Source: Pseudobacteriovorax antillogorgiicola
GTDB taxonomy: Bacteria; Bdellovibrionota_B; Oligoflexia; Oligoflexales; RGVZ01
Direction: 5' to 3'
DNA length: 64,000 bases
Assembly: GCA_945898195.1 (NCBI GenBank)
Contig: CAMDHM010000008.1
Coordinates: forward strand, 1-64,000
Under the pieces are notes generated by a model. That model did not search any database. It was given only the letters and a program-made list of their open reading frames with translations, and was not told where the DNA came from. Made by a program: the position numbers and the translations under genes. Below, piece after piece: positions 1 through 64,000 of the stretch. The stretch's first letter is position 1, and each line of letters opens with the position of its first letter.

Positions 1-2
1 AC

Positions 3-143
3 GAATCCATCGCGCGTTTACGGAAATTGGCGGCCGCGCAGGGATTCAAGTTGCGCGGAGAGCCCGTCTACGCGCGGTACAATCCACCCTGGACGCCGTG
101 GTTTTGGCGCCGCAACGAGATCTTGATTGAATTGGTAGAGTGA
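3..143 (+). CDS. SOUL-type heme-binding protein, C-terminal end (partial)
   Basis: The window opens inside a gene whose last 46 residues are readable in frame from base 3 to the TGA at 141-143. They contain ARYNPPWTPWFWRRNEILIE, which matches the conserved C-terminal strand of the SOUL/HBP heme-binding family (R-Y-[ND]-P-P-W-T-x-W-[FM]-x-R-R-N-E). Family members are soluble or periplasmic proteins that bind heme loosely; what this one does cannot be told from the fragment. The 5' part lies outside the window. Only about a quarter of a typical 180-200 residue protein is visible, but the motif is distinctive. Confidence 0.8.
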   Translation, partial: ESIARLRKLAAAQGFKLRGEPVYARYNPPWTPWFWRRNEILIELVE

Positions 144-302
144 TCCACCAACTTCCCCGTCCGATCCCGCCTCGCTAGGGGCGGTGGCCTAATTGTCCTG
201 TACGGTAGACGACGCGTCGGCAAGACCGCATTGTTACGGCATTGGTTAGGCCAACGCAAATCAAGCTACAGCCAAGCGATCGAAGGACACCACCTTCTAT
301 AG
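144..302 (+). pseudogene. P-loop ATPase N-terminal scrap
   Basis: Directly after the SOUL stop, and in the same frame, about 40 codons read GLIVLYGRRRVGKTALLRHW before a TAG at 300-302. This is the Walker A region of the archaeal-type ATPase family (DUF234-like), whose hallmark is LYGRRRVGKT. There is no start codon in a sensible place, no Walker B, and no remainder of the roughly 350-450 residue protein, so it is read as a decayed remnant. Several other ATPase pieces and intact ATPases lie within the next 5 kb. Confidence 0.6.
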
Positions 303-329
303 GTGGAACAGATCTCAAATGACCCAGCA

Positions 330-1229
330 TCACATGGCGGATCTGCGGAAGACCACCAAGTCCACGCCTTCATTGGATGGCAATGGTCTGGCATCAATCC
401 CATTCGCGCGGTAGTGCTCTGCGACCGCGTCCGGTTCGGGCCCATGCCCCGTTCGCTCTTGGATCCAGACGATTTCTTCGCCCGGAGTCCTGTCAAGCAG
501 ATTGCGGATGACAGTGATACCGTCGGGACTTGTTAGATCAACGGACCAGCTGTTCAATGGAACATCCTGTGACGCGATAATCCGGACATCGGCGGAGCCA
601 TCGTCAATACCATTGTGAACGGCACCCTTATTGTCATACTTCCGCAGCCGAAGATCCCCAACCATGCCGTAGAATGGTTCGCTGGAAATGACCCTCTCCC
701 CATGGAACAATGCGTAAATGCTTGTCGCCATCAAGGGCGTCGATCCGAGGATGGGATGCCTCTTGATCTCATTTTCCGCCTCACGGATCCCTGCCGGATA
801 CCAGAATGCTGGATCAATTCGCACATCACGAGCCTGGTACAGGTTGGCCACACCAGAGATCGCGATGAACACGGCCAGCACAGCACTCAACCCCCTCCCT
901 GTCGTCGTCCTTAGCTCAGCAGCTAGCATCGCGAGAGCAAGCCAGCAACAAGTCACGAGGATCAACTGGTGCCGCCCTTGTCCACCAAACGGATAACGGC
1001 CAAGGAGGCTGCCAGCCACGAGGCCGGCCAGGACGAATGCCGGAAGTAGCAACACAACTCTTCGCGTGCGCTGCACCGCGTTGGAATCAGGTGGCATTAG
1101 GACAGAGATTGATACAAGGACTAGGCACAGCAGCGGGATCATCAATCCTACTACTGGAGCCTCGACATCCACCCACGGAAACAGCACGGACGTCTCGATA
1201 CGCGCAACGCGCGACAAGAACTGCCACAC
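330..1229 (-). pseudogene. C-terminal part of a polytopic membrane glycosyltransferase-like protein
   Basis: An open frame of 299 codons begins at a GTG (1229) with an in-frame TGA only about a dozen codons upstream. The first 125 residues hold three to four hydrophobic segments (near 25-45, 54-77, 83-125). A soluble C-terminal domain of about 170 residues follows, containing WYPAGIREAENEI and a terminal VVFRRSAM. This resembles the C-terminal half of PMT/ArnT-like (GT39-type) glycosyltransferases, which use polyprenyl-phosphate sugars in the inner membrane. The catalytic N-terminal half is missing and no ribosome-binding site is evident, so a 5' deletion is likely. The family assignment is tentative. 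Confidence 0.45.
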
Positions 1230-1510
1230 AGGTTCATCGCCCTGTTGTTGATCTCCATCTCAATCTTTTTGATTTGATATCGACTGACGTTTCCAAGGCT
1301 AGATTTCTTGGGAAGGTATTGCCGTAGTATTCCGATGCGATTCTCTTGTATCACTCGACGGTATCCGCTCATGCAACCTCCCGATTGTGGTAAATCAGAG
1401 ATTGCTTGACGGACCGTCAGGTGGCGACCCCTAATTCACTGTTTCGTGTAGCTGTTGCACTGAGAAGTTGACGGCGGGAAAACTACAGGAATGGTACCTA
1501 GTATCCGAAA
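1230..1510. other. Gene-free stretch between remnants
   Basis: Nothing convincing is seen here. A 73-codon minus-strand frame (1151-1372) overlaps the membrane-protein remnant in another frame and shows no recognisable motif. The stretch lies between two truncated genes and is best read as decayed sequence at a recombination junction. Confidence 0.4.
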
Positions 1511-1819
1511 TTGAGCATCGCGGCGATTCACCCACCCAATCGTTTGCCGGAGCTTGGCGAAATCGCCGGGTGGAAAAAAAACAATAAGGAACCTGTGGAA
1601 GTCGACTTTGTTATAAAACACCACGGCGTGGCGCTTCCGATCGAAGTCAAGGCCTCACTCAATGTCGGCAAAAGGCATTGTAAAAACTTATTTCACTATT
1701 GCAAAATATTTGGGACAAAACGGGGCGTGCTACTTGCACTCTACGTCAAAAAATCATTTTCAAAAGATCAGGTCCAAATTGAAGTCATCCCAGCCTACCT
1801 GGCCGAAGAACTAAAATAG
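1511..1819 (+). pseudogene. DUF4143 ATPase C-terminal remnant
   Basis: About 100 codons encode the C-terminal nuclease-like fold of AAA_14/DUF4143 ATPases. VEVDFVIKHHGVALPIEVKA keeps the E-V-D-F and I-E-V-K residues of that domain. The AAA domain that should precede it (about 300 residues) is absent, and the only possible start is a TTG without a Shine-Dalgarno sequence. It lies just downstream of, and convergent to, an intact relative on the opposite strand. It appears to be the tail of a lost paralogue, not a functional gene. Confidence 0.6.
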
Positions 1820-1842
1820 ACGGCGCCCTGTGTTCCGTTTAC

Positions 1843-3060
1843 TCAAAAGTCATCATTTTTCCGCGCCACCTGTTGGCTCCAAAGCTGCGTCAAAAACTCT
1901 TGCCAGGGAAGAATTTCGATATCAGGAGCCGACTTCCCGGCTGATTTTGGTAGTGAAATCCTTCGCGCCGGATCTTCTAAACAAACCAGGATCAAACGCC
2001 GGAAGCCACCTTCCTCTGATAATGCTTTCAACCCTGAAAGATCGCGTTGAGCTATATCGCGCTTCCCCTTGACCTCGATGGCAACATCATCTCCAATCAA
2101 AAAATCAACTTCAAATCCTGATGTAGACCTCCAGTAGGTCATCGGTAATCCGATTTGTTTATAGTCAAGGTAGGTCTTTATTTCGTGGAATATATAGGCC
2201 TCAAAGGCGTCTCCAAAGTCGCTTGAACCCTCTTTTACTGTTGGTTTTCCCGAAATGGCACGTGCCACACCGTTGTCAAAGAAATAGAATTTCGAGGTTT
2301 CAAAGGCCTTGCGTTTACGCGCTTTTTTCCAGGACGGGACTTCATGGCAGAATCTGGTGTCGTAAAGAATGCCAAAATATTCGGCCACCGTTCGAGCGGG
2401 CACCTTGGCGTCATTTCCGACGTTCTTGTAATTGACAATTTGACCCGAGCAACTTGCTGCGATTTTCAGGAATCTTGAAAATGCGTCTAGTTTACGTAGT
2501 CGCGCTTCCTGAGCGATCTCGATCGAAAGGTATGTTCCGACATAGGATTGCAAATCGGCGCGAGCATCATCAGAAAAATAGATCGATGGCAACAAGCCGA
2601 CATTGACGGCGCGGCGCAAATCAAATTTATCCTGCAATTCGGACCAGGAAAATGGATGGAGGAATCTTTCGCGGGCGCGACCCCCTAAAAGATTAATGGT
2701 ATTTGCCTCCAACTTTAGTTTGCGAGCCGATGATCCCGTGAGTAAAAAACGGCATCTCTTTTTTTCAATTAGGAGGTGCACCTCATCAAGCAATGAGGGG
2801 AGCTTTTGTACCTCATCGATCATGATGATTTGCCCTTCTGCACCTGCACGCTTCACTTCTGACTGCAAGAGTGATGGCGTTTGGCTGTACCGGAGGAGCG
2901 TTGCGGGGTCGAGCAAGTCGATGACCAGCGTCGTCTCAGAAAGGACATGTCCGGCAAGGAGTGACTTACCCGTTTGGCGGGGACCAAAGAGGAAAACTGA
3001 TTTATGCGTGAGATCTTTGATTAGATCAATTTGACGCGGGATATATGTATATTTATCCAT
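1843..3060 (-). CDS. AAA_14/DUF4143 ATPase
   Basis: A 405-residue protein with an N-terminal AAA_14 domain and a C-terminal DUF4143 domain. Walker A is GPRQTGKS (residues 26-33), Walker B is IIMIDEVQKLP (around 78-88), and the sensor motif is LLTGSSARKL (around 106-115). The C-terminal domain keeps FEVDFLIG and AIEVKG of its PD-(D/E)xK-like fold. The ATG at 3060 is chosen over an upstream start because AAGGAG lies just before it. The family is common in bacteria and archaea, often near mobile elements; its biochemical role is poorly defined. It has a paralogue at 4242-5429 on the same strand. Confidence 0.85.
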   Translation of the reverse strand: MDKYTYIPRQIDLIKDLTHKSVFLFGPRQTGKSLLAGHVLSETTLVIDLLDPATLLRYSQTPSLLQSEVKRAGAEGQIIMIDEVQKLPSLLDEVHLLIEKKRCRFLLTGSSARKLKLEANTINLLGGRARERFLHPFSWSELQDKFDLRRAVNVGLLPSIYFSDDARADLQSYVGTYLSIEIAQEARLRKLDAFSRFLKIAASCSGQIVNYKNVGNDAKVPARTVAEYFGILYDTRFCHEVPSWKKARKRKAFETSKFYFFDNGVARAISGKPTVKEGSSDFGDAFEAYIFHEIKTYLDYKQIGLPMTYWRSTSGFEVDFLIGDDVAIEVKGKRDIAQRDLSGLKALSEEGGFRRLILVCLEDPARRISLPKSAGKSAPDIEILPWQEFLTQLWSQQVARKNDDF

Positions 3061-3228
3061 AATTATAGCTCCTTGGAGAATTTTAGAGGAATTGGAACGC
3101 AGATTCAACCTAATTTATGAAATTCAGCAGTAAGCTGATATTATTGAGTAAATTAGGTGTGTGGATCTTCCCATTTCACGGGCGCGGCGTCTAGATCGCA
3201 TCAAAGAAATAAAGGAATTTATTCCGAC

Positions 3229-3768
3229 ATGCCAACAAAAGAAAAGGGTAAGGGTCATGTCTTAAATCACAGCTCGAAGGAGCTGCTTGTTCTTGAGACT
3301 GATTCAGGACCACCCGTGGTCCACAAGCTTGGACCTAAGAAAAAATCTCCGGCGAATGTTGACGCCGATGGATTCAAGCGCGCTGACGGCGAATCAATTT
3401 TGTTGCATAGTAGTTGGTGGAAAATTCCAGATGACTTCAAAGCTGACATCTATCAGGTTGGCGGCAATTTCTTAATTCCCGTAAGCGTCATGGCTCCTGT
3501 ACCAGATCTGCATTTCGGTAACTATGAAATCCGCCAGGAAGCTGATTGGGGAGAAAAGCTCACCTATGTCACCGGCATTTTGAAGGACACGCGCGGTATA
3601 ACGACTGGATATTTCATTGAGGGGCGCGGCGAAGTTACGATTGCGGACGCGATAAAGCAAGCCAAGGAAGGAGGACTCGATAATGTCGTCGTTGTCAAAA
3701 ACAAAAATGGACGAACATTCCTTAGAACGAAAAGAAATACAACCTCTGACGACAACCTTACCGCATAA
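3229..3768 (+). CDS. DUF3892-like protein
   Basis: A 179-residue soluble protein without signal peptide. The C-terminal third (ITTGYFIEGRGEVTIADAIK, then VVVVKNKNGRTFLRTKRN and a final DDNL) resembles DUF3892, a small domain of unknown function often found in accessory regions. The first 120 residues are not recognised; they include a lysine-rich start and a W-W pair. The ATG at 3229 is preferred because AAAGGAA precedes it by about nine bases. The next gene starts inside its 3' end, so the two are probably translated together. Function unknown. Confidence 0.6.
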   Translation: MPTKEKGKGHVLNHSSKELLVLETDSGPPVVHKLGPKKKSPANVDADGFKRADGESILLHSSWWKIPDDFKADIYQVGGNFLIPVSVMAPVPDLHFGNYEIRQEADWGEKLTYVTGILKDTRGITTGYFIEGRGEVTIADAIKQAKEGGLDNVVVVKNKNGRTFLRTKRNTTSDDNLTA

Positions 3769-4117
3769 GGTCTTTAGCATTTCTGCCCTTGCGGTCAGTT
3801 TGATTCCTTATGTTTGGGTATTGGGGATCATAAGCCTCGCAATTCGAGCGAGACTCTATCTCGGGCATTGGCCGAAGCCATCCCATCCTGACCCAAAGCA
3901 CTTGCCGTTCGAGTTTCACCAAGCGGTATTGTGGGCCATATTCGAAGGCGTAAAGTGGTCGATCGTGATCGTGCCGACTCTCTATCTCGCTAGCAGAATT
4001 CTTCTAAAAACGAAGCTAGGGCGTAGCCCGCTGCACATATATTTGCTCGGATGGGGCGTCATAGCATTGATGATCATTGTTCCCCACATCGATTTCGTAA
4101 TGTGGTTCATGGATTGA
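3683..4117 (+). CDS. Small membrane protein of unknown function
   Basis: A 144-residue protein with about three hydrophobic segments (near 30-53, 83-107 and 119-140) separated by basic loops, and a charged N-terminus. It overlaps the end of the preceding DUF3892-like gene by 86 bases in a different frame. A strong ribosome-binding site (AAGGAGG) sits about nine bases before the ATG at 3683, which supports real expression. It resembles no family I recognise. Its coupling to the upstream gene suggests a two-gene unit sitting between two ATPases of opposite orientation. Confidence 0.5.
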   Translation: MSSLSKTKMDEHSLERKEIQPLTTTLPHKVFSISALAVSLIPYVWVLGIISLAIRARLYLGHWPKPSHPDPKHLPFEFHQAVLWAIFEGVKWSIVIVPTLYLASRILLKTKLGRSPLHIYLLGWGVIALMIIVPHIDFVMWFMD

Positions 4118-4153
4118 TGCAGCGATAACAAAAGATAGGGTCCTTGAGTAGAG

Positions 4154-4217
4154 CCTGTTCGGAGTTCCGTGACTCCGCGTTTCTCCTCGCGACTTTATCC
4201 ACAGAACTCCGAACAGG
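4154..4217. repeat. Perfect 14-base inverted repeat
   Basis: The arms cctgttcggagttc (4154-4167) and gaactccgaacagg (4204-4217) are exact reverse complements around a 36-base loop. They lie between the convergent ends of the small membrane protein and the second DUF4143 ATPase. It could act as a factor-independent or bidirectional terminator, although no T-tract follows either arm. It could also be a dispersed palindromic repeat. Confidence 0.6.
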
Positions 4218-4241
4218 GTCACACGTTTGGGATGATTCTAC

Positions 4242-5429
4242 TCAAAAGAATTCCCCAACCCAAAGTCGTTGATAAAAGTCTTTAACACTCAGTATGACGA
4301 CGCCATCATCTTCGAACGACTCGTCCCCAAGATATATCCCATAACAGGCTTCAAAGTGTGTCTTGGGATCTTGAACGAGCCGCTTAAGCGTCTCAGTCCA
4401 GGTCTTTTTCCACTTCGTGACATGTTTTGCTTCAAATCCGATATATGAAGCAGGTCGATTCATAATCTTTTTCTTTTTTTCGATCACGAAATCGACATCA
4501 AAACTATTCGTTACCGAGTAGTGGAAAAAATCTCGTCCCTTTTTATTGTAAGAGTTGTAGGCGCGTAGCTCGTTAAGAATCATCGACTCAAAAGCAAAGC
4601 CGCGCCACGCGTCTGGAAGTTCCTCGTTTAGCCAACCGGCTGCAGCCCGCGCCACGCCATGGTCAAAGAAATAAAACTTTGAATGGGCCACTTCCTTTGC
4701 GCGAATACCAAGTTTAAGCGCAGGAAGTCGGTACCCAACCAGTGTGTCTTCAAGTATGACGAAATAGTTGTCAACACTAGTTCGCTTTATTGCGGCTTGG
4801 CTTCCGATGGACTCTACATTGAGGAGTTGAGCGTGATGCTGAGCTGCGGTACGTAGAAATCTTGCAAATGGCTCGAGATTTCGCGTCAATGCTTCGGCCG
4901 CGATTTCCTCTTTGAGGTAGGTTTCTACATAACTCGAAAGCGTATCAATGGAATGGGCGACATCATTGACAACATGTGGCAGCGCGCCAAAATCGATGAC
5001 AAATTTTAGCTGAGAGCTGTCATCAATTTCGCTAAGTGTCAGTGGAAACATATTGCATCTGATGGCGCGGCCAGCGAGCAGGTTTGCATGGTCTCGCTTT
5101 AGCTTCCTTGCACTGGATCCCGTCAGAGCGAAATTCAGTCCGGCCGTCTCGTAAAGATGATGTACTTCATTCAACAGCTCAGGAACCCTCTGAACCTCAT
5201 CTATGACCACCCAGTCTCCGCGAGCAAGGTTTGCCGAACGCTTCCTTAGAAGTGATGGATTGCTGTGAAAGTCCAAATAAACATCTGATTTTAGTAAATT
5301 GATGTCTAACGCAGGTTTTAAATTTGATCGTAGCCAGGTGGATTTTCCAACACCTCGTGGCCCTAAGAGCAGAAATGACTTGTCGGGGGCATCGAGCAAA
5401 CGTCTGAAATTATTATCTTTAATAAGCAT
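4242..5429 (-). CDS. AAA_14/DUF4143 ATPase, second copy
   Basis: A 395-residue relative of the ATPase at 1843-3060. Walker A is GPRGVGKS (23-30), Walker B is WVVIDEVQRVP, and the sensor motif is ALTGSSARKLKR. The C-terminal DUF4143 part keeps FDVDFVIEKKKK and FEAKHV. The two proteins differ in most positions outside the motifs, so this is not a recent duplication. The ATG at 5429 fits the family's usual N-terminus; an upstream ATG at 5477 would add a hydrophobic stretch and is less likely. No clear Shine-Dalgarno is seen. The role is unknown beyond the predicted ATPase. Confidence 0.82.
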   Translation of the reverse strand: MLIKDNNFRRLLDAPDKSFLLLGPRGVGKSTWLRSNLKPALDINLLKSDVYLDFHSNPSLLRKRSANLARGDWVVIDEVQRVPELLNEVHHLYETAGLNFALTGSSARKLKRDHANLLAGRAIRCNMFPLTLSEIDDSSQLKFVIDFGALPHVVNDVAHSIDTLSSYVETYLKEEIAAEALTRNLEPFARFLRTAAQHHAQLLNVESIGSQAAIKRTSVDNYFVILEDTLVGYRLPALKLGIRAKEVAHSKFYFFDHGVARAAAGWLNEELPDAWRGFAFESMILNELRAYNSYNKKGRDFFHYSVTNSFDVDFVIEKKKKIMNRPASYIGFEAKHVTKWKKTWTETLKRLVQDPKTHFEACYGIYLGDESFEDDGVVILSVKDFYQRLWVGEFF

Positions 5430-5642
5430 AAGGCAATTTGTCCGGTTGAATTGGAGAAATAGAAGCAAAATCTCCAATGGCAGTGGAGATTTCGATTATA
5501 TCAGGATGTGGAACTTGTGCAAAGAAGTCCGGTGGCCGCTGGCCTTCCAAATCTGAAGAACGGCTCATGTTGCTTGTTTTGATACCTGCAGTACGGCAAT
5601 GCAGGGACAGCCGCACCGCGCCTCATCCGGGCAACGAAGATT

Positions 5643-5987
5643 GTGGGAAATTCAAGCACACTTCACGATCTATCCCGTAGTACGGTGTATTTGACGAGAT
5701 GGTTTGACGCGATCTCTGCGTGCCGCGCTTTAACTCACAATGGTCAAACGGCGGGTAGTTGGCGCTTGCCTGAGGTAGATGAGCTTAGGGGCGCTTACGT
5801 GCATGGAATCAGCGGTGCTGTGCGTGCGAATTGGATGACGTTAGCGGATATATCGGGTAATTATTTTTGGTCGGCTTCCTCTTTCTCGTACGATACCGAT
5901 GTCGCATGGATCGTGAATTTGGCGGACGGTAACACGAGCTTCAACAGTAAGAACGACGGCAACGCCGCCGTTGTTTGTGTTCAGTAG
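5643..5987 (+). CDS. DUF1566 (Lcl-type) domain protein, probably 5'-truncated
   Basis: About 114 codons encode most of a DUF1566 domain. The family pattern W-x-x-A-x-x-x-C...G-x-W-R-L-P-x-x-x-E-L is seen as RWFDAISACRAL and SWRLPEVDELRG, then YFWSASSF and AWIVNLADG, ending in VVCVQ. These domains are exported and fold like C-type lectins. No signal peptide or upstream domain is present; the frame opens just after a TGA at 5580, and the only start is a GTG at 5643 without a ribosome-binding site. It may be a remnant of a larger surface protein. Confidence 0.5.
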   Translation: MGNSSTLHDLSRSTVYLTRWFDAISACRALTHNGQTAGSWRLPEVDELRGAYVHGISGAVRANWMTLADISGNYFWSASSFSYDTDVAWIVNLADGNTSFNSKNDGNAAVVCVQ

Positions 5988-6071
5988 TTAGGGCGTGGTC
6001 CCCCCGGCATCCGTTTTATTGCATTTTATTTCCGAATCGGTTGCTGGCTATGCATTGTGGTCGCTCATTAA

Positions 6072-6490
6072 TTGACGCACGGCGCTGGGGTTGCGGGGAT
6101 GCCTGAAGGCATCGGTAACGATGGGGTGCTAGACTATCGGAGCAGTGGATTTGTCGTCGCCAGGTGCCTGTTGCTTGCATCGTGCATGACGGTTCTTGCC
6201 GCTCAGACTGGGCGCGTGCTCGGCACCGGAAAGACGGGCGGATATATGGGGTTTGGGATGCTAAGCAGCACCACCATGGATTCGGACACAGGAGCTACTG
6301 AAAAGTCGGACAAAATTGCCATGATTTCAGGAATCAGGCATGGCGTCTCCGAAACAATGGACTTGGGTATGCGCGGGAATTCACTTGGTCACTTGTTGCA
6401 GGAGTAGTCTTTGGCGAAGGCACCGCAAATAACTCTGATGTAGTAGCGATCACCGAGTGGATGCTGGGACCGTTTCAGTCGCGTGGATAA
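6072..6490 (+). pseudogene. Outer-membrane beta-barrel protein remnant with frameshift
   Basis: The first frame (to 6407) encodes a hydrophobic, signal-like segment with a Cys followed by GKTGGYMGFGML and ISGIRHGVSETMDLGMRG. This alternating pattern is typical of the first strands of beta-barrel proteins. From about 6380 the coherent reading moves to another frame, giving FTWSLVAGVVFGEG to a TAA at 6488. Together they span only about 135 residues, well short of a full barrel. This looks like a gene broken by an indel and an internal deletion; no function should be assumed. Confidence 0.45.
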
Positions 6491-6491
6491 A

Positions 6492-7088
6492 TCAGTCGTT
6501 CTGGACGGCAAACTCAAATTCGCCCATCTTCACGGCATTTTTGCCTGCCACAATCTTCACGCTGTGGGAGTATCCCGGCGCAAAGAATCTCGCAGCTGCA
6601 ATTTTAAAATAGGCATAAAGGCCCTGATCGTAATCCTGCACCAGACTATTTTTATCGCTCGCGGTAAGGCCTACTTCGCTATTGCACATTGGCTCGGCAG
6701 CTTTTGCGTCAAACCTGCCAAATTCTACATACGATTTGTTGAAGTTGAGATCGCGAGACTTGGATGGGTAAAAGGATAAGCCGTCGACTTTCACATCAAG
6801 GACCTCAAGTCCTTCGATGTTTGGAAGGATTAAGAAGAGCGCGCAAAAATCTCGATGACGATCGTTGATGCTTGCACTCCGAAGCGTGCTTGAATTCCTG
6901 AGGACCTTAAACTTCGGTTCCTGGGGCTCCGCAGTTGATGATTCAGGCTGATCATAGCCTGGTGTGTTAATTTTGTGTGGCGGATCGAGGTAGAAGGCAT
7001 CCTCAGACTGGTCGCGTCCGCAATTCGACAATGCCGATGAAACCATTACGACGAAAATTCCACGCAAAAAATTGTGCGATCTAATCAT
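6492..7088 (-). CDS. Putative lipoprotein of unknown function
   Basis: A 198-residue protein with a lipoprotein-like N-terminus: basic MIRSHNFLR, a hydrophobic stretch, then ALSNC with the candidate acylated Cys at residue 23. Asn just before the Cys is unusual for a lipobox. The mature part starts with a Pro/Glu-rich linker (residues 35-60) and continues into a soluble domain with VLDVKVDGLSFY and a terminal KMGEFEFAVQ. No family is recognised. It is probably tethered to the periplasmic face of a membrane. Its 3' end abuts the barrel remnant. Confidence 0.6.
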   Translation of the reverse strand: MIRSHNFLRGIFVVMVSSALSNCGRDQSEDAFYLDPPHKINTPGYDQPESSTAEPQEPKFKVLRNSSTLRSASINDRHRDFCALFLILPNIEGLEVLDVKVDGLSFYPSKSRDLNFNKSYVEFGRFDAKAAEPMCNSEVGLTASDKNSLVQDYDQGLYAYFKIAAARFFAPGYSHSVKIVAGKNAVKMGEFEFAVQND

Positions 7089-7155
7089 GGGGCTGCCCTA
7101 GCAAAAAATGGTTTAGATTAACCTCAAATGCGTGATCACAGGGTGTGCGTATACG

Positions 7156-7620
7156 CTAAATATTGAGGCCGTCAAAGGGCCCTTTTGAATCGTCGATCAG
7201 CTTTTGGAACCCAGTCATCATCAAGGGGAGGTTGGCTTTAGCCACCTGATCCGTGATGACACTGGGGATCAGACCCTTAAATTTGATGTCGAGCTTGTAA
7301 ATGGCGTGGGTTTTGGTCTTGTCTTTACCCTTGGTTTTAAAGGTCCAAGAGCCAATATTACCCTTCAGGATGTTGGAGTCATCCAGGGTCCACCAGATCC
7401 TCTTTGGGCCATCCTCGAACATGTTTAGGACGTAATAAAAGGTTTTGACGATATTTAGTTCGTAGCGGACCTGGCAGACCGAACCGCTTTCTTTTGGGGG
7501 TAAGACATCAATTCTGGTAACACCCGGCAAATACTTGGGGTATTTATCGTATTTTTTGATACCCTCAAAAACTAAATCGAGGGTTCCGTTGAAAGTCGTT
7601 TCCGTTTCAAGGCTTGCCAT
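7156..7620 (-). CDS. SRPBCC (START-like, polyketide cyclase-type) protein
   Basis: A 154-residue cytoplasmic protein matching the helix-grip SRPBCC fold, in the branch that includes RatA/Coq10-like proteins. It begins with ETETTFNG and KKYDKYPKYLPG (the Y-P-x-F/Y-x-P-x-V family signature). Central strands read YELNIVKTFYYVLN and RIWWTLDD, and a long C-terminal helix follows. The fold binds a hydrophobic ligand in a central cavity; the ligand is unknown here. It is divergent from the KH-domain gene. Confidence 0.75.
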   Translation of the reverse strand: MASLETETTFNGTLDLVFEGIKKYDKYPKYLPGVTRIDVLPPKESGSVCQVRYELNIVKTFYYVLNMFEDGPKRIWWTLDDSNILKGNIGSWTFKTKGKDKTKTHAIYKLDIKFKGLIPSVITDQVAKANLPLMMTGFQKLIDDSKGPFDGLNI

Positions 7621-7724
7621 ACTTGACTCCCTTCCTTGCAGATCGCTAATCTTAAATGCAGGTGTATCTGTTCTGGTCGCTGTAAGTAATCGCTGTGAAC
7701 ACTCTACGCTGGACTGACGCTTAT

Positions 7725-7991
7725 ATGGATAATGCTATGACAAACGATGAAGTGTCGATGAAAGAGTTGGTTGAGTTTATTGCCAAGGCCCTGGTCGACG
7801 AAGTCGGCCGGATTGAGATCAATGAGATCGCTGGCAATCAAACCAACATTATTGAACTCAAGGTCGCGAAAGAAGACATCGGGAAGGTGATCGGCCGCCA
7901 GGGCCGGACCGCTGATGCCATCCGCACGATTTTGAACTGCGCAGCCGCCAAGCTGTCAAAACGCTATATTCTTCAGATTATTGACGAATAA
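7725..7991 (+). CDS. khpA: KH-domain RNA-binding protein KhpA
   Basis: A small single-KH protein. MKELVEFIAKALVDEVGRIE is the usual start of KhpA/YlqC, and VIGRQGRTADAIR supplies the GxxG loop that contacts RNA. The family binds RNA with low specificity and affects cell envelope and division in Gram-positives. The start is uncertain: ATGs at 7725, 7737 and 7758 are all in frame and none has a strong Shine-Dalgarno; homologue length favours 7737 or 7758. nagZ begins within about 15 bases downstream, so the two are likely cotranscribed. Confidence 0.8.
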   Translation: MDNAMTNDEVSMKELVEFIAKALVDEVGRIEINEIAGNQTNIIELKVAKEDIGKVIGRQGRTADAIRTILNCAAAKLSKRYILQIIDE

Positions 7992-8006
7992 ACCTTGGCA
8001 GGCAAA

Positions 8007-9023
8007 ATGAAGCAGGACTCGGCCAGCGCCATTATTGCTGGCGCCATCGAGTCGACAACGCTGTCTCGGGATGAGGCGTCGTTTTTTGCGTCGGAAGCGA
8101 TGGCTGGAATCACGCTTTTCCGGCGAAATATTCCCCAGGATTCGAGTTGCTACCAGGCGACGAAATCCCTGACAAGTCAACTTCAGGCGCTGCGCCCGAC
8201 CGGGGTGTCGCCCATGATCATCGCCATCGACCAAGAAGGCGGCCGCGTTGCGCGGATGCCCAAAGCTCATTTCCCAGATCTAGGCGCGGCCCAGAGGATT
8301 AGTGGCGGTGGGTTCGACCCGTCCTGCCTTGCAGTCCTGGAGAGCTACGGGATGGAAGTGGGGCAGGCGCTGCGAAAAGCTGGCGTTAACGTCAACTTTG
8401 CCCCAGTTCTGGACATCCTAACGGAACCAACCAACACGGCGATTGGTGACCGTGTTTTTGGCACCGATGCAGAGTCGGTCTGTCGCCGCGCTGGCGCTTT
8501 TCTGGATGGCATTCAATCGACCGGAATCCTCGGCTGTCTAAAGCATTTCCCTGGGCAAGGCGACGCTCAAGTGGACACCCATATGGGGGCCGCTGTGATC
8601 GACTTGCCGCGCAGTATCCTGGACAAACGCGAGTTTATTCCGTTTCGCGGCATGGTTCGAAAGGTCGATATGGTCATGATTTCCCATGCGATCTATCCCC
8701 AACTTTCCCGACGTGAAGCCAGTCGATCTCCGGAGATCATTGACGGATTGTTGCGCCAGGAATTTGGCTTTGAAGGCGTTGTGGTAAGCGATGACATGAC
8801 GATGGGAGCGATCCCACAAGACGAACAGCAGTGGCAACAAGCCATTGTTGAAGCCGTTGTCGCCGGCACGGACCTGCTGCTCATCTGCCGTCATATTGAG
8901 CGTTGCCGTCTGGCAATCGAATCCTTACGCGCGGAGTCCGCAAGAAGTCCAGCGTTCGCCGCGACTCTGGATGTCGCGGCCTCACGTGTTCTTAAATTAC
9001 GCGGTCAACTCGCGCCGCTCTAA
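8007..9023 (+). CDS. nagZ: Beta-N-acetylhexosaminidase NagZ
   Basis: A GH3-family enzyme of 338 residues that removes N-acetylglucosamine from muropeptides during cell-wall recycling in the cytoplasm. Motifs seen are MIIAIDQEGGRVARMP, FAPVLDI, the mobile loop KHFPGQGDAQVDTHMG with the catalytic Asp-x-His pair, and VVVSDDMTMGAI carrying the nucleophile Asp. In most relatives the loop reads KHFPGHG; here the second His is Gln. The ATG at 8007 is chosen, with an in-frame TTG at 7995 as alternative. The gene follows khpA closely and runs convergent to the next lipoprotein gene. Confidence 0.9.
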   Translation: MKQDSASAIIAGAIESTTLSRDEASFFASEAMAGITLFRRNIPQDSSCYQATKSLTSQLQALRPTGVSPMIIAIDQEGGRVARMPKAHFPDLGAAQRISGGGFDPSCLAVLESYGMEVGQALRKAGVNVNFAPVLDILTEPTNTAIGDRVFGTDAESVCRRAGAFLDGIQSTGILGCLKHFPGQGDAQVDTHMGAAVIDLPRSILDKREFIPFRGMVRKVDMVMISHAIYPQLSRREASRSPEIIDGLLRQEFGFEGVVVSDDMTMGAIPQDEQQWQQAIVEAVVAGTDLLLICRHIERCRLAIESLRAESARSPAFAATLDVAASRVLKLRGQLAPL

Positions 9024-9030
9024 AAGCAAA

Positions 9031-10257
9031 TTATCGGCGGGGGACACCATTCAGACGTGGAAATAGGTAGCCAGTGTCGGCACGATACTGGAGCGCCCCA
9101 CCAACACCCTGGCCAACGCCTCGGATGACATTTGCGCCGCCACGAATAGCAGCACCGCTGCCGCGAATCAAAACCCGGCCCGTTCCAAATGCCACGCGTC
9201 CAGTGCCACGGACGACTCCTGCTCCAAGTTGAGCAGTGCCACGGACGACTCCTGCTCCAAGTTGAGCAGCGCCCCTGGTTGCAAACACTCCGGCGCGACC
9301 AACGCCATAAAGGACGCGTCGAACAGGGCCAATAAGTCCAAGGTTCTTGCCAGTGCTCTTGCCTGATTTTTCAACAAGCTGGTCAGCCCAAATTAAGCGC
9401 AAGTCCCCATCGAGTTGGACGAATTGCGCATAGGCATTTGCAAACTTCGAGGTCATGGCATCCCGGGTCCGAGGGCTGCAGTAGTAAGAGTCCATGGCTT
9501 CGGCAAACGCATAGTGCGAGAGCTCACTGGCCGAAAGGCTCCGCCGCAGGCTCCGGTAGTTGACGGTGTCTTCCGACGGCAGATCGGCGATGTCTTTATC
9601 AAGAGCGGACAGTAGGGACATCTTCCATTCCGTAAACGGTGCGTCCTCCTGGTCGCCAATATTCAAAAGGCCGTCGTCGTCGGTGGAAAGCCTCGCCAGA
9701 TGGATTGAAACAGCCTGACTGACGCGGCGCACAAGGGCATGACGGATGGCGGCGCTGTTGTTGCGAATATAAATGCCAAGGCGGGCCTCGCCACCGTTTT
9801 GTGATTCCAAGATGATGCAAGAAGCCAGTTCAGACTTTTCCGTAATGCGGACCGGTCCGTCGAGCAAGCGACCTTCGTCGCGTGCGATGGAGCAGTCATC
9901 GATGCCTTCGTCGGGCTCGCCGTCGAAGGCTTTTTCCGAAATTACAATTCTATTTCCAGTGGCAAAATAAAGATTCACGAGGTTCAGAGGAAGTGCGCCA
10001 AGGGCTGCAGCGACAGGTTCTTTGCTGTCCTCGTCAGCCTGGATCAAGGAAAGCCCATCGATGATGGAGGCAACCTTGTCGTCGATCGGGTCCGGGGTGC
10101 TGTCAGCGCCGCAAGCATTTTCGCTGACGGTGCTGCCGGCGGCAAAGTTATCGAGTGTTTTGATGTTAGACGGCTCGTCGCCTCCGGTTGAACTTTTGCA
10201 TCCTATCGCTGTAAAAGCCAAGGCCATAACAGCCGACGTAATTTTGCCCAGCTTCAT
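9031..10257 (-). CDS. Lipoprotein with glycine-rich repetitive tail
   Basis: A 408-residue protein with a classical lipoprotein signal (MKLGKITSAVMALAFTAIGC, Cys 20). Residues about 25-300 form a soluble domain with several Cys and no family I recognise. The last 90 residues are rich in Gly, Val, Ala and Arg with a loose 11-residue period (RGTAQLGAGVV twice exactly, then RGTGRVAFGTGRV and similar), and the protein ends in YLFPRLNGVPRR. The tail could be a glycine-zipper-like or membrane-interacting segment. The gene follows the M14 peptidase gene after 112 bases. Confidence 0.65.
   Translation of the reverse strand: MKLGKITSAVMALAFTAIGCKSSTGGDEPSNIKTLDNFAAGSTVSENACGADSTPDPIDDKVASIIDGLSLIQADEDSKEPVAAALGALPLNLVNLYFATGNRIVISEKAFDGEPDEGIDDCSIARDEGRLLDGPVRITEKSELASCIILESQNGGEARLGIYIRNNSAAIRHALVRRVSQAVSIHLARLSTDDDGLLNIGDQEDAPFTEWKMSLLSALDKDIADLPSEDTVNYRSLRRSLSASELSHYAFAEAMDSYYCSPRTRDAMTSKFANAYAQFVQLDGDLRLIWADQLVEKSGKSTGKNLGLIGPVRRVLYGVGRAGVFATRGAAQLGAGVVRGTAQLGAGVVRGTGRVAFGTGRVLIRGSGAAIRGGANVIRGVGQGVGGALQYRADTGYLFPRLNGVPRR
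9202..9267 (-). repeat. 33-base tandem duplication inside a CDS
   Basis: Bases 9202-9234 and 9235-9267 are identical 33-base units in head-to-tail order. They are in frame within the lipoprotein gene and encode the 11-residue unit AQLGAGVVRGT twice. Perfect identity suggests a recent slippage or unequal-crossover event; copy number may vary between strains. Confidence 0.9.
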
Positions 10258-10369
10258 TGGAGGTCCTCTCTGAAGGTCTTTAAAATTTGAAAAAAATCAG
10301 GTTGCAATCTTGAAGAACAAAAACGTTCCCAGCAGAGATTGTATCCCGAACGCCACGCCACGCATAATT

Positions 10370-11305
10370 TTACAGCGTCGGGCGGATCAGTTTATCGCTG
10401 GCAACTTCGCGACCATCCGTCGATTTCATGAATTCATTTACGAAATCCAAGATACCGCGGGTCGTGCGCGCCGCAATTGTGTTGATCTGCGACGGATGGG
10501 GCATCCGGCGGCGATCCACTTCGATGGTCAGGGCAGGGGCGTGGTGACGCCAATAAACAAAGTCAGAGAATTCCCCGGAACTTGGGTAGTCATCGTAGCT
10601 CTGCCGCGCAACGGTGCCAATGCTCCGCGCAGTGCGCCAGGCCAAGCGCGTTAGAAAAGGCGCGTCAGGTGGAGCTTCTTTGGTGTGGCACCACGGCCAT
10701 AAAACTCCGTCCGTTCCAGAATGCAAGGCAACAGCCGCCTGAACATTGACGCTGTCGACAAGGTCTCGCACGGCACGAGCCTCGGGCGTTTTAAATGACT
10801 GTCGGTCAGGGCGAAGTGGATAAGAGTAGTCACGGTTGATGTCCCGGTGGTCGGCATCATCGCGGGTTCCCATCTCGTGGCCATCCGGGTTTACCAGCGG
10901 TTGAATGTGAAATGCGTAGCGCGCCAGCATCGTGGCAATTTCTGGTTGGCGTTGATCGGCAATCAGCGTCTCAATTAAATGAAGGGCTGATTCTGTCGCG
11001 ATTTTTTCGTCGCCGTGATGGGTGGCATTGATCACAATCGCGGGTTTGTTGGCGCGGTCGCGTAACGGTCCAAAGCCAATGGTTATGATCCCGATTTCGC
11101 GTCCCTGGCCAGAAGTTCCCATGATTCGGTACTGGATCAGATCTGGTTCGCGGGCGGGCAGTGATTTCATCCAGGCCGTGATTTCAGCCTCGGTGTGATA
11201 ACGAAGGCCCGGGTTTTTGCCTCGCGGTGCGGCCATAGCGCCACAGCCATCGACGAACCCAAGGCAAATCGACAAAACGAAAATAAAGGTGAATGTCCTA
11301 TTCAC
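10370..11305 (-). CDS. Exported M14-family zinc carboxypeptidase
   Basis: A 311-residue protein with an N-terminal signal sequence; VDGC at residues 18-21 could also serve as a lipobox. The M14 zinc site is visible as NATHHGDE (His97 and Glu100) and ALHSG (His195). INRDY and VNPDGHEMGTR match substrate-binding elements, and LTIEVD (Glu262) carries the general base. The family trims C-terminal residues from peptides or D-iso-Glu/meso-DAP bonds in peptidoglycan. A periplasmic cell-wall or peptide role is inferred. Its ATG overlaps the stop of the upstream CorC-like gene by four bases, implying translational coupling. Confidence 0.85.
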   Translation of the reverse strand: MNRTFTFIFVLSICLGFVDGCGAMAAPRGKNPGLRYHTEAEITAWMKSLPAREPDLIQYRIMGTSGQGREIGIITIGFGPLRDRANKPAIVINATHHGDEKIATESALHLIETLIADQRQPEIATMLARYAFHIQPLVNPDGHEMGTRDDADHRDINRDYSYPLRPDRQSFKTPEARAVRDLVDSVNVQAAVALHSGTDGVLWPWCHTKEAPPDAPFLTRLAWRTARSIGTVARQSYDDYPSSGEFSDFVYWRHHAPALTIEVDRRRMPHPSQINTIAARTTRGILDFVNEFMKSTDGREVASDKLIRPTL

Positions 11306-12624
11306 GGTTTCTCAGATTCAGGGGACACGGTTGTGGGCCCCGTTGCCGTGTGCACGGCCAGCAAATGCACGCGATGGCGCGTGATTTGAAGGACCTCGAC
11401 CTGGAGGTTTGAAATGGTCAACTTTTGGCCGGCTTCCGGCAGTTGGCCTAGCCTTTGTGCGACGAAGCCCCCAATTGTATCGGCGTCTTCGATGTCCTCG
11501 GGGGAAAAGTAGTCTTCAGGAATCGCAAATTGGTCGAAGAATTCATAGATATTTGTCGACCCCTGGACGTGAAATATCCCGTCAGATATTTCCACGAAAT
11601 TCGCTTCTTCGGTGTCGTGTTCGTCTTGGATCTCGCCGACGATTTCTTCAAGAATATCTTCCAAAGTAACGATGCCAGCAGTTCCGCCGTATTCGTCGAT
11701 GACCACAGCCATATGGTTTTTGCTGCGTTTTAAGTCTTTAAAAACTTCGATGATCAATTTTGTTTCGGGAACGAAAAATGGAGCACGCATTAATTTAGCG
11801 ATGGAAAATTCACCGGGAATGCGCCCCCGATGATGCGCATACTGTAAAAGATCTTTGACTAAGATGATGCCGACCACATGATCGATGGTTTCTTGGTAGA
11901 CGGGAATGCGTGAATGCCCTGTTTCCAAAGCAACGGTCATTAATTCATCGAAGGTCACGTCGGAGGCCAGGGCATCGATCGCTGTTCGAGGGGTCATGAT
12001 CTCCCGCACGCGGGTTTCGCTTAAGTCGAAAACGCTGACAATCATTTCCTTTTTGGTTTCTTCAAGGACGCCAGCTTTTTCGCCCTCTTCGACCATGTAC
12101 TCAATTTCTTCTTCGGTGATGGCGCGGTCTCGTTTTCCTGTCCCGCCAAAGCTTTTCATTACGGCGAGGGAGGCTTTCGCCATGGGCAGTACCAAGGGAA
12201 GCATCAACCAATGCAGGGCCGTGAGGAACCGCAGGGATGCCATCACAAGTTTATCGGAACGTGCGGAGGCATAGGACTTAGGAATTAATTTTCCGCAAAT
12301 AAGGATCAAAATAAAGGTGACGGTGGTGGCTAGAATTCCAGGGGCACTGGAGCCACCATCCTGAAATTGCAAGGCCATTGCCGCTGACATGGCGGCAATG
12401 ATTAGGGTGTTGCTGATGACGATGGCGGCATTGAGGCGCTCTGGGTGAGTCAGCCAAAGGTTGATGGCCCTTGCATCACTTTCATTTGCATTTTCGAGAA
12501 GTTGTTTGCCCTTCATGAAACCGGCAGCGGTGACAGCGGAATCGGCGGCCGAGACTAATGCATTCAGAATGGTTGCAGCACCGGCAAGCATGAGATTAAA
12601 CATCGTTTGGTCCGAGGAAATCAT
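11302..12624 (-). CDS. CNNM/CorC-like hemolysin-family membrane protein
   Basis: A 440-residue protein with a DUF21/CNNM transmembrane domain (about residues 5-150), a CBS-domain pair beginning with REIMTPRTAIDAL, and a C-terminal CorC_HlyC domain. The stretch MAVVIDEYGGTAGIVTLED is a family signature. Relatives are linked to Mg2+/Co2+ export or homeostasis; the hemolysin name is historical. The ATG at 12624 has GAGGAAGGTG in front and overlaps the ybeY stop (ATGA). Gene order ybeY-corC is widely conserved in bacteria. Confidence 0.9.
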   Translation of the reverse strand: MISSDQTMFNLMLAGAATILNALVSAADSAVTAAGFMKGKQLLENANESDARAINLWLTHPERLNAAIVISNTLIIAAMSAAMALQFQDGGSSAPGILATTVTFILILICGKLIPKSYASARSDKLVMASLRFLTALHWLMLPLVLPMAKASLAVMKSFGGTGKRDRAITEEEIEYMVEEGEKAGVLEETKKEMIVSVFDLSETRVREIMTPRTAIDALASDVTFDELMTVALETGHSRIPVYQETIDHVVGIILVKDLLQYAHHRGRIPGEFSIAKLMRAPFFVPETKLIIEVFKDLKRSKNHMAVVIDEYGGTAGIVTLEDILEEIVGEIQDEHDTEEANFVEISDGIFHVQGSTNIYEFFDQFAIPEDYFSPEDIEDADTIGGFVAQRLGQLPEAGQKLTISNLQVEVLQITRHRVHLLAVHTATGPTTVSPESEKP

Positions 12625-13214
12625 GTCACCTTCCTCACGCAGGCGTTCCATTTTCCAACGAGGTCGTTCATGAGAGTTTCCTGCTGCTTGAACATCAAGT
12701 CTTTTTCTGCGGGCTTCTGATGGTCGTGCCCGCACAGGTGCAGGATGCCGTGTGCAAGCAGGAAACAAACCTCGCGGGCCACATCATGGCCATCTTCGCG
12801 GGCATTTTTTTTTGCGGCATCGAGGCAAATGATTATGTCGCCAAGGAATTTTTCGTGATCAAAAGAAACAAGCCCTTTTTTTGTACCGCGCAGCATCTGG
12901 CTGTTGCGGGCGATTTCTTTTGATGGTTTTTTTTCAGTGGAGCTCTGCGCAATCAGCCTTGGTGTGACCCACTCCATTTGCGGAAAAGACAAAACATCTG
13001 TGGATTGGTCTTTGTTGCGGAATTGGCTATTGATCTTGCGCATTGCGGCTGGGCCGACAAAAGTGACGTGGATTTCGAGGCTATTTACCTCAAGGCGCCG
13101 TGCCATGTGCAAGACGAGTTCGCGGACGCGGCGTTCGTTGATCTTCCAGGTAGGAAGTGCGGAAGTGATTTGGACAGAGGGCGCGGGCACTTGGTCAATT
13201 ACCTGTGTCTTCAT
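12621..13214 (-). CDS. ybeY: Endoribonuclease YbeY
   Basis: A 197-residue protein with the UPF0054/YbeY metal motif HGILHLCGHDH near the C-terminus, which holds three zinc-binding His, and the upstream TDVLSFP motif. YbeY acts in 16S rRNA 3'-end maturation and ribosome quality control. It is longer than most homologues because of an insertion after TDVLSFPQMEW (around residues 78-110). The ATG at 13214 is preferred; an in-frame TTG at 13250 would lengthen it. It overlaps the small upstream ORF by 20 bases and couples to the CorC-like gene downstream. Confidence 0.9.
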   Translation of the reverse strand: MKTQVIDQVPAPSVQITSALPTWKINERRVRELVLHMARRLEVNSLEIHVTFVGPAAMRKINSQFRNKDQSTDVLSFPQMEWVTPRLIAQSSTEKKPSKEIARNSQMLRGTKKGLVSFDHEKFLGDIIICLDAAKKNAREDGHDVAREVCFLLAHGILHLCGHDHQKPAEKDLMFKQQETLMNDLVGKWNACVRKVT

Positions 13215-13494
13215 TGGGAGTTGTTTTTTTCGTGGCGCTAGTGATGGCAACGATCTTTGCGCCGCTGCCAGGGTTTACCACCGGAGGCGTAGAAGTTGTT
13301 TTGTTTTGTAATTTCAGTCCCCGCGCCTCGCCCATCGAATTTGTGATGGTCATGGAATCGAGGCTCGAAATGCGGACCTTGGATTTTAGGTCGGACTGGT
13401 TTGTGGCGGCCGTGATTTCAGAGAGAGGCTGCGCAGCGTTCAGCAGGTTCTGCGAAATTTTTTTGGAAGGCGATGTTTTTGAGTCGGTTTTCAT
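13195..13494 (-). CDS. Small Ser/Thr-rich protein of unknown function
   Basis: A 99-residue frame between trmB and ybeY, starting 11 bases after the trmB stop and overlapping ybeY by 20 bases. The product is hydrophilic, rich in Ser, Thr, Asn and Lys, and looks disordered (MKTDSKTSPSKKISQNLLNA). No domain is recognised. Its place in a tightly packed operon argues for a real gene; the low complexity and lack of motifs argue against it. Confidence 0.4.
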   Translation of the reverse strand: MKTDSKTSPSKKISQNLLNAAQPLSEITAATNQSDLKSKVRISSLDSMTITNSMGEARGLKLQNKTTSTPPVVNPGSGAKIVAITSATKKTTPNEDTGN

Positions 13495-13505
13495 GATCAC
13501 TCAGC

Positions 13506-14252
13506 TTAGCACAATCTGTCGTCGAACGGCTTCTGCCACTGGCCACCGTGTGGGGGAAGTCCCTGCAGTCGAAAGCGGCGCTCAAAGGTGCTTTCGTAGG
13601 CATGCCCGGCAAAAAAATCAATCGGTTCAGAGGGCGTCAAACCCGCTCTGCAAAAGGCCTCTCTGGCTTCTTTGAAATAAATTTCTTGGTCGGTCTTCAT
13701 CCAGACGAAGCCATTTGGAGCTAATTTCGTGGCCAGCAGGGCGGCAAAGGCCTCGTCGACGAGGCGATTTTTACTCTGGGCTCGTTTGAGCCATGGATCT
13801 GGAAAGAAGATAACAAATCCATCGACTTCACCATCGGCAAAGATAGAGTCCATGGCCCGAGCGTTGCCTAAAACGGTTATGACGTTGCGATGGCCTTGCC
13901 GCACGGCGCGCTCTGCGGCCGTCACAACCCGTTTAAAGGTAATGTCCATTCCGATGAAATCAGCGTCTTGGTGGTTTCCAGCCATCTGATTTAAGGTCAG
14001 ACCCAAATGGCAGCCAATTTCCACAATCAACTTTCGATTTGACGGCGCCTGATTTTCCCGTTGGCCAGCAAAGGCTTCGCGCCAATGACCCCGACGATCT
14101 TTGAGGGCAGAACCCTGCAACACGGGAATCGAGCCGTCAGCCAATGCCGCCGTCATTTTGGCGACATAGGGATTTACCGAAGGGTTAAGCGTGGACGAAA
14201 TATCCTTCAGAATGTCTGTCGGGCAGAGCGGCATCTGGGTGCTCGTGGTCAT
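13506..14252 (-). CDS. trmB: tRNA (guanine-N7-)-methyltransferase TrmB
   Basis: A 248-residue Rossmann methyltransferase that makes m7G46 in tRNA using S-adenosylmethionine. Motifs seen are LIVEIGCHLGLTL (SAM loop), FIGMDITFKRV, and IFFPDPWLKRAQSKNRLV, which corresponds to the family hallmark FPDPWPKxxHxKRR, with Leu and Ala-Gln at positions often Pro and Arg-His. STFERRF near the end is also typical. The ATG at 14252 is used because the longer frame would run into rnpB. Located just downstream of rnpB on the same strand. Confidence 0.88.
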   Translation of the reverse strand: MTTSTQMPLCPTDILKDISSTLNPSVNPYVAKMTAALADGSIPVLQGSALKDRRGHWREAFAGQRENQAPSNRKLIVEIGCHLGLTLNQMAGNHQDADFIGMDITFKRVVTAAERAVRQGHRNVITVLGNARAMDSIFADGEVDGFVIFFPDPWLKRAQSKNRLVDEAFAALLATKLAPNGFVWMKTDQEIYFKEAREAFCRAGLTPSEPIDFFAGHAYESTFERRFRLQGLPPHGGQWQKPFDDRLC

Positions 14253-14303
14253 TTGTGAATGGATGGCAATGCTGTTGGGAGAGGGGCCCGCTTGCCACAT
14301 ACT

Positions 14304-14758
<455 letters not shown>

Positions 14759-14763
14759 CGCGC

Positions 14764-14792
14764 AATGTAGAGCCGGTGGGGTTTTGTTGCAA
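14764..14792 (-). promoter_or_regulatory. Probable sigma-70 promoter of rnpB
   Basis: Reading the minus strand, TTGCAA (14792-14787) and TACATT (14769-14764) are separated by exactly 17 bases. Both are close to the -35 and -10 consensus. The predicted transcript start, about six or seven bases downstream, coincides with the expected 5' end of the RNase P RNA. Confidence 0.6.
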
Positions 14793-14798
14793 GAGATT

Positions 14799-15122
14799 TT
14801 AAGGGATTTTAAAACTTCCTTGCAGTTTTAAAACGGCATCGTAGTCATCATCTGGGGCCGTTCGGTTGCGGTGGTGTTCTCCGCATTTTTCGCACCGGTA
14901 ATGAATCATCAGGCCCTTGTTCCCCGTGTTTTCATATCCGACTGGTTTTAACTGCCCTTGGCATGGGTTTGCGCGGTCGCCCGGATTGATGTCCACGTGC
15001 CGTGAATGCAGGCACCAGGTGCAATGGTCGCGGCAAGTTTGGGGCGCCGGGGGCACCTCTCGCCCGCAAAATAGGCAGGTGAACCCGTCGTTGATCTTGG
15101 TGAAACGCCCGTTAGCACTCAA
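14799..15122 (-). CDS. RNHCP-domain protein
   Basis: A 107-residue zinc-ribbon-like protein of the RNHCP family, named for a conserved R-N-H-C-P motif, here CRDHCTWCLHSRHVD. Paired cysteines FTCLFCGREV and RCEKCGEHH, plus INPGDRANPC, complete the family pattern. Two metal sites are likely; the function is unknown. No ATG is available; a TTG at 15122 has GAGGGA seven bases upstream, and a second TTG at 15128 is possible. It lies just upstream of rnpB, separated by the rnpB promoter. Confidence 0.8.
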   Translation of the reverse strand: MSANGRFTKINDGFTCLFCGREVPPAPQTCRDHCTWCLHSRHVDINPGDRANPCQGQLKPVGYENTGNKGLMIHYRCEKCGEHHRNRTAPDDDYDAVLKLQGSFKIP

Positions 15123-15133
15123 AGTCAAGTCCC

Positions 15134-15281
15134 TCGATATTGTTTAAGTCACCGAAACTAAAGGGGAATGCGATTTCGATTGAGGTTTTTAGCTAAACAA
15201 ACTCGCGTCCGCTCCGAAACCAACGAAGGGTACCGGGATTGATCCCATGAAATTATAGAGGATCCTTCGATATTGTTTAAG
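15134..15281 (+). repeat. Direct repeat of tcgatattgtttaag
   Basis: The 15-base sequence tcgatattgtttaag occurs at 15134-15148 and again at 15267-15281, preceded by ccc or cct. One copy lies just before the RNHCP start and the other overlaps the TTG start region of the divergent lipoprotein. The copies could be a shared regulatory site or the residue of a short duplication. Confidence 0.55.
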
Positions 15282-16694
15282 AAGCTTCCATCGCTGCAAA
15301 ACCAAGTGCGCGTCCTCTTGTGCGCCCTGTTCGGTTGGTTTGCTTTTTTTACCGCAGGGTGCGGCAGTTCTGGCGGTGCCGAAGGCGACTCCAGCAGCGG
15401 TGGTGGCGCCCTTTACGGATCGGACACAATCAGCGGATCGATCTCCGGTCAATCGGGCGGTCAGAGCCGTATGGCCGGTTGGGTCGTCGTCCTGACGGAA
15501 AGAGATACCGGAATTTCTAGGGTTGGCGAGGTCAATAGCTCTGGTATTTTTACCATCAATGGCGTGCGCTCCTCGGTTCCCCACGGATTGAACCTGCTGT
15601 CGCCCGACTACCTTGTTCGCGGAACATTTGCGGTTGCAGCATCGACTTCAGCGAAGCTGCAGACTTTTTTTACCATGACTAAAACTAATTTGCCGCGCCT
15701 CATCCATCGTGGCTATGTGGTGACCCCCCAATCAATGGATGGAATATCCCTTTCGACAGATACTATCGCCGATGCCGATGGTGACGGTGCTCCGGATGGC
15801 TCATCTAGTTTGGGTCTGGTGGGAACATCGACGGTGGATTTGGATGGGGACGGAATTCCCAATGACCTCGATCCTGATATCGATGGCGATGGTCTATTGA
15901 ACGTATTTGATGCGGACGATGATGGCGATGGAACTTTAGATGTTGTGGACACGGACGCCAATGGAAACCTGATCATCGATTCGGCGGAAGCCTTTAGCGA
16001 TCAGAACTTCAAATACGGAATTGAATATCTAGCAGCCTCGGTCGAGGTTCATCCGGTGGTCGGTGGGACGACCAAAACTTACTTGAGCCTTGCGACAAAA
16101 TTGCGTTCGGGAGTTTCTCCTCTCAGTGTCCAAGTTCGCGGACCACAAGCATTGCTGAATGGGTCCGTGATTGAGGCCACCAGCACGACTCCGGAGGCGG
16201 CATGGGACAAACGCCTGTTGGATGACGGAGGCAGCGAGGACGGATTTTCTGGTGATTCGATTTACGCCAAAAAAGTTTTACTCGGAACTGGCAAAAGCCC
16301 ACATCCATTTCAGGCTTTATTTTTGCAGCTTGGCTTTGGTTCAGCAGAATCTCCGGTGTTTGCCGAGTATCCGTTAACTTTTCCTGACATTGATATCGGT
16401 ACCATGACCTTTACCTGGAACGGTCCGACCAGGACGGTAGCCAAGGTAACGACTTCTAATCCATTCGGAGATCTGACGACCTACTCGTGGGCGATATCAA
16501 TCAGTGACGCAGACGGTGTTAAAATTTATGAATCGACTTTGGTTACGGCAGAGACCCAGACCATCGTGATTCCAGACAAGCTGCTGAGTACCGGCAGCGT
16601 TTATACTTTCCAGGCGACCGCGCAGCTATTGGACCGCATTGCTGGATATCCAGCCTTTATCGTCTACAGCGCAAGCCAGAGCATCACTTACTGA
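15273..16694 (+). CDS. Lipoprotein with thrombospondin type-3-like calcium repeats
   Basis: A 473-residue exported protein. The N-terminus has a hydrophobic stretch ending in FTAGC (Cys 30), a plausible lipobox. Residues about 165-235 hold acidic repeats of the D-x-D-x-D-G-x-x-[DN] type (DADGDGAPDG, DLDGDGIPNDLDPDIDGDG and others), which bind Ca2+ in thrombospondin type-3 repeats. The C-terminal 230 residues appear beta-rich. It starts at a TTG with no better choice in frame, though GAGGATCC lies upstream. Surface or outer-membrane anchoring is inferred; ligand and role are unknown. Confidence 0.7.
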   Translation: MFKKLPSLQNQVRVLLCALFGWFAFFTAGCGSSGGAEGDSSSGGGALYGSDTISGSISGQSGGQSRMAGWVVVLTERDTGISRVGEVNSSGIFTINGVRSSVPHGLNLLSPDYLVRGTFAVAASTSAKLQTFFTMTKTNLPRLIHRGYVVTPQSMDGISLSTDTIADADGDGAPDGSSSLGLVGTSTVDLDGDGIPNDLDPDIDGDGLLNVFDADDDGDGTLDVVDTDANGNLIIDSAEAFSDQNFKYGIEYLAASVEVHPVVGGTTKTYLSLATKLRSGVSPLSVQVRGPQALLNGSVIEATSTTPEAAWDKRLLDDGGSEDGFSGDSIYAKKVLLGTGKSPHPFQALFLQLGFGSAESPVFAEYPLTFPDIDIGTMTFTWNGPTRTVAKVTTSNPFGDLTTYSWAISISDADGVKIYESTLVTAETQTIVIPDKLLSTGSVYTFQATAQLLDRIAGYPAFIVYSASQSITY

Positions 16695-16769
16695 ACAATT
16701 ATCCCCGGGGCACCATGGGTATTATTGCCTTGGGCTTATCAGCCAATCTTCTGCCGGCGGAGGCGACCT

Positions 16770-16857
16770 TTTAGGTGCGCGTGACCTTGACCGAATCCCA
16801 GCGGCGACCCGTCATGCAGTATGGCTGCGCGACCGCGGTCAATGCACAATGGAATAG
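16770..16857 (+). pseudogene. HNH endonuclease scrap
   Basis: About 28 codons read ARDLDRIPAATRHAVWLRDR, followed by GQCT, ending at a TAG. This matches the entry segment of HNH nucleases (R-x-I-P-x-x-x-R-x-x-V-W-x-R-D-x-G-x-C). The second Cys pair and the His-Asn-His part are missing, so it is a remnant. The surrounding gene-free interval, 16695-17047, holds nothing else recognisable apart from a ribosome-binding site for the next small gene. HNH scraps of this type are often scattered in related genomes. Confidence 0.5.
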
Positions 16858-17047
16858 GCTCACGGGCAATCTGAGTAAATCTTGGGCAGCAGGAAGTCAG
16901 TCCGGTTTCAAAAAAGGGTCGATCGTCTGCATGGTTCAGGATGACGAGCGATAATTACGGCGTGCATTTCGGGGGCCGGCCCGTTAATATCGAGGAGTAG
17001 TTTGAGCCAGGCATCTTCTGATGGTTTAGGTGAAGGGGTAACGCGCG

Positions 17048-17209
17048 ATGATGTTCACAAAAGAAGATTTTAAGGTCGACAATGTACGCGATCTGGTTGA
17101 GTTCCTTCCGATCGTTCTTTTTATTGGTTTGGTTGCCCCGTTTTTAATCGCAGCCTACACGCTGGGATTTGTGATGGATGCTACGGGCTGGTTGAAGACA
17201 TCGTCGTAA
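17048..17209 (+). CDS. 53-residue single-span membrane protein
   Basis: A short gene with a good ribosome-binding site (GAAGGGG about eight bases before the ATG). The product starts with a charged segment, MMFTKEDFKVDNVRDLVEF, followed by one long hydrophobic helix (about residues 19-43) and a short polar tail. It converges on ccmG and overlaps its 3' end by 29 bases. No family is recognised. It could be a small accessory subunit of a membrane complex, but that is speculation. Confidence 0.5.
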   Translation: MMFTKEDFKVDNVRDLVEFLPIVLFIGLVAPFLIAAYTLGFVMDATGWLKTSS

Positions 17210-17741
17210 GGCGTGTGGCTTCGGCGATCAGGACATCCCTGGTTAGAGGCCCAGCCTCTTTGTAGCGGATCACCCCGGAAGCATCGATGAAGAAGGTTTC
17301 TGGGACGCCGTAAACTCCATAGTCCAGACCGACCTTTCCCGTTTCATCGATTCCGATCAGAAAAGTTTTACCAGCTTTCTGGGCAAATTCTCGCGCAGCG
17401 TCCGGTGTGTCTTGCACGGCAATCCCGATGACTTGGATGCCCTTGTCCTTCCATAATTGCCAGAATATTTCGAGCATTTCAGATTCTTCGCGACAACTCG
17501 TGCACCAGCTTGCCCAAAAATTCAGGATGACGGGTTTGCCTTTAAAGGCAGCGAAATCTATTTTTTCTCCGCCAATGACAAGGGACGGAACCTCAAAGGT
17601 GGCTGCCGATTTTCCGACGAGTGCCGACGGGATCTTTTGGACGTTGACAAAAAGGCCGCGCGTCAGCAGCCCAACCACAGCAATGGCGGCCAACAATAGT
17701 GCAAGGGAAACGATCCGATGGCGGGTCTTGGCAGAATTCAT
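17181..17741 (-). CDS. ccmG: Periplasmic thiol:disulfide protein CcmG/DsbE-like
   Basis: A 186-residue thioredoxin-fold protein with an N-terminal membrane anchor (about residues 10-30). The redox motif is WASWCTSC (Cys80, Cys83), and GVYGVPETFFID holds the cis-Pro loop and the TFFID sequence typical of CcmG. It reduces apocytochrome c cysteines before heme attachment. Its start overlaps the ccmE stop by four bases, so it is the last gene seen in the ccmABCDE-G run. No CcmF or CcmH homologue is in the window. Confidence 0.88.
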   Translation of the reverse strand: MNSAKTRHRIVSLALLLAAIAVVGLLTRGLFVNVQKIPSALVGKSAATFEVPSLVIGGEKIDFAAFKGKPVILNFWASWCTSCREESEMLEIFWQLWKDKGIQVIGIAVQDTPDAAREFAQKAGKTFLIGIDETGKVGLDYGVYGVPETFFIDASGVIRYKEAGPLTRDVLIAEATRLTTMSSTSP

Positions 17742-18268
17742 GGCGCACCGCCCTGGTCTTTGAATATTGATTTTTCAAGAAGCGCTTTGTCCACGCCTTG
17801 GTTGTGGTCGCCCGGTTTTTTATACTCTTCAGAATGCTTGACCATGAGTTTTCGAGAATTCATTTGCAGGGGGAGTGCAGGCATTCCAGCAGCGACAGGT
17901 TGGCTCACGCCAAGGATTGTTCCTTCGACCACCACGCCTTGGCCTTCTTTGAACATATCGGGCGGGGCACCGCGGTGCTGCACGGAAATGTCGTGCCCTT
18001 TTAGATCGGACATGTTGAATTTTAATTCCAGTTCACTGGCCTTCCAAACCACGGAACCAGGGGTCACCATTCCACCAACACGCACCGTTTTTCCCATGAG
18101 ATCAGCAGCCTTTGCTACGGCCTCATCCGGCGTATAAAAATAGACGGCGTTGTTTCCTAATTGCACGGAAACCAGTGCGACAATCGCCGCGCCAATCACC
18201 GCGCCGCCCAACCACCATTTCAGGCTCTTTTTGCGTTTTCCATTTCTATTTCTATCTTCATGATTCAT
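17738..18268 (-). CDS. ccmE: Cytochrome c-type biogenesis heme chaperone CcmE
   Basis: A 176-residue protein with one N-terminal transmembrane helix (about residues 18-38) and a periplasmic OB-fold domain. VKHSEEY near residue 145 contains the His that binds heme covalently and the nearby Tyr (H-x-x-x-Y). VRVGGMV and VQHRGAPPDMFKEGQGVVVE are also family signatures. CcmE carries heme from the CcmABCD complex to the ligase. Start and stop codons overlap those of ccmD and ccmG by four bases. Confidence 0.93.
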   Translation of the reverse strand: MNHEDRNRNGKRKKSLKWWLGGAVIGAAIVALVSVQLGNNAVYFYTPDEAVAKAADLMGKTVRVGGMVTPGSVVWKASELELKFNMSDLKGHDISVQHRGAPPDMFKEGQGVVVEGTILGVSQPVAAGMPALPLQMNSRKLMVKHSEEYKKPGDHNQGVDKALLEKSIFKDQGGAP

Positions 18269-18408
18269 TTGGCTGCTCCACGCAGGGCGATTAAAATGCG
18301 TTGCAAGCGACGTTGCTCCCGCAACGCCCAGATAGCGTAACCGGCGACAAACAGCAAACCTGCCACGTAGGCGGCAATGATGAAAGACCAGTCATTCATA
18401 CTGTTCAT
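18265..18408 (-). CDS. ccmD: Heme exporter small subunit CcmD
   Basis: A 47-residue protein: a short start (MNSMNDWSF), one hydrophobic helix (about residues 9-28) and a basic tail, EQRRLQRILIALRGAAK. Length, W near the N-terminus, basic tail and location between ccmC and ccmE all fit CcmD, which helps release holo-CcmE from CcmABC. Four-base ATGA overlaps on both sides couple it to ccmC and ccmE. Confidence 0.85.
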   Translation of the reverse strand: MNSMNDWSFIIAAYVAGLLFVAGYAIWALREQRRLQRILIALRGAAK

Positions 18409-19082
18409 GTGAGCGCAGCTCCCGTCTGGGATTCAAGTTCCCGATTCAGTTCAATGCTGCCAGTGCGCAGCCAAGCAAGCCAAAGTGTCATCAACACCAT
18501 CGCCACGATACCAGCAATAAGCACCGTCAGCATTTCAGGCGCCATGGTCGATCCACCGGAACGGATGATCGTCGGCGGTTGATGCAGGGTGCGCCACCAG
18601 GTCACGCTTTTATAGATGATTGGGACGTCGGCAAAAATAAATATGGCAAGGCCCGAGCAAACCGCGAGGCGTTGACGCCCGGCGGGCAGGGCAGAATGAA
18701 GCATCAGGTATCCAGCCAAAAGGATTGCAAGCAGGAATGTTGTCGTGAGGCGCGCGTCCCAAGTCCACCAAGTTCCCCACGTTGGCTTGCCCCAGATCGA
18801 TCCCGTCAATAGGGCAAGGCCCGTCATCAAAAGTCCCGTTTCGGCAAGGGCGCGTTGCCAGGTCAGGAATTTTTCGTTACGCGTCCACAAGGCAGCGGCA
18901 CCGGCGAGGGCTAGAAATAGGCTCGCCGCAAAGGCCGAAATAGCGCTGGGAACATGCAGGTAAATGATTCGGTAGACTTCCCCCTGATTTTGATCTGGCG
19001 GGACCACGGCAAGGGCAGCAGCCCAAACCGCCAGAAGGCATGTCCAGACAGCAATTCCAGTTAACATCAGTTTACGGGGCAT
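18405..19082 (-). CDS. ccmC: Heme handling protein CcmC
   Basis: A 225-residue inner-membrane protein with six predicted helices. The tryptophan-rich periplasmic signature is WGTWWTWDARLT. YLHVPSA and PIIYKSVTWWRTLHQ hold the two conserved His that ligate heme axially. CcmC presents heme to CcmE. It starts with ATG and ends within the ccmD start. A 52-base gap to ccmB is the only gap in the ccmABCDEG run. Confidence 0.93.
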   Translation of the reverse strand: MPRKLMLTGIAVWTCLLAVWAAALAVVPPDQNQGEVYRIIYLHVPSAISAFAASLFLALAGAAALWTRNEKFLTWQRALAETGLLMTGLALLTGSIWGKPTWGTWWTWDARLTTTFLLAILLAGYLMLHSALPAGRQRLAVCSGLAIFIFADVPIIYKSVTWWRTLHQPPTIIRSGGSTMAPEMLTVLIAGIVAMVLMTLWLAWLRTGSIELNRELESQTGAALT

Positions 19083-19134
19083 GGGGTTTCACCTTAACGG
19101 TCATCTTGTGACGGGCTCAAGACCTTCCCCGGTT

Positions 19135-19854
19135 TTAATCGCTTTTCACCAATTCGCCAAACAGCAAAATCCCCAGGGTCAGGAAGATTACATTTGCCGA
19201 AATCGACACGGTGACCCATCCGCCGATCATGCTGGCGGCCGCAACCATGGTCTCCGGCGCGACAATGGCGGCTCCGCCTTGGGTGCCGGCCAACAGTAGC
19301 GGGGTTGACAGCGGAAAGTATAGCAGGGGAAACAGGACGGTTCTGGCGTGGGCTCGTAGGGTCATGGCAGCTAGCGTGACGCCAAGGCTGCCCAAGCCAG
19401 CCACGGTGAGCAGGCAGAGGCCGGTAAATGCAAGGAGGCGATCCAGGGGCAGAGACACGCCGCAAAAGAGCGCGCTGATGGCGATGGAGGGGACTAGAAT
19501 GGTTGCCCCTTGCATGAGGACTACAGCCAGCTTGGCAAGGAAAATAGCGCTCGGCGAAACCGGGGTTGCGCGCAACAGGTCAAAGGCCCGGTCCTGATAT
19601 TCAGGGTCAAAAACGCGGGAAAGAGCCGTTTGCGTCGCCAAAATGAGGCTCAAAAAAACCTGGGCAACGAATGCCGCAGGACGCAACTCGGGTGCGGGCT
19701 CGCCAAACGTGAAGGCGATCACCACGAGGATGACCATTGCAAAGAGGATTGGAGAGATGACGCGCTCGCGGTCGGCAAATTCGGCTTTGAGCGTCTGCCG
19801 AAAGAGGATGCGAAATTGGGTCAGCAGGTTAGGCGTTTTGGGGGCCGCTATCAT
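19135..19854 (-). CDS. ccmB: Heme exporter permease CcmB
   Basis: A 239-residue membrane protein with six predicted helices and the CcmB family pattern: DRERVISPILFA near the N-terminus, LSRVFDPEYQDRAFDLL, and PLLLAGTQG. CcmB is the membrane subunit that with CcmA, CcmC and CcmD drives release of heme-loaded CcmE. The start overlaps the ccmA stop by four bases. Confidence 0.93.
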   Translation of the reverse strand: MIAAPKTPNLLTQFRILFRQTLKAEFADRERVISPILFAMVILVVIAFTFGEPAPELRPAAFVAQVFLSLILATQTALSRVFDPEYQDRAFDLLRATPVSPSAIFLAKLAVVLMQGATILVPSIAISALFCGVSLPLDRLLAFTGLCLLTVAGLGSLGVTLAAMTLRAHARTVLFPLLYFPLSTPLLLAGTQGGAAIVAPETMVAAASMIGGWVTVSISANVIFLTLGILLFGELVKSD

Positions 19855-20552
19855 GATCGCCCACCCGTCGCGGCGACACCGAAAAGAAAATCAGTCTTTA
19901 TCTCCAAAACGCGCGTGGTAATTCCTGTAAAAATACGGGTGTCGTGGGAAACAATCACCGCAGCCCCACTATTTTCCAGATGCCGGCGCAACGTAAAAAC
20001 AAAAGTCGCGACGGCATCTTCATCGAGCCCCGATACCGGCTCATCGAGCAGCCATAGCGGAGTCCCATTCAAGACCAAGCGCGCTAAAGCGAGGCGCCGT
20101 TTCATGCCTGTGGAAAATTTGGCAACAGGCAGTGCGTAATTTTCGAGCCCCCGGGCCATAGCAGTTTCATTGGCGGTTCCCGCGGTGATTCCCGAAATTA
20201 GTGGATGATCTAGCTTCCATTCAGCCAGGGATTTTTGAAGGGAGTCAGCAGAAACTTTTTTTCCGCTGCGCAACTCGTGCCAGAAATGCAGGTTCGCCGC
20301 CGCGCCGAGTTTTAGGTGAAAGCCGTTGGCCTCTGCCGGCAGGTATTCAAAATGCTCTGAAATGCTCTCAATCTCGCCCTTCTGGGGGTCCAGAAGTCCA
20401 GCGCAGATTCGCAGGAAGGTCGATTTTCCGGCGCCATTGGGGCCGCGCAGATGGATCAGTTCGCCAGGCAAAACCGTGAGGTCCACATTTTGGAATAAGG
20501 TTCGTCCCGGATAGGAAAAACCAATGCCTCGGGTTCTTAAAAAGGGATTCAA
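19851..20552 (-). CDS. ccmA: Heme exporter ATPase CcmA
   Basis: A 233-residue ABC ATPase. Walker A is GPNGAGKST (about 37-45), the signature region is KFSTGMKRRLALARL, Walker B is LWLLDEPVSGLD, and the switch His is in VIVSHDTR. The signature reads STGMKRR instead of SSGQ, as often in CcmA. It powers the CcmABCD complex. The best start is a TTG at 20552 with no clear Shine-Dalgarno. It begins 18 bases after the barrel-like gene upstream, which may therefore share its transcript. Confidence 0.9.
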   Translation of the reverse strand: MNPFLRTRGIGFSYPGRTLFQNVDLTVLPGELIHLRGPNGAGKSTFLRICAGLLDPQKGEIESISEHFEYLPAEANGFHLKLGAAANLHFWHELRSGKKVSADSLQKSLAEWKLDHPLISGITAGTANETAMARGLENYALPVAKFSTGMKRRLALARLVLNGTPLWLLDEPVSGLDEDAVATFVFTLRRHLENSGAAVIVSHDTRIFTGITTRVLEIKTDFLFGVAATGGRS

Positions 20553-20570
20553 AGTGGGGGTCGACTTTCG

Positions 20571-21746
20571 TTAAAATTCAGCGACGTTCACAAACACAGT
20601 ACCGTTCAAACGCCTTTCGATCACGCGTTTGTTGCCGACACCAATATCTTCGGCCCGCGAGGAAACTTCAAGATTGATCAGGCCACCATTAAGGAAAATC
20701 CCCATACTTGGGCCGGCAGATTCCCATCCGGCTCGCAAGGCGGCCAAGGCGTAACTGCCGGGCAGGTGCCCGAGGGTGACTTCAACCCCCGTATGGATTT
20801 TTTTCTCCAAGGTGATTTCCTTTTGAAGCAGTCGGTCGGCTTCGATGCAAAAGGAAATGCGCGCAGCGCCCTTGACCTTTGGGGTCATGCTGAATCCTAT
20901 CGTCAAGTCTTGGGGCACCGTATAGGAATCCACGCCATCGGTGCCGCTGGTGTATTTCGTGCCATTAAAATGATGGATCGTCAGGCCCAAGGTCGGAGCG
21001 TGCTTTTCACTCATTCGCCAGAGAAACCCAACCGTGTCGTCGGTGCCGGTGAATTCTTTTTTGTTATCAGAGATGAAACTTGAACGCTCCGATGCCGTGA
21101 TAAGTTGATCGTAAGTTGCATCGCCGACCACATCAGTTTGAGTGAAGCGATTGCGAAAAAAACCGACGCTGACAAGGCCCTTTGGTTCCGTAATGCTGTA
21201 GCCGTACCCAGTGCCTGAACGAATCCGGTATGCCGTGCTGATGGTTGAATTGTCATCCGCAGCACTGACGGCGGCGAGTTGAGTGTCGTAGTAGGGCAGA
21301 AACATGAAACGCCCCAGGACAGCCCCGGCTGAAAGGGTGTTCCGGAAATATTGGCGTTCGCCCTCGGCGGCCGCAAGAAGCGCCTTTGCCACCGCAGGAT
21401 CATCGGCAGCATTTTGGCTGCGAAACGATCGGTTCATGGAATACGTGTTCGCATTTGCGCCAATCAAAATGTGCGGAAAATACACCTTCCGGGCAAATGG
21501 AATTTTGGCGTCTTTGCCTAATCCAAAGCCGCCAATCCCGGCCGGGTTTTGCCAGGCTGCGTCCATATCATCAGCCATGCTGGCTATGGATCCACCCAAT
21601 GCGGACGCGCGCGCTGAAGTGAAGTTGTCGTCATCCAGGACCGTTTTTTCGCTGGCAGCAGCAGCCGTGCTTTGTCCCAAAGCTGGCGCCGCCAAGGTCT
21701 CAGCGAGCGCAATCAAGTAAAGTAATTTTGTGTACTTCCTAAACAA
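20571..21746 (-). CDS. PorV/FadL-like outer-membrane protein
   Basis: About 391 residues with a signal peptide ending near ALGQS. The mature N-terminus reads SARASALGGSIASMADDMDA, then AWQNPAGIG, the pattern of PorV/UPF0164 and FadL-type barrels (A-R-x-x-x-x-G-G-...-D-x-x-x-x-x-x-N-P-A). Alternating strands follow to an aromatic C-terminus (NVAEF). It probably sits in the outer membrane; the substrate is unknown. The TTG at 21746, with GGAGGG close upstream, gives a proper signal peptide; a TTG at 21794 would add 16 residues. It precedes ccmA by 18 bases. Confidence 0.65.
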   Translation of the reverse strand: MFRKYTKLLYLIALAETLAAPALGQSTAAAASEKTVLDDDNFTSARASALGGSIASMADDMDAAWQNPAGIGGFGLGKDAKIPFARKVYFPHILIGANANTYSMNRSFRSQNAADDPAVAKALLAAAEGERQYFRNTLSAGAVLGRFMFLPYYDTQLAAVSAADDNSTISTAYRIRSGTGYGYSITEPKGLVSVGFFRNRFTQTDVVGDATYDQLITASERSSFISDNKKEFTGTDDTVGFLWRMSEKHAPTLGLTIHHFNGTKYTSGTDGVDSYTVPQDLTIGFSMTPKVKGAARISFCIEADRLLQKEITLEKKIHTGVEVTLGHLPGSYALAALRAGWESAGPSMGIFLNGGLINLEVSSRAEDIGVGNKRVIERRLNGTVFVNVAEF

Positions 21747-21830
21747 ATTCCCTCCAACAACTGGTCGAGCCAGATTGAGGAGGGAATCGGCCAAAAAGGC
21801 GGAAACTTAAGGGGTTTTTGTCGCGTCGGG

Positions 21831-22163
21831 TTAGCGCCCGCCGGACTCAAGGCTCGATGCCGATTCGATCATTTGGGGGTGCCAACGTTGCCGCAGCTTG
21901 ATGAAATCATAGTCTTTCGAGTTCTTATTGTTGGTGACCAAGGTTCCCAACGGAGTCTTGCGTTGGCCCCCGATGTCGACTTCATCAAAGTTGACCTTAG
22001 TCTTGTCACCCTTTCCGGACTTGCCTTCCCTGGTGATGAACTTTTCGCGGCCCTTGGCGGCTTTAGCCCATGCTGTTTCAGCGGTGAGTTCTGTAATGGC
22101 TCCCGCCGTGCTTGCGATTGCGGCAAAGGCCAAGATTAGTTTTCTTAGGTTTAGGCAGGACAT
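21831..22163 (-). CDS. Small exported protein of unknown function
   Basis: A 110-residue protein with a signal peptide (MSCLNLRKLILAFAAIASTA, then GAITELTAETAWA). The mature part is lysine-rich and contains VNFDEVDIGGQRKTPLG, a later FIKLRQRWHPQMIESA, and a Ser/Glu tail. A short F-[DE]-x-x-x-I-x-G-...-P-x-G motif followed by a R-x-x-[FW]-x-P-[EQ]-[MI] motif recurs in exported proteins of myxobacteria and relatives, as I recall, without known function. It lies upstream of the barrel-like gene. Confidence 0.6.
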   Translation of the reverse strand: MSCLNLRKLILAFAAIASTAGAITELTAETAWAKAAKGREKFITREGKSGKGDKTKVNFDEVDIGGQRKTPLGTLVTNNKNSKDYDFIKLRQRWHPQMIESASSLESGGR

Positions 22164-22281
22164 GGGTTCCCTCCGGTGCGTCTTTCCTCAATACTATACT
22201 TACGGAACAATCCGTCCAAATCTTAACCTGAATCGGGCGTCCCGACAGAATGTGGTCGGATCGCCGTTGAGGTGAATGTAA

Positions 22282-23265
22282 GTGACCAAAATTAAAGCGT
22301 TATTCTTAGTGTTGTGGATTTTTGTTGGCGATGCGTCGCCCCAAATGTCGGCGTTTGGAGCTGTGGCAGTTCCATCGTTCAAGGGGCCGCAGCCGGTTTT
22401 ACGCCTCGGAGACTCCCCGGAAATGTTGCGCCTTGACCCGAGGGGACGATTTCTGGCGTTTCGTCAGGGAGAAAAACTGAAGGTTTTGGACCTGAAGGAT
22501 TCGGCGGTGCATTTGGTGGGGCATGTGCCAGATGGTCCAGCCTATACGTGGGCTCCCGATGGCTTTCGATTGCTGTATATAAATATCCCTGCTCCGACCG
22601 AGTTGGATCAGAATGGTAAGGCGATTCCGACGACGCACATAGAGGTTTTTGATGCGGCCCTTGGGCAGAGTAAGACGGTGCGTAAATTGGCTTCTGCAAC
22701 CGGATTTCCGACGATGGATCCGCGGACCCTTGGTGCGTACCTTTTCACACCAGATGGCCTAACCACCGTAAAACTTACATTTCCCGACGACCGTTTGGCT
22801 AAATGGCAGATTGCGCACCGCGACAACGGAAAAGGCAAATACGTTGCAACAGGCCGCGGGTTGCTTTGGTTCAACGGTGATGGAACGAAAATGATTCAGC
22901 TGGAAGACGATGGTGGGGCATTGGAATCGTTTTCCGTCAGTCCTGATGGGTCGGCGGTTACGTGGTCAACGGTGGATGGGTATGTGTACCGAAGTCGCGA
23001 GGGGGCTCCCGCAGAACTCGTCGACCGCGGTCGTGATCCTGCTTGGCACCCGGAAAAAAATGAATTGATCTATGCCGGAGCCCGAATGAGCGGCAACAAA
23101 ATTTCCGGATACGATTTGAAGGTGGCGGACGGCAAGGAAAAGCGGTTCATCACAAATACGCCATTCTCGGACGAACGTTGGCCTCAGTGGCATCACGCCG
23201 GCAAGCGTATTTTCTACACGGTGGCGCGGACCACCGACCTATTTATGGTCGAGCAAAAGCCCTAA
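22282..23265 (+). CDS. TolB-like beta-propeller protein
   Basis: A 327-residue exported protein with a signal sequence and repeated strands of the WD40-like/PD40 type, as in TolB: LRLDPRGRFLAF, YTWAPDGFRLLY, FSVSPDGSAVTW, DPAWHPEKNELIY and WPQWHHAGKRIFY, one about every 45-60 residues. It starts at a GTG with GAGGTG upstream. TolB itself links outer-membrane proteins to peptidoglycan; this is not clearly TolB because the N-terminal domain is short. A periplasmic binding role is inferred. The next exported protein follows 21 bases later. Confidence 0.65.
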   Translation: MTKIKALFLVLWIFVGDASPQMSAFGAVAVPSFKGPQPVLRLGDSPEMLRLDPRGRFLAFRQGEKLKVLDLKDSAVHLVGHVPDGPAYTWAPDGFRLLYINIPAPTELDQNGKAIPTTHIEVFDAALGQSKTVRKLASATGFPTMDPRTLGAYLFTPDGLTTVKLTFPDDRLAKWQIAHRDNGKGKYVATGRGLLWFNGDGTKMIQLEDDGGALESFSVSPDGSAVTWSTVDGYVYRSREGAPAELVDRGRDPAWHPEKNELIYAGARMSGNKISGYDLKVADGKEKRFITNTPFSDERWPQWHHAGKRIFYTVARTTDLFMVEQKP

Positions 23266-23286
23266 AAAGCCGTGAGGAACGATGGC

Positions 23287-24420
23287 ATGAGATTCTTCGG
23301 CGCGGCGACATTTCTCTTCGTTTCATCTGGTCTGGCTCAGGCGGGATCAGGGAAGTTGCCAGAAAATTTTTTGAAACTCGGCGAGGAAGACCGGGTGGCC
23401 GCACTGGCGCCGATTTTCCAACCATCCCCATTTGAATCTGCTGTTTTGGATTCGCCGGAACAACAGAAAATTATCGCTGGGACCGATGTTCCGCCAGAGC
23501 GTTTGCACGGTTATATCAGGGTCAATCCACCCAAGGGCACGTGCATCAAGATTGAACGTTTGACGCAGGAATCCGATCCTGCGGCGGTGCGTCCGCCGAT
23601 TAAAGTTTGTAAGCCAGAAGACGTTCCGTTCAGATTGGGCGAGATGGATGAATTCTCGGAGTTGACGTGGATCGTGCGAGTAAACCGCATGGATCAGGGG
23701 ACGCGTGTTTCTTGGCGATTGCCCTATCGAATTGCTTTCGTGGTGCCATATGCCGCCAAGCTGCCCGCGGAACCCGTGCCAATTTACATCCGAAGTTGCG
23801 AGGCCAGCATTTCAGCTGAGATGGGTCGACGGGTTTTCGTGAACACGTTCAGTGGCGAAAGATGGTTTATCCGTTTTCCGTCGAAAGATTATGCGATGGA
23901 TTCAGGCGCCGATTTTAATCTTGATACGGGAAATGCACCCCTTGTTAAGAATGGATTCGGGTTCCGTGTCGCTCGTCGGCGCAGTAAAGTTCTTGAGGAA
24001 CGCGAGGCCCGCAAAAATCCCAATAAAAAACCGGTAAAAAAAGTCGAGGCCAAGCCAGCAAAAAAAGCGGCAAAAGCGACTCCGACGCCCACTCCGGAGC
24101 CGTCCAAAGGTCCGTTTCAGCCGACAGATTACGGTTGGAAGATCTCTCGCTTCAATTCGTTCTATATGAATGCATCAAACTTTATGCCGGACGGTGCGGT
24201 GACTCCCGGCATGAAGGGCGATTGTCGTTATACCTTTGAAACTTCTGGGGTGGAATATCCCGAAGGCGGCTTGATCGAGTGCCACGGACCAGATCGCTTT
24301 TCTTACGTTTATTTGCCCTTAAACTGCCTGCGCGACAAAAACTTTCGGGCCGAGCGTGTGGAGCCCCCTAAAAAAGAAGAGCCAACCCCGGTGCCTGTGG
24401 CGACTCCAAAACCGCATTAA
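23287..24420 (+). CDS. Exported protein with Lys/Pro-rich linker
   Basis: A 377-residue protein with a signal peptide (MRFFGAATFLFVSSGLAQA). A first domain contains scattered Cys. Then comes a low-complexity Lys/Ala/Pro linker (KKPVKKVEAKPAKKAAKATP, continuing as TPTPEP) and a second domain with ISRFNSFYMNASNF and a Cys-rich end, closing in a Pro-rich tail. The ATG at 23287 has GAGGAA eight bases upstream. No family is recognised. It probably forms a transcription unit with the propeller gene upstream. Confidence 0.55.
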   Translation: MRFFGAATFLFVSSGLAQAGSGKLPENFLKLGEEDRVAALAPIFQPSPFESAVLDSPEQQKIIAGTDVPPERLHGYIRVNPPKGTCIKIERLTQESDPAAVRPPIKVCKPEDVPFRLGEMDEFSELTWIVRVNRMDQGTRVSWRLPYRIAFVVPYAAKLPAEPVPIYIRSCEASISAEMGRRVFVNTFSGERWFIRFPSKDYAMDSGADFNLDTGNAPLVKNGFGFRVARRRSKVLEEREARKNPNKKPVKKVEAKPAKKAAKATPTPTPEPSKGPFQPTDYGWKISRFNSFYMNASNFMPDGAVTPGMKGDCRYTFETSGVEYPEGGLIECHGPDRFSYVYLPLNCLRDKNFRAERVEPPKKEEPTPVPVATPKPH

Positions 24421-24430
24421 AGCGCGAGGC

Positions 24431-25084
24431 TCAGATGGCGGTTAGGTATTTAATGGATTCTTCGACCTCGACAAGATCTTCAGGCGTAGCTTTGAGGTAA
24501 CGCATCAGCATCCATGAATTTCGGTCGCCAACATAGATGGCAGGCAACTCTGGATTTTTGAAGGCCGCCAACACCTCATGCGTCGCCAGCACACCAGATT
24601 TCATTCCGTGTTCAGCCATGAATCCCGTTGCGTCCTGTTTCGTGTCATTGGTGAAAATATTGATGTAGTTGATCGGAAGTCGTGCCGTCCGCGCTTGCAG
24701 CCGCAAGATCTCAGGCATCATTTTTACGCAGGGAGCGCACCAGGTTGCCAACATCACGACCACCGTCATTTCACCGCGGGCTGGTTTGTAAACAAATTTT
24801 TCTAAGCCTGGTAATGCAATCGCATTGAATGAGGGAAAGGGAAGCCATTCATGCACGTAACCGTCCGTGTGGTCCATTTTGGATTTCACGTCCGGAGCGG
24901 GATGGGCATCTTCTTTTTTTGGGCCCTTTTTGCCATTGAGCTTTTGATCGACCGCTTTCTTGAACTTGCCGTCTTGCTCGTCTGCCTTGGGTGGGTCGTT
25001 GGCAAGGGCTGTCGGGACAATGGTCAAGGACATTGGAATAATAAAAACCAATAATTTCAATATGTTGTGCGATTTTTTTCGCAT
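24431..25084 (-). CDS. Periplasmic thioredoxin-like protein
   Basis: A 217-residue protein with a signal peptide (to about residue 29), a Lys/Asp-rich spacer (30-70) and a thioredoxin fold. The redox motif is ATWCAPC (Cys116, Cys119), and PELPAIYVG holds the cis-Pro loop. It resembles TlpA/ResA-type reductases, which reduce periplasmic disulfides, but no specific substrate can be named. It is divergent from the RelA/SpoT-fold gene, with about 40 bases between the starts. Confidence 0.75.
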   Translation of the reverse strand: MRKKSHNILKLLVFIIPMSLTIVPTALANDPPKADEQDGKFKKAVDQKLNGKKGPKKEDAHPAPDVKSKMDHTDGYVHEWLPFPSFNAIALPGLEKFVYKPARGEMTVVVMLATWCAPCVKMMPEILRLQARTARLPINYINIFTNDTKQDATGFMAEHGMKSGVLATHEVLAAFKNPELPAIYVGDRNSWMLMRYLKATPEDLVEVEESIKYLTAI

Positions 25085-25125
25085 ATTTGGCCCCGATCAA
25101 ATGTTCCCTTACACTTGATTGTAGC

Positions 25126-26352
25126 ATGAACATCAAAAAGCAAATCGCTGAGCAGTGGCATTTCCGGTGGCCGGTGATGGAAGTCCTCATTGGGGGAGCT
25201 TCTTCTATCGACACGCCTTCCACGTATGTGCGCACCATGGAAGAGGCTACGCGGTTTCTTTTATCCTATGGCTACAATCCAGATAACCCGTCCGATGCAC
25301 GAATGATGCATTCTGTGATTGTGGAGGCATTGACCTTTATTGAACGCGAACTGATGCCTCGGGAGTGGCGCAATGGCATTCGCCCACCCGACGAAATTAT
25401 TGTTTGCGATGATCCCCGGTGGCTGCTGGTTTGGGCGGCCGAGCTCGAGGACGCCCATCGGATTCGACGTGCATGGGCTTGTGCCGTGCTGCGCGTCATG
25501 CACTCCATTGCGCACATCGAGGGTTCTTATCGATATGTGAATGTTGATGCTGCTCGCGCACAAATTAAAGCACGATTCGAGCCTTTTTTGCGGCACAACT
25601 CTGCGGGCGAGGTTTCGAGCTTTGGACAGGACGGTGCCCTCGTTAGCCTCGTAAAGTTTGACTGGAAGTCCGCGAAGTCACGGCAGTCCATTTTGCTTAA
25701 GCTGCTCCATAAGCGGGCCAATGTTGCAGAGACAATATATGATCTCGTCGGCGTGCGGTTAGTCGTCAGTAATCAGGCGGATGCTTTGCTCTTAGTTCGA
25801 ATGATGACCGATTTCGGAATTGTCAGTTATGCAAACTGCATTCCTGCACGGGCACGAAACAACATGGTTGATGTCGATAAATTTCGGCACGAGTTGGATG
25901 AGTTGCGCGGCCTACTCATGAGCGACAAGATTTCCCCGGAACAGTTCAAAAGACGGATGTCGAATTTGGAGCTGCCTTCGCCCGAGGAGGATGTGGACAA
26001 CCCCCATTCGGCGGCCACCTACCGATCTATCCAGTTGACTGGCCGTCAGCTCATCCGTGGTATGAATCCAGCTTTTCAATGGCTGCAAAGATTTGATGAG
26101 GCGGCTGATGCCTTGGGGCATAGTCCTGCGGCAAGAGCCTTGACGGAGCTAGCGGCAGCGCTGCGAGGTTGGCGTGGGATGGATCGCGAGGTCGACATGT
26201 GCGCCTTTTTTCCTTTCGAGATTCAAATTATGGATCAGACGTCGTATATGCAGAACAGCCAAGGGGCTGCGGCCCACGGGCGCTATAAGAGTTCCCAATT
26301 GCGTGCGGCGCGCCGTCGGGTGCTTGGGGAAATATTAAATCCCGTGCCGTGA
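25126..26352 (+). CDS. TIGR04552-like protein with RelA/SpoT-type nucleotidyltransferase fold
   Basis: A 408-residue cytoplasmic protein. Motifs line up in order with the (p)ppGpp synthetase fold. SRQSILLKLLHKR (about 185-197) parallels the R-x-K-x-x-x-S-I-x-x-K-M region. IYDLVGVRLVV (Asp206) parallels the D-x-x-[GA]-[VI]-R strand. TYRSIQLT (about 298-305) parallels Y-R-S-L-H. FEIQI (Glu365) and AAAHGRYK (about 381-388) parallel E-I-Q-I-R-T and A-A-H-W-x-Y-K. The Arg-Thr after E-I-Q-I is Met-Asp here. I believe this is the family TIGR04552 of Deltaproteobacteria-like genomes. No HD hydrolase or TGS domain is present. Activity is unknown. The start is an ATG without a clear Shine-Dalgarno. Confidence 0.65.
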   Translation: MNIKKQIAEQWHFRWPVMEVLIGGASSIDTPSTYVRTMEEATRFLLSYGYNPDNPSDARMMHSVIVEALTFIERELMPREWRNGIRPPDEIIVCDDPRWLLVWAAELEDAHRIRRAWACAVLRVMHSIAHIEGSYRYVNVDAARAQIKARFEPFLRHNSAGEVSSFGQDGALVSLVKFDWKSAKSRQSILLKLLHKRANVAETIYDLVGVRLVVSNQADALLLVRMMTDFGIVSYANCIPARARNNMVDVDKFRHELDELRGLLMSDKISPEQFKRRMSNLELPSPEEDVDNPHSAATYRSIQLTGRQLIRGMNPAFQWLQRFDEAADALGHSPAARALTELAAALRGWRGMDREVDMCAFFPFEIQIMDQTSYMQNSQGAAAHGRYKSSQLRAARRRVLGEILNPVP

Positions 26353-26372
26353 TTTGTGAAATACGATACGAA

Positions 26373-27587
26373 ATGAAAAACACTCGAAATAGCACCAAAA
26401 TTTACGTCGACTACAATTCGACGGCTCCCATGGAAGACGATCATCTGAAAGCCGTCATGGCTGCCCTGAGTGAGTTTGATGGCAATCCGTCGTCCCAGCA
26501 TTCCAGCGGACGCCGCGCCAAAGTCGCCCTTGAAGAGGCCCGTACGCAAGTGGCTAACCTGATCGGGTGTCGCACCCAAGAGGTTGTGTTTACGTCCGGG
26601 GCAACAGAGTCAAATAACCTTGTAATTCAGGGTGTTGCAGGAAAGTTTTGGGACAACTTAGAGGCTGTTTCGGCGCATCGAGGGGGGGCCTTGCCCCACG
26701 TCGTGGTCGGTGCCACGGAACACCCTTCCGTTTTGGAATTGGTTCAAGTTTTAGCGGAACGAGGTCGGATCCGCCTTTCGATTGCGCCGGTTGATCAAAA
26801 CGGAGTCGTCCTGTCCGATGAAATTTTAGCCTTGATTGGCCCGGATACCGTCCTCGTTGCCGTGATGTTGATTAATAATGAAACCGGAGCTCAGCAGCCC
26901 ATTGTCGCCCTGGCCGATGCCGTTAAGGCAAAGAATCCTTTGGTTTATTTTCACACCGATGCCGTGCAGGCATTGGGTAAAATGGAAATCTCGTGGTTGC
27001 CCAAATCAAAGGTCGATTCCGCGGCGTTTTCAGGCCACAAAATTGGCGCCTTCAAGGGAGTCGGCGCGCTCTATTTGAAGGCTGGATCTAAAGTGCAGGC
27101 TCTGACCCTGGGCGGTGGCCAAGAACGGGCGCGACGTCCGGGGACGGAAAATATTCCGGGAATCATTTCTTTTGGGCTGCGTGCAAGGGACCTTGCTGGC
27201 GACCTTGCCAGAGTTTGGGTCGAGCGGGAACGTCCGGCGCAAAAGGCCTTTTTGGCGGCATTGACCCGAATTTCAGGAACTAAAATTCATGGTGATCCCG
27301 CAACCGGCATCGCCAATACGGTCAACTTCCATATTGAAAGTGTCGCTGGCGACGATCTTTTGCTTAATTTGGATTTGGCTGGAATCGCTGCATCGAGCGG
27401 CAGTGCATGCTCATCCGGTGTTGGGCGTCCAAGCCATGTGCTAAAAGCCATGGGCTACAGTGATTGGATCGCCCTCAATTCCGTTCGCATCAGCTTTGGG
27501 GCCCGTGGGGGCGCCGGGGAAGTCGACCGCATTGCGGAGGTCCTCGAAAAGACCGTCAAGCGGGTTCTTTCTCCCGGCGTGGGCTAG
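26373..27587 (+). CDS. Cysteine desulfurase, NifS/IscS type
   Basis: A 404-residue PLP-dependent class-V aminotransferase-fold enzyme that moves sulfur from cysteine to iron-sulfur cluster assembly or tRNA thiolation. Visible motifs are VDYNSTAP near the start, TSGATESNN, ATEHPSV, HTDAVQ, the PLP lysine in FSGHKIGAFKG (Lys223), RPGTEN, and the catalytic Cys in SSGSACSSG (Cys346). The start ATG at 26373 is preferred by homologue length. It begins 20 bases after the RelA/SpoT-fold gene, so the two are probably cotranscribed. Whether it serves ISC, NIF or tRNA pathways is open. Confidence 0.9.
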   Translation: MKNTRNSTKIYVDYNSTAPMEDDHLKAVMAALSEFDGNPSSQHSSGRRAKVALEEARTQVANLIGCRTQEVVFTSGATESNNLVIQGVAGKFWDNLEAVSAHRGGALPHVVVGATEHPSVLELVQVLAERGRIRLSIAPVDQNGVVLSDEILALIGPDTVLVAVMLINNETGAQQPIVALADAVKAKNPLVYFHTDAVQALGKMEISWLPKSKVDSAAFSGHKIGAFKGVGALYLKAGSKVQALTLGGGQERARRPGTENIPGIISFGLRARDLAGDLARVWVERERPAQKAFLAALTRISGTKIHGDPATGIANTVNFHIESVAGDDLLLNLDLAGIAASSGSACSSGVGRPSHVLKAMGYSDWIALNSVRISFGARGGAGEVDRIAEVLEKTVKRVLSPGVG

Positions 27588-27926
27588 GTGGAGGGCCTTG
27601 TTCTGTGGGGATAGCAGGTGGGCCAAGCAGGGATAGGGGGCGCACCGAACCAAGGCCTGCCGGACGACCTGCTGAATTCGATCCTCTATGTCCACGAATC
27701 CAGCGTTTCAATTTCCGGTTTGATCCAGCCATGATCAATGCTCCCTTTCTAGCGGACCGTCTGGGTTTGCCACTCGGTAATCCCGGATGGCTGCCCTAAC
27801 GTAGGAGTGGCTTCGGATCATTTAAGGGGCGCTTTAAGCGGACTTTCAAAAAAATACGAAAAATTTAGTGATCCTGAACGGTTACTGTGGTTCATTGAAA
27901 CCAATTATCTTGGGGGTTCCTGAGCC
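27588..27926. other. Intergenic region before lolC
   Basis: This 339-base interval holds no gene I can support. A plus-strand frame continues from inside the desulfurase gene to 27799 but shows no motif or start. The last 60 bases probably carry the promoter of the lolC-lpxK unit; TTGAAA at about 27895 is a possible -35 element, but no convincing -10 pairs with it. Confidence 0.4.
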
Positions 27927-29207
27927 GTGCAGTTGCTGGCTTTGATTTGGATGGCGTGGCGCCAGTTGCGCTCCGTACGAGCTCGGGTACTGCCTGGCAC
28001 GCGCGGCCTGTCATTTATGACCACGATCTCCATTGCAGGTGTTGCAACAGGGGTCATGGCTCTGGTCGTCGTCCTGTCTGTGATGGGGGGGTTTGAGGCC
28101 GATTTGCGGCGTAAGATGCTCTCCGGACAACCTCATGCTGAAGTCATGGGCGAGAACGCAACCGCTGGTTTTAGCCTCAAGGAACACCCACTCGAAGAAA
28201 TCGCCCGAATGATTCCGGAAGCCACTCGCCTTGAGCCGTTTACCGAGGCAGATGTTGTCATTAAGCGTAAGCGCTTCATGTCTTCGGCGACGTTGTTCGG
28301 GATTGATCCAGCGATTGGGGCTACCAACTGGGGCTTCACCGGAACCTTTATCGATGGCCGCTTTGAAGATCTGATGCGGCGTAACCCGCCTGGAATTGCT
28401 CTTGGCGATCAATTGGCGGCACTGCTTGGGGCCGATGTCGGTGATGAGCTCGTGGTTTTGTCTCCGCAGGCCGGGGTTAGTTCTATCCTCGGTGGGGGAA
28501 CCCTTTCCAGAAGCTTCAAGGTCGTCGGGATTTTCTCGACGGGAATGTTCAACTACGACTCCAAGTGGGCTGTGACGACTCTGGATGATGGGCGCCGGTT
28601 CATGGGCGATTTCGATGAATCCATGACCGCTGACCGATTTGTTTCGGGCGTTGGGTTCAATCTGCAGGACCCAATGCAGGCTGGTCTCATTAAGGCCCGC
28701 TTTGAACGTGCGCAGGGGGCAACCCCCGGACTGCGCGTCAACACCTGGCAGGAAACAAATAAGGCGTTGCTCTTTGCGTTGAAACTAGAGAAATTCGCCA
28801 TGGGCTCCATTCTTATGCTGGTGGTTGTCGTTGCCGCGTTTTCGATCAGCGGAACGATGATGATGACGGTGTTTCACAAGCGTGGGCAGGTCAGTCTGTT
28901 GCGGGCTCTTGGGATGAGTAAGCGTGATGTGTCGCGCCTTTATTTAATTCACGGTGGCGTGATTGGCGTCACTGGTGTGGTCTTGGGTCTCGGCATGGGA
29001 ATTCTGCTCTGCTTTGCTGTCGAGTGGACGCGGGGGGTGCCGTTGCCTCCAGATGTTTATTATTTGAAAGTCCTGCCGGTGAAGTTTTTACCGTGGGACT
29101 ACCTGGTGATTGCGCTGTCAGCTTTGGGCTTCAGCTTAGCAGCATCAGCTTACCCTTCGTGGATTGCTGCGCGACAGGATCCTGGCGCTGGATTGAGGTA
29201 CGAGTGA
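27927..29207 (+). CDS. lolC: Lipoprotein-releasing system permease LolC/LolE
   Basis: A 426-residue inner-membrane protein of the MacB/FtsX class: one N-terminal helix (about 30-55), a large periplasmic domain, and three C-terminal helices (about 290-318, 340-368, 385-412). WRQLRS and LSFMTTISIAGVATGVMALV are typical of LolC/E, and HKRGQVSLLRALGMSKRDV is the cytoplasmic coupling helix. It extracts lipoproteins from the inner membrane for the Lol pathway. Only one permease gene is present beside lolD, so a homodimer (LolF-like) is plausible. It starts at a GTG. Confidence 0.9.
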   Translation: MQLLALIWMAWRQLRSVRARVLPGTRGLSFMTTISIAGVATGVMALVVVLSVMGGFEADLRRKMLSGQPHAEVMGENATAGFSLKEHPLEEIARMIPEATRLEPFTEADVVIKRKRFMSSATLFGIDPAIGATNWGFTGTFIDGRFEDLMRRNPPGIALGDQLAALLGADVGDELVVLSPQAGVSSILGGGTLSRSFKVVGIFSTGMFNYDSKWAVTTLDDGRRFMGDFDESMTADRFVSGVGFNLQDPMQAGLIKARFERAQGATPGLRVNTWQETNKALLFALKLEKFAMGSILMLVVVVAAFSISGTMMMTVFHKRGQVSLLRALGMSKRDVSRLYLIHGGVIGVTGVVLGLGMGILLCFAVEWTRGVPLPPDVYYLKVLPVKFLPWDYLVIALSALGFSLAASAYPSWIAARQDPGAGLRYE

Positions 29208-29923
29208 ACGATAATGCACAAGCACGCGATGGTTCTTCAGCCATTATCTTGACCGACGTAACCAAATCCTTTGTGATTGAATCTCAAAGGGTCGATGCTT
29301 TGCGCGGCGTAAACCTGCGCATCGATCGTGGCTCCTGTGTTTCCATTACCGGTCGTTCAGGTGCCGGTAAAAGTACGTTGCTGCACATCATTGGCACGTT
29401 GGACCGGCCTTCGGCAGGCAATGTATCAATTGCTGGAATCGAAGTGTCGCGAATGTCCGATCAGGCCACTTCTAAATTTCGCAATCGCAAGCTGGGCTTC
29501 ATTTTTCAATCGAGTAACCTTTTGCCTGAATTTTCAGCGTTGGAAAATGTCATGATGCCAGGCGTGATTGCTGGAATGAAAGGGCCTGTAGCGCGAGCGC
29601 GGGCCGGTGCTCTGCTTGATTCGGTTGGGCTTGGGGCCCGAGTCAGCCACCGTCCTGCAGAGCTTTCGGGTGGAGAACAACAGCGTGTGGCCATTGCGCG
29701 CGCATTGTTTATGGAACCAGAGGTCTTGCTCGCTGATGAGCCGACTGGGAACCTCGATAAGAATACAAGTTTAGCCATTCAAGATTTACTGCTGGAGCTC
29801 GCCGTTGTGCACAAGACCACGATGATTCTTGTTACACACGATCCGCTGCTGGCTGGACGAATGCCCTCGCGGGTGATCATGGAAGACGGGCGTGTCTTGT
29901 CCGCAACAGGAGTGTCGTTGTGA
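29204..29923 (+). CDS. lolD: Lipoprotein-releasing ATPase LolD
   Basis: A 239-residue ABC ATPase. Walker A is GRSGAGKST, the Q-loop is GFIFQSSNLLPEFSALENVM, the signature is ELSGGEQQRVAIARAL, Walker B is VLLADEPTGNLD, and the switch His is in LVTHDP. It powers lipoprotein release with the adjacent LolC-type permease. The GTG start overlaps the lolC stop (GTGA), with GAGGT upstream, and its own stop overlaps the bamA start, so all three are translationally coupled. Confidence 0.93.
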   Translation: MNDNAQARDGSSAIILTDVTKSFVIESQRVDALRGVNLRIDRGSCVSITGRSGAGKSTLLHIIGTLDRPSAGNVSIAGIEVSRMSDQATSKFRNRKLGFIFQSSNLLPEFSALENVMMPGVIAGMKGPVARARAGALLDSVGLGARVSHRPAELSGGEQQRVAIARALFMEPEVLLADEPTGNLDKNTSLAIQDLLLELAVVHKTTMILVTHDPLLAGRMPSRVIMEDGRVLSATGVSL

Positions 29924-32292
29924 AGCAGGCTCGATGGTTTGTTTTTGGATGGCTAGCCCTCGTCGTAGTGGCGCTATTCTGTTTGATGATTTCAAGTGTG
30001 CTCACTGGCGAGAAAGCTCAGGCGCAGCAGCAAACTGGATTCGAAAGAGATCGTGTATCGGTGGTGGATATCGCTGTCCGCGGCAATGCCAAGGTTGAAG
30101 CTGACGCCATCATCACCATTCTAAAAACCCGTAAGGGCGGATCATTTGATCCTGCCCTCGTGAAGTCCGATATAAAATCTCTGTTTGACTTGGGTTACTT
30201 TTCCGACGTGCGTTTTTTCAAAGAAGAAGTCGCCGGCGGGCTAAAGGTTATCATCCAGGTTTCAGAGAAGCCGGCGGTTGTCGAAATCAAGTTTGACGGG
30301 ATGAAGGAAATCAAGTCGGATGACCTCAAAGATAAGCTGCAAACCAAACTGTATACAATATTAAGTGACGGTGCGATCTCCAGCGACGTCAGGATGATTG
30401 AGCGCCAGTACACGGAGAAAGGCTTTTATCTGGCCCGAATCACCCATACGGTCGAGATGAAGGCAGCCAATGAGGCTGTGTTGACCTTTGTGGTGGAAGA
30501 GGGTGGTAAGCTTCGCGTCGGTGATGTTTCGATTCTTGGAAATAAATATTTCCCTTATGGCGAGTTGGCCGAAAAACTTGCGTTGCGGCCCATCACGCGT
30601 TCCAGCTCCCTTTCTTCGGCTGGGATTTACCAGGATGATTTTCTAAAAAGAGACCTTGAGTTTCTTTCTTACTGGTATCGCGATGCTGGTTTTGCTGAAG
30701 TTAAAGTGGCCAAGCCGTTGACGGTCATGGATAGCGACCGACAATTTGTTCGGGTGACCTTTCAGGTTGAGGAAGGGTTGCAGTACAAGGTTGGTAAGAT
30801 TGAATTTTCGGGCGACATGCTTTTTCAGCCGACGGAATTGACGGAAAAAATGGCATTAAAGCCGGGTGGGCTTTTTCGATATTCGCAGTTTGTAAAAGAT
30901 ATTGAATACATTGGTGATAAGTATGGTGACCTTGGTTTCGCGTATGCATATGTAAATCCAAAGACAAATTTCAACCGGGATGACAAGACGGTTGATATTA
31001 ATTTTGAGATCACAAAGGGCGAAAAGGTTTATTTTGGAGTGATGGAGATCCTGGGCAACACAAAAACCAGGGACAACGTCATTCGCCGTGAAATGGATAT
31101 CCACGACGCCGAGTTATACAGCGGAACACGATTAGCCGAATCCAAGAAAAATGTGAATCGCCTTGGCTTTTTTGACGATGTTCAAATTATGAAAGAACGT
31201 GACGTCGATCATCAAGATCGCCTCAACCTGAAGCTGCGCGTGAAGGAAAAACCAACAGGCCAATTACAGGCGGCGCTTGGGTTTAGTCCCGGTGGAACCA
31301 CGAGTGAAGGATCGTTTTTCGGTCAAGGTCGTTACGACGAGCAAAATCAGTCGGGTTACGCCTGGAAGACAAACCTTACAGCGAAGTGGAACGGTGGAAA
31401 AAATTACTCCTTTGAGGCCGGTTTTACCGATCCCCGCGTCAATGACACGGATTGGTTGGCGGGAGCTTCCGCATCGGTGAAGCATGAGGTCCGCAACCCG
31501 CTTGACGATGTCGAGATTTTAGAAGAGCGCACCGGCGGATCCGTATTCGCTGGACACAAATTGTTTGAAGAAGTGCGCGGACGTTTAACTTACCGTGCTG
31601 AACACATTAGGCAGATGAGTGACGTCTATGTCGTCGACCGATTCCGCGATACGGGATTGTCATCGAGCGCGATTTTTGGCCTGAGCCGCGTTGATACAAA
31701 TAACTATATCGATCCCAACGAGGGATCAGAGGTCGAACTAAGGCAGCAGTTTACTGGCGGTCGCCTTCTGGGGGGCAATCAGCAGTACATGGAGACCGTC
31801 TTCGAGGCGTCCAAATACCATCCTATCGATTTTTCAGATACGTTTCGCACTTATTTCAAGCTGCATGCCGCTGCATCCTACATCTACCCATTTGGCAGCA
31901 AGGAAATCCCGTTTCTTGAACGCTACCGTTTGGGCGGGCCGAATGACATTCGTGGATACGATCTGTGGTCCCTTGGACCGAAGTTCAGCGTCATGAAGTC
32001 CCCCGGTGATCCAGTGACCAATTTGATCAAGGGCGGCGACAAGAAGGTTGTTGCTCAAATTGAATATTTTGTTCCATTGATCCCTGAGGCGGGGATAAAA
32101 GCTTTGGTGTTTGCCGATGCTGGGCGGGTTTTTGATGATGCTGATGCCCTGGCTTTTGATGGGTTTCACAAGGATGTTGGTTTTGGAATTCGATGGATCA
32201 CGCCCATAGCACCCTTTCGATTTGAATGGGCCTATCCCTACGAAAACGGTAAGTTTGGCGATACAAAGATCATTTTCTATATTGGATATTGA
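29920..32292 (+). CDS. bamA: Outer membrane protein assembly factor BamA
   Basis: A 790-residue Omp85 protein. After a signal peptide/anchor (about 7-36) come five POTRA domains, beginning near VVDIAVRGN (46), VVEIKFDG (120), VGDVSILGN (201), VGKIEFSG (290) and FGVMEILGN (366). A C-terminal 16-strand barrel follows (about 450-790). Loop 6 carries the IRGYDL form of the (V/I)RG(F/Y) motif, and the protein ends in an aromatic strand, IIFYIGY. BamA inserts barrels into the outer membrane. It starts at a GTG overlapping the lolD stop. Confidence 0.95.
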   Translation: MKQARWFVFGWLALVVVALFCLMISSVLTGEKAQAQQQTGFERDRVSVVDIAVRGNAKVEADAIITILKTRKGGSFDPALVKSDIKSLFDLGYFSDVRFFKEEVAGGLKVIIQVSEKPAVVEIKFDGMKEIKSDDLKDKLQTKLYTILSDGAISSDVRMIERQYTEKGFYLARITHTVEMKAANEAVLTFVVEEGGKLRVGDVSILGNKYFPYGELAEKLALRPITRSSSLSSAGIYQDDFLKRDLEFLSYWYRDAGFAEVKVAKPLTVMDSDRQFVRVTFQVEEGLQYKVGKIEFSGDMLFQPTELTEKMALKPGGLFRYSQFVKDIEYIGDKYGDLGFAYAYVNPKTNFNRDDKTVDINFEITKGEKVYFGVMEILGNTKTRDNVIRREMDIHDAELYSGTRLAESKKNVNRLGFFDDVQIMKERDVDHQDRLNLKLRVKEKPTGQLQAALGFSPGGTTSEGSFFGQGRYDEQNQSGYAWKTNLTAKWNGGKNYSFEAGFTDPRVNDTDWLAGASASVKHEVRNPLDDVEILEERTGGSVFAGHKLFEEVRGRLTYRAEHIRQMSDVYVVDRFRDTGLSSSAIFGLSRVDTNNYIDPNEGSEVELRQQFTGGRLLGGNQQYMETVFEASKYHPIDFSDTFRTYFKLHAAASYIYPFGSKEIPFLERYRLGGPNDIRGYDLWSLGPKFSVMKSPGDPVTNLIKGGDKKVVAQIEYFVPLIPEAGIKALVFADAGRVFDDADALAFDGFHKDVGFGIRWITPIAPFRFEWAYPYENGKFGDTKIIFYIGY

Positions 32293-32337
32293 ATCATTCT
32301 AGCCGCCTTTTTAGGGCAGCAGAGGAGCTGAAGCATT

Positions 32338-32895
32338 ATGAAAAGTAAACTTTCGATGGGCGGCCTGGCAGTTGTGGTCGTGGGATGCGGACTTGGTTTT
32401 GCGGATGTTGCGTCCGCAGAGGGCCGTAAGTATGCGGTGGTCGATATGCAGGCGGTCATCGTGAATGTTGAGGAAGGGAAAGCGGCGCGGACAGATCTTG
32501 AAAAAGAGATCAAAGACAAAGAAAAAGAGCTCCAAAAGCAGAAGGAAGAGCTCGATAAGATGAATGATGAGTGGAAATCAAAAGCGAGCCTCCTGTCTGA
32601 AGAGGCTCGGATGAATAAACAGAAGGATTTCCAGGAAAAGTTTCTGGCGTTGCGAAATGCGGAGATGGAGTTTCAGGCCAACATCAAACGCAAGGAGCAA
32701 AAAGCAACGCAGACCATAGCGATAAAGGTCGCTGGATTGGTCGAGAAGATCGCCAAGGAGCGAAGCATTGAGGCCGTGTTTGAAGCAAATTCAGCCGGAC
32801 TTCTTTACCTTCAGGAACCAGTCGATCTGACCAAAGAAGTTGTGGACCGCTACGCCAAGGAAGCAAAAAAAGCCTCCGGCAAATCGAAAAAGTGA
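32338..32895 (+). CDS. skp: Periplasmic chaperone Skp/OmpH
   Basis: A 185-residue protein with a signal peptide (to about residue 29, ADVASA) and a long charged coiled coil rich in Lys and Glu (ARTDLEKEIKDKEKELQKQK and onward). The Skp/OmpH family forms a jellyfish-like trimer that keeps unfolded outer-membrane proteins soluble on the way to BamA. YAVVDMQAVI matches the conserved first strand (V-D-x-Q-x-[VA]). A good GAGGAG site precedes the ATG. It sits between bamA and fabZ, as in many Gram-negatives. Confidence 0.88.
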   Translation: MKSKLSMGGLAVVVVGCGLGFADVASAEGRKYAVVDMQAVIVNVEEGKAARTDLEKEIKDKEKELQKQKEELDKMNDEWKSKASLLSEEARMNKQKDFQEKFLALRNAEMEFQANIKRKEQKATQTIAIKVAGLVEKIAKERSIEAVFEANSAGLLYLQEPVDLTKEVVDRYAKEAKKASGKSKK

Positions 32896-32901
32896 GCGAT
32901 C

Positions 32902-33369
32902 ATGAAGAATGATGCTGAAATTGCGGAAATTAAACTTCCTGCAATGCCAATGGATACCGAAGCGATCCAAAAGTGCATTCCGCACCGTTATCCATTTCTT
33001 TTGGTTGACCGGGTTACGAGCCTTGCACTCGGCGACAAAATTGTGGCCTACCGGAATATCTCAAATTCTGAGTCCGCCCTTCAGGGGCATTTTCCGGGAG
33101 ATCCGGTGCTCCCCGGTGTTTTTATCATTGAAGGCCTGGCGCAAACGGCCGCGGTTTATGGTCATCTCGCTAGCGGCGGAACTGCCAAAGGCTGCCTACT
33201 TTCGGATGTGAGTGAAGCGCGTTTTAGGAAGCCAGTTCGCCCGGGCGATCGATTGGTTTACGAAGTAAAAATGGTGCGTCAGCGGGCCCATTTCCTTTGG
33301 TTTGATGCGGTGGCTCTCGTTGATGGTGAGACCGTCGCCACAGCAAAATTTTCGGCCTTGATGCGCTAA
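32902..33369 (+). CDS. fabZ: 3-hydroxyacyl-ACP dehydratase FabZ
   Basis: A 155-residue hot-dog-fold enzyme that dehydrates 3-hydroxyacyl-ACP in fatty acid synthesis. IPHRYPFLLVDRV is the family start, and GHFPGDPVLPGVFIIEGLAQ holds the catalytic His and Glu. It begins six bases after skp. Its placement next to lpxA is standard, because both compete for 3-hydroxyacyl-ACP at the branch between phospholipid and lipid A synthesis. Confidence 0.95.
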   Translation: MKNDAEIAEIKLPAMPMDTEAIQKCIPHRYPFLLVDRVTSLALGDKIVAYRNISNSESALQGHFPGDPVLPGVFIIEGLAQTAAVYGHLASGGTAKGCLLSDVSEARFRKPVRPGDRLVYEVKMVRQRAHFLWFDAVALVDGETVATAKFSALMR

Positions 33370-33395
33370 TTGGCGCCTACATTCAGAGAGGGTTC

Positions 33396-34181
33396 ATGAC
33401 AGAGCGGGTTCAAATCCACAAGACAGCGATTGTCCATGAAGGCGCCGAATTGGGCCACGGGGTCCAGATCGGTCCCTATGCAATCATTGGTTCCAAGGTG
33501 AAGCTTGCGGATGAGGTAATCGTCGAGGCTCATGCATTGGTGGATGGTCGGACCACGGTCGGTGCTCGAACCCGGATTCATTCCTTTGCCAGTGTCGGAT
33601 CCAAGCCTCAGGATTTGAAATTTGCTGGTGAAGATACAGAACTTTTGATCGGCTCCGATAACATGATCCGCGAGTACGCCAACTTGTCCCTCGGTACAGT
33701 TGGTGGCGGAGGTAAAACGATTATCGGCAACGGTAACTTGTTTATGGTTTACACGCACATCGCCCATGATTGCGTGGTGGGCAACGAATGCATTTTTGCC
33801 AATGGGGTTGCCATCGCTGGGCACGCTAAGATCGGAAATAAGGCGGTTTTCGGCGGCCTTTCGGGACTGCACCAGTTTTGCCTTGTGGGTGAAATGGTGA
33901 TGGTTGCGGCTGGGGCGATCGTGACGCAGGATGTGCCTCCTTTTGTCTTGGTTCATGGCAATAGGGCGCAACCTAGCGGACTTAACGTGGTCGGACTCCG
34001 CAGGTCTGGTTTAACCCAGAGCCAAGTGTCTGACGTCAAAGCGTCCTACCGTTTAATTTATAATGAAAGCTTGACCATCGAGGGAGCGCGCGCAGCGATT
34101 CTCGCCGACATCGGCGATGCGGGCGTGAAGTCCAAATTTCTAGATTTCCTTGCGGCTAGCAAACGCGGTGTTTGCCGCTAG
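33396..34181 (+). CDS. lpxA: UDP-N-acetylglucosamine acyltransferase LpxA
   Basis: A 261-residue left-handed beta-helix enzyme for the first step of lipid A synthesis, transferring a 3-hydroxyacyl chain to UDP-GlcNAc. Hexapeptide repeats run from residue 5 to about 185. Landmarks are AHDCVVGNECIFAN, AIAGHAKIG with the catalytic His, GLHQFCLVGE, and VTQDVPPFVLVHGNRA. The C-terminal helical part (LNVVGLRRSGLT and on) is typical. AGAGAGGG precedes the ATG. It lies in the fabZ-lpxA-lpxB order, but lpxD is absent. Confidence 0.95.
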   Translation: MTERVQIHKTAIVHEGAELGHGVQIGPYAIIGSKVKLADEVIVEAHALVDGRTTVGARTRIHSFASVGSKPQDLKFAGEDTELLIGSDNMIREYANLSLGTVGGGGKTIIGNGNLFMVYTHIAHDCVVGNECIFANGVAIAGHAKIGNKAVFGGLSGLHQFCLVGEMVMVAAGAIVTQDVPPFVLVHGNRAQPSGLNVVGLRRSGLTQSQVSDVKASYRLIYNESLTIEGARAAILADIGDAGVKSKFLDFLAASKRGVCR

Positions 34182-34194
34182 GGCCGGTTGAAAC

Positions 34195-35337
34195 TTGGCC
34201 TCTTCATTTCAAAAAATATTTATTTCTGCCGGCGAGTACTCCGGTGACCTGCTTGGGGCTGATCTGGTCGGCGGGCTACGTTCGGCTTTTCCCGTGGCGT
34301 CTTTCTACGGCATCACAGGTCCGGCCATGGTTGCAGCCGGCGTCCAAACCATCGCCGGAATCGATGAGTTAAGTGTCATGGGTGTCGGCGAGGTTGTTCG
34401 TAAGATCGGTCATCTGGCGTTGCTGGAGAAGAAGATTTTTGCAGCGATCGAGCGGATCAAGCCAGCGTTTGTCGTGACGATTGATTTTCCTGGCTTTCAT
34501 TTTCGGCTGGCCGAGCATCTTAAAATGCTCGGGATTCCTGTGTATCAGTATGTCGCACCGAAGTTATGGGCATGGGGTGCAGGTAGATCGTTCCAGCTGC
34601 AGAGAGATTTTTCTGGTGTGCTTGGGATTTTGCCGTTCGAGAAGGATTTTTTTCTCGGACGCGGCGTCAATTATGAATATGTGGGCTGTCCTCATGTTGA
34701 CAGGATAGGCCAGGTTAAGGTTGACCGCGCCCTTTTCGGATTTGACCCCGACCGTGCGGCGCAACCCATTGTTTTGCTCTTGCCGGGCAGCCGAAAGGCC
34801 GAAATCGAGGCCATCGCGCCGCTTTTGGTAAGGATTGCTCGGCAACTTGAAGTTGCCGTGCCTGACTGCATATTCGCCCTTCCGGTCGCTTCCAATCTGG
34901 ATTTGGAATTCGTGCGCTCCCGTTTTTCTGGCCTTAGTCACCTTCGTGTCTTTCATGGATCAAGCCTTGAACTGATGTCGATTGCAGATGCGGCGGTGGT
35001 CGCCTCGGGAACTGCAACGCTGGAATGTGGCTTGTTGGAATTACCGATGGTCGTCGTTTATGAAATGGGCGCGATCTCGTATTCGCTGATGCGTAAGATG
35101 GTAACGATCCGGCACATTAGCCTGGTTAATTTGATTGCCGGCTACGAGGTTGTTCCTGAGTTCGTTCAGAATGTCGACGCAAGTGCCGTCGCCCGGGTGG
35201 TTGAACGGCTTTTATGTGATCATGAGTTTCGCGAAATGCAGCTGGCAGGCTTACGTATTGTGAACAGTGCCCTTGCTGGTGGCGCCGCCTTTAAGGCTGC
35301 AGCCACAATAAAGAGATGGCAGGGAGATGATCGATGA
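34195..35337 (+). CDS. lpxB: Lipid A disaccharide synthase LpxB
   Basis: A 380-residue GT-B glycosyltransferase that joins UDP-2,3-diacylglucosamine and lipid X. FISAGEYSGDLLGADLV is the family N-terminus; YQYVAPKLWAWGAGRS (usually Y-x-x-P-S-x-W-A-W), LPFEKDF, LLPGSRKAEI and VASGTATLE are all typical. It is predicted to act at the cytoplasmic face of the inner membrane. The frame starts at a TTG (34195) 14 bases after lpxA; no in-frame ATG fits. Its stop overlaps the ABC-transporter ATG by four bases. Confidence 0.93.
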   Translation: MASSFQKIFISAGEYSGDLLGADLVGGLRSAFPVASFYGITGPAMVAAGVQTIAGIDELSVMGVGEVVRKIGHLALLEKKIFAAIERIKPAFVVTIDFPGFHFRLAEHLKMLGIPVYQYVAPKLWAWGAGRSFQLQRDFSGVLGILPFEKDFFLGRGVNYEYVGCPHVDRIGQVKVDRALFGFDPDRAAQPIVLLLPGSRKAEIEAIAPLLVRIARQLEVAVPDCIFALPVASNLDLEFVRSRFSGLSHLRVFHGSSLELMSIADAAVVASGTATLECGLLELPMVVVYEMGAISYSLMRKMVTIRHISLVNLIAGYEVVPEFVQNVDASAVARVVERLLCDHEFREMQLAGLRIVNSALAGGAAFKAAATIKRWQGDDR

Positions 35338-37115
35338 GGTCCAAGCCATTTAGCCAAGATAGCCGCCCGACATTTCATGGTTTGTTTGGCCTTGGCGCCC
35401 GCACCGCAAGAAACCATGCTGGGCTTGTTTGCGCCATGCTTGGCGCTCTCGTTATCCTTGGCCTCTCCCAGGCGTTGGTCATTTTTTTAGTTAAAGGGTT
35501 TCTGAACGCTTTTTTTGACGGTTCAGGTGGGCACCTTGCCATGTTGCTGCCACTCGCCGTACTTGTTGCGGGCTTGGCGAAATCCTGGGGTACCTATCTA
35601 TACACACGGCTGCAGCAGGAATTTAGCATATTTGCTGGAGCCGAATTGCGTGACGAATTGTTCCCAGCCATCCTTGGTAAATCTTATCAAGAACTCGCCC
35701 TGGTCTCGCCCGGCACCTGGATGTCGGTCTTGGTCAATGACGTTGCTTTTGTGCAAACACGCCTATCGGAAGTGATGACCAGTTTTCTTCGGGGGGGCAT
35801 GTCCGTGTTAGCCAGCCTTGGCACGATGTTCTATTTGCATTGGCCCTCGGCAATTGTCATGAGCTTGCTCATTCCAATTACCGCAAAGTCAACCGGGGCA
35901 ACAGGCAAACGCATCGCTGGATTTTCCAATGCTGTGCAAGAGTCGTTGCGGTCGATGGCGGACCTTGTTTTAGAGGTCCGCGGACGCTTTGATTTTATGC
36001 GAGCACAACAGGGCGAAGCATTTGATTTAGCCAGGTATGAGTCCGCAAACGATTCTTATTTTCGGATGATCACTCGCAGCATTCTTGTGCGATCGGCCTT
36101 TGCTCCGGTTTTGGAGTTTTTTGGATTCGCAGTGTTTGCAGGTTTTATCCTTGCGATCAACCGTGGTTGGATTGCTTTTTCAAGCGAGGGTCAAAAGGGC
36201 AGTGAGTTGGTTCTACAGTTCATCGTTGCCCTTGGCTTCATGGTCAAGCCTTTGCGTGATATCGGTGAGCAATTAGCAAGGTACCATGAGACGCGCGGTG
36301 CGGTTGAAAAGTGTTTTGATATGCTCGGAGAGGGACATTTAGCCGACGAACATGTTTGGAAGGGCGGCAGTACCGCGCCGGAGATTGTATTCTCGGATAG
36401 AGTTCAATCTCTTGCAATTCATCAGGTCGCTTTCACATGGCCTGGATCTGGGAAGATATTTTCGACGCAGAATTTGAAGCTTGATCCTGGAATGACCGTC
36501 GCAGTTGTTGGTCCTAGTGGATCAGGAAAAAGTACGTTTCTCAAGCTGATGGCAGGATTGCTGCCGCCCGACCAATGGGATGCAGATCTCAGTTGGGTAG
36601 AAACCGTCGAACGAACGGCCTTGGTTCCTCAGCAGCCATTTCTGTTCACGGCAAGCATTCGCGAGAATGTTTGTTATGGGATGGATCGTTGTGAGGACGC
36701 CGCGATTTGGCGTGCCCTGGACGCGATCGATGCGCGGAGTTTTGTCGAAGCACTGCCGGATAAGCTCGCCACGCCCGTATCTTCACTCGTTGCGAACCTT
36801 TCCGGCGGACAAATCCAGCGGCTAGTCATTGCCCGGGCTTTACTCCGCGGCAAACGAATTTTACTCCTTGATGAAGCCACGTCTGCTCTGGATGTTGCAA
36901 CGGAAGGGGCTATTTTGCGAAAGATAACAGCCGATACGAAAGCCAATGGCAGTTCCGTGCTCGCGGTAACCCATCGCCTGCAGTGGCTGCCCTTGTTTGA
37001 TGAAATATGGTTCATCGAAGACGGCGCCGTTGCGCTGCGTGGAACTCTTCAATCCTTGATGGCCGTACCGCGTTTTGTTGCTTTTTGTCAGTCTCCGGAA
37101 GGGGAGTCGGCATGA
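35334..37115 (+). CDS. MsbA-like lipid exporter ABC transporter
   Basis: A 593-residue half-transporter with about six membrane helices (residues 30-320) fused to an ATPase. Walker A is GPSGSGKST (near 393), the signature is NLSGGQIQRLVIARALL (near 488), Walker B is RILLLDEATSALD (near 508), and the switch His is in VTHRL. The position between lpxB and lpxK strongly suggests lipid A-core flipping, as for MsbA, though sequence alone does not prove substrate. It overlaps lpxB and lpxK by four bases each. Confidence 0.85.
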   Translation: MRSKPFSQDSRPTFHGLFGLGARTARNHAGLVCAMLGALVILGLSQALVIFLVKGFLNAFFDGSGGHLAMLLPLAVLVAGLAKSWGTYLYTRLQQEFSIFAGAELRDELFPAILGKSYQELALVSPGTWMSVLVNDVAFVQTRLSEVMTSFLRGGMSVLASLGTMFYLHWPSAIVMSLLIPITAKSTGATGKRIAGFSNAVQESLRSMADLVLEVRGRFDFMRAQQGEAFDLARYESANDSYFRMITRSILVRSAFAPVLEFFGFAVFAGFILAINRGWIAFSSEGQKGSELVLQFIVALGFMVKPLRDIGEQLARYHETRGAVEKCFDMLGEGHLADEHVWKGGSTAPEIVFSDRVQSLAIHQVAFTWPGSGKIFSTQNLKLDPGMTVAVVGPSGSGKSTFLKLMAGLLPPDQWDADLSWVETVERTALVPQQPFLFTASIRENVCYGMDRCEDAAIWRALDAIDARSFVEALPDKLATPVSSLVANLSGGQIQRLVIARALLRGKRILLLDEATSALDVATEGAILRKITADTKANGSSVLAVTHRLQWLPLFDEIWFIEDGAVALRGTLQSLMAVPRFVAFCQSPEGESA

Positions 37116-38146
37116 ATTGGCGTCGCCTTCTTTTGCCGCTATCTTGGATTTTTGGACTGATTGTTGTGCTGCGCAGAGCTGTCTATGATCTGGGCCTTAT
37201 CAAATCGGTTCACCTTGGACCCAAGACGATTTCCATCGGCAATATTGAGGTTGGTGGGACGGGGAAGTCACCGTTTGTTTCGGGACTTGCCGCGGCACTT
37301 GTGGCCGATGGATTTCGACCGATGGTTTTGGCACGGGGGTACGGCTCCCAATTGCCGAGGCATTCGGCCGCATGGTTTTTAGGATCACGCCTGATCGAGG
37401 TTCGTGATGCGGCTCATCATTCGAGTCGTTCAATGGATGATTTAAAGGCCGATGAGGCCAGAATGGTTTCCGCCCAGAACCCGACCGTTCCCGTCATTAT
37501 TGGGCGGGACCGGGTGGGAGCGTACCGGTTGTTTTCGGATTTTATTACGAAATATTCTCCGACCCATTTGATTCTTGACGACGGTTTTCAACATTGGCGC
37601 ATCTTGCGTGATATCGATATTGTGCTTTTGTCCGAAGATTTTTTCGGTGATTCATTGCTGCCAGCGGGAGCCTTACGCGAGCCCGTTGGCGCTCTGCGGC
37701 GTGCCGATGCCGTGGTCCGTGTTGTGGGCCGAAATGGGGCTCAAGTTGCTCCCGATGCCGTTCATGCCATCTTACCTGCTTCCATTTACGAGATTCCGGG
37801 ACAGGTTGTGTATGAAGGCCTGGAGCCTGCTGGAATTAGATCGTTCACTAAAGAAGCGAAGCCGGATTTTCCGGTCCGGCCCCTGGTGGTGTGCGGGATC
37901 GCTCGTCCTGAATCTTTTTTAAAAGCCTTGGGGCGGGCAGGAATTTCGCCCCTTCGCGTGATTAAAATCAAAGATCATGGCCGATTTAGCTCAGATTTAT
38001 TGAGTCCTGAGTCTGTCCGTGGGGCTGATGCAATTGTGACGACCTCAAAAGACTATTGGCGTGACCCTGAGATCTTGAACGGAACGGGCCTTCCGGTGTG
38101 GATTCTGTCCATGAGAATTGTGTTTCCATTTCGAAATTTTTTTTGA
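37112..38146 (+). CDS. lpxK: Tetraacyldisaccharide 4'-kinase LpxK
   Basis: A 344-residue membrane-associated P-loop kinase that adds the 4'-phosphate to lipid A precursor. Visible motifs are ISIGNIEVGGTGKSPFV (Walker A GGTGKS), VLARGYGS, a D-E/D-D pair in ADEARM and LILDDGFQHW, and a final VTTSKDYW. An N-terminal hydrophobic anchor lies at about 6-25. The ATG at 37112 overlaps the transporter stop (ATGA). It is the last gene of the lolC-lpxK run; no strong terminator follows, only a weak GGCC-TTC-GGCC hairpin near 38180. Confidence 0.93.
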   Translation: MNWRRLLLPLSWIFGLIVVLRRAVYDLGLIKSVHLGPKTISIGNIEVGGTGKSPFVSGLAAALVADGFRPMVLARGYGSQLPRHSAAWFLGSRLIEVRDAAHHSSRSMDDLKADEARMVSAQNPTVPVIIGRDRVGAYRLFSDFITKYSPTHLILDDGFQHWRILRDIDIVLLSEDFFGDSLLPAGALREPVGALRRADAVVRVVGRNGAQVAPDAVHAILPASIYEIPGQVVYEGLEPAGIRSFTKEAKPDFPVRPLVVCGIARPESFLKALGRAGISPLRVIKIKDHGRFSSDLLSPESVRGADAIVTTSKDYWRDPEILNGTGLPVWILSMRIVFPFRNFF

Positions 38147-38352
38147 TTTTGGAACTTGGAATTTTTACCAATCTTTGGCCTTCGGCCTAAGGATTCTCGG
38201 CGCTTTCCAGGATGATAACGAGTGATCCTGTGGACTTTTTGGCGCTTTGCTCGCTGCGGGTCGCTAAAGTCATTTCCGAATCGCCCGATTCACCCTCATG
38301 AATGACCATAACGGACTAACCGTGTCACTCAACCTTGGGAGAATCGAGCGTC

Positions 38353-39327
38353 ATGAACCAGTCAACGAATAATCCGACAGGGCAAGGGGGCGGCGGGGGC
38401 TTTCCGTCACAACCCGGCCCGCAGTCAAATCCGTTTACGGCGGATCTGAAAGGCGAGTTTGCAAGTAACTTTGGGACGAACACCAATGCGATGTCCCAGA
38501 TCTTCAAGGAAGGATCGTATGCGAACAGTAACCGTTCGCGTTACATCCTCTTGGCGGTCCTTTTGGTAGCGGTGGCCGCGGTGGGCTACCTCTATATTGA
38601 GACGTCGGAGGATAGTGAGTATCCTGCGCCGACGTCTGTGCCAGCAGCCGAGGCGAAGGTCGATGCTGTACCTGCGGTTGCGTCGACACCACCCCAGGCA
38701 TCGATGGCTCCAGCTGTAGAAGCGGCGCCAAGTGCCGCCAAGTCTGTGGCTAAAGCGCCGGATGTCGCGTCGTCGGGTTCAGAAGGACCCGTGGCGATTA
38801 ATTTCCCAGAAAATGAAGCATCGATCGCTTATGATGAAACGGTGGGTCCAGCCCGCTTTTCATGGACTGGCGGTGCCGGAAAGCTTGAACTTTCCAGAAA
38901 TGCATCCATGAAGCCGATTGATGTGAGTATTCCGGTTAAAAAGGGTGCCTATTCATTGCACCAACCAACACCGGGCAAATGGTACTGGCGTGTTAAGACC
39001 GGAGGCGGGACTTCAGAGATCCGATCCTTTACGGTGGATGCACCCGTACGCCGCAAAGTGGCTGTGACGGCTCCGGCCGCTGGCGCGACTTTGGCGGGTA
39101 GTAGTGGTCAAGTCACCTGGCAAGGCGACTCAAAAGTCACCTATTATCGGGTCGAGTTGAATAATGCCAAGGACTGGGCAAACCCAGCTTATAAGTTCGC
39201 AACTGCCGGTTCGACGGCAACCCTTCAGGGTGTGACTCCCGGTGCGTACAAAATGCGCGTCGGAGCCTTCTCTGAGATTTCTGGACGGTGGGAGTATTCG
39301 ACTCCCGTGGATGTCACGATCCAATAA
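38353..39327 (+). CDS. Membrane-anchored protein with C-terminal beta-sandwich repeats
   Basis: A 324-residue protein: a Gly/Pro/Asn-rich cytoplasmic start (about 1-58), one transmembrane helix (about 62-82, YILLAVLLVAVAAVGYLYIE), an Ala/Pro-rich linker (90-150), then two similar beta domains. TPGKWYWRVKTGGG and TPGAYKMRVGAF recur at matching places in the two domains, as in fibronectin III-like or LysM-adjacent folds. The ATG at 38353 is chosen, with GGGAGAA upstream. A periplasmic sensing or structural role is possible. A strong terminator follows directly. Confidence 0.6.
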   Translation: MNQSTNNPTGQGGGGGFPSQPGPQSNPFTADLKGEFASNFGTNTNAMSQIFKEGSYANSNRSRYILLAVLLVAVAAVGYLYIETSEDSEYPAPTSVPAAEAKVDAVPAVASTPPQASMAPAVEAAPSAAKSVAKAPDVASSGSEGPVAINFPENEASIAYDETVGPARFSWTGGAGKLELSRNASMKPIDVSIPVKKGAYSLHQPTPGKWYWRVKTGGGTSEIRSFTVDAPVRRKVAVTAPAAGATLAGSSGQVTWQGDSKVTYYRVELNNAKDWANPAYKFATAGSTATLQGVTPGAYKMRVGAFSEISGRWEYSTPVDVTIQ

Positions 39328-39349
39328 TTCGTGAAACCCAAGGTTGATC

Positions 39350-39386
39350 GTTCGCCCAGCGTAGCCCCGCTGGGCGAACTTGTTTT
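39350..39386 (+). terminator. Factor-independent terminator
   Basis: The perfect 11-base arms gttcgcccagc (39350-39360) and gctgggcgaac (39369-39379) enclose an eight-base loop and are followed by TTGTTTTA. It ends the membrane-anchored protein gene upstream, about 20 bases after its stop. Confidence 0.85.
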
Positions 39387-39414
39387 ATGATGTGGTGAGA
39401 GGAGCCATTAATTT

Positions 39415-40017
39415 ATGCCAATTTTACCACCCAAAGATGCCAAATCAGTGCTTCGAGACGCCGTTCGCGCACAGCGGCTTGCCATGAATGCGACTGAGGT
39501 CGAAATGGCATCAAAAAAAATCCAAAATCATTTGCTTAAATGGTTGGAGGATAAATCTTTTGGAGCAATTGCCGGATACCTTGCCGTTCGTAACGAGGCG
39601 ATCATTCATCCAGCGATGGACCAGGATCAAAACCATGATCGACGCTGGTATTTTCCCCGAGTTCTTCCCGGACAAATGATGGAATTTATTGCGTGGCGTT
39701 CTTACGAGCCCCTCCGCCGGGGGCGATTTGGAATCAAAGAGCCAGGCGATGGCCAAAAACTTGAATTTCAGTCGCGCGACGTGCTGTTGCTGCTGCCCAG
39801 TGTCGCCGTGGATCAGCACGGCAATCGCCTTGGGTCAGGGGCGGGATATTACGACCGGTTCTTGCGTTCGCTGCCAGACCTTTCGCGAATCACACTTGTC
39901 GCGGTTTGTTGGGACAGATTTGTGCTGGCGGATCCCATTCCTGCAGAACCATACGATGTCCCGGTGCATGCCATATTGACAGAGAATGGCGCTTTCGAAC
40001 TAAGCAAGAAAGTCTAA
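39415..40017 (+). CDS. 5-formyltetrahydrofolate cyclo-ligase
   Basis: A 200-residue MTHFS-family enzyme (YgfA/FAU1-like) that converts 5-formyl-THF to 5,10-methenyl-THF using ATP. KSVLRDAVRAQR at the start, GRFGIKEPG, VLLLLPSVAVDQHGNRLG and GSGAGYYDRFL are the standard nucleotide- and folate-binding elements; the last is the most diagnostic. AGAGGAG precedes the ATG. Its stop overlaps the convergent lipoprotein gene by four bases. Confidence 0.92.
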   Translation: MPILPPKDAKSVLRDAVRAQRLAMNATEVEMASKKIQNHLLKWLEDKSFGAIAGYLAVRNEAIIHPAMDQDQNHDRRWYFPRVLPGQMMEFIAWRSYEPLRRGRFGIKEPGDGQKLEFQSRDVLLLLPSVAVDQHGNRLGSGAGYYDRFLRSLPDLSRITLVAVCWDRFVLADPIPAEPYDVPVHAILTENGAFELSKKV

Positions 40018-40847
40018 TTGACGATTTCTTTTTTCTGACAAAATCTAATCAGGCCCTTACAGCACTGATTCGCATTGTTCTTTGTATAATTTGAACAGTC
40101 AGCGGCAGTGCCAACATCTTCAAAACCCACCGGACATCCTTCTGGAGAATCACTATGTGAATCGGATCCGGTGATTGCGATGCTGGAAACTATAGAGCTA
40201 CCTTGTGGCAAGGAAGTAAGGGGAGCCACTTTCTTGCAAAATGAATTCGTCGAATAATTGTCGCAATTAGCCGGCGCGGAAACGACACCAAGGACGTTGC
40301 TGCCAAGGGGGTCCCCAACGAACCCATCCGGGCAAGCAGAACCCATCACCATTTTAATATCAAGGACGACATTTGGATCACTTTTACCCGATCTTTGGCA
40401 GAGCGGACGGTTGCCAAAGCATTGCATGCTGATCGCAGAGTTGGCCGGTAGCCGATAGCAGTCTCCGACGGAGCCAATGTTTACGTATTCAGCCGGGCAA
40501 CTAAGGGGTGTACCACCAAGGCGGCACGGATTGTTTGCCAATGGCAGCCCACAACTGCCTGGGCCACTTCCAGCAAAAAGAAAATCATTAAACCTTTTGC
40601 TTAAAGCAGCTCGTCCTGAATCTGAAAAATTTGGGGGAATGGCTGTTCCGGGGAGATTCTGCGAACCAGCTCCGAGTTCGCTTTGAACCATCTTCGGCTT
40701 TCTAAAACCGCCAGAGCCAGTAAAACTAGATTTACCGCAAGAGGTGAGGGTAGCGTACAGGCAAACGATGATTACCAGTCCGGATAACCTTGTTGGGCTA
40801 TCCAGACATTGGCTAAATTGGCTGAAGATATTTTTCCGCAGTTTCAT
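40014..40847 (-). CDS. Cysteine-rich lipoprotein with internal repeats
   Basis: A 277-residue exported protein with a hydrophobic segment ending in TLTSC (Cys 37), a likely lipobox. The mature region has about 20 cysteines in three or four loose repeats: LSCPAEYVNIGSVGDCYR, SACPDGFVGDPLG then ANCDNY, and CPVGFEDVGTAADCSNY. The pattern C-P-x-[GE]-[FY]-...-D-C-x-x-Y suggests disulfide-bonded modules. No family is recognised. It would need periplasmic disulfide formation and probably sits on the cell surface or outer membrane. Confidence 0.6.
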   Translation of the reverse strand: MKLRKNIFSQFSQCLDSPTRLSGLVIIVCLYATLTSCGKSSFTGSGGFRKPKMVQSELGAGSQNLPGTAIPPNFSDSGRAALSKRFNDFLFAGSGPGSCGLPLANNPCRLGGTPLSCPAEYVNIGSVGDCYRLPANSAISMQCFGNRPLCQRSGKSDPNVVLDIKMVMGSACPDGFVGDPLGSNVLGVVSAPANCDNYSTNSFCKKVAPLTSLPQGSSIVSSIAITGSDSHSDSPEGCPVGFEDVGTAADCSNYTKNNANQCCKGLIRFCQKKEIVN

Positions 40848-40927
40848 GGCCCCACCACCTTCGGTGCATTGTATCGGTGTAGTGGGTTAAAAGTTGAGAT
40901 TAAATGTCGATCCCCGGATTTTTGGTT

Positions 40928-43549
40928 TTATTGTTGGGCGGTTATGGCCTGGATTTTGTTGTTGGAAACGACCACCAACACCTTGTCGCCGTCTTTGATT
41001 TGGCCCCCGATCAATTGGCGCGCAATCTGGGTTTCTAATTCACGCTGTAAGTAGCGTTTAATAGGCCGTGCGCCAAATTGAGGGTCATAAGCCTGTTCGG
41101 CGATGAATGCAGCAGCCTCGTCTCTCATCTCGAAAGCAATTCCACGGTCGGCCAAGCGATTTGCGAAACTTTTAGCTAAAATCGTGATGATTTTTTTTAT
41201 CTCAGCCAATTGCAGTGGTTTGAACATCACGATTTCGTCGATGCGATTCAAAAACTCTGGGCGAAAATGAGCTCGCAAATCAGACATCACGGCTCCCCGG
41301 GATCCCGCCGTCAGTTCACCGTCGCTGCCGATGCCACCATCTAGAAGGTGATGTGATCCGATGTTGCTGGTCATGATCACGACCGTGTTCCGGAAATCGA
41401 CCGTCCGTCCCTGTGAATCCGTGAGGCGTCCATCGTCAAGGAGTTGCAGTAGCGTGTTGAATACCTCGGGGTGAGCTTTTTCGATCTCGTCGAAGAGCAC
41501 CACCGAATATGGTTTGCGGCGCACGGCTTCGGTTAATTGTCCGCCCTCTTCGTAGCCCACATAGCCCGGAGGTGCGCCGATCAAACGCGATACCGCGTGT
41601 TTTTCCATGTACTCCGACATGTCGATGCGGACGATATTGTCTTCGCTGTCAAAGAGCGACGAAGCCAGTGCCTTAGCGAGTTCTGTTTTACCAACGCCCG
41701 TCGGCCCCAAGAAAATAAAGGACCCGATTGGCCTGCGAGGGTCTTTGATTCCGGCCCGAGCCCGGATCACGGCATCGCTGACTAATTGAACGGCCTCGTC
41801 TTGGCCGACAACCCGTTCGTGCAGAATCTGGTCTAGCTTTAAAAGTTTTTCTCGTTCGCCTTCGACAAGACGCGTTACAGGAATTCCAGTCCAACGAGCG
41901 ACGATTTGGCTGATTTCGGATTCTGTCACTTCCTCACGAAGTAGGCGCAAAGCCCCCGATTCTCCCGTTGCAGATGCGGCAATTTCCACCTGATGAAGTT
42001 TTTCCAGAAGTCCAGGCATCCGTCCGTGGCGCAGCTCCGCGGCCTTGTCCAGATTGTATTCGCGTTCAGCACGTTCGATGGCGCGTTTGGTGTCCTCAAT
42101 CTCTGCGCGCACCACGGTCACTTTTTGAAGCGACTGTTTTTCCGATTCGTATTGGGCCCGGAGCGAGTCTCGAGCCGTTTTTGCGTCTGCCAGCTCTTTT
42201 TGTAGTGATTCTAGGCGCTTCCGACTCGAATCATCTTTTTCTTTTTTTAGGGCTGCTTCTTCAATCTCAAGGCGCATCACCTTGCGCTGGGCTGAGTCGA
42301 GATCGGATGGCATGGAATCTATTTCAGTACGAATCATGGCGCATGCTTCGTCAACCAAATCGATCGCTTTGTCGGGCAAAAAGCGGTCGGTTATGTAGCG
42401 GTTTGAGAGGGTTGCTGCGGCCACCAGGGCATTGTCCAGGATCTTTACCCCGTGGTGCACTTCGAAGCGCTCGCGCAATCCACGCAAGATCGAAACCGTG
42501 TCTTCGACATTTGGCTGATCCACCATGACCGGCTGAAAACGCCGCTCCAAGGCTGGATCTTTTTCGATGTACTTCCGATATTCGTCCAACGTTGTTGCAC
42601 CGATGCAGTGCAGTTCGCCGCGGGCCAGCATGGGCTTGAGCATATTGCCTGCATCCATCGCGCCTTCGGCCTTGCCGGCACCGACAATCGTATGCAATTC
42701 GTCGATGAACAGAATGATTCGTCCTTCACTTTTTTTGATTTCATTTAGAACGGCCTTTAGGCGCTCTTCGAACTCCCCACGAAATTTCGCACCGGCGATG
42801 AGCGAACCCATATCAAGGGCGAACAGCGATCTGTCCTTGAGCCCCTCAGGCACATCACCGCGGACGATCCGGTGGGCTAATCCCTCGGCGATCGCCGTTT
42901 TACCGACCCCGGGCTCGCCGATAAGCACAGGATTGTTCTTGGTTTTGCGACTGAGGATGCGAATCACACGGCGGATTTCTTCGTCGCGACCGATGACAGG
43001 ATCAAGTTTATTGTCTCGCGCCGCCTTGACCAAATCGCGACCATATTTCTCCAAGGCCTCGTAGGAGTCTTCCGGGGTGTTGCTTTGAACGCGTTGGTTT
43101 CCGCGAAGGGCTGTCAAAGCTTTCATGAAATCTGCGGGGATTGGGCCCAGATCCTTCAAGGCTTTGGCTGTGTCTGATTTGTCGTCGATTTTCATCGCCT
43201 CGATGAACAAATGTTCCACGGACACGTATTCGTCTTTGAGGCGCTGGGCCTCTTTCTCCGCCGAGACAAATAGACGCGACAGACGGCCACTTAAAAAAAT
43301 CTTGGTCGGATCGTATCCCGACCCCGAGGTGCGCGGTTTCTTGTTGAGTCCGCTTTCGAGGCGTGTGATTAGTGCGGCCGTGTTCGCGCCGGCGGTGGTA
43401 ACGAGTTTTGGAATTAGGCCGCCGCTTTGGCGTAGCAGGCTGATTAACAGGTGGTCGACGTCAACCTCGTTGTGGCCAAACTCAATGGCAGACTTCTGGG
43501 CTTCCTGCAGAGCTTCCTGAGATTTTTGCGTCAGTTTATTAATATCCAT
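40928..43549 (-). CDS. clpB: ATP-dependent disaggregase ClpB
   Basis: An 873-residue Hsp100 protein. The order is an N-terminal Clp_N domain ([16 protein letters not shown] at the start), AAA1 with [15 protein letters not shown] and [14 protein letters not shown], a coiled-coil M domain (about 400-530, Lys/Glu-rich), then AAA2 with [15 protein letters not shown] and [13 protein letters not shown]. The C-terminal ARPIKRYLQ motif is also present. The M domain distinguishes ClpB from ClpA. It resolubilises aggregated proteins with DnaK. The ATG at 43549 has AAGGAAA upstream. No heat-shock promoter could be identified confidently. Confidence 0.96.
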
Positions 43550-43786
43550 GTGGTTTCCTTCTGTGCAGCCATGAGAATTGATTTTCAGACCGGCCGGCAC
43601 TGCCTCTGCAATTAACATGTGGTCCTTATTTGCGATGTCAAGGTCGGCGGCTTGTTGTTGTGGGGTAATTTCCTATAAATGTCTGAATTTATTGGAGGAC
43701 TGCTTTTGGTAGGCGGTGGGCCTTAATTCTTGCTCGAAGTGAGCCGATCTACCAACTGACTTCTTGAACGTTGGGAGAATTAGGTC

Positions 43787-45667
43787 ATGCGCGTCGCTCA
43801 GGGTGCAATGCTAGCGGTCGGTGTCTCTGTGGTCTTGATCCAATGCAGAGCCGAGGATCAGAAACATAAAGTTTCCGGTATATCCGGCGTTGCCGAGCTC
43901 GACGCCGCCGCGATTTCCGGTGGGGCGTCGTTTACTTTTGATGGGCGAACGATTTTAACCCGGTCTGCCCTCCTTGAGATCATAAAGGAGCAGGGGGATG
44001 AAATTAATGATGGCGCAAGTGCGAGCGACAATCAGTTTGGTGGCAGACTTAAATCTCCTTCGTCGAATTCGGATGACAAATTTAGCGCAGGGATCCTCGC
44101 GAAGGCCCGGGTTAAGGGCCAGGGGGAGCGGGTTAATTTTTCCATAAAATTAAATGATGAGGATATGGCCGCCTTGGGTGGCGCTTCAGCCCTTCCGGGA
44201 TTGAAGGTTACTGGTCACACCTCTCTTGATTCCGATGCCGGCTGTCACGGGGCCGATTTTTCAAGCATTGACGGGATAGGAGTGGAAATCTTGGATAAGG
44301 CCTCAGAAATTCTGAGCGCGTGTACGCTTACCTCCAATCGGCTCGAATCCCGTGATCGCGTGGTCACACAGTTTAACTTGGAAATGAATGTTGGCAGAGG
44401 TGCAATCAAGCTTTCTACCTTGTCTCGTATGTTCAAGGGCTCCAATGATGGCGAGCCCTGCAAATATAATGTTGCGCAGGCAATGGCCAGCGTTGAGGGG
44501 GCGTGCATCAGTTACATCGAAGATATCACTCATGGCAGCGGAGCAGGGTTGAAGGCTTCCGCTCAGGCCAATCTACAATTAGGGGATTCGGCGCTTGGTT
44601 TCAGGGCCCATGTGCCGACTCCAAACCTACATCAAATCTTGACCTTGGCTTCCGGAGATGGTTCGCAGGTGCCGACTGAAGATGAGTCCGTCTTGATTAA
44701 GATCGATCGCAGCACAACGACAAGAACGATCGGGGCGGGTGAAATGGGTCGTTATATTGGCGGTAAAATGCCAGTGCGGATTAATAATTGGGAGGGCACC
44801 GTTGATTTTGCTGAAATGAATAGTCGCCGCCAACCAAGCTATAAGTTCACGAGGACCGACGGTCCGGCGGAGACTGTGGTGGGGTTTATTGAAACCAAAT
44901 ATGATCCAAAACCAGTTCCAGTTCCAGTGCCGACTCCGACTCCAACAACGATTCCGACTGCGTCGGGCATTTGCGAATCTGTGTTGTCGTCAAGTTTCCC
45001 TAGTGGTTCAAGTGCCCTTCCTGCAGGGAGCACGGCTGGCTACGTTTCGTTGATGAACCCATTAACTTCAGTTTGTACAGCGAGCAGCGGGACCTCGATG
45101 TGCCGGCAGTTTAAGTCCATTGATTCGGCCTTGTTTGCATCCATCAAGTCAGAATACGGCGTTCCAAATAAAAAATCGGGCGCGGCCTATTTTGAGGTCT
45201 ACGTGCTTCGTTCTTGTTCGGCCCAAGCGTCGACCGTGGGGCTGTCTCCGACTCCAGTTTCTGGGTTGGGGGTATTGAGCATGGGGATTGAAAGTTCTGG
45301 AAAATTGATCGGGCAGGGAGTTTCTGCTGCAGTCTTTCCAAAATCCAAGGCTGGTGACGTAATTCAGGTCCTCGCTGATTTTGATAACAAACGGCTGTAC
45401 CTCGGACACAACAATGAATGGGTTTATTTTCCACAAGCAGGGACGCCATCGGTTGCTTCGGTCTTTGATCAAGCTAAATTCACTGCGGGACTGATGGTTA
45501 CAAAAGGAGACGGCACCGCAATTGACTATGCCCCCTTCATCACGCTGGGTGCCGGGTGGGAAGTTTTGGTAAACATGGGACAACAGGCCTTTAGGTATTC
45601 GGTGCCGGATTTAGCTGCTGTTTTGCCAAGCACCACAGCTCCGGTCGTCCTCAAGGGCTGGTATTAA
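43787..45667 (+). CDS. Large two-domain putative lipoprotein
   Basis: A 626-residue protein with an N-terminal hydrophobic stretch ending in VLIQC (Cys 20); Gln before the Cys is atypical for a lipobox. The first domain (about 25-370) is beta-rich with paired cysteines. A Pro/Val/Thr linker (KPVPVPVPTPTPTTIP, near 379) joins it to a second domain (about 395-626) that contains FEVYVLRSC, LYLGHNNEWVYF and a regular strand pattern reminiscent of a SPRY-like or lectin fold. That fold guess is weak. It is divergent from clpB. Function unknown. Confidence 0.6.
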   Translation: MRVAQGAMLAVGVSVVLIQCRAEDQKHKVSGISGVAELDAAAISGGASFTFDGRTILTRSALLEIIKEQGDEINDGASASDNQFGGRLKSPSSNSDDKFSAGILAKARVKGQGERVNFSIKLNDEDMAALGGASALPGLKVTGHTSLDSDAGCHGADFSSIDGIGVEILDKASEILSACTLTSNRLESRDRVVTQFNLEMNVGRGAIKLSTLSRMFKGSNDGEPCKYNVAQAMASVEGACISYIEDITHGSGAGLKASAQANLQLGDSALGFRAHVPTPNLHQILTLASGDGSQVPTEDESVLIKIDRSTTTRTIGAGEMGRYIGGKMPVRINNWEGTVDFAEMNSRRQPSYKFTRTDGPAETVVGFIETKYDPKPVPVPVPTPTPTTIPTASGICESVLSSSFPSGSSALPAGSTAGYVSLMNPLTSVCTASSGTSMCRQFKSIDSALFASIKSEYGVPNKKSGAAYFEVYVLRSCSAQASTVGLSPTPVSGLGVLSMGIESSGKLIGQGVSAAVFPKSKAGDVIQVLADFDNKRLYLGHNNEWVYFPQAGTPSVASVFDQAKFTAGLMVTKGDGTAIDYAPFITLGAGWEVLVNMGQQAFRYSVPDLAAVLPSTTAPVVLKGWY

Positions 45668-45696
45668 CCGGGATCGCGGCGATTTGCATGGCCTTC

Positions 45697-45725
45697 AGGG
45701 CCTCTAGGGCCTCTAGGGCCTGATT
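45697..45725 (+). terminator. agggcctct repeats with a possible terminator hairpin
   Basis: The 9-base unit agggcctct occurs at 45697-45705 and 45706-45714, with a partial third copy agggcct before GATTTTT. AGGGCCTCT paired with the next AGGGCCT makes an imperfect seven-pair stem with one G-G mismatch, followed by T5. This may terminate the lipoprotein transcript; it may also be a simple microrepeat. Confidence 0.4.
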
Positions 45726-45811
45726 TTTCCGTCGGACAGGCCTTTAATTTCTGATATGAGACACGGTTCTGGCCCTATTTCGGGCCCCATGACGGTGGCG
45801 CTGAACCTGGC

Positions 45812-47152
45812 ATGTTGCACGATCTTCAATCACGAAACAATGCGCGTCCTCGCTCCAAAGCTTTGTTCGAAGAGGCCGCTGGGCTGATGCCTGGCGGGGT
45901 CAACTCGCCCGTTCGTGCTTTCGCATCCGTTGGCGGTACGCCCGTGTTTATGAAGCGAGGCAACGGTGCCTATCTGTGGGACGAAGACGGCAACCGCTAC
46001 ATCGATTACATCACGAGCTGGGGTCCTGCGATCGTCGGACACGCCCATCCCGAAGTGCTCAAAGCCATTAATGATGCGGCCGCGGATGGTTTGTCCTTTG
46101 GGACGCCGACGGCCCGAGAGAGCGTTTTAGCGCATAAAATTATCGATGCGATGCCCGCCATCGAAATGCTTCGGCTGGTCTCCAGTGGTACGGAAGCTTG
46201 CATGTCTGCCCTGCGCGTGGCCCGGGCATTCACTGGGCGAACCAAGATTTTGAAGTTTGAAGGTTGTTACCACGGACACGCTGATATGCTCCTGGTGAAG
46301 GCGGGTTCTGGGGCTGCAACCCTTGGCCTTTCCGGTAGCCCCGGTGTTCCGGAATCAACGGCCCAGCATACGCTGACAGCCCACTTCAACGACGTGGAAC
46401 AGCTGAAGGAAATTTTTTCGGCGAATCACGAAGCGATTGCCGCCGTTATTGTGGAGCCCATCATTGGTAACGCTGGATTCATCCGGCCTCTGCCCGGATT
46501 TTATGAGGCCTTGAAAAATCTCTGTGACGAACACGGAACGATTTTGATTTTTGACGAAGTGATGACCGGTTTTCGTGTTGCACACGGGGGCTACCAAAGC
46601 TTGTGCGGAATCAAACCCGACATGACCGTTCTTGGAAAAGTCATTGGCGGTGGAATGCCGGTGGGTGCTTATGGTGGACGCCGCGATATTATGAGTTTGG
46701 TTGCGCCCTCCGGCCCGGTTTATCAAGCCGGTACGCTTTCGGGAAATCCCGTGGCGGTTGCTTGTGGGATAAAAACCTTGGAAATCTTGTCGCGCCCCGG
46801 TGCATACGAAACCCTTTCAGCGCGTAGTTCGCAGCTCGTCCATGGATTCAAGTCCGCGGCCGAAGATTTCGGAATCCCGCTCACTGTGGATTTCGAGGGG
46901 GGAATGTTTGGGTTTTTCTTTGCGAAAGACGCCGTCCGTAACTATGAAGACGCAAAGCGTACAAATCTAGAAACCTTCAAAACATTTTTTCAGTTGATGC
47001 TCGATGACGGCATTTATTTGGCGCCATCGGCGTTTGAGGCGGGGTTTCTTTCGTTGGCTCATACAGAGGCTGACATTGATTCGACGGTGCAGGCAGCCCG
47101 CCGGGCATTCAAGTCCATCGGCGAGAATGCAACCAAGAAGGCGGGTCGCTGA
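45812..47152 (+). CDS. hemL: Glutamate-1-semialdehyde 2,1-aminomutase HemL
   Basis: A 446-residue class-III PLP enzyme that makes 5-aminolevulinate from glutamate-1-semialdehyde in heme synthesis by the C5 pathway. Motifs are [50 protein letters not shown] and [15 protein letters not shown] with the PLP lysine; [10 protein letters not shown] is also diagnostic. The mqnA-like gene starts at the base after the stop codon. Heme made here would feed the ccm-dependent cytochromes encoded elsewhere in the window. Confidence 0.96.
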
Positions 47153-48208
47153 ATGGCTGGCAATACCCCGGCAAACGCGAGTTTTGGTTGGATCAATTAT
47201 TGGAACTTATGGCCTTTGCGGTTGGAATTACGCAAGGCCTTGGCCGGTCGCGTGGATTTTCGTGACGGGCATCCTTCCCAAGTGAATCGTTGGCTGGTGG
47301 AAGGCAGTGTCCAGATGGCGCCGGCGTCCAGCATTTGTCTTTTGAAGCACAATCAACTTAATGTTGCACTGCCGGTTGGAGTGGCCTCGACTGGACCCGT
47401 GATGAGTGTTTATTTGGGATTTCCTGCCGCGCAGCATCAGGCGTTCGACGTGTGGCAGGAGCGAATCGCGGTGCTTAAAGAAACCTACGCGCGGGTCACG
47501 GCCTTTCGATCATTTGATCCGCGTCAGATTGCCCGTGATCTTTTTTCTGCCGTGGCTGAAAAATCCACACCGGGCTTGGTCAACGCGTCGGGACAGATCA
47601 AACTGACGCCGGTGTCGGCGGCGAGTGCTGCCATGACAAAAACCTTGCACCGTTTGTTATTTGGCTCCGATGCGCGCGGGATGGAGCCACGTAGTGGTGA
47701 GGGCTTTCAGCAATCCGGTGAAGGTGATGCCATTGAGCTTTTGATTGGCGACGAGGCTCTGAAACGTCGTTCCGAATTTCCGCAAATTCTGGACCTCGGT
47801 GAAGTTTGGAATCGGATCACTGGCCTGCCCTTTGTTTTTGCGGTCTGGCAATTGGGCGGCAATATGGATGCCGTTGAGGCTGCTGGTTTGCGGCCCATTA
47901 TGAATGCCATCAAAGAAAGTGCGGAATTTGCTCAGGTCAAGATGCGTGTCTCGGCGGCTGATTATCGGGCTGCTTTGATGGACTCCCCGCTGGGGTCTGG
48001 GGTGGATCTGGTCGATCTCCAACAATATTGGCGCGTGATTGAATATACTCTAACCCCCCAGCATCTCAGGGGTCTTGTTCTTTACCTTTGCCTAGCGCGA
48101 GCTACCGGCGCCGTACGTCCAGATAATGATGATATGGCCCTTCAGCGCCTGATGCGGTGGCAGCAACAAACAGCTGACGCGTCGGGCGTGATTTCTTCGC
48201 TGCACTAA
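47153..48208 (+). CDS. mqnA: MqnA-like chorismate dehydratase of the futalosine pathway
   Basis: A 351-residue protein of the periplasmic-binding-protein fold. WINYWNLWPLRLEL near residue 13 matches the MqnA N-terminus (G-x-[VI]-x-[YF]-x-N-x-x-P-L). LLIGDEAL and LDLGEVWNRITGLPFVFAVW match its hallmark D-L-G-x-x-W-x-x-x-T-G-L-P-F-V-[FY]-A. MqnA dehydrates chorismate to 3-enolpyruvylbenzoate, the first step of futalosine menaquinone synthesis. The protein is about 70 residues longer than usual, with an insertion around residues 140-195. It starts immediately after hemL. The related MqnD is a less likely reading. Confidence 0.75.
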   Translation: MAGNTPANASFGWINYWNLWPLRLELRKALAGRVDFRDGHPSQVNRWLVEGSVQMAPASSICLLKHNQLNVALPVGVASTGPVMSVYLGFPAAQHQAFDVWQERIAVLKETYARVTAFRSFDPRQIARDLFSAVAEKSTPGLVNASGQIKLTPVSAASAAMTKTLHRLLFGSDARGMEPRSGEGFQQSGEGDAIELLIGDEALKRRSEFPQILDLGEVWNRITGLPFVFAVWQLGGNMDAVEAAGLRPIMNAIKESAEFAQVKMRVSAADYRAALMDSPLGSGVDLVDLQQYWRVIEYTLTPQHLRGLVLYLCLARATGAVRPDNDDMALQRLMRWQQQTADASGVISSLH

Positions 48209-48302
48209 CCTGTTTCTTTAGGGTTGTTTTTTCGGAGCGGTGGATGATAAGCCACCGCTTCACAATGGTTTTTTGAGCCCTAATGACAGAAAAGAGGCCC
48301 AC

Positions 48303-48779
48303 ATGTCCAACAATCCGCGCGTCATTGAATTCCACTACGTACTTCACGACTTGAAGGGTGAAATGATCGACCAATCGGAAGAAGGCGAGCCGCTCGCGTT
48401 TCTGGAAGGCTCTGGTCAAATTATTCCTGGTTTGGAAAGTGTCCTGCTGACGATGACCAAAGGTGACAAGCGCGAAGTTCACGTGAAGGCGGAAGATGCC
48501 TATGGCGACCGCGATGAGACCCTGGTCGCTAATGTTCCTGTGGACCAGCTGCCGAGCTCAGAAGTTAAAATTGGCGATATGTTCCGCGGCGGCCCTGATC
48601 AGGATGATCCGATCATGGTCGTTACGTCGGTCACTGAAAGCCATGTGACTCTTGATGCGAATCATCCATTGGCTGGCAAAGATCTCGTTTTCAAAGTCGA
48701 GATCACCGAGATGCGTCTCGCTACCAAAGATGAGTTGGATCACGGCCATGCCCACGGCGCTGGTGGACATCATCACTAG
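48303..48779 (+). CDS. SlyD-like FKBP-type peptidyl-prolyl isomerase
   Basis: A 158-residue cytoplasmic isomerase and chaperone. FHYVLHDLKGEMIDQS, FLEGSGQIIPGLESVL and EDAYGDRDETLV belong to the FKBP domain. The insert-in-flap region follows, and DANHPLAGKDLVF is the SlyD signature. The His-rich tail, HGHAHGAGGHHH, should bind nickel or other metals, as in SlyD. AGAGG precedes the ATG at 48303. The gene ends just before a strong bidirectional terminator shared with prfC. Confidence 0.9.
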   Translation: MSNNPRVIEFHYVLHDLKGEMIDQSEEGEPLAFLEGSGQIIPGLESVLLTMTKGDKREVHVKAEDAYGDRDETLVANVPVDQLPSSEVKIGDMFRGGPDQDDPIMVVTSVTESHVTLDANHPLAGKDLVFKVEITEMRLATKDELDHGHAHGAGGHHH

Positions 48780-48804
48780 GTAATGCGATCGAGAATTTTT
48801 TTTT

Positions 48805-48841
48805 AAAAACCCCGTCACTTTCGAGTGGCGGGGTTTTTTTT
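48805..48841. terminator. Bidirectional terminator between slyD-like gene and prfC
   Basis: The arms ccccgtcact (48810-48819) and agtggcgggg (48824-48833) enclose a TTCG tetraloop, with one G-T pair. An A-run on the left and eight Ts on the right make it a T-tailed hairpin on both strands. It can therefore end both convergent transcripts. Confidence 0.9.
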
Positions 48842-48854
48842 AAGTCAGATTAAA

Positions 48855-50465
48855 TTAACTGCGGTCCTGAAGGTTTTCAGAGGTGGTGGCAAAGGTGATC
48901 TTCGGGTGCCGTTCGTTCAGGAGTTTGAGTCGCCAGATTTGATCCAGGAGGATGACCGGATTTTCGTGTTGGTCCCGAGCGATGATGTGAGCCTGGTCCT
49001 TCAAAATAGCATCGATCGCAGCGGCATCGGTGCTGCGAATCCAACGCGCAGCCGAGTAGGGCAGGGCATGAAGCTGTACCTTGACGCTGTATTCGAATTC
49101 GATGCGGTATTTCACCACGTCAAACTGAAGGGCACCGACGACCCCAAGGTAATGGTCGTTGGAGGTGATTGGGCGCAGAACCTGGACGGCACCTTCTTCC
49201 GAAAGCTGATCCAGGGCCTTATTGAGCTGCTTGGATTTCAGCGGATCTTTAAGTTGCACGCGAACAAAATGCTCAGGCGAGAAAACTGGAATGCCTGAAT
49301 AGATCAAGTCCTCGCCCTCGCTGAGGGTGTCCCCAATCTTGAAAATCCCAGGATCATGAATACCGACGATGTCGCCCGCGTAGGCCTCGTCAACAAGACT
49401 GCGGTCTTGAGCCATAAATTGGGTCGGACGGCCAAGGCGTGATTCGCGTTTCAGCCGCACATGCCAAGCCTTCATTCCCCGTTCGAATTTTCCCGAAACG
49501 ATCCGCATAAAAGCCACGCGGTCCCGGTGGGAAGGGTCCATGTTTGCCTGAATTTTAAAGATGAAGGCAGAAAATTTTGGTTCAGTTGGCTGAACCGTAC
49601 GGCTGGTCGAGGGCCGTGGCATTGGCGACGGTGAAATTTCAACAAGGGCGTCAAGCAAGGTCTGAACGCCAAAATTGTTGAGGGCGCTGCCGAAGAAAAC
49701 GGGGGCCAGTTCGCCGCGCAGATAACGCTCACGGTCAAACGTCTCGCCTGCACTCAGGATTTCAACCTGACTTCGTAGTTCGGCGGCAACCTCTTCGCCT
49801 AATTCAGCATCGACTTCTGGGGAATCTAGGCCAAGTTCAGTTAGCGCAACGGGTCGGGAACGCTCGGCATCTTTTTCAAAAAGCAGAAGCTGCTCGCGCT
49901 GTCGATCATAAACACCGCGAAACCGAATTCCCATACCGATCGGCCAGGTAACCGGGTAGCAGGCGATACCAAGGACCTTTTCAATCTCGTCCATTAGATC
50001 GAATGGATCCCGAGCCTCTCGGTCCATTTTGTTAATGAAGGCCATGATGGGGGTTTGTCGCAGGCTGCACACTTCAAATAATTTTTTTGTTTGGGCCTCG
50101 ACCCCATTGGCGCCATCAATAAGCATCAGGGCGCTATCAACCGCGGTCAGCGTGCGGTACGTATCTTCGGAAAAATCTTGGTGACCTGGGGTATCGATCA
50201 GATTGATCTCGTGCCCTTCATAAGGAAATTTCATGACGGAGGAGGTCACAGAAATTCCGCGCTGCTTTTCAAGCTCCATCCAGTCGGAGGTCGCGAATTT
50301 CTTGCCGCGTTTGGCTTTAACCGTGCCGGCCATCTGGATAGCGCCACCATAAAGCAGCAGCTTTTCCGTAATCGTGGTTTTTCCGGCATCGGGGTGCGAA
50401 ATGATCGCAAAGGTGCGACGCTTGAGAATTTCTTTATTTAGGACGCCAGCGGCGGTAGCAGACAT
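48855..50465 (-). CDS. prfC: Peptide chain release factor 3
   Basis: A 536-residue translational GTPase that recycles RF1/RF2 after termination. The G motifs are SHPDAGKTTITEKLL, DTPGHQDFSEDTYRTL and FINKMDREARDPFDLMDEIE; the first is typical of RF3 and differs from EF-G. Domain II and the RF3 C-terminal domain (FEYSVKVQLHALPYS and on) follow. The ATG at 50465 with GGGG upstream is preferred over a longer frame. The transcript would end at the shared terminator downstream. Confidence 0.95.
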   Translation of the reverse strand: MSATAAGVLNKEILKRRTFAIISHPDAGKTTITEKLLLYGGAIQMAGTVKAKRGKKFATSDWMELEKQRGISVTSSVMKFPYEGHEINLIDTPGHQDFSEDTYRTLTAVDSALMLIDGANGVEAQTKKLFEVCSLRQTPIMAFINKMDREARDPFDLMDEIEKVLGIACYPVTWPIGMGIRFRGVYDRQREQLLLFEKDAERSRPVALTELGLDSPEVDAELGEEVAAELRSQVEILSAGETFDRERYLRGELAPVFFGSALNNFGVQTLLDALVEISPSPMPRPSTSRTVQPTEPKFSAFIFKIQANMDPSHRDRVAFMRIVSGKFERGMKAWHVRLKRESRLGRPTQFMAQDRSLVDEAYAGDIVGIHDPGIFKIGDTLSEGEDLIYSGIPVFSPEHFVRVQLKDPLKSKQLNKALDQLSEEGAVQVLRPITSNDHYLGVVGALQFDVVKYRIEFEYSVKVQLHALPYSAARWIRSTDAAAIDAILKDQAHIIARDQHENPVILLDQIWRLKLLNERHPKITFATTSENLQDRS

Positions 50466-50565
50466 GCCCCACGTTAAACAGCAAACTCCCCGGACTTGCA
50501 ATCAAATCTTAGATTTGTCCAGCCTATAAGGACGTGGGGAGGCCGATCATATCTACCCAGCATAA

Positions 50566-50595
50566 TTGACTTTTTCTGTGTTGAAGGTCCACAAT
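50566..50595 (+). promoter_or_regulatory. Possible sigma-70 promoter of the TolC-RND unit
   Basis: TTGACT (50566-50571) and CACAAT (50590-50595) are separated by 18 bases, with the predicted start about 20-25 bases before the tolC-like ATG at 50624. The -35 is strong and the -10 weak. An AAGGAGGT ribosome-binding site follows at a normal distance. Confidence 0.35.
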
Positions 50596-50623
50596 CCAAT
50601 ACGTGATCATGAAGGAGGTATTA

Positions 50624-52072
50624 ATGAGGAAATGGATCAAAGTGCTGGTTGTGTCGAATCTTGTGGCGACGCCAAGCGCAATGGCATCGGAGAAGCCTCA
50701 AAACTCACCGGGCGGTTCAGGAAATCTGACCCTGGACACCTATCTCGATCAGGTCAGGGGCGGCAATAAGGCAGCACAGGCCGCAGCAGAGCTATCGGAG
50801 GCCGGCGGACTAAAGGCCAAAGAACGCAGCATACTCTTGTCGCCAAATCTATTTTTGAACTACTCGGTATCGCGAGATAATAAGCCGACGAGCAACCCCA
50901 CGATGATGGGAGCATCCACCGACGTGGACAGCATGTCCTACGGGATTTCCCAGCTGACTCCGTTTGGGTTGACTGGCAAATTGGGAATGACGACCAACCA
51001 CATTGTGATTGATGGGGCCAGCCCGCAGTTTTTGCCACTGCCCGACTATTATGAAACCCGCCCTCAATTGGAACTTTCGCAGTCCCTTTGGAAAAACGGA
51101 TTTGGCCGGGAAACACGCGCCCAGTTGGACCTATTGGAAGGGCAGGCGTTGCTTGCAAAACATTCTGAAAAGCTAAAAGAAAAGTTCATGATGGCCGAGG
51201 CCGAAGGAACCTATTGGCGTCTGGCTTTGGCCCGCGAGGCACTTTCTGCGCAGCGTGATTCCTACAACCGCGCGATAAAAATGCGCGAATGGAGCGCCGG
51301 ACGCGTGAAGCTGTCACTGGCAGACCGTGCCGATTTTTTACAGTCTGATGCCGCAGTCAAAGGGCGTGAACTGGAACTTCAAATTGCGACAGACGAGGAA
51401 CAGTCTGCGTCGCGTCAACTAAATTCACTCCGTGGAGTTGCGAGTGAAAAGGTATCTGAGTCCCTTAATAAGTTAACGACAGACACCATTGAAAAAATGC
51501 CCGATCCAAATCGTAGCGGACCGCGAGAGGATGTTTTGGCGGCGCGCCAGGCGGAAGTCGTGGCAAAGTCAGCAGCAAGGTTGGCGCGGGAAAAATACGC
51601 ACCGCAAGTTGATCTTTATATGACCTATGCTGGCAACGGCCGCGATGCGACCTTTGGAAGGTCGAGCACAGATGCCATGGCCATTAAGAACCCATCACGC
51701 GTTTACGGCGTTAAAGTCAACGTTCCCCTTGGCGTGACGGCGGTTATGGATCAGCAGCGTGGTGTTGAAATGGATGCGCGTGCGAGCGAACTTACCCGTG
51801 AGCGCAAAGAATTCGAGGAAGAACGCGAATGGGCGGGCCTCAAGGATTCCTTGGGCGATGCCCGCAAACGCCTGGATTTGGTAACCAATATGGAAGCCGT
51901 CCAAAAAGAGAAGTACGAATATGAAAAAGGTCGCCAGGCCAAGGGCCGGTCGACTCTTTTTCAAGTGTTGATTTTTGAACAAGATTACGCTCAAGCCCAG
52001 CTCAATCGGATTCGCATGAAGGCAGATTACATGCGGATCGTCGCCCAAATGAAAACCTTCGGAGGCAACTGA
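50624..52072 (+). CDS. TolC-family outer-membrane efflux protein
   Basis: A 482-residue exported protein with a signal peptide (MRKWIKVLVVSNLVATPSAM) and the long alpha-helical heptad regions of the OEP/TolC family in two halves. Features are LELSQSLWKNGFGRETRAQLD, and YKLGR-like motifs such as YEKGRQAKGRSTLFQVL and EWSAGRVKLSLADRADFLQS, which lie in the two matching helices. It would form the outer-membrane duct for efflux. AAGGAGGT precedes the ATG at 50624. The RND pump gene starts three bases after its stop codon. Confidence 0.85.
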   Translation: MRKWIKVLVVSNLVATPSAMASEKPQNSPGGSGNLTLDTYLDQVRGGNKAAQAAAELSEAGGLKAKERSILLSPNLFLNYSVSRDNKPTSNPTMMGASTDVDSMSYGISQLTPFGLTGKLGMTTNHIVIDGASPQFLPLPDYYETRPQLELSQSLWKNGFGRETRAQLDLLEGQALLAKHSEKLKEKFMMAEAEGTYWRLALAREALSAQRDSYNRAIKMREWSAGRVKLSLADRADFLQSDAAVKGRELELQIATDEEQSASRQLNSLRGVASEKVSESLNKLTTDTIEKMPDPNRSGPREDVLAARQAEVVAKSAARLAREKYAPQVDLYMTYAGNGRDATFGRSSTDAMAIKNPSRVYGVKVNVPLGVTAVMDQQRGVEMDARASELTRERKEFEEEREWAGLKDSLGDARKRLDLVTNMEAVQKEKYEYEKGRQAKGRSTLFQVLIFEQDYAQAQLNRIRMKADYMRIVAQMKTFGGN

Positions 52073-52075
52073 ACC

Positions 52076-55000
52076 ATGAGTCTTGCCGATGTATCCATCA
52101 AACGCCCCGTCTTTCTAACCTGTGTCGTCATGCTTATGCTGGCGGTTGGTGTCCTCTGCATGCGCGGGCTAAGTGTCGATTTGTTCCCGAACATCACCTT
52201 TCCGGTGGTGACGGTGACGACCCCTTATCCGGGTGCTGGACCAGCAGAGATGGAAACGCTGGTTTCCAAAGTTCTCGAGGAAGAGATCAGCACCGTCCCC
52301 GGGATAAAACGCCTGAAGTCCGACAGCAAAGAAGGCGTGAGCATCGTCGTTGCGGAATTTGTTCTGGAAACCGACATCAGATACGCCGAACAGCAGGTCA
52401 AGGACCGGGTAGCATCAGCAAAAAGAAAGTTGCCTGTAGACGTCAAAGAACCTGTGGTCCGCAGGATAGATCCTGCCGATCAGCCAGTTCTGGTTATTGC
52501 CCTTGAGGCGCCGGGAATGCGCCCAGATCAGGTCTACGAACTTGCAGATACCCGGATCAAACCGAAACTCGAGCAGGTAACTCAGGTCGGTCTGGTGGAT
52601 ATTGTTGGTGGGCGCAAGAGGGAAGTCCGGATCGACCTGGATCAGGCAAAACTGAAAAGCTATGAATTATCCGCCACCATGGTGGCAAGTCGAATTGGCG
52701 CCTCAGGCGAGAATGTTCCTGTGGGAAAATTCAGCGAGGGAGTCAAAGAAAACGTCTTCCGCACCGTTGGCGAGTTCAAGTCACTTAAGGACATCGAACA
52801 AACGATCGTCAACTTTCTTGGGAACGATGTCCCCGTGACGGTTGCTCAGATTGGGCGGGTTTATGACGGCCTTCAAGATGAAAAAACCAGGTATTTTCTG
52901 GACGGTAAGCAGGGCCTTTCAATCTATGTTTTCAAGCAGTCCGGGGCCAATACCGTCAAGGTGGCTGATGCAATCAAAAGCGCCATTGAGAAAATCAATG
53001 CCGAGATGACGGCGGCTGGTGAAAAGTCGAAGTTGACGATGGTGCGCGATGGCGCAAAGCCGATTCGCGCAAACCTTCAGGATGTAAAGGATTCAATTTT
53101 TCTTGGGATCATCCTGACCATTCTCGTCGTGTACTTGTTTTTGGGCAACTTCAGGTCGACGGTGATCACCGGGCTTGCTCTGCCCAACTCCCTGCTGGGC
53201 GCATTTATCTTGATGGCCCTCGCTGGATTCACAATCAATGTGATGACGTTGCTCGCTCTTTCTCTGGCCGTTGGACTGCTGGTCGACGATGCGATTGTCG
53301 TTCGGGAAAACATTTTCCGCCACATCGAGGCGGGCGACAGTCCGAAGGACGCCGCGTTGAATGGCACCAAAGAAGTGACGATGGCAGTCGTAGCGACCAC
53401 TTTGGTTGTGATTGCCGTCTTTGGTCCCGTAGGATTTTTAAAGGGAATCGTTGGTCAATTCTTTCGGGAATTTGGTCTGACGATTTGTTTTGCGATGGCG
53501 ATTTCGTTGTTTGACGCCTTGACCATGGCGCCGATGCTATCCGCTTATTTCGCCGGGAAAGCGCATTCAGGTGGGCCGGAATCATTGCTCTATCGTTACA
53601 CGTTAGGGCCTTTGGTGCGCGGGTTCGCACGCGGGCAAGACAAACTTGATGATATTTATGAGGCTCTGCTGAAAGTTATTTTGCGGACTCGGGGTAATTC
53701 CATCTTTTCGCTGCTCATCGCATTCGGCGTTTTTTTTGGAAGCTTGGTGATCCTTGCTAAATTTGTCCCGAAGACATTTCTTTCGCCGCAGGATTTTGGC
53801 GAGTTCGTCGTCGGTCTTGATCTTCAGCCGGGAACTTCTCTTGATGAAATGTCGCGTGTTGCTGGTGAGGTCGAGAAGTTAGTTCGGAGCAAGCCGGAAG
53901 TTGCCTTGACTTCCATGAGTATTGGCGGCCGGGACGGTCAGGCAAATGTGGCCGAGATTTTCGTTAATCTTGTTCCGTCGCGCCAGCGCAAGGTTAATAC
54001 CACACAGTTCAAAGAGATCATGCGTGGCGAGTTGAAGCCGTTTGCTTTTGCGAATCCCCTCGTAAAGGATCTCGATATTGTCGCTGGCGGGCAGCGCCCC
54101 TTCAATGTTTCCATCATCGGTCCAGATTTGAAGCAATTGGAGCAGGTGTCGCAAAAGCTTTTCGAAAAATTGAAGGTCAACCCAGGGCTAAAGGATGTCG
54201 ACATCGGTTTCCGCCCCGGAAAACCTGAAGTTCAATTTGTCTTGGATCGTCAAAAGGCGGAGCGCCTTGGCGTTTCAACAAACCTCGTTGGTTTTGAGTT
54301 GCGGACTCTAGTTGAAGGGGCAACGCCGGCCGTTTTCCGCGAGAATGCTCAAGAATATGACATTCGCGTGCGCCTCGCTGAGAGCCAACGAAATTTGCCC
54401 CTGCTTTTTGACAAGACCTATGTCCCCAACATCAACATGTCGCTCCTGCGCCTTTCTGATGTCGCTCAAATGGTGAAAACAGAAGGACCTGCCACCATCA
54501 GCCGACAGGATCGTGGTCGCTACATCAATATCGGAGCTGACATTGCAGCCGATGGCCCCGGGATGAATGCGGTTATCGTGGACATCAATCATCTTTTGAC
54601 CGAAGAAATGAAGTTGCCCGAGGGAATGCGCTACAATTTTGTCGGGCAGGCGGAGAGCTTTAAGGAGCTGATCGAGAATATGGTTCTGGCTCTGACTCTT
54701 GCTGTCTTGTTCATCTATTTTGTTTTGGCGAGCCTTTATGAGTCGTTCGTGACACCCTTTGCGATCATGCTGGTTTTGCCCCTTGCGGTGGCGGGTGCGT
54801 TTCTGGCTCTTTTCATTACCGGCAAGGCGCTGGATTTGAATTCAATGATCGGGTGCATTCTGCTGATGGGCATTGCGTCGAAAAACTCAATCCTGTTGGT
54901 TGATTATGCGAATCAGCGGGTGAAAGAAGGGGCAGACCGCGGGGTTGCCATCATGGAGGCTGGACGCGCACGGCTACGGCCAATTTTGATGACGACGATG

Positions 55001-55207
55001 GCTCTTATTGCGGGAATGCTGCCAATTGCCATAGGCTTGAATGAGGCCTCGCGTCAAAGGACCAGCATGGGTGTCGCCATTATTGGTGGCCTGATCAGCT
55101 CGACGGTTTTGTCTTTGATTGTGGTGCCTGCCGCCTACGGATTCATTGACCGGTTCCGTGTATGGAGCGCCGCATGGATGAAGGCGCGTTTTGCAGCGAA
55201 GTCGTAA
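52076..55207 (+). CDS. RND-family efflux pump (AcrB/HAE-like)
   Basis: A 1043-residue inner-membrane pump with twelve expected helices and two large periplasmic loops. The N-terminus SLADVSIKRPVFLTCVVMLM is typical. LLVDDAIVVREN in TM4 carries the Asp-Asp proton relay, and the second half has ILLMGIASKNSILLVDYANQ and RLRPILMTTMA. It exports small molecules by proton exchange. The upstream TolC-like gene is its likely partner. No membrane-fusion (adaptor) gene is found beside the pair, which is unusual. Confidence 0.92.
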   Translation: MSLADVSIKRPVFLTCVVMLMLAVGVLCMRGLSVDLFPNITFPVVTVTTPYPGAGPAEMETLVSKVLEEEISTVPGIKRLKSDSKEGVSIVVAEFVLETDIRYAEQQVKDRVASAKRKLPVDVKEPVVRRIDPADQPVLVIALEAPGMRPDQVYELADTRIKPKLEQVTQVGLVDIVGGRKREVRIDLDQAKLKSYELSATMVASRIGASGENVPVGKFSEGVKENVFRTVGEFKSLKDIEQTIVNFLGNDVPVTVAQIGRVYDGLQDEKTRYFLDGKQGLSIYVFKQSGANTVKVADAIKSAIEKINAEMTAAGEKSKLTMVRDGAKPIRANLQDVKDSIFLGIILTILVVYLFLGNFRSTVITGLALPNSLLGAFILMALAGFTINVMTLLALSLAVGLLVDDAIVVRENIFRHIEAGDSPKDAALNGTKEVTMAVVATTLVVIAVFGPVGFLKGIVGQFFREFGLTICFAMAISLFDALTMAPMLSAYFAGKAHSGGPESLLYRYTLGPLVRGFARGQDKLDDIYEALLKVILRTRGNSIFSLLIAFGVFFGSLVILAKFVPKTFLSPQDFGEFVVGLDLQPGTSLDEMSRVAGEVEKLVRSKPEVALTSMSIGGRDGQANVAEIFVNLVPSRQRKVNTTQFKEIMRGELKPFAFANPLVKDLDIVAGGQRPFNVSIIGPDLKQLEQVSQKLFEKLKVNPGLKDVDIGFRPGKPEVQFVLDRQKAERLGVSTNLVGFELRTLVEGATPAVFRENAQEYDIRVRLAESQRNLPLLFDKTYVPNINMSLLRLSDVAQMVKTEGPATISRQDRGRYINIGADIAADGPGMNAVIVDINHLLTEEMKLPEGMRYNFVGQAESFKELIENMVLALTLAVLFIYFVLASLYESFVTPFAIMLVLPLAVAGAFLALFITGKALDLNSMIGCILLMGIASKNSILLVDYANQRVKEGADRGVAIMEAGRARLRPILMTTMALIAGMLPIAIGLNEASRQRTSMGVAIIGGLISSTVLSLIVVPAAYGFIDRFRVWSAAWMKARFAAKS

Positions 55208-55234
55208 TCACCGGTTGTTATCAGGGGGTTTGAC

Positions 55235-56002
55235 ATGGGATCTGGGGCAACAAGCAGTCAGGAATTTGCCGCGGTGCGAAAGCGCCTCGAAGAGCTTGCC
55301 TCGGCCGTGCTGGGCCAGTCTCGTGCGCTGCGCTCGACCTTTGGAACGAATGGCGCAAAGCGACTTGAAGTCCTGTCGCAGATCATCGCAAAAGATGCTG
55401 AGGTGGATTCCTTAGAATTAAGCTTGGATGATTTGACCGTGGCTTTTATGAACTACAGAGCCCCGCTTGGGCGAGATTTGCGTTATGCAATTGGTGCCAT
55501 TGACGTTGCTGCTGGCTTGGAAAGGGTCGGTGACTGCGTTCGGATCATCGCTAGAAATATGTGTGATATCAGAGTCATGCCCGAGGACATGCCGCTAATC
55601 TGGGGCGTCCTCAAAGACCTTTCTGATAAGTCGAATATAATACTGGAGAAGGCTGTGGCGGCCCTGTTGTCGGGGGACGGGAAGTCGGCTGAAAGTATCC
55701 CGGCCCTTGATAATGCCGTCGACGCCTTGCAGGACCAAGCCCATGACATGGTTTTGAAAAGCCTGCGTGGCGGGTCGGGTAATTTGGATCCAGAGACTGG
55801 ACTCCTTTTGGTGGCGTGCGCTAATAAGTTTGAAAGCATCGCTGACATCGCATGTCATATTGCGGAAACGGTGGTGTACATCGTACAAGGGCGTCGGATA
55901 AGGCATGGTCAGTATGATGCTGCATCTGGGCAAATGCCTGGCCAGGGTCTGGTTCTGGCGAAGCCAAACGGTGACAAAGAAGGGGAAGGGTCAAATTCAT
56001 GA
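55235..56002 (+). CDS. phoU: PhoU-like phosphate-signalling protein
   Basis: A 255-residue protein made of two PhoU three-helix units. Metal-binding E-x-x-x-D motifs are in LERVGDCVRIIARN (first half) and FESIADIACHIAETVVYIVQ (second half), and PLGRDLRYAIGAI is also typical. PhoU damps the PhoR/PhoB response and Pst uptake. No pst or phoBR genes are in the window. GGGGGT precedes the ATG. Its stop overlaps the start of the NifU-domain gene, suggesting coupling, though the functional link is unclear. Confidence 0.8.
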   Translation: MGSGATSSQEFAAVRKRLEELASAVLGQSRALRSTFGTNGAKRLEVLSQIIAKDAEVDSLELSLDDLTVAFMNYRAPLGRDLRYAIGAIDVAAGLERVGDCVRIIARNMCDIRVMPEDMPLIWGVLKDLSDKSNIILEKAVAALLSGDGKSAESIPALDNAVDALQDQAHDMVLKSLRGGSGNLDPETGLLLVACANKFESIADIACHIAETVVYIVQGRRIRHGQYDAASGQMPGQGLVLAKPNGDKEGEGSNS

Positions 56003-56421
56003 GTGGCGATCTTGATTCAGTCATTATCAGTAAGGAGCCGGACGGTTCCTTTGTGGCCCTTCACACCCCTTCGGGGAAGAAAACCGCTGGGGCAAGCATG
56101 GAATTGGCGCGCGATGCAATGCGTGAACTACTTGGCATGGATGACGAGGGAGACTTTACAGAGCCCACGACCAGTGACCGGTTTTCCGGTGTCGGGCGTG
56201 ATGTTGCGCGATTCCTCGAAGGGCCTGTTTCCGATATGCTTAAGTTTCATTCGGGGTTTGCTCGCCTTGAAGCCTTTGACGCCGGTGTTGCGCATATTCG
56301 CCTCGGGGGCGGCTGCCAAGGTTGTCCGAGCTCGTTAATCACATTGCTGAACGGCGTCCGTTCGCAACTTCAAGATGAATTTGGCGAAGACCAGATCGTC
56401 GATGTTGTTCCCGTCGATTAA
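55999..56421 (+). CDS. NifU C-terminal-domain (Nfu) protein
   Basis: A 140-residue protein whose last 60 residues form the NifU domain that carries a transient 4Fe-4S cluster between two subunits. The motif is RLGGGCQGCPSS (Cys106, Cys109), followed by a helix and a terminal strand. The N-terminal half has VALHTPSGKK and is not recognised as a full A-type domain. It probably delivers Fe-S clusters to target proteins. It overlaps phoU by four bases and abuts the convergent RRM gene. Confidence 0.85.
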   Translation: MSGDLDSVIISKEPDGSFVALHTPSGKKTAGASMELARDAMRELLGMDDEGDFTEPTTSDRFSGVGRDVARFLEGPVSDMLKFHSGFARLEAFDAGVAHIRLGGGCQGCPSSLITLLNGVRSQLQDEFGEDQIVDVVPVD

Positions 56422-56663
56422 TTGGCCATTCGGACCTGCAGCACGACACCTCGGTAATGCGTCCCAGCGTATTTTAAAATCGCATCTTCCGCGTCTTGCC
56501 GGCGCGCCATGGTAATGATGGCTGCGGGATTTCCGTTCGCCTGTTTCAGGACCTTCAGGGCGACCACGTCTCCGAGCTGCTGAAATAGGCGGAGCAGCTC
56601 ACTTTCTGGCACTTGCCAGTCGAAGCCATCGACAAAAAGGGCTGTTTCTGTTGGGATTTTCAA
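56418..56663 (-). CDS. Small RRM RNA-binding protein
   Basis: An 81-residue protein that is a single RNA-recognition motif. RNP2 is ALFVDGFDW and the RNP1-like strand is NPAAIITM, weaker than the usual [KR]-G-[FY]-[GA]-[FY] because aromatic residues are missing. Helices ESELLRLFQQLG and AEDAILKYAG complete the fold. Bacterial single-RRM proteins bind RNA and are often cold-induced. It starts at a TTG without a clear Shine-Dalgarno and converges on the NifU-domain gene with a four-base overlap. Confidence 0.75.
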   Translation of the reverse strand: MKIPTETALFVDGFDWQVPESELLRLFQQLGDVVALKVLKQANGNPAAIITMARRQDAEDAILKYAGTHYRGVVLQVRMAN

Positions 56664-56783
56664 TTTTTAACCCATTGAAATAATTGATTTATATGATGAT
56701 TATCTAGTTACTTTTGTCACAGAGTCAAGTTTTCTGAATAAATCCCGCCCAAGTTAATACGTGATTATTATGGGGAGATTCTT

Positions 56784-57149
56784 ATGGGTCAGCCTGTCAG
56801 AAAGCTTCAAGTCGATGTACCTCCACTGGTACTAGAACAACGGTCCTATGCGCGGAATTTGCGCGTGAATGGTTCGCTCCCCGGTAAGTTGGTTGATTTT
56901 GAGCGACACGAGGCGATCCGGGCATCGGCGACCGACGTAAGCCGCAATGGCGTGGGAATCATGGTCGATAAGATTTTGCAGCCAGGTCAAATGTTGACCA
57001 TGGTGATGTCCGGGAAAAACCTGAACTTTAAAGTCATTCACACGTATCCGCATCTAACCCGGGTGGGGCACTTTATCTGTGGTCTGGAGCTGGTGGATCA
57101 TGTGGACAATTTAGAATCAATTTTTGCCGCTAACGGTTGCTTGATGTGA
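56784..57149 (+). CDS. PilZ-domain protein
   Basis: A 121-residue single PilZ domain, which commonly binds cyclic di-GMP. The N-terminal arginine motif is RSYARNLR (usually R-x-x-x-R), and DVSRNGVGIMV corresponds to [DN]-x-[SA]-x-x-G. Both parts of the binding signature are present, so ligand binding is plausible. Targets are unknown. GGGGAG precedes the ATG. Its 3' end overlaps the convergent methyltransferase gene by 20 bases. Confidence 0.8.
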   Translation: MGQPVRKLQVDVPPLVLEQRSYARNLRVNGSLPGKLVDFERHEAIRASATDVSRNGVGIMVDKILQPGQMLTMVMSGKNLNFKVIHTYPHLTRVGHFICGLELVDHVDNLESIFAANGCLM

Positions 57150-58116
57150 GTTCTTGAACTTCATCGGACACCAGGGACTCCAGAAGAATGGCACAACCGC
57201 CAAGATGATCTTTCAATTTTGCGTAAGCCTCTGCGGCATCTTTTGAAAACCTTCCTCTTTTTAACGCCAGGATCAGGCGATTTTTCGGCGAGTGTCGTGA
57301 CTCAACAAACTCGGTTGCGGTGGTTTCATAGCCGCTGGCGCGGAGCAGCAGCACGCGCATCATGTCCGTGATTTCAGCAGCGATCGTTCGGCGAAGTTCT
57401 GGGGCTTGAAAGGCCGGCGCCATGGCATGGCTGCGGCCTTCTTGCGACTGGGACAACTCGCGCCATTTACTGGCCAATTCGGCTTGGCAGCACGGTGAGG
57501 CTGCCAGCACTTCTGCCCCTGAGGCAAGTCCCAGTCCCAACGCTTCATCGGTCGCCGTGTCGCAGGCGTGAAGGCCGACCACCATCTGCGGCCGTTTAAA
57601 TTCCGCCAGCACGGGCCGCCGCGCGAGCAATGCGTCCCACTGGAAGTCCTTGGTCGAGGCGACCTCAAAATGCATGTTGCCTTCCAGCCCTAGAATGCTG
57701 GCCATGGAGCGTGATTTCTCAATGAGGGCTTTGTTGGTGTCGATCCCAGCGATTAAAAAATTTCCCGAAAAATCGCCCTGCAATTTATTTTTCAGGTACC
57801 AGGCAAGCAGGAAAGTGAGGTAGGAACTTCCGCATCCAGCGTCAAGAATCGCCAGGTTTTTGTGGCGCCCTCGTAAATCGAGTAATGGTGCCTTGAGCAG
57901 TTCCAGCATATGGTTAATTTGGACATACTTGCGAACGGCATCGGCTGGCATGGATGAATCGTTACCAAGCAGGCCGATGGCTCGCATAAACGGCGCATCT
58001 GCAGGTGGCACGATTTCGTATTTTCGTCCCGACGTGATTTTAGCAATTCGTTCTGCGGTCCAGTGAGATTCTGCAGAGCTCTGATGGGGTTTTTGCGTGA
58101 GGCGTGAATTTGTCAT
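57130..58116 (-). CDS. SAM-dependent methyltransferase (Methyltransf_32-like)
   Basis: A 328-residue protein with a Rossmann core. LAILDAGCGSSYLTFLLAW holds the SAM-binding G-x-G loop, and MVVGLHACDTATDEALGLG and ASPCCQAEL match the Methyltransf_32/METTL25-like family. The substrate is unknown; related proteins act on rRNA, tRNA or ribosomal proteins. The ATG at 58116 is preferred to 58146. It is divergent from the Rsm22-like gene and the two starts overlap by about 20 bases. Confidence 0.75.
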   Translation of the reverse strand: MTNSRLTQKPHQSSAESHWTAERIAKITSGRKYEIVPPADAPFMRAIGLLGNDSSMPADAVRKYVQINHMLELLKAPLLDLRGRHKNLAILDAGCGSSYLTFLLAWYLKNKLQGDFSGNFLIAGIDTNKALIEKSRSMASILGLEGNMHFEVASTKDFQWDALLARRPVLAEFKRPQMVVGLHACDTATDEALGLGLASGAEVLAASPCCQAELASKWRELSQSQEGRSHAMAPAFQAPELRRTIAAEITDMMRVLLLRASGYETTATEFVESRHSPKNRLILALKRGRFSKDAAEAYAKLKDHLGGCAILLESLVSDEVQELTSSNR

Positions 58117-59194
58117 TAATTCTGATTTGCTCCGGGCTTTTGCCAATGTTGCACGAACGGTCTTTGGGTATCAGGCTGAGGCAATTGCCGCAAGAGATGC
58201 TGCACTTAACCCGGTAAAGCTGGCTCAGGCCGTCCAACGAATTTCCGATTTTTACATCTCAAAGCCAACCGGGAAAACGCCATACGAGTTGCCGGGCGCA
58301 CCTGCTGCGTACCTTCTTTATTATACCCTGCTGAATCATGTTCGTGCCCTTGCCGTATTTCGCGAAGCCAAAAATCTCGGGTTTTTTGAGGGGATCCATC
58401 GGGTCGTCGACTGGGGGAGCGGTATGGGGGCCGCTTGGCTGGCCTTGCAGGATACTTTGCCCGAGGTCCTGGGTACCAGCCTGGCATTTGACCGTTCGAC
58501 GCAGGCGTTGGATGTTCAGCGAGCCCTTCGCCGCGAATTTGCAGCCGAATCTGTGACGGATAGGCATCTCCTGACGAGCGATGAGAAAAAATTTCGTGAG
58601 TTTATGGGCGGTGACAATCCGGACAAAACCTTGGCCGTATTCTCCTACTCACTGACGGAACTCGATGGGCTGCCAAGGTGGGTTCAGGACTGCGAGGCTC
58701 TGGCCATCATCGAGCCTGGCACAAATCAGGATGGACGACGCTTGTTGGCAATTCGAGAGGATTTAATCCGCCAGGGTTATAAAGTCTGGGCCCCTTGCAC
58801 CCATCAAGGGTCGTGCCCCCTTTTGATCCATAGCAAAACCGATTGGTGCCATGACCGGATCCAGTGGCGCCAGCCCGACTTTTACAGCGCGCTTGAACAA
58901 CATCTTCCAATGAAGCACCGGACCCTGGTTTTTTCTTACCTTTTGGCGCGAAAAAAACTGTCTCCCCCAGCGAAGTTGAATGCGGCCGCGCGCCTGACGG
59001 GAGATCAACAAAACCTGAAGGGGCAGACCCGTCAGATGGTCTGTCGGGGCACGGAGCGGGAATTTTTATCGTGGCAGCACCGCCACGGGGAGCCGCCTGA
59101 ATTTGCCCGCGGTGAGCTCGTGAAGATTGATTCGACGGCACAAAAAAAAGGGGCAGACATTAGAGTGATCGATAGTCAGGTCGCTCGAGTATAA
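58097..59194 (+). CDS. Rsm22/METTL17-like ribosomal assembly protein
   Basis: A 365-residue protein of the Rsm22 family (small-subunit ribosome assembly, methyltransferase fold). Diagnostic parts are VVDWGSGMGAAWLAL, SYSLTELDGLP, IIEPGTNQDGRR and WAPCTHQGSCPL, with WCHDRIQW. Cysteines 234, 240, 251 and probably 316 match the four that hold a 4Fe-4S cluster in METTL17 and yeast Rsm22. The SAM-type loop is reduced (DWGSGMG), so catalysis is uncertain. It starts at a GTG and overlaps the divergent methyltransferase start and the convergent DUF2079 gene end. Confidence 0.85.
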   Translation: MRREFVINSDLLRAFANVARTVFGYQAEAIAARDAALNPVKLAQAVQRISDFYISKPTGKTPYELPGAPAAYLLYYTLLNHVRALAVFREAKNLGFFEGIHRVVDWGSGMGAAWLALQDTLPEVLGTSLAFDRSTQALDVQRALRREFAAESVTDRHLLTSDEKKFREFMGGDNPDKTLAVFSYSLTELDGLPRWVQDCEALAIIEPGTNQDGRRLLAIREDLIRQGYKVWAPCTHQGSCPLLIHSKTDWCHDRIQWRQPDFYSALEQHLPMKHRTLVFSYLLARKKLSPPAKLNAAARLTGDQQNLKGQTRQMVCRGTEREFLSWQHRHGEPPEFARGELVKIDSTAQKKGADIRVIDSQVARV

Positions 59195-60611
59195 GAACAT
59201 TTTCGTCATCCATCACGGCGCGCACACCAGAAATGGCCCGCCACTTGATGACGGTGTTTTCAACAAAAGCGGTGTCAGCAGGCCACATTGATCCAAGGTT
59301 ATTTTTTTCAACGAGCAGCCATTGAAATGATTCCGGGCCATCTGCCGCAGCGCCCAGATGATGGACAGCATTTCGTTCAACGAGATGGGGCAAGATGTTG
59401 CCCTGGACGAGGGCCTTTCCCTCTGGTCGCGCCAGGAGTGAGGCCACTGCCTGATCCAGGCTTGCGATGCGGGAGGGCTGTGACGGGCAATGGGGCGCCA
59501 TGCTACTGCCCTGCCAATACCGTAAGGCGGGACGAAGGCTTTGATGAGCCGTCAGGGCTAATAATATTCCGGCAATTGCCCACGTAAAATTCTGGCTACG
59601 TCGAGGGTACCGGTAAGACGGAACAAGCTGAATGGTCAAAAATGCAGCCACTGTGGCCAAGGGCACACTGCGATGGGAAAACCACCAGCCGCCGACTGCC
59701 CGTACGGCGAGCAACGCAAGAAAAATCGCGATTACAGGCGCGTTCTTTGTCAGTGATGCGCGCGTCAAAAATTTTCTGTCAGCCTTGATACCGGTCAACC
59801 ATGCGAGGGCTAAGATGGGGATCAGTGGCAAGGTCCAGGCGATCGACCAGAGGGCAATCTCGCGGAGCGAATTCCACTGCAAAAGGTAGGTGAGCCCCGA
59901 TCCCTGTTTCGCCGAGTCCGCGTATTGCCCCGAATGACCAAGGAGCGCGGGACGAAGGACAAAAGCAAGAAACGCCCACAACAACGACACTGCAAGGAAT
60001 TCTGCGCCGGGCCTTCGGCGCCCCGAGGCGATCATGCTGAGGCCGACTGCAATTCCGACAACCGGATATTCTTCCTTGCAAAGCAGGCAGAAAAAAAATG
60101 TCAAAAGTGCAGCGCGCCACTTTTCACGCCAGAGAAACCAGCAGGTCCAAGACAGTGGCAAAATGGCCCACGTGCCAGGATGGGCCGGAAAGGCAAAGGC
60201 CCCCAAACTAGCCCGATTGAACAAGATGAATGCAGCCATAAACGTTGCGGTGGCAAAGGTGATCGCGCGCCGTTGTGCCATCATCAAAAAAGTTCCGGCC
60301 GTGGCGAGGGCAAGCAACATTTCAAAACGAATCAAGAGTGTGGCGGGATGGGCGAGGGACTTGAAAGGGACTAGAAAAAATAAAATCGGATCGAGATGAT
60401 CGTTGAAGAGATTTATTTCACGGACGCTCAGCCATGGATTTGGATTTTGCAGGGACAGTTGAAAAAGAGCCTGACCATATATCCCCAGGTCGTAATTGTT
60501 GAGGCAGTATGACCTGTAGGCTGCCTCGGCTGGGACCCAGACCAGTGCAATAAAGAGTGCGCCCAAGGTCACGGCTGAAATGATGAGCGAGGTGATGAGG
60601 CGCTTTGGCAT
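59160..60611 (-). CDS. DUF2079 polytopic membrane protein
   Basis: About 483 residues with ten or more hydrophobic segments. The family signature is near residues 35-80: YDLGIYGQALFQLSLQNPNP, then WLSVREINLFNDHLDPILFF. LCKEEYPVVG and a soluble C-terminal region (about 360-483) with VMDDENVLILER follow. DUF2079 proteins look like GT-C glycosyltransferases, but no activity has been assigned that I know of. The ATG at 60611 fits the family better than one at 60743. Its 3' end overlaps the Rsm22-like gene by 35 bases. Confidence 0.82.
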   Translation of the reverse strand: MPKRLITSLIISAVTLGALFIALVWVPAEAAYRSYCLNNYDLGIYGQALFQLSLQNPNPWLSVREINLFNDHLDPILFFLVPFKSLAHPATLLIRFEMLLALATAGTFLMMAQRRAITFATATFMAAFILFNRASLGAFAFPAHPGTWAILPLSWTCWFLWREKWRAALLTFFFCLLCKEEYPVVGIAVGLSMIASGRRRPGAEFLAVSLLWAFLAFVLRPALLGHSGQYADSAKQGSGLTYLLQWNSLREIALWSIAWTLPLIPILALAWLTGIKADRKFLTRASLTKNAPVIAIFLALLAVRAVGGWWFSHRSVPLATVAAFLTIQLVPSYRYPRRSQNFTWAIAGILLALTAHQSLRPALRYWQGSSMAPHCPSQPSRIASLDQAVASLLARPEGKALVQGNILPHLVERNAVHHLGAAADGPESFQWLLVEKNNLGSMWPADTAFVENTVIKWRAISGVRAVMDDENVLILERPDYRSL

Positions 60612-60813
60612 GTAGGCATTTTGGCATGAGTTTGTTTTATTGGCGAGATAACAAAAGGATTTGTTTTGCATTTTGTTAACGAGGTCTTGCATGGGAGAAT
60701 TTCGAGGACTTTGTGGGGAAAAATTGAGCAAGGCATCAAGCACGGCAATTGCAATCCGACATCTCTTTAGAAGGCGGGCAATTATTGCCTGCTCAACCCT
60801 TCAGGGAGGTCCC

Positions 60814-61146
60814 ATGGTTAAAGATACAGCCGCTGCGGCACACGCTCACGAAGCAAAAGCCGAGGAAAAAGGTGCAAAACCAGCCGAAGGCGCAGCGAAG
60901 GAAAAAAAGAAGCCCGCAAAGAAACACGACGTCGGCATTGAAGACAAAGCAAAAAAACCAGAATGGACGATGGCGCGGCTTTCCAAGATGGCCCGTCGCT
61001 TTGATTCCGAAGACGCATGGCGGCATGGTGCTCCGTCTAGCTACAAGGCTGCGCATTCAAAGGGCGTTGTTGCCCAGTGCATGAGTCATGTGCCGAGTCA
61101 TGGAAAAAAAGGTGTTGCTGGTCGCGGTGCTCGTCACTCGGCGTAG
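60814..61146 (+). CDS. Small Lys/Ala-rich basic protein
   Basis: A 110-residue protein with a strong GGGAGG ribosome-binding site before the ATG. The first half is low-complexity and charged (EAKAEEKGAKPAEGAAKEKK and onward), like histone H1-type tails. The second half, ARLSKMARRFDSEDAWRHGA then SYKAAH, looks folded and ends with a basic Gly-rich tail. DNA or RNA binding is possible from composition alone. Its 3' end overlaps the convergent DUF455-ATP-grasp gene by 13 bases. Confidence 0.5.
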   Translation: MVKDTAAAAHAHEAKAEEKGAKPAEGAAKEKKKPAKKHDVGIEDKAKKPEWTMARLSKMARRFDSEDAWRHGAPSSYKAAHSKGVVAQCMSHVPSHGKKGVAGRGARHSA

Positions 61147-63257
61147 AGCAGGTTCCAAGCAAAGGTTGCGGCATCCTGGCCAGCGAAGAGCGCGGTCAGG
61201 ATGCCGTTTGCCATTTCGGGATCTGTGGTTGGAAGAAAGCCACTTTTCACTTTTACGGCACCAGCACCAGTGTACGAGACGGTTTCAAGGGGAAACCGGC
61301 GTGTCATATCGGTGGCAAATGCGGCGAAGCTGTTGCAGCCGCTTCGTTGCAGGAGCTTGTTGTGAATGTGCAGCCAGATCGCCGTATGCCCCCGCGCCAG
61401 ACCGTGTTCCAAAGCAGCCGCAATCCGTCCCATGGAATAGCGCGGATTGATCTCAACGACGGGGCGCAGACTTAAAGGCCGATGCAGCAGAGGTTGAGGT
61501 GTCGGTTCTCGAAAAACCATGGCGTCGATCCCAGCCGGTCCGGAAAAACCCTCTGCGTGCATTTTTTCGCCGCATTGCAGGGCGGCTTCGCGCAGTTGGT
61601 CCATCCATCCCGGATAAAGCCTGCTGAAAAAATTCTGATCAAAGGGTTTGCCATCGGCATCAGGAAAACTGAATGGTCGGCCGAGGGCATGCCCGCAATA
61701 TTTTCCGGTCCGGTCAATCAAAGGACGCGTGATGCCGAGGACGCGGACGCGACTGGTCGATTCAACTTTAAACAGGACACTGAGGTCGCAAATTTTATCA
61801 AGCCAAGGTTCCGCGATGCAGGGGAATTTTATTTTTTCTGCGATTTGAATTCCGTCGTGACTGGGATTTTCAAGGGCGATGCGGCGCAGGCCAAGTCCCG
61901 AAGCACCAAGCACTGGTTTCACTGCAAGGTGTGTGTATCCGGCGCGTTGCACGTCATCGGCGACGGCCTCAACCTCTGCCATGTTTTCACAGCGACGGGC
62001 AGAATACGCATCGGGCGCAATGCGCGCCGCAAAATCTTTGCTGAAAAACGAGGTGAATCCCGTGGGCCATTGGGCCGGCATTGCGCGAAGGATGTCTGCC
62101 AGAGGTTTGGCCCATGCCATCGCAGCAGGGGTTTCTCCCCATGGTTGGAGGACGCCCAATTTACGGCTGCCCAGTGATTTTAAAATGGCAGCCGCATCGG
62201 GAGCGTCTCCGGCTTCGATAAATTCGGGAAGAGAAAAGCCGGCAGACTTCATCTTTGAAAGGAAGGGTAGCGATGGTTTGCGACTCACCATAACCACGTC
62301 GTCAGTCGCCGCAAGAAACATCAAAAGCGGCGCGAGGTCACGTTCAATGAAAGCCGCGCGGCCCTGGAAAAAAGGCGATTTCGCGCCTGATGCAAGTTCA
62401 CGCTCACAACCTGGATTGAACATCCACAAATCCGCGGGTCGTCCCTTCGAAGAGCTGAATACTTTAAGTTGAGAGATGAAATCCGCATCCAGGCCAGCCC
62501 GTGCGCGGCCCGCCTCGTCAAAGACAGGGCCTTTGGCACGGCTCGGGGTCAGTGGAAAACGCAGATGCTCGCGGTAGGCATCCCAAAGTGTTTTTTCGGC
62601 TTCAAATCTTTTCAGCCAGATCACACCATGTTCAACATGGCGGACCTCGTCGTCATGAATCTGGCGCAGGATGTCAGCCGTTTTCTCGTCGCCCAAGTCT
62701 CTGAAGGATTTTTCATAATGTTGGGCAAAATCCAGATTCGCCTGCTCAAATGTCAGTGACATTGCCGCAGAATATTCAAGTGGCGTGGCGATGCCTTTCA
62801 TCGTGCGCCAGAAGAAGCTGTTGACGGGCATCGTGCCGAACGTCACACCAAGTTCTGCCATTCGTTCGATATAGAGTTTTAGGTGCGCCTGCTCTTCCAA
62901 CATTGTGCGCGCAATGCCTGCTCGAAAAGATTTCGGTGCATCGGGAAAGCGCAGCAACGCAAGGGCCATGACCTCAAGGGCCAAGAGTTCGTGGTTGGCA
63001 AAGTAGTGCAGGACCATGCCCCGGCCGCGCGGGTCGGATAATTTTCCGGCACCAGGAAACTGTGCTGCGTGGGGCAAGCGGCGATCAAAGGCCAGTTCCG
63101 GGGGGCGGCCGGGCAACGTCGGCGGCGTCTCTAGGGCCGGGCCAGGCAATTCGTCGGTAAATGGACTGATGCCGCCAGGAGCCCAAGTTTTATCTGCGAT
63201 GGTTGAGCCGAACAGGACCTGTTCGGCAAACGCTCTGATTTCCACAATACCACCCAT
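61134..63257 (-). CDS. Fusion of ferritin-like DUF455 domain and ATP-grasp domain
   Basis: A 707-residue protein. Residues about 65-240 form a DUF455 ferritin-like four-helix domain with di-metal ligands: HELLALE (Glu90), MLEEQAHLKLY (Glu122, His125), FEQANLDF (Glu171) and DDEVRHVEHG (Glu204, His207). Residues about 270-700 form an ATP-grasp domain. LAVKPVLGASGLGLRRI (near 444-460) is the flexible glycine loop, WLDKICDLSVLF the central strand, and VVEINPRYSMGR (about 600-611) the Mg-binding Glu and Asn. The frame is continuous. DUF455 usually occurs alone; the fusion suggests an oxidation step linked to ligation of a carboxylate. Product unknown. Confidence 0.75.
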   Translation of the reverse strand: MGGIVEIRAFAEQVLFGSTIADKTWAPGGISPFTDELPGPALETPPTLPGRPPELAFDRRLPHAAQFPGAGKLSDPRGRGMVLHYFANHELLALEVMALALLRFPDAPKSFRAGIARTMLEEQAHLKLYIERMAELGVTFGTMPVNSFFWRTMKGIATPLEYSAAMSLTFEQANLDFAQHYEKSFRDLGDEKTADILRQIHDDEVRHVEHGVIWLKRFEAEKTLWDAYREHLRFPLTPSRAKGPVFDEAGRARAGLDADFISQLKVFSSSKGRPADLWMFNPGCERELASGAKSPFFQGRAAFIERDLAPLLMFLAATDDVVMVSRKPSLPFLSKMKSAGFSLPEFIEAGDAPDAAAILKSLGSRKLGVLQPWGETPAAMAWAKPLADILRAMPAQWPTGFTSFFSKDFAARIAPDAYSARRCENMAEVEAVADDVQRAGYTHLAVKPVLGASGLGLRRIALENPSHDGIQIAEKIKFPCIAEPWLDKICDLSVLFKVESTSRVRVLGITRPLIDRTGKYCGHALGRPFSFPDADGKPFDQNFFSRLYPGWMDQLREAALQCGEKMHAEGFSGPAGIDAMVFREPTPQPLLHRPLSLRPVVEINPRYSMGRIAAALEHGLARGHTAIWLHIHNKLLQRSGCNSFAAFATDMTRRFPLETVSYTGAGAVKVKSGFLPTTDPEMANGILTALFAGQDAATFAWNLLYAE

Positions 63258-63335
63258 TCAATGTAGGATTGGATTATCACGAAAATCGGGGCAATTCCAA
63301 TTGGCCGGATTTTAACGACTGTATCGGGAGAAAGC

Positions 63336-63797
63336 ATGACACCAAGGCTGATCCAGCTATTCAAAGAATACGAAAGTGGCCACCGCCATCCGACCAATCA
63401 GCTGACCCATAAGGTCGCGATTCCAGTCATACTTTTTCATATTATCGCCATGCTGGACTGGATCCACCTTGGGCCTGTTTTTGCCATGGCAACGGCAAAC
63501 GGCGACGGGCTGCGCCTTTCTGGTGGCACTTTGGCGATCCTAATCGCGGGGTCGTGGTACTTCCGCAACGACGTGCGCCTTGGCGCGATTCTGACAGCCT
63601 ATATGTTTGCTTGCCTCGTGGTGGGCTGGCACATGCCAGCGGGCGTGGTGATCGCCCTTGCGGTGGTCGGATGGTTGATCCAGTTCAGTGGACATTACGT
63701 CTGGGAAAAGCACCATCCATCATTCTTCACAAATCTCGTGCAGGCTTTGGTTGGTCCAGCCTACTTCACGGCACGGCTGTTCAAGTTTTACCCGTAG
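63336..63797 (+). CDS. Mpo1-like (DUF962) membrane protein
   Basis: A 153-residue protein with about four transmembrane helices. The DUF962 signature is complete: LFKEYESGHRHPTNQLTHKV (Y-x-x-x-H-x-x-P-x-N-x-x-x-H) near the start, and FSGHYVWEKHHPSFFTNL (G-H-x-x-x-E-x-x-x-P-[AS]) near the end. Yeast Mpo1 is an iron-dependent dioxygenase acting on 2-hydroxy fatty acids, using these His residues. A role in fatty acid alpha-oxidation or 2-hydroxy lipid turnover is inferred. It is divergent from the DUF455-ATP-grasp gene. Confidence 0.88.
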   Translation: MTPRLIQLFKEYESGHRHPTNQLTHKVAIPVILFHIIAMLDWIHLGPVFAMATANGDGLRLSGGTLAILIAGSWYFRNDVRLGAILTAYMFACLVVGWHMPAGVVIALAVVGWLIQFSGHYVWEKHHPSFFTNLVQALVGPAYFTARLFKFYP

Positions 63798-63822
63798 GCG
63801 TTATGCTGCAGTAGTGACATTT

Positions 63823-63864
63823 ATCAGCGACTTCGTCCCCTCAACTAATCAGCAATATCGTCCC
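63823..63864 (+). repeat. Imperfect direct repeats, possible insertion-element end
   Basis: The 17-base sequences atcagcgacttcgtccc (63823-63839) and atcagcaatatcgtccc (63848-63864) match at 14 positions, 25 bases apart, in an otherwise gene-free edge (63798-64000). Tandem copies of short repeats near a TGACA-like end are a feature of IS21-family termini. The other end and any transposase lie outside the window, so the call is tentative. Confidence 0.35.
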
Positions 63865-64000
63865 ATTTGAGGTTTCGACCAAACGCTGGAATTCTTTAGG
63901 GGAAGTTTCTCGGCTCCCTTGGTCAGCACTTTTTTTGGGCGACGACACCGCAAGGTCAAATTATCTTCGCTATGATCGCCGCCGCGATCATTCTGGCATC

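Follow-up and report, generated by a model that had tools for sequence, protein, structure and literature searches.

A single gene in the window, by which we mean the whole stretch of 64,000 nucleotides analysed, encodes a DUF455 ferritin-like domain fused to an ATP-grasp ligase domain, and the genomic coupling of these two partners is strong across phyla, where they occur as one gene, as neighbouring genes, or together in one genome. They very probably perform two steps of one reaction. The protein combines this two-domain architecture with intact catalytic residues in both halves and with a predicted fold for each, which are consistent with an O2-using diiron domain working together with an amide-forming ligase.

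A single-frame fusion gene retained in most genomes of its phylum

The gene (positions 61134..63257, minus strand) consists of one ATG–TGA frame of 707 codons, encoding 707 aa, with GC contents of 0.558 and 0.557 in its two halves. At the composition of the gene, the probability that 707 codons remain open by chance is ~1e-14. The same fused frame, 91% identical, is present in an independent public MAG labelled by NCBI as Pseudobacteriovorax (class Oligoflexia, phylum Bdellovibrionota), and the fusion gene was found, nearly always in a single frame, in 40 of the 58 genomes of the window's phylum (a sample, like all genome collections compared here). A phylum-wide search for the DUF455 family recovered those same 40 fusion genomes, and the DUF455 copies of the phylum lie in frames of ~600–850 aa, with the exception of pieces at contig ends and one stand-alone copy (see below); neither half was matched in the 18 genomes without the fusion. 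With the same frame in the independent MAG and in 40/58 genomes of this phylum, the misassembled junction that would have refuted the original prediction can be ruled out, and so can a chance frame. In G040, a 61-codon frame located 3' of a 91%-identical orthologue (L031:8657-8842; G040:C5:90415-90540) is 82% identical to residues 670-707 and represents a partial duplicate of the 3' end of the fusion gene.

A ferritin-like domain with a complete set of di-metal ligands

Residues 43-261 (62475..63131, minus strand) belong to DUF455 (Pfam PF04305, E 2.5e-49; 168.5 bits against a gathering cut-off of 34.3) and include a four-helix bundle (helices 76-103, 109-135, 159-187, and 191-216). Judged from residue conservation and fold, the metal site (residues 90-207; 62637..62990, minus strand) is made of E90, E122-x-x-H125, E171, and E204-x-x-H207, six ligands that are 100% conserved in 73 of 73 domains from three phyla and classical DUF455 and that the fusion shares, in the same order, with the PF04305 family. 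Because these residues are conserved across the compared domains, the list of ligands and motifs read originally from the sequence, with its two E-x-x-H motifs plus two Glu, proved correct. The domains linked to an ATP-grasp partner (hereafter pair-type) nevertheless differ from the classical DUF455 sampled: they strictly keep H89 and E95, where classical DUF455 has I and D, and in the DUF455 tree they form a separate clade, split from the classical domains by a long branch (2.32, support 100/95). The sole stand-alone DUF455 in the window's phylum (G046:C440, L084:2453-3445) is highly divergent, with a branch of 4.95, and groups with the classical domains. Classical alphaproteobacterial DUF455 genes directly follow a peroxiredoxin gene in Sphingomonas, Sinorhizobium, and Qipengyuania (L095:4417-5693, L096:4294-5606, and L098:4393-5663).

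An AlphaFold2 model of the DUF455 domain alone reached a pLDDT of 94.5, and its nearest Foldseek matches were aldehyde-deformylating oxygenases and desaturases (probability 0.99-1.00 but E>0.03), with ferritin and bacterioferritin-like folds also among the matches. Given the weakness of these matches, the choice between an oxygenase and another diiron function is not settled. The domain has the four-helix di-metal fold in common with aldehyde-deformylating oxygenase, COQ7, and MiaE, but its profile and fold matches to them are weak, and it scores below the cut-offs of all three families (for COQ7, 20.5 vs 23.5 in Pfam and 16.5 vs 180 in NCBIfam), so that it is not a member of any of them.

A C-terminal half with a predicted ATP-grasp ligase fold

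The remainder of the protein, from residue 275 to the C-terminus (61134..62435, minus strand), is predicted by Foldseek and hhalign to contain a pre-ATP-grasp and an ATP-grasp domain (fold ~275–700). The domain search proposed with the original prediction identified DUF455, but Pfam detected no ATP-grasp family in the C-terminal half of the window protein. Among 29 relatives, Pfam detected PreAtp-grasp in seven (best 4.8e-6, just below cut-off), DUF3182 in five (best 2.9e-9, over cut-off), and ATP-grasp_3 in two. The AlphaFold2 model of the fusion, built on the family alignment, had a pLDDT of 88.5 and a pTM of 0.86, the latter suggesting that the relative placement of the two domains is also confidently predicted. 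A Foldseek search with the C-terminal half retrieved amino-acid and peptide ligases with E values of about 1e-11 to 1e-9 (398 matches <0.001); the nearest solved folds, at E 1.6e-11 to 3e-10, were BesA (8yi6), a Streptomyces ATP-grasp peptide ligase (8ynd), PGM1 (3wvq/3wvr), and SAOUHSC_02373 (7r8p). The catalytic elements K447, G451-A-S-G454, E483, D578, and E602-x-N604-x-R606 (61440..61919, minus strand) correspond to the ATP lysine, the glycine loop, and the Mg-binding D/E...E-x-N. Nearly all of the 69 domains compared retain K447, G454, E483, D578, E602, N604, and R606; K/R, E/Q, and E/D replacements occur rarely, in split forms. The G-x-S-G glycine loop is likewise kept. The predicted model and its Foldseek matches (E 1e-11), the profile comparison, and the motifs support an ATP-grasp ligase fold for this half, and the full ATP-grasp core with glycine loop and E-x-N site that had been proposed for it therefore stands.

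The ligase half shares its fold, catalytic residues, and pre-ATP-grasp domain with PGM1, BesA, and LdmS (SAOUHSC_02373), but only 12-15% identity over the fold alignment, and it carries a signature of its own, F-N-P-x-x-E ... P-W-G ... E-I-N-x-R-x-(T/S)-M-G. It did not reach an orthologue-level sequence score with LdmS, PGM1, or BesA, and phmmer found no match to the whole fusion protein in the PDB. The NCBIfam models LdmS (L-Asp–L-Met ligase) and MptN matched weakly (0.002–0.003; LdmS at 0.002 in 2 of 29), and single family members also weakly matched RimK-family models.

A Bacteroidota ATP-grasp annotated as 'hypothetical protein' (WP_122246558.1, L094:8397-9605) is homologous across the whole C-terminal half (23% identity, hhalign 99.9%) and, unlike the fusion, has no adjoining DUF455 partner. 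The ligase can therefore act without DUF455, and this single-gene relative points to a ligase family older or wider than the pair. A Parabacteroides match that seemed to span both domains (L094:6480-9605) is not a fusion: a DUF349 gene precedes the stand-alone ATP-grasp relative, and the N-terminal part of the match extends into it by chance. The locus lies on a 388-kb 'plasmid' with folE and tpiA that may be a piece of chromosome.

The two partners are coupled in other phyla

In ~230 genomes sampled across the domain, the pair was also seen as separate genes in two other phyla. The first, represented by G193, is probably Planctomycetota; G193 has 57 copies of DUF1559/PF07596, a planctomycete signature. 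Both partners were present in 51 of the 199 genomes of this phylum, three had only the pair-type DUF455, three only the ATP-grasp, and 142 neither (Fisher p 6e-40, a value inflated by relatedness), and the ATP-grasp was found in none of the eight genomes of the phylum that have only weak, classical DUF455. In the 51 co-occurring genomes, the partners are fused in 10, adjacent on one strand in 29, and apart or on different contigs in 12, the last group including all nine found in family f149. With 40/58 genomes fused in the window's phylum, these figures provide the count of fused against separate genes proposed originally. The other phylum, a small one represented by G185, has adjacent pairs in all four positive genomes. 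In at least 11 adjacent pairs, two of them from this third phylum, the start of the ATP-grasp gene and the stop of the DUF455 gene overlap by four bases, which points to translational coupling. The metal ligands and the catalytic residues persist whether the partners are fused or split. The earlier view that DUF455 proteins are generally stand-alone thus holds for classical DUF455 but not for the pair-type domains, which are nearly always fused to, adjacent to, or co-present with the ligase. The extra N-terminal domains apparent in fused ORFs of 1100-1500 aa elsewhere are due to high-GC run-through 5' of the true start (M-E-L-R-x-F-A...). None of the viral contigs searched carries the fusion.

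The fused forms bear a common mark at the junction, K271-G-R-P (62436..62447, minus strand). K271 and R273 are invariant in 29 fusions of the window's phylum and (K/R/T)-G-R occupies the junction in 9 of 10 fusions of the planctomycete-like phylum; the motif was not found at the start of the split ligases compared. In the DUF455 tree, the fused forms of both phyla constitute one clade (98/95), with two fusions of the planctomycete-like phylum (G463 and G307) nested among those of the window's phylum. This is most simply read as a single fusion event, with later transfer between phyla or mis-binning of some contigs. The ATP-grasp tree also recovers the fused group (99/89); it places the Bacteroidota protein inside this group, in a position that is unsure because of its long branch. 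The fusion is real and old.

Variable gene neighbourhoods

An Mpo1-like gene (63336–63797; PF06127, E 1.4e-14) lies beside the fusion on the opposite strand, and a lipid or peptide substrate shared by the two had been suggested. Among the genomes with neighbourhoods compared, this gene adjoins the fusion in G000 and G041 only, two close relatives. As it is absent beside the fusion of G040, which belongs to the same genus, the shared substrate is unsupported, and we rejected a shared function with this neighbour as a conserved link. A search for a conserved third operon partner in both phyla found none. Neighbours vary between families and include methyltransferases, a HemN-like protein, a glycosyltransferase, an aldehyde dehydrogenase, anthranilate synthase, and others, all different.

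An Rsm22-like methyltransferase gene (plus strand) and a Methyltransf_32 gene (minus strand), divergent and with a short overlap at their 5' ends (window 57130-59194), remain close to the fusion in six family f1 genomes, and a DUF2079 membrane protein (window 59160-60743, E 8e-14) is kept in G040 too. A class I/II aminotransferase gene adjoins the ATP-grasp gene on the same strand at L155:9373-11933 (G148) and L168:9764-12070 (G406), and in L167 and L175 related aminotransferases are a few kb away at most.

A putative two-step enzyme and its alternatives

We consider it somewhat probable that the fusion is a bifunctional enzyme whose two halves, a diiron domain that uses O2 and a ligase that forms amides, share one small amino-acid-like substrate. 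The N-terminal four-helix domain would bind two iron ions (or Fe/Mn) and use O2 to oxidise a small amino-acid-type substrate or product by hydroxylation, N-oxidation, desaturation, or cleavage, in either order with the ATP-grasp domain, which would activate a carboxylate as an acyl phosphate with ATP-Mg and join it to an amine to form an amide (dipeptide-like) bond. The two steps would be held together by the fusion or, where the genes are adjacent, by translational coupling. The Rosetta-stone pattern, the intact catalytic residues, and the predicted ligase and diiron-oxygenase folds all agree with this proposal, and they support well the domain reading and the idea of a bifunctional enzyme put forward in the original prediction. 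The distribution of haem-copper oxidase (COX1) suggests a fit with O2 use in the planctomycete-like phylum, where it is present in 50/51 pair-carrying vs 110/148 other genomes (p 4e-5), an association in which ancestry and genome completeness are confounders; within the window's phylum, the difference is not significant (38/39 with the fusion vs 14/17 without, p 0.08). In BesC/BesA, a diiron O2 enzyme works with an ATP-grasp amino-acid ligase. Likewise, at least 25 gene clusters place HDO diiron oxidases next to ATP-grasp amino-acid ligases; in the mangotoxin cluster, for example, MboA with MboC/MboD offers the same combination of a diiron O2 enzyme and an ATP-grasp amino-acid ligase (PMC13185094). 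The oxidases of these HDO/ATP-grasp pairs have a haem-oxygenase-like fold, which the fusion with its ferritin-like DUF455 does not share, and they belong to multi-gene clusters, whereas here the partners are fused or translationally coupled outside any cluster. The lack of a conserved biosynthetic partner near the pair, unlike in those clusters, counts against the two-step enzyme, as does the Bacteroidota ligase with no DUF455 gene beside it.

The lack of a dedicated cluster or transporter adjoining the fusion is more in keeping with a housekeeping modification than with a natural product, and the ATP-grasp might then modify a macromolecule in the manner of RimK (a protein tail, a ribosomal protein, or a peptidoglycan-like chain), with DUF455 oxidising the added residue. 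The wide distribution in the phylum (40/58), mostly by vertical descent as it seems, and the weak RimK-family and MptN matches of single members agree with such a role, which we regard as unlikely given that the best folds are ligases of free amino acids and peptides, even if PGM1 joins an amino acid to a peptide. It is rather improbable that the DUF455 half is no oxygenase but a ferroxidase, a peroxide scavenger, or a metal/redox sensor that protects or regulates the ligase. Such functions might be expected from the ferritin and bacterioferritin-like folds among its matches and from the peroxiredoxin beside classical alphaproteobacterial DUF455; however, pair-type DUF455 is a separate clade with strictly kept H89 and E95, its nearest folds are deformylating oxygenases and desaturases, and its 270 residues, with conserved elements outside the helix bundle, look more like a substrate-specific enzyme. 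Finally, an accidental fusion of partners with no shared function would accommodate their separation in family f149 of the Planctomycetota-like phylum and the solitary Bacteroidota ligase, but it appears highly improbable in view of the support for the fused clade and the co-occurrence of the partners even when unlinked, which reject random co-occurrence, and an assembly artefact is refuted by the 40/58 genomes and the independent MAG.

Returning to the two-step enzyme, a more specific version of it, which we hold tentatively, is that the ferritin-like diiron oxygenase and the PGM1/BesA-like ligase make up a self-contained two-step pathway, present as a fusion in Oligoflexia-type bacteria and in some planctomycetes. 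Its product would be a new oxidised amide, either a metabolite or a modification, and one kept phylum-wide outside a specialised cluster. The literature searched, mostly papers available without subscription, did not describe the fusion and mentioned DUF455 only in passing. As the pair is widespread in poorly studied phyla and lacks an obvious gene cluster, it may escape ordinary genome mining. Through the coupled subfamily, part of DUF455, an uncharacterised family, is connected with amide-ligation chemistry in a compact enzyme. Purified protein allows a direct search for the substrate of this enzyme, which would be a ferritin-fold counterpart of the recently recognised HDO/ATP-grasp pathways.
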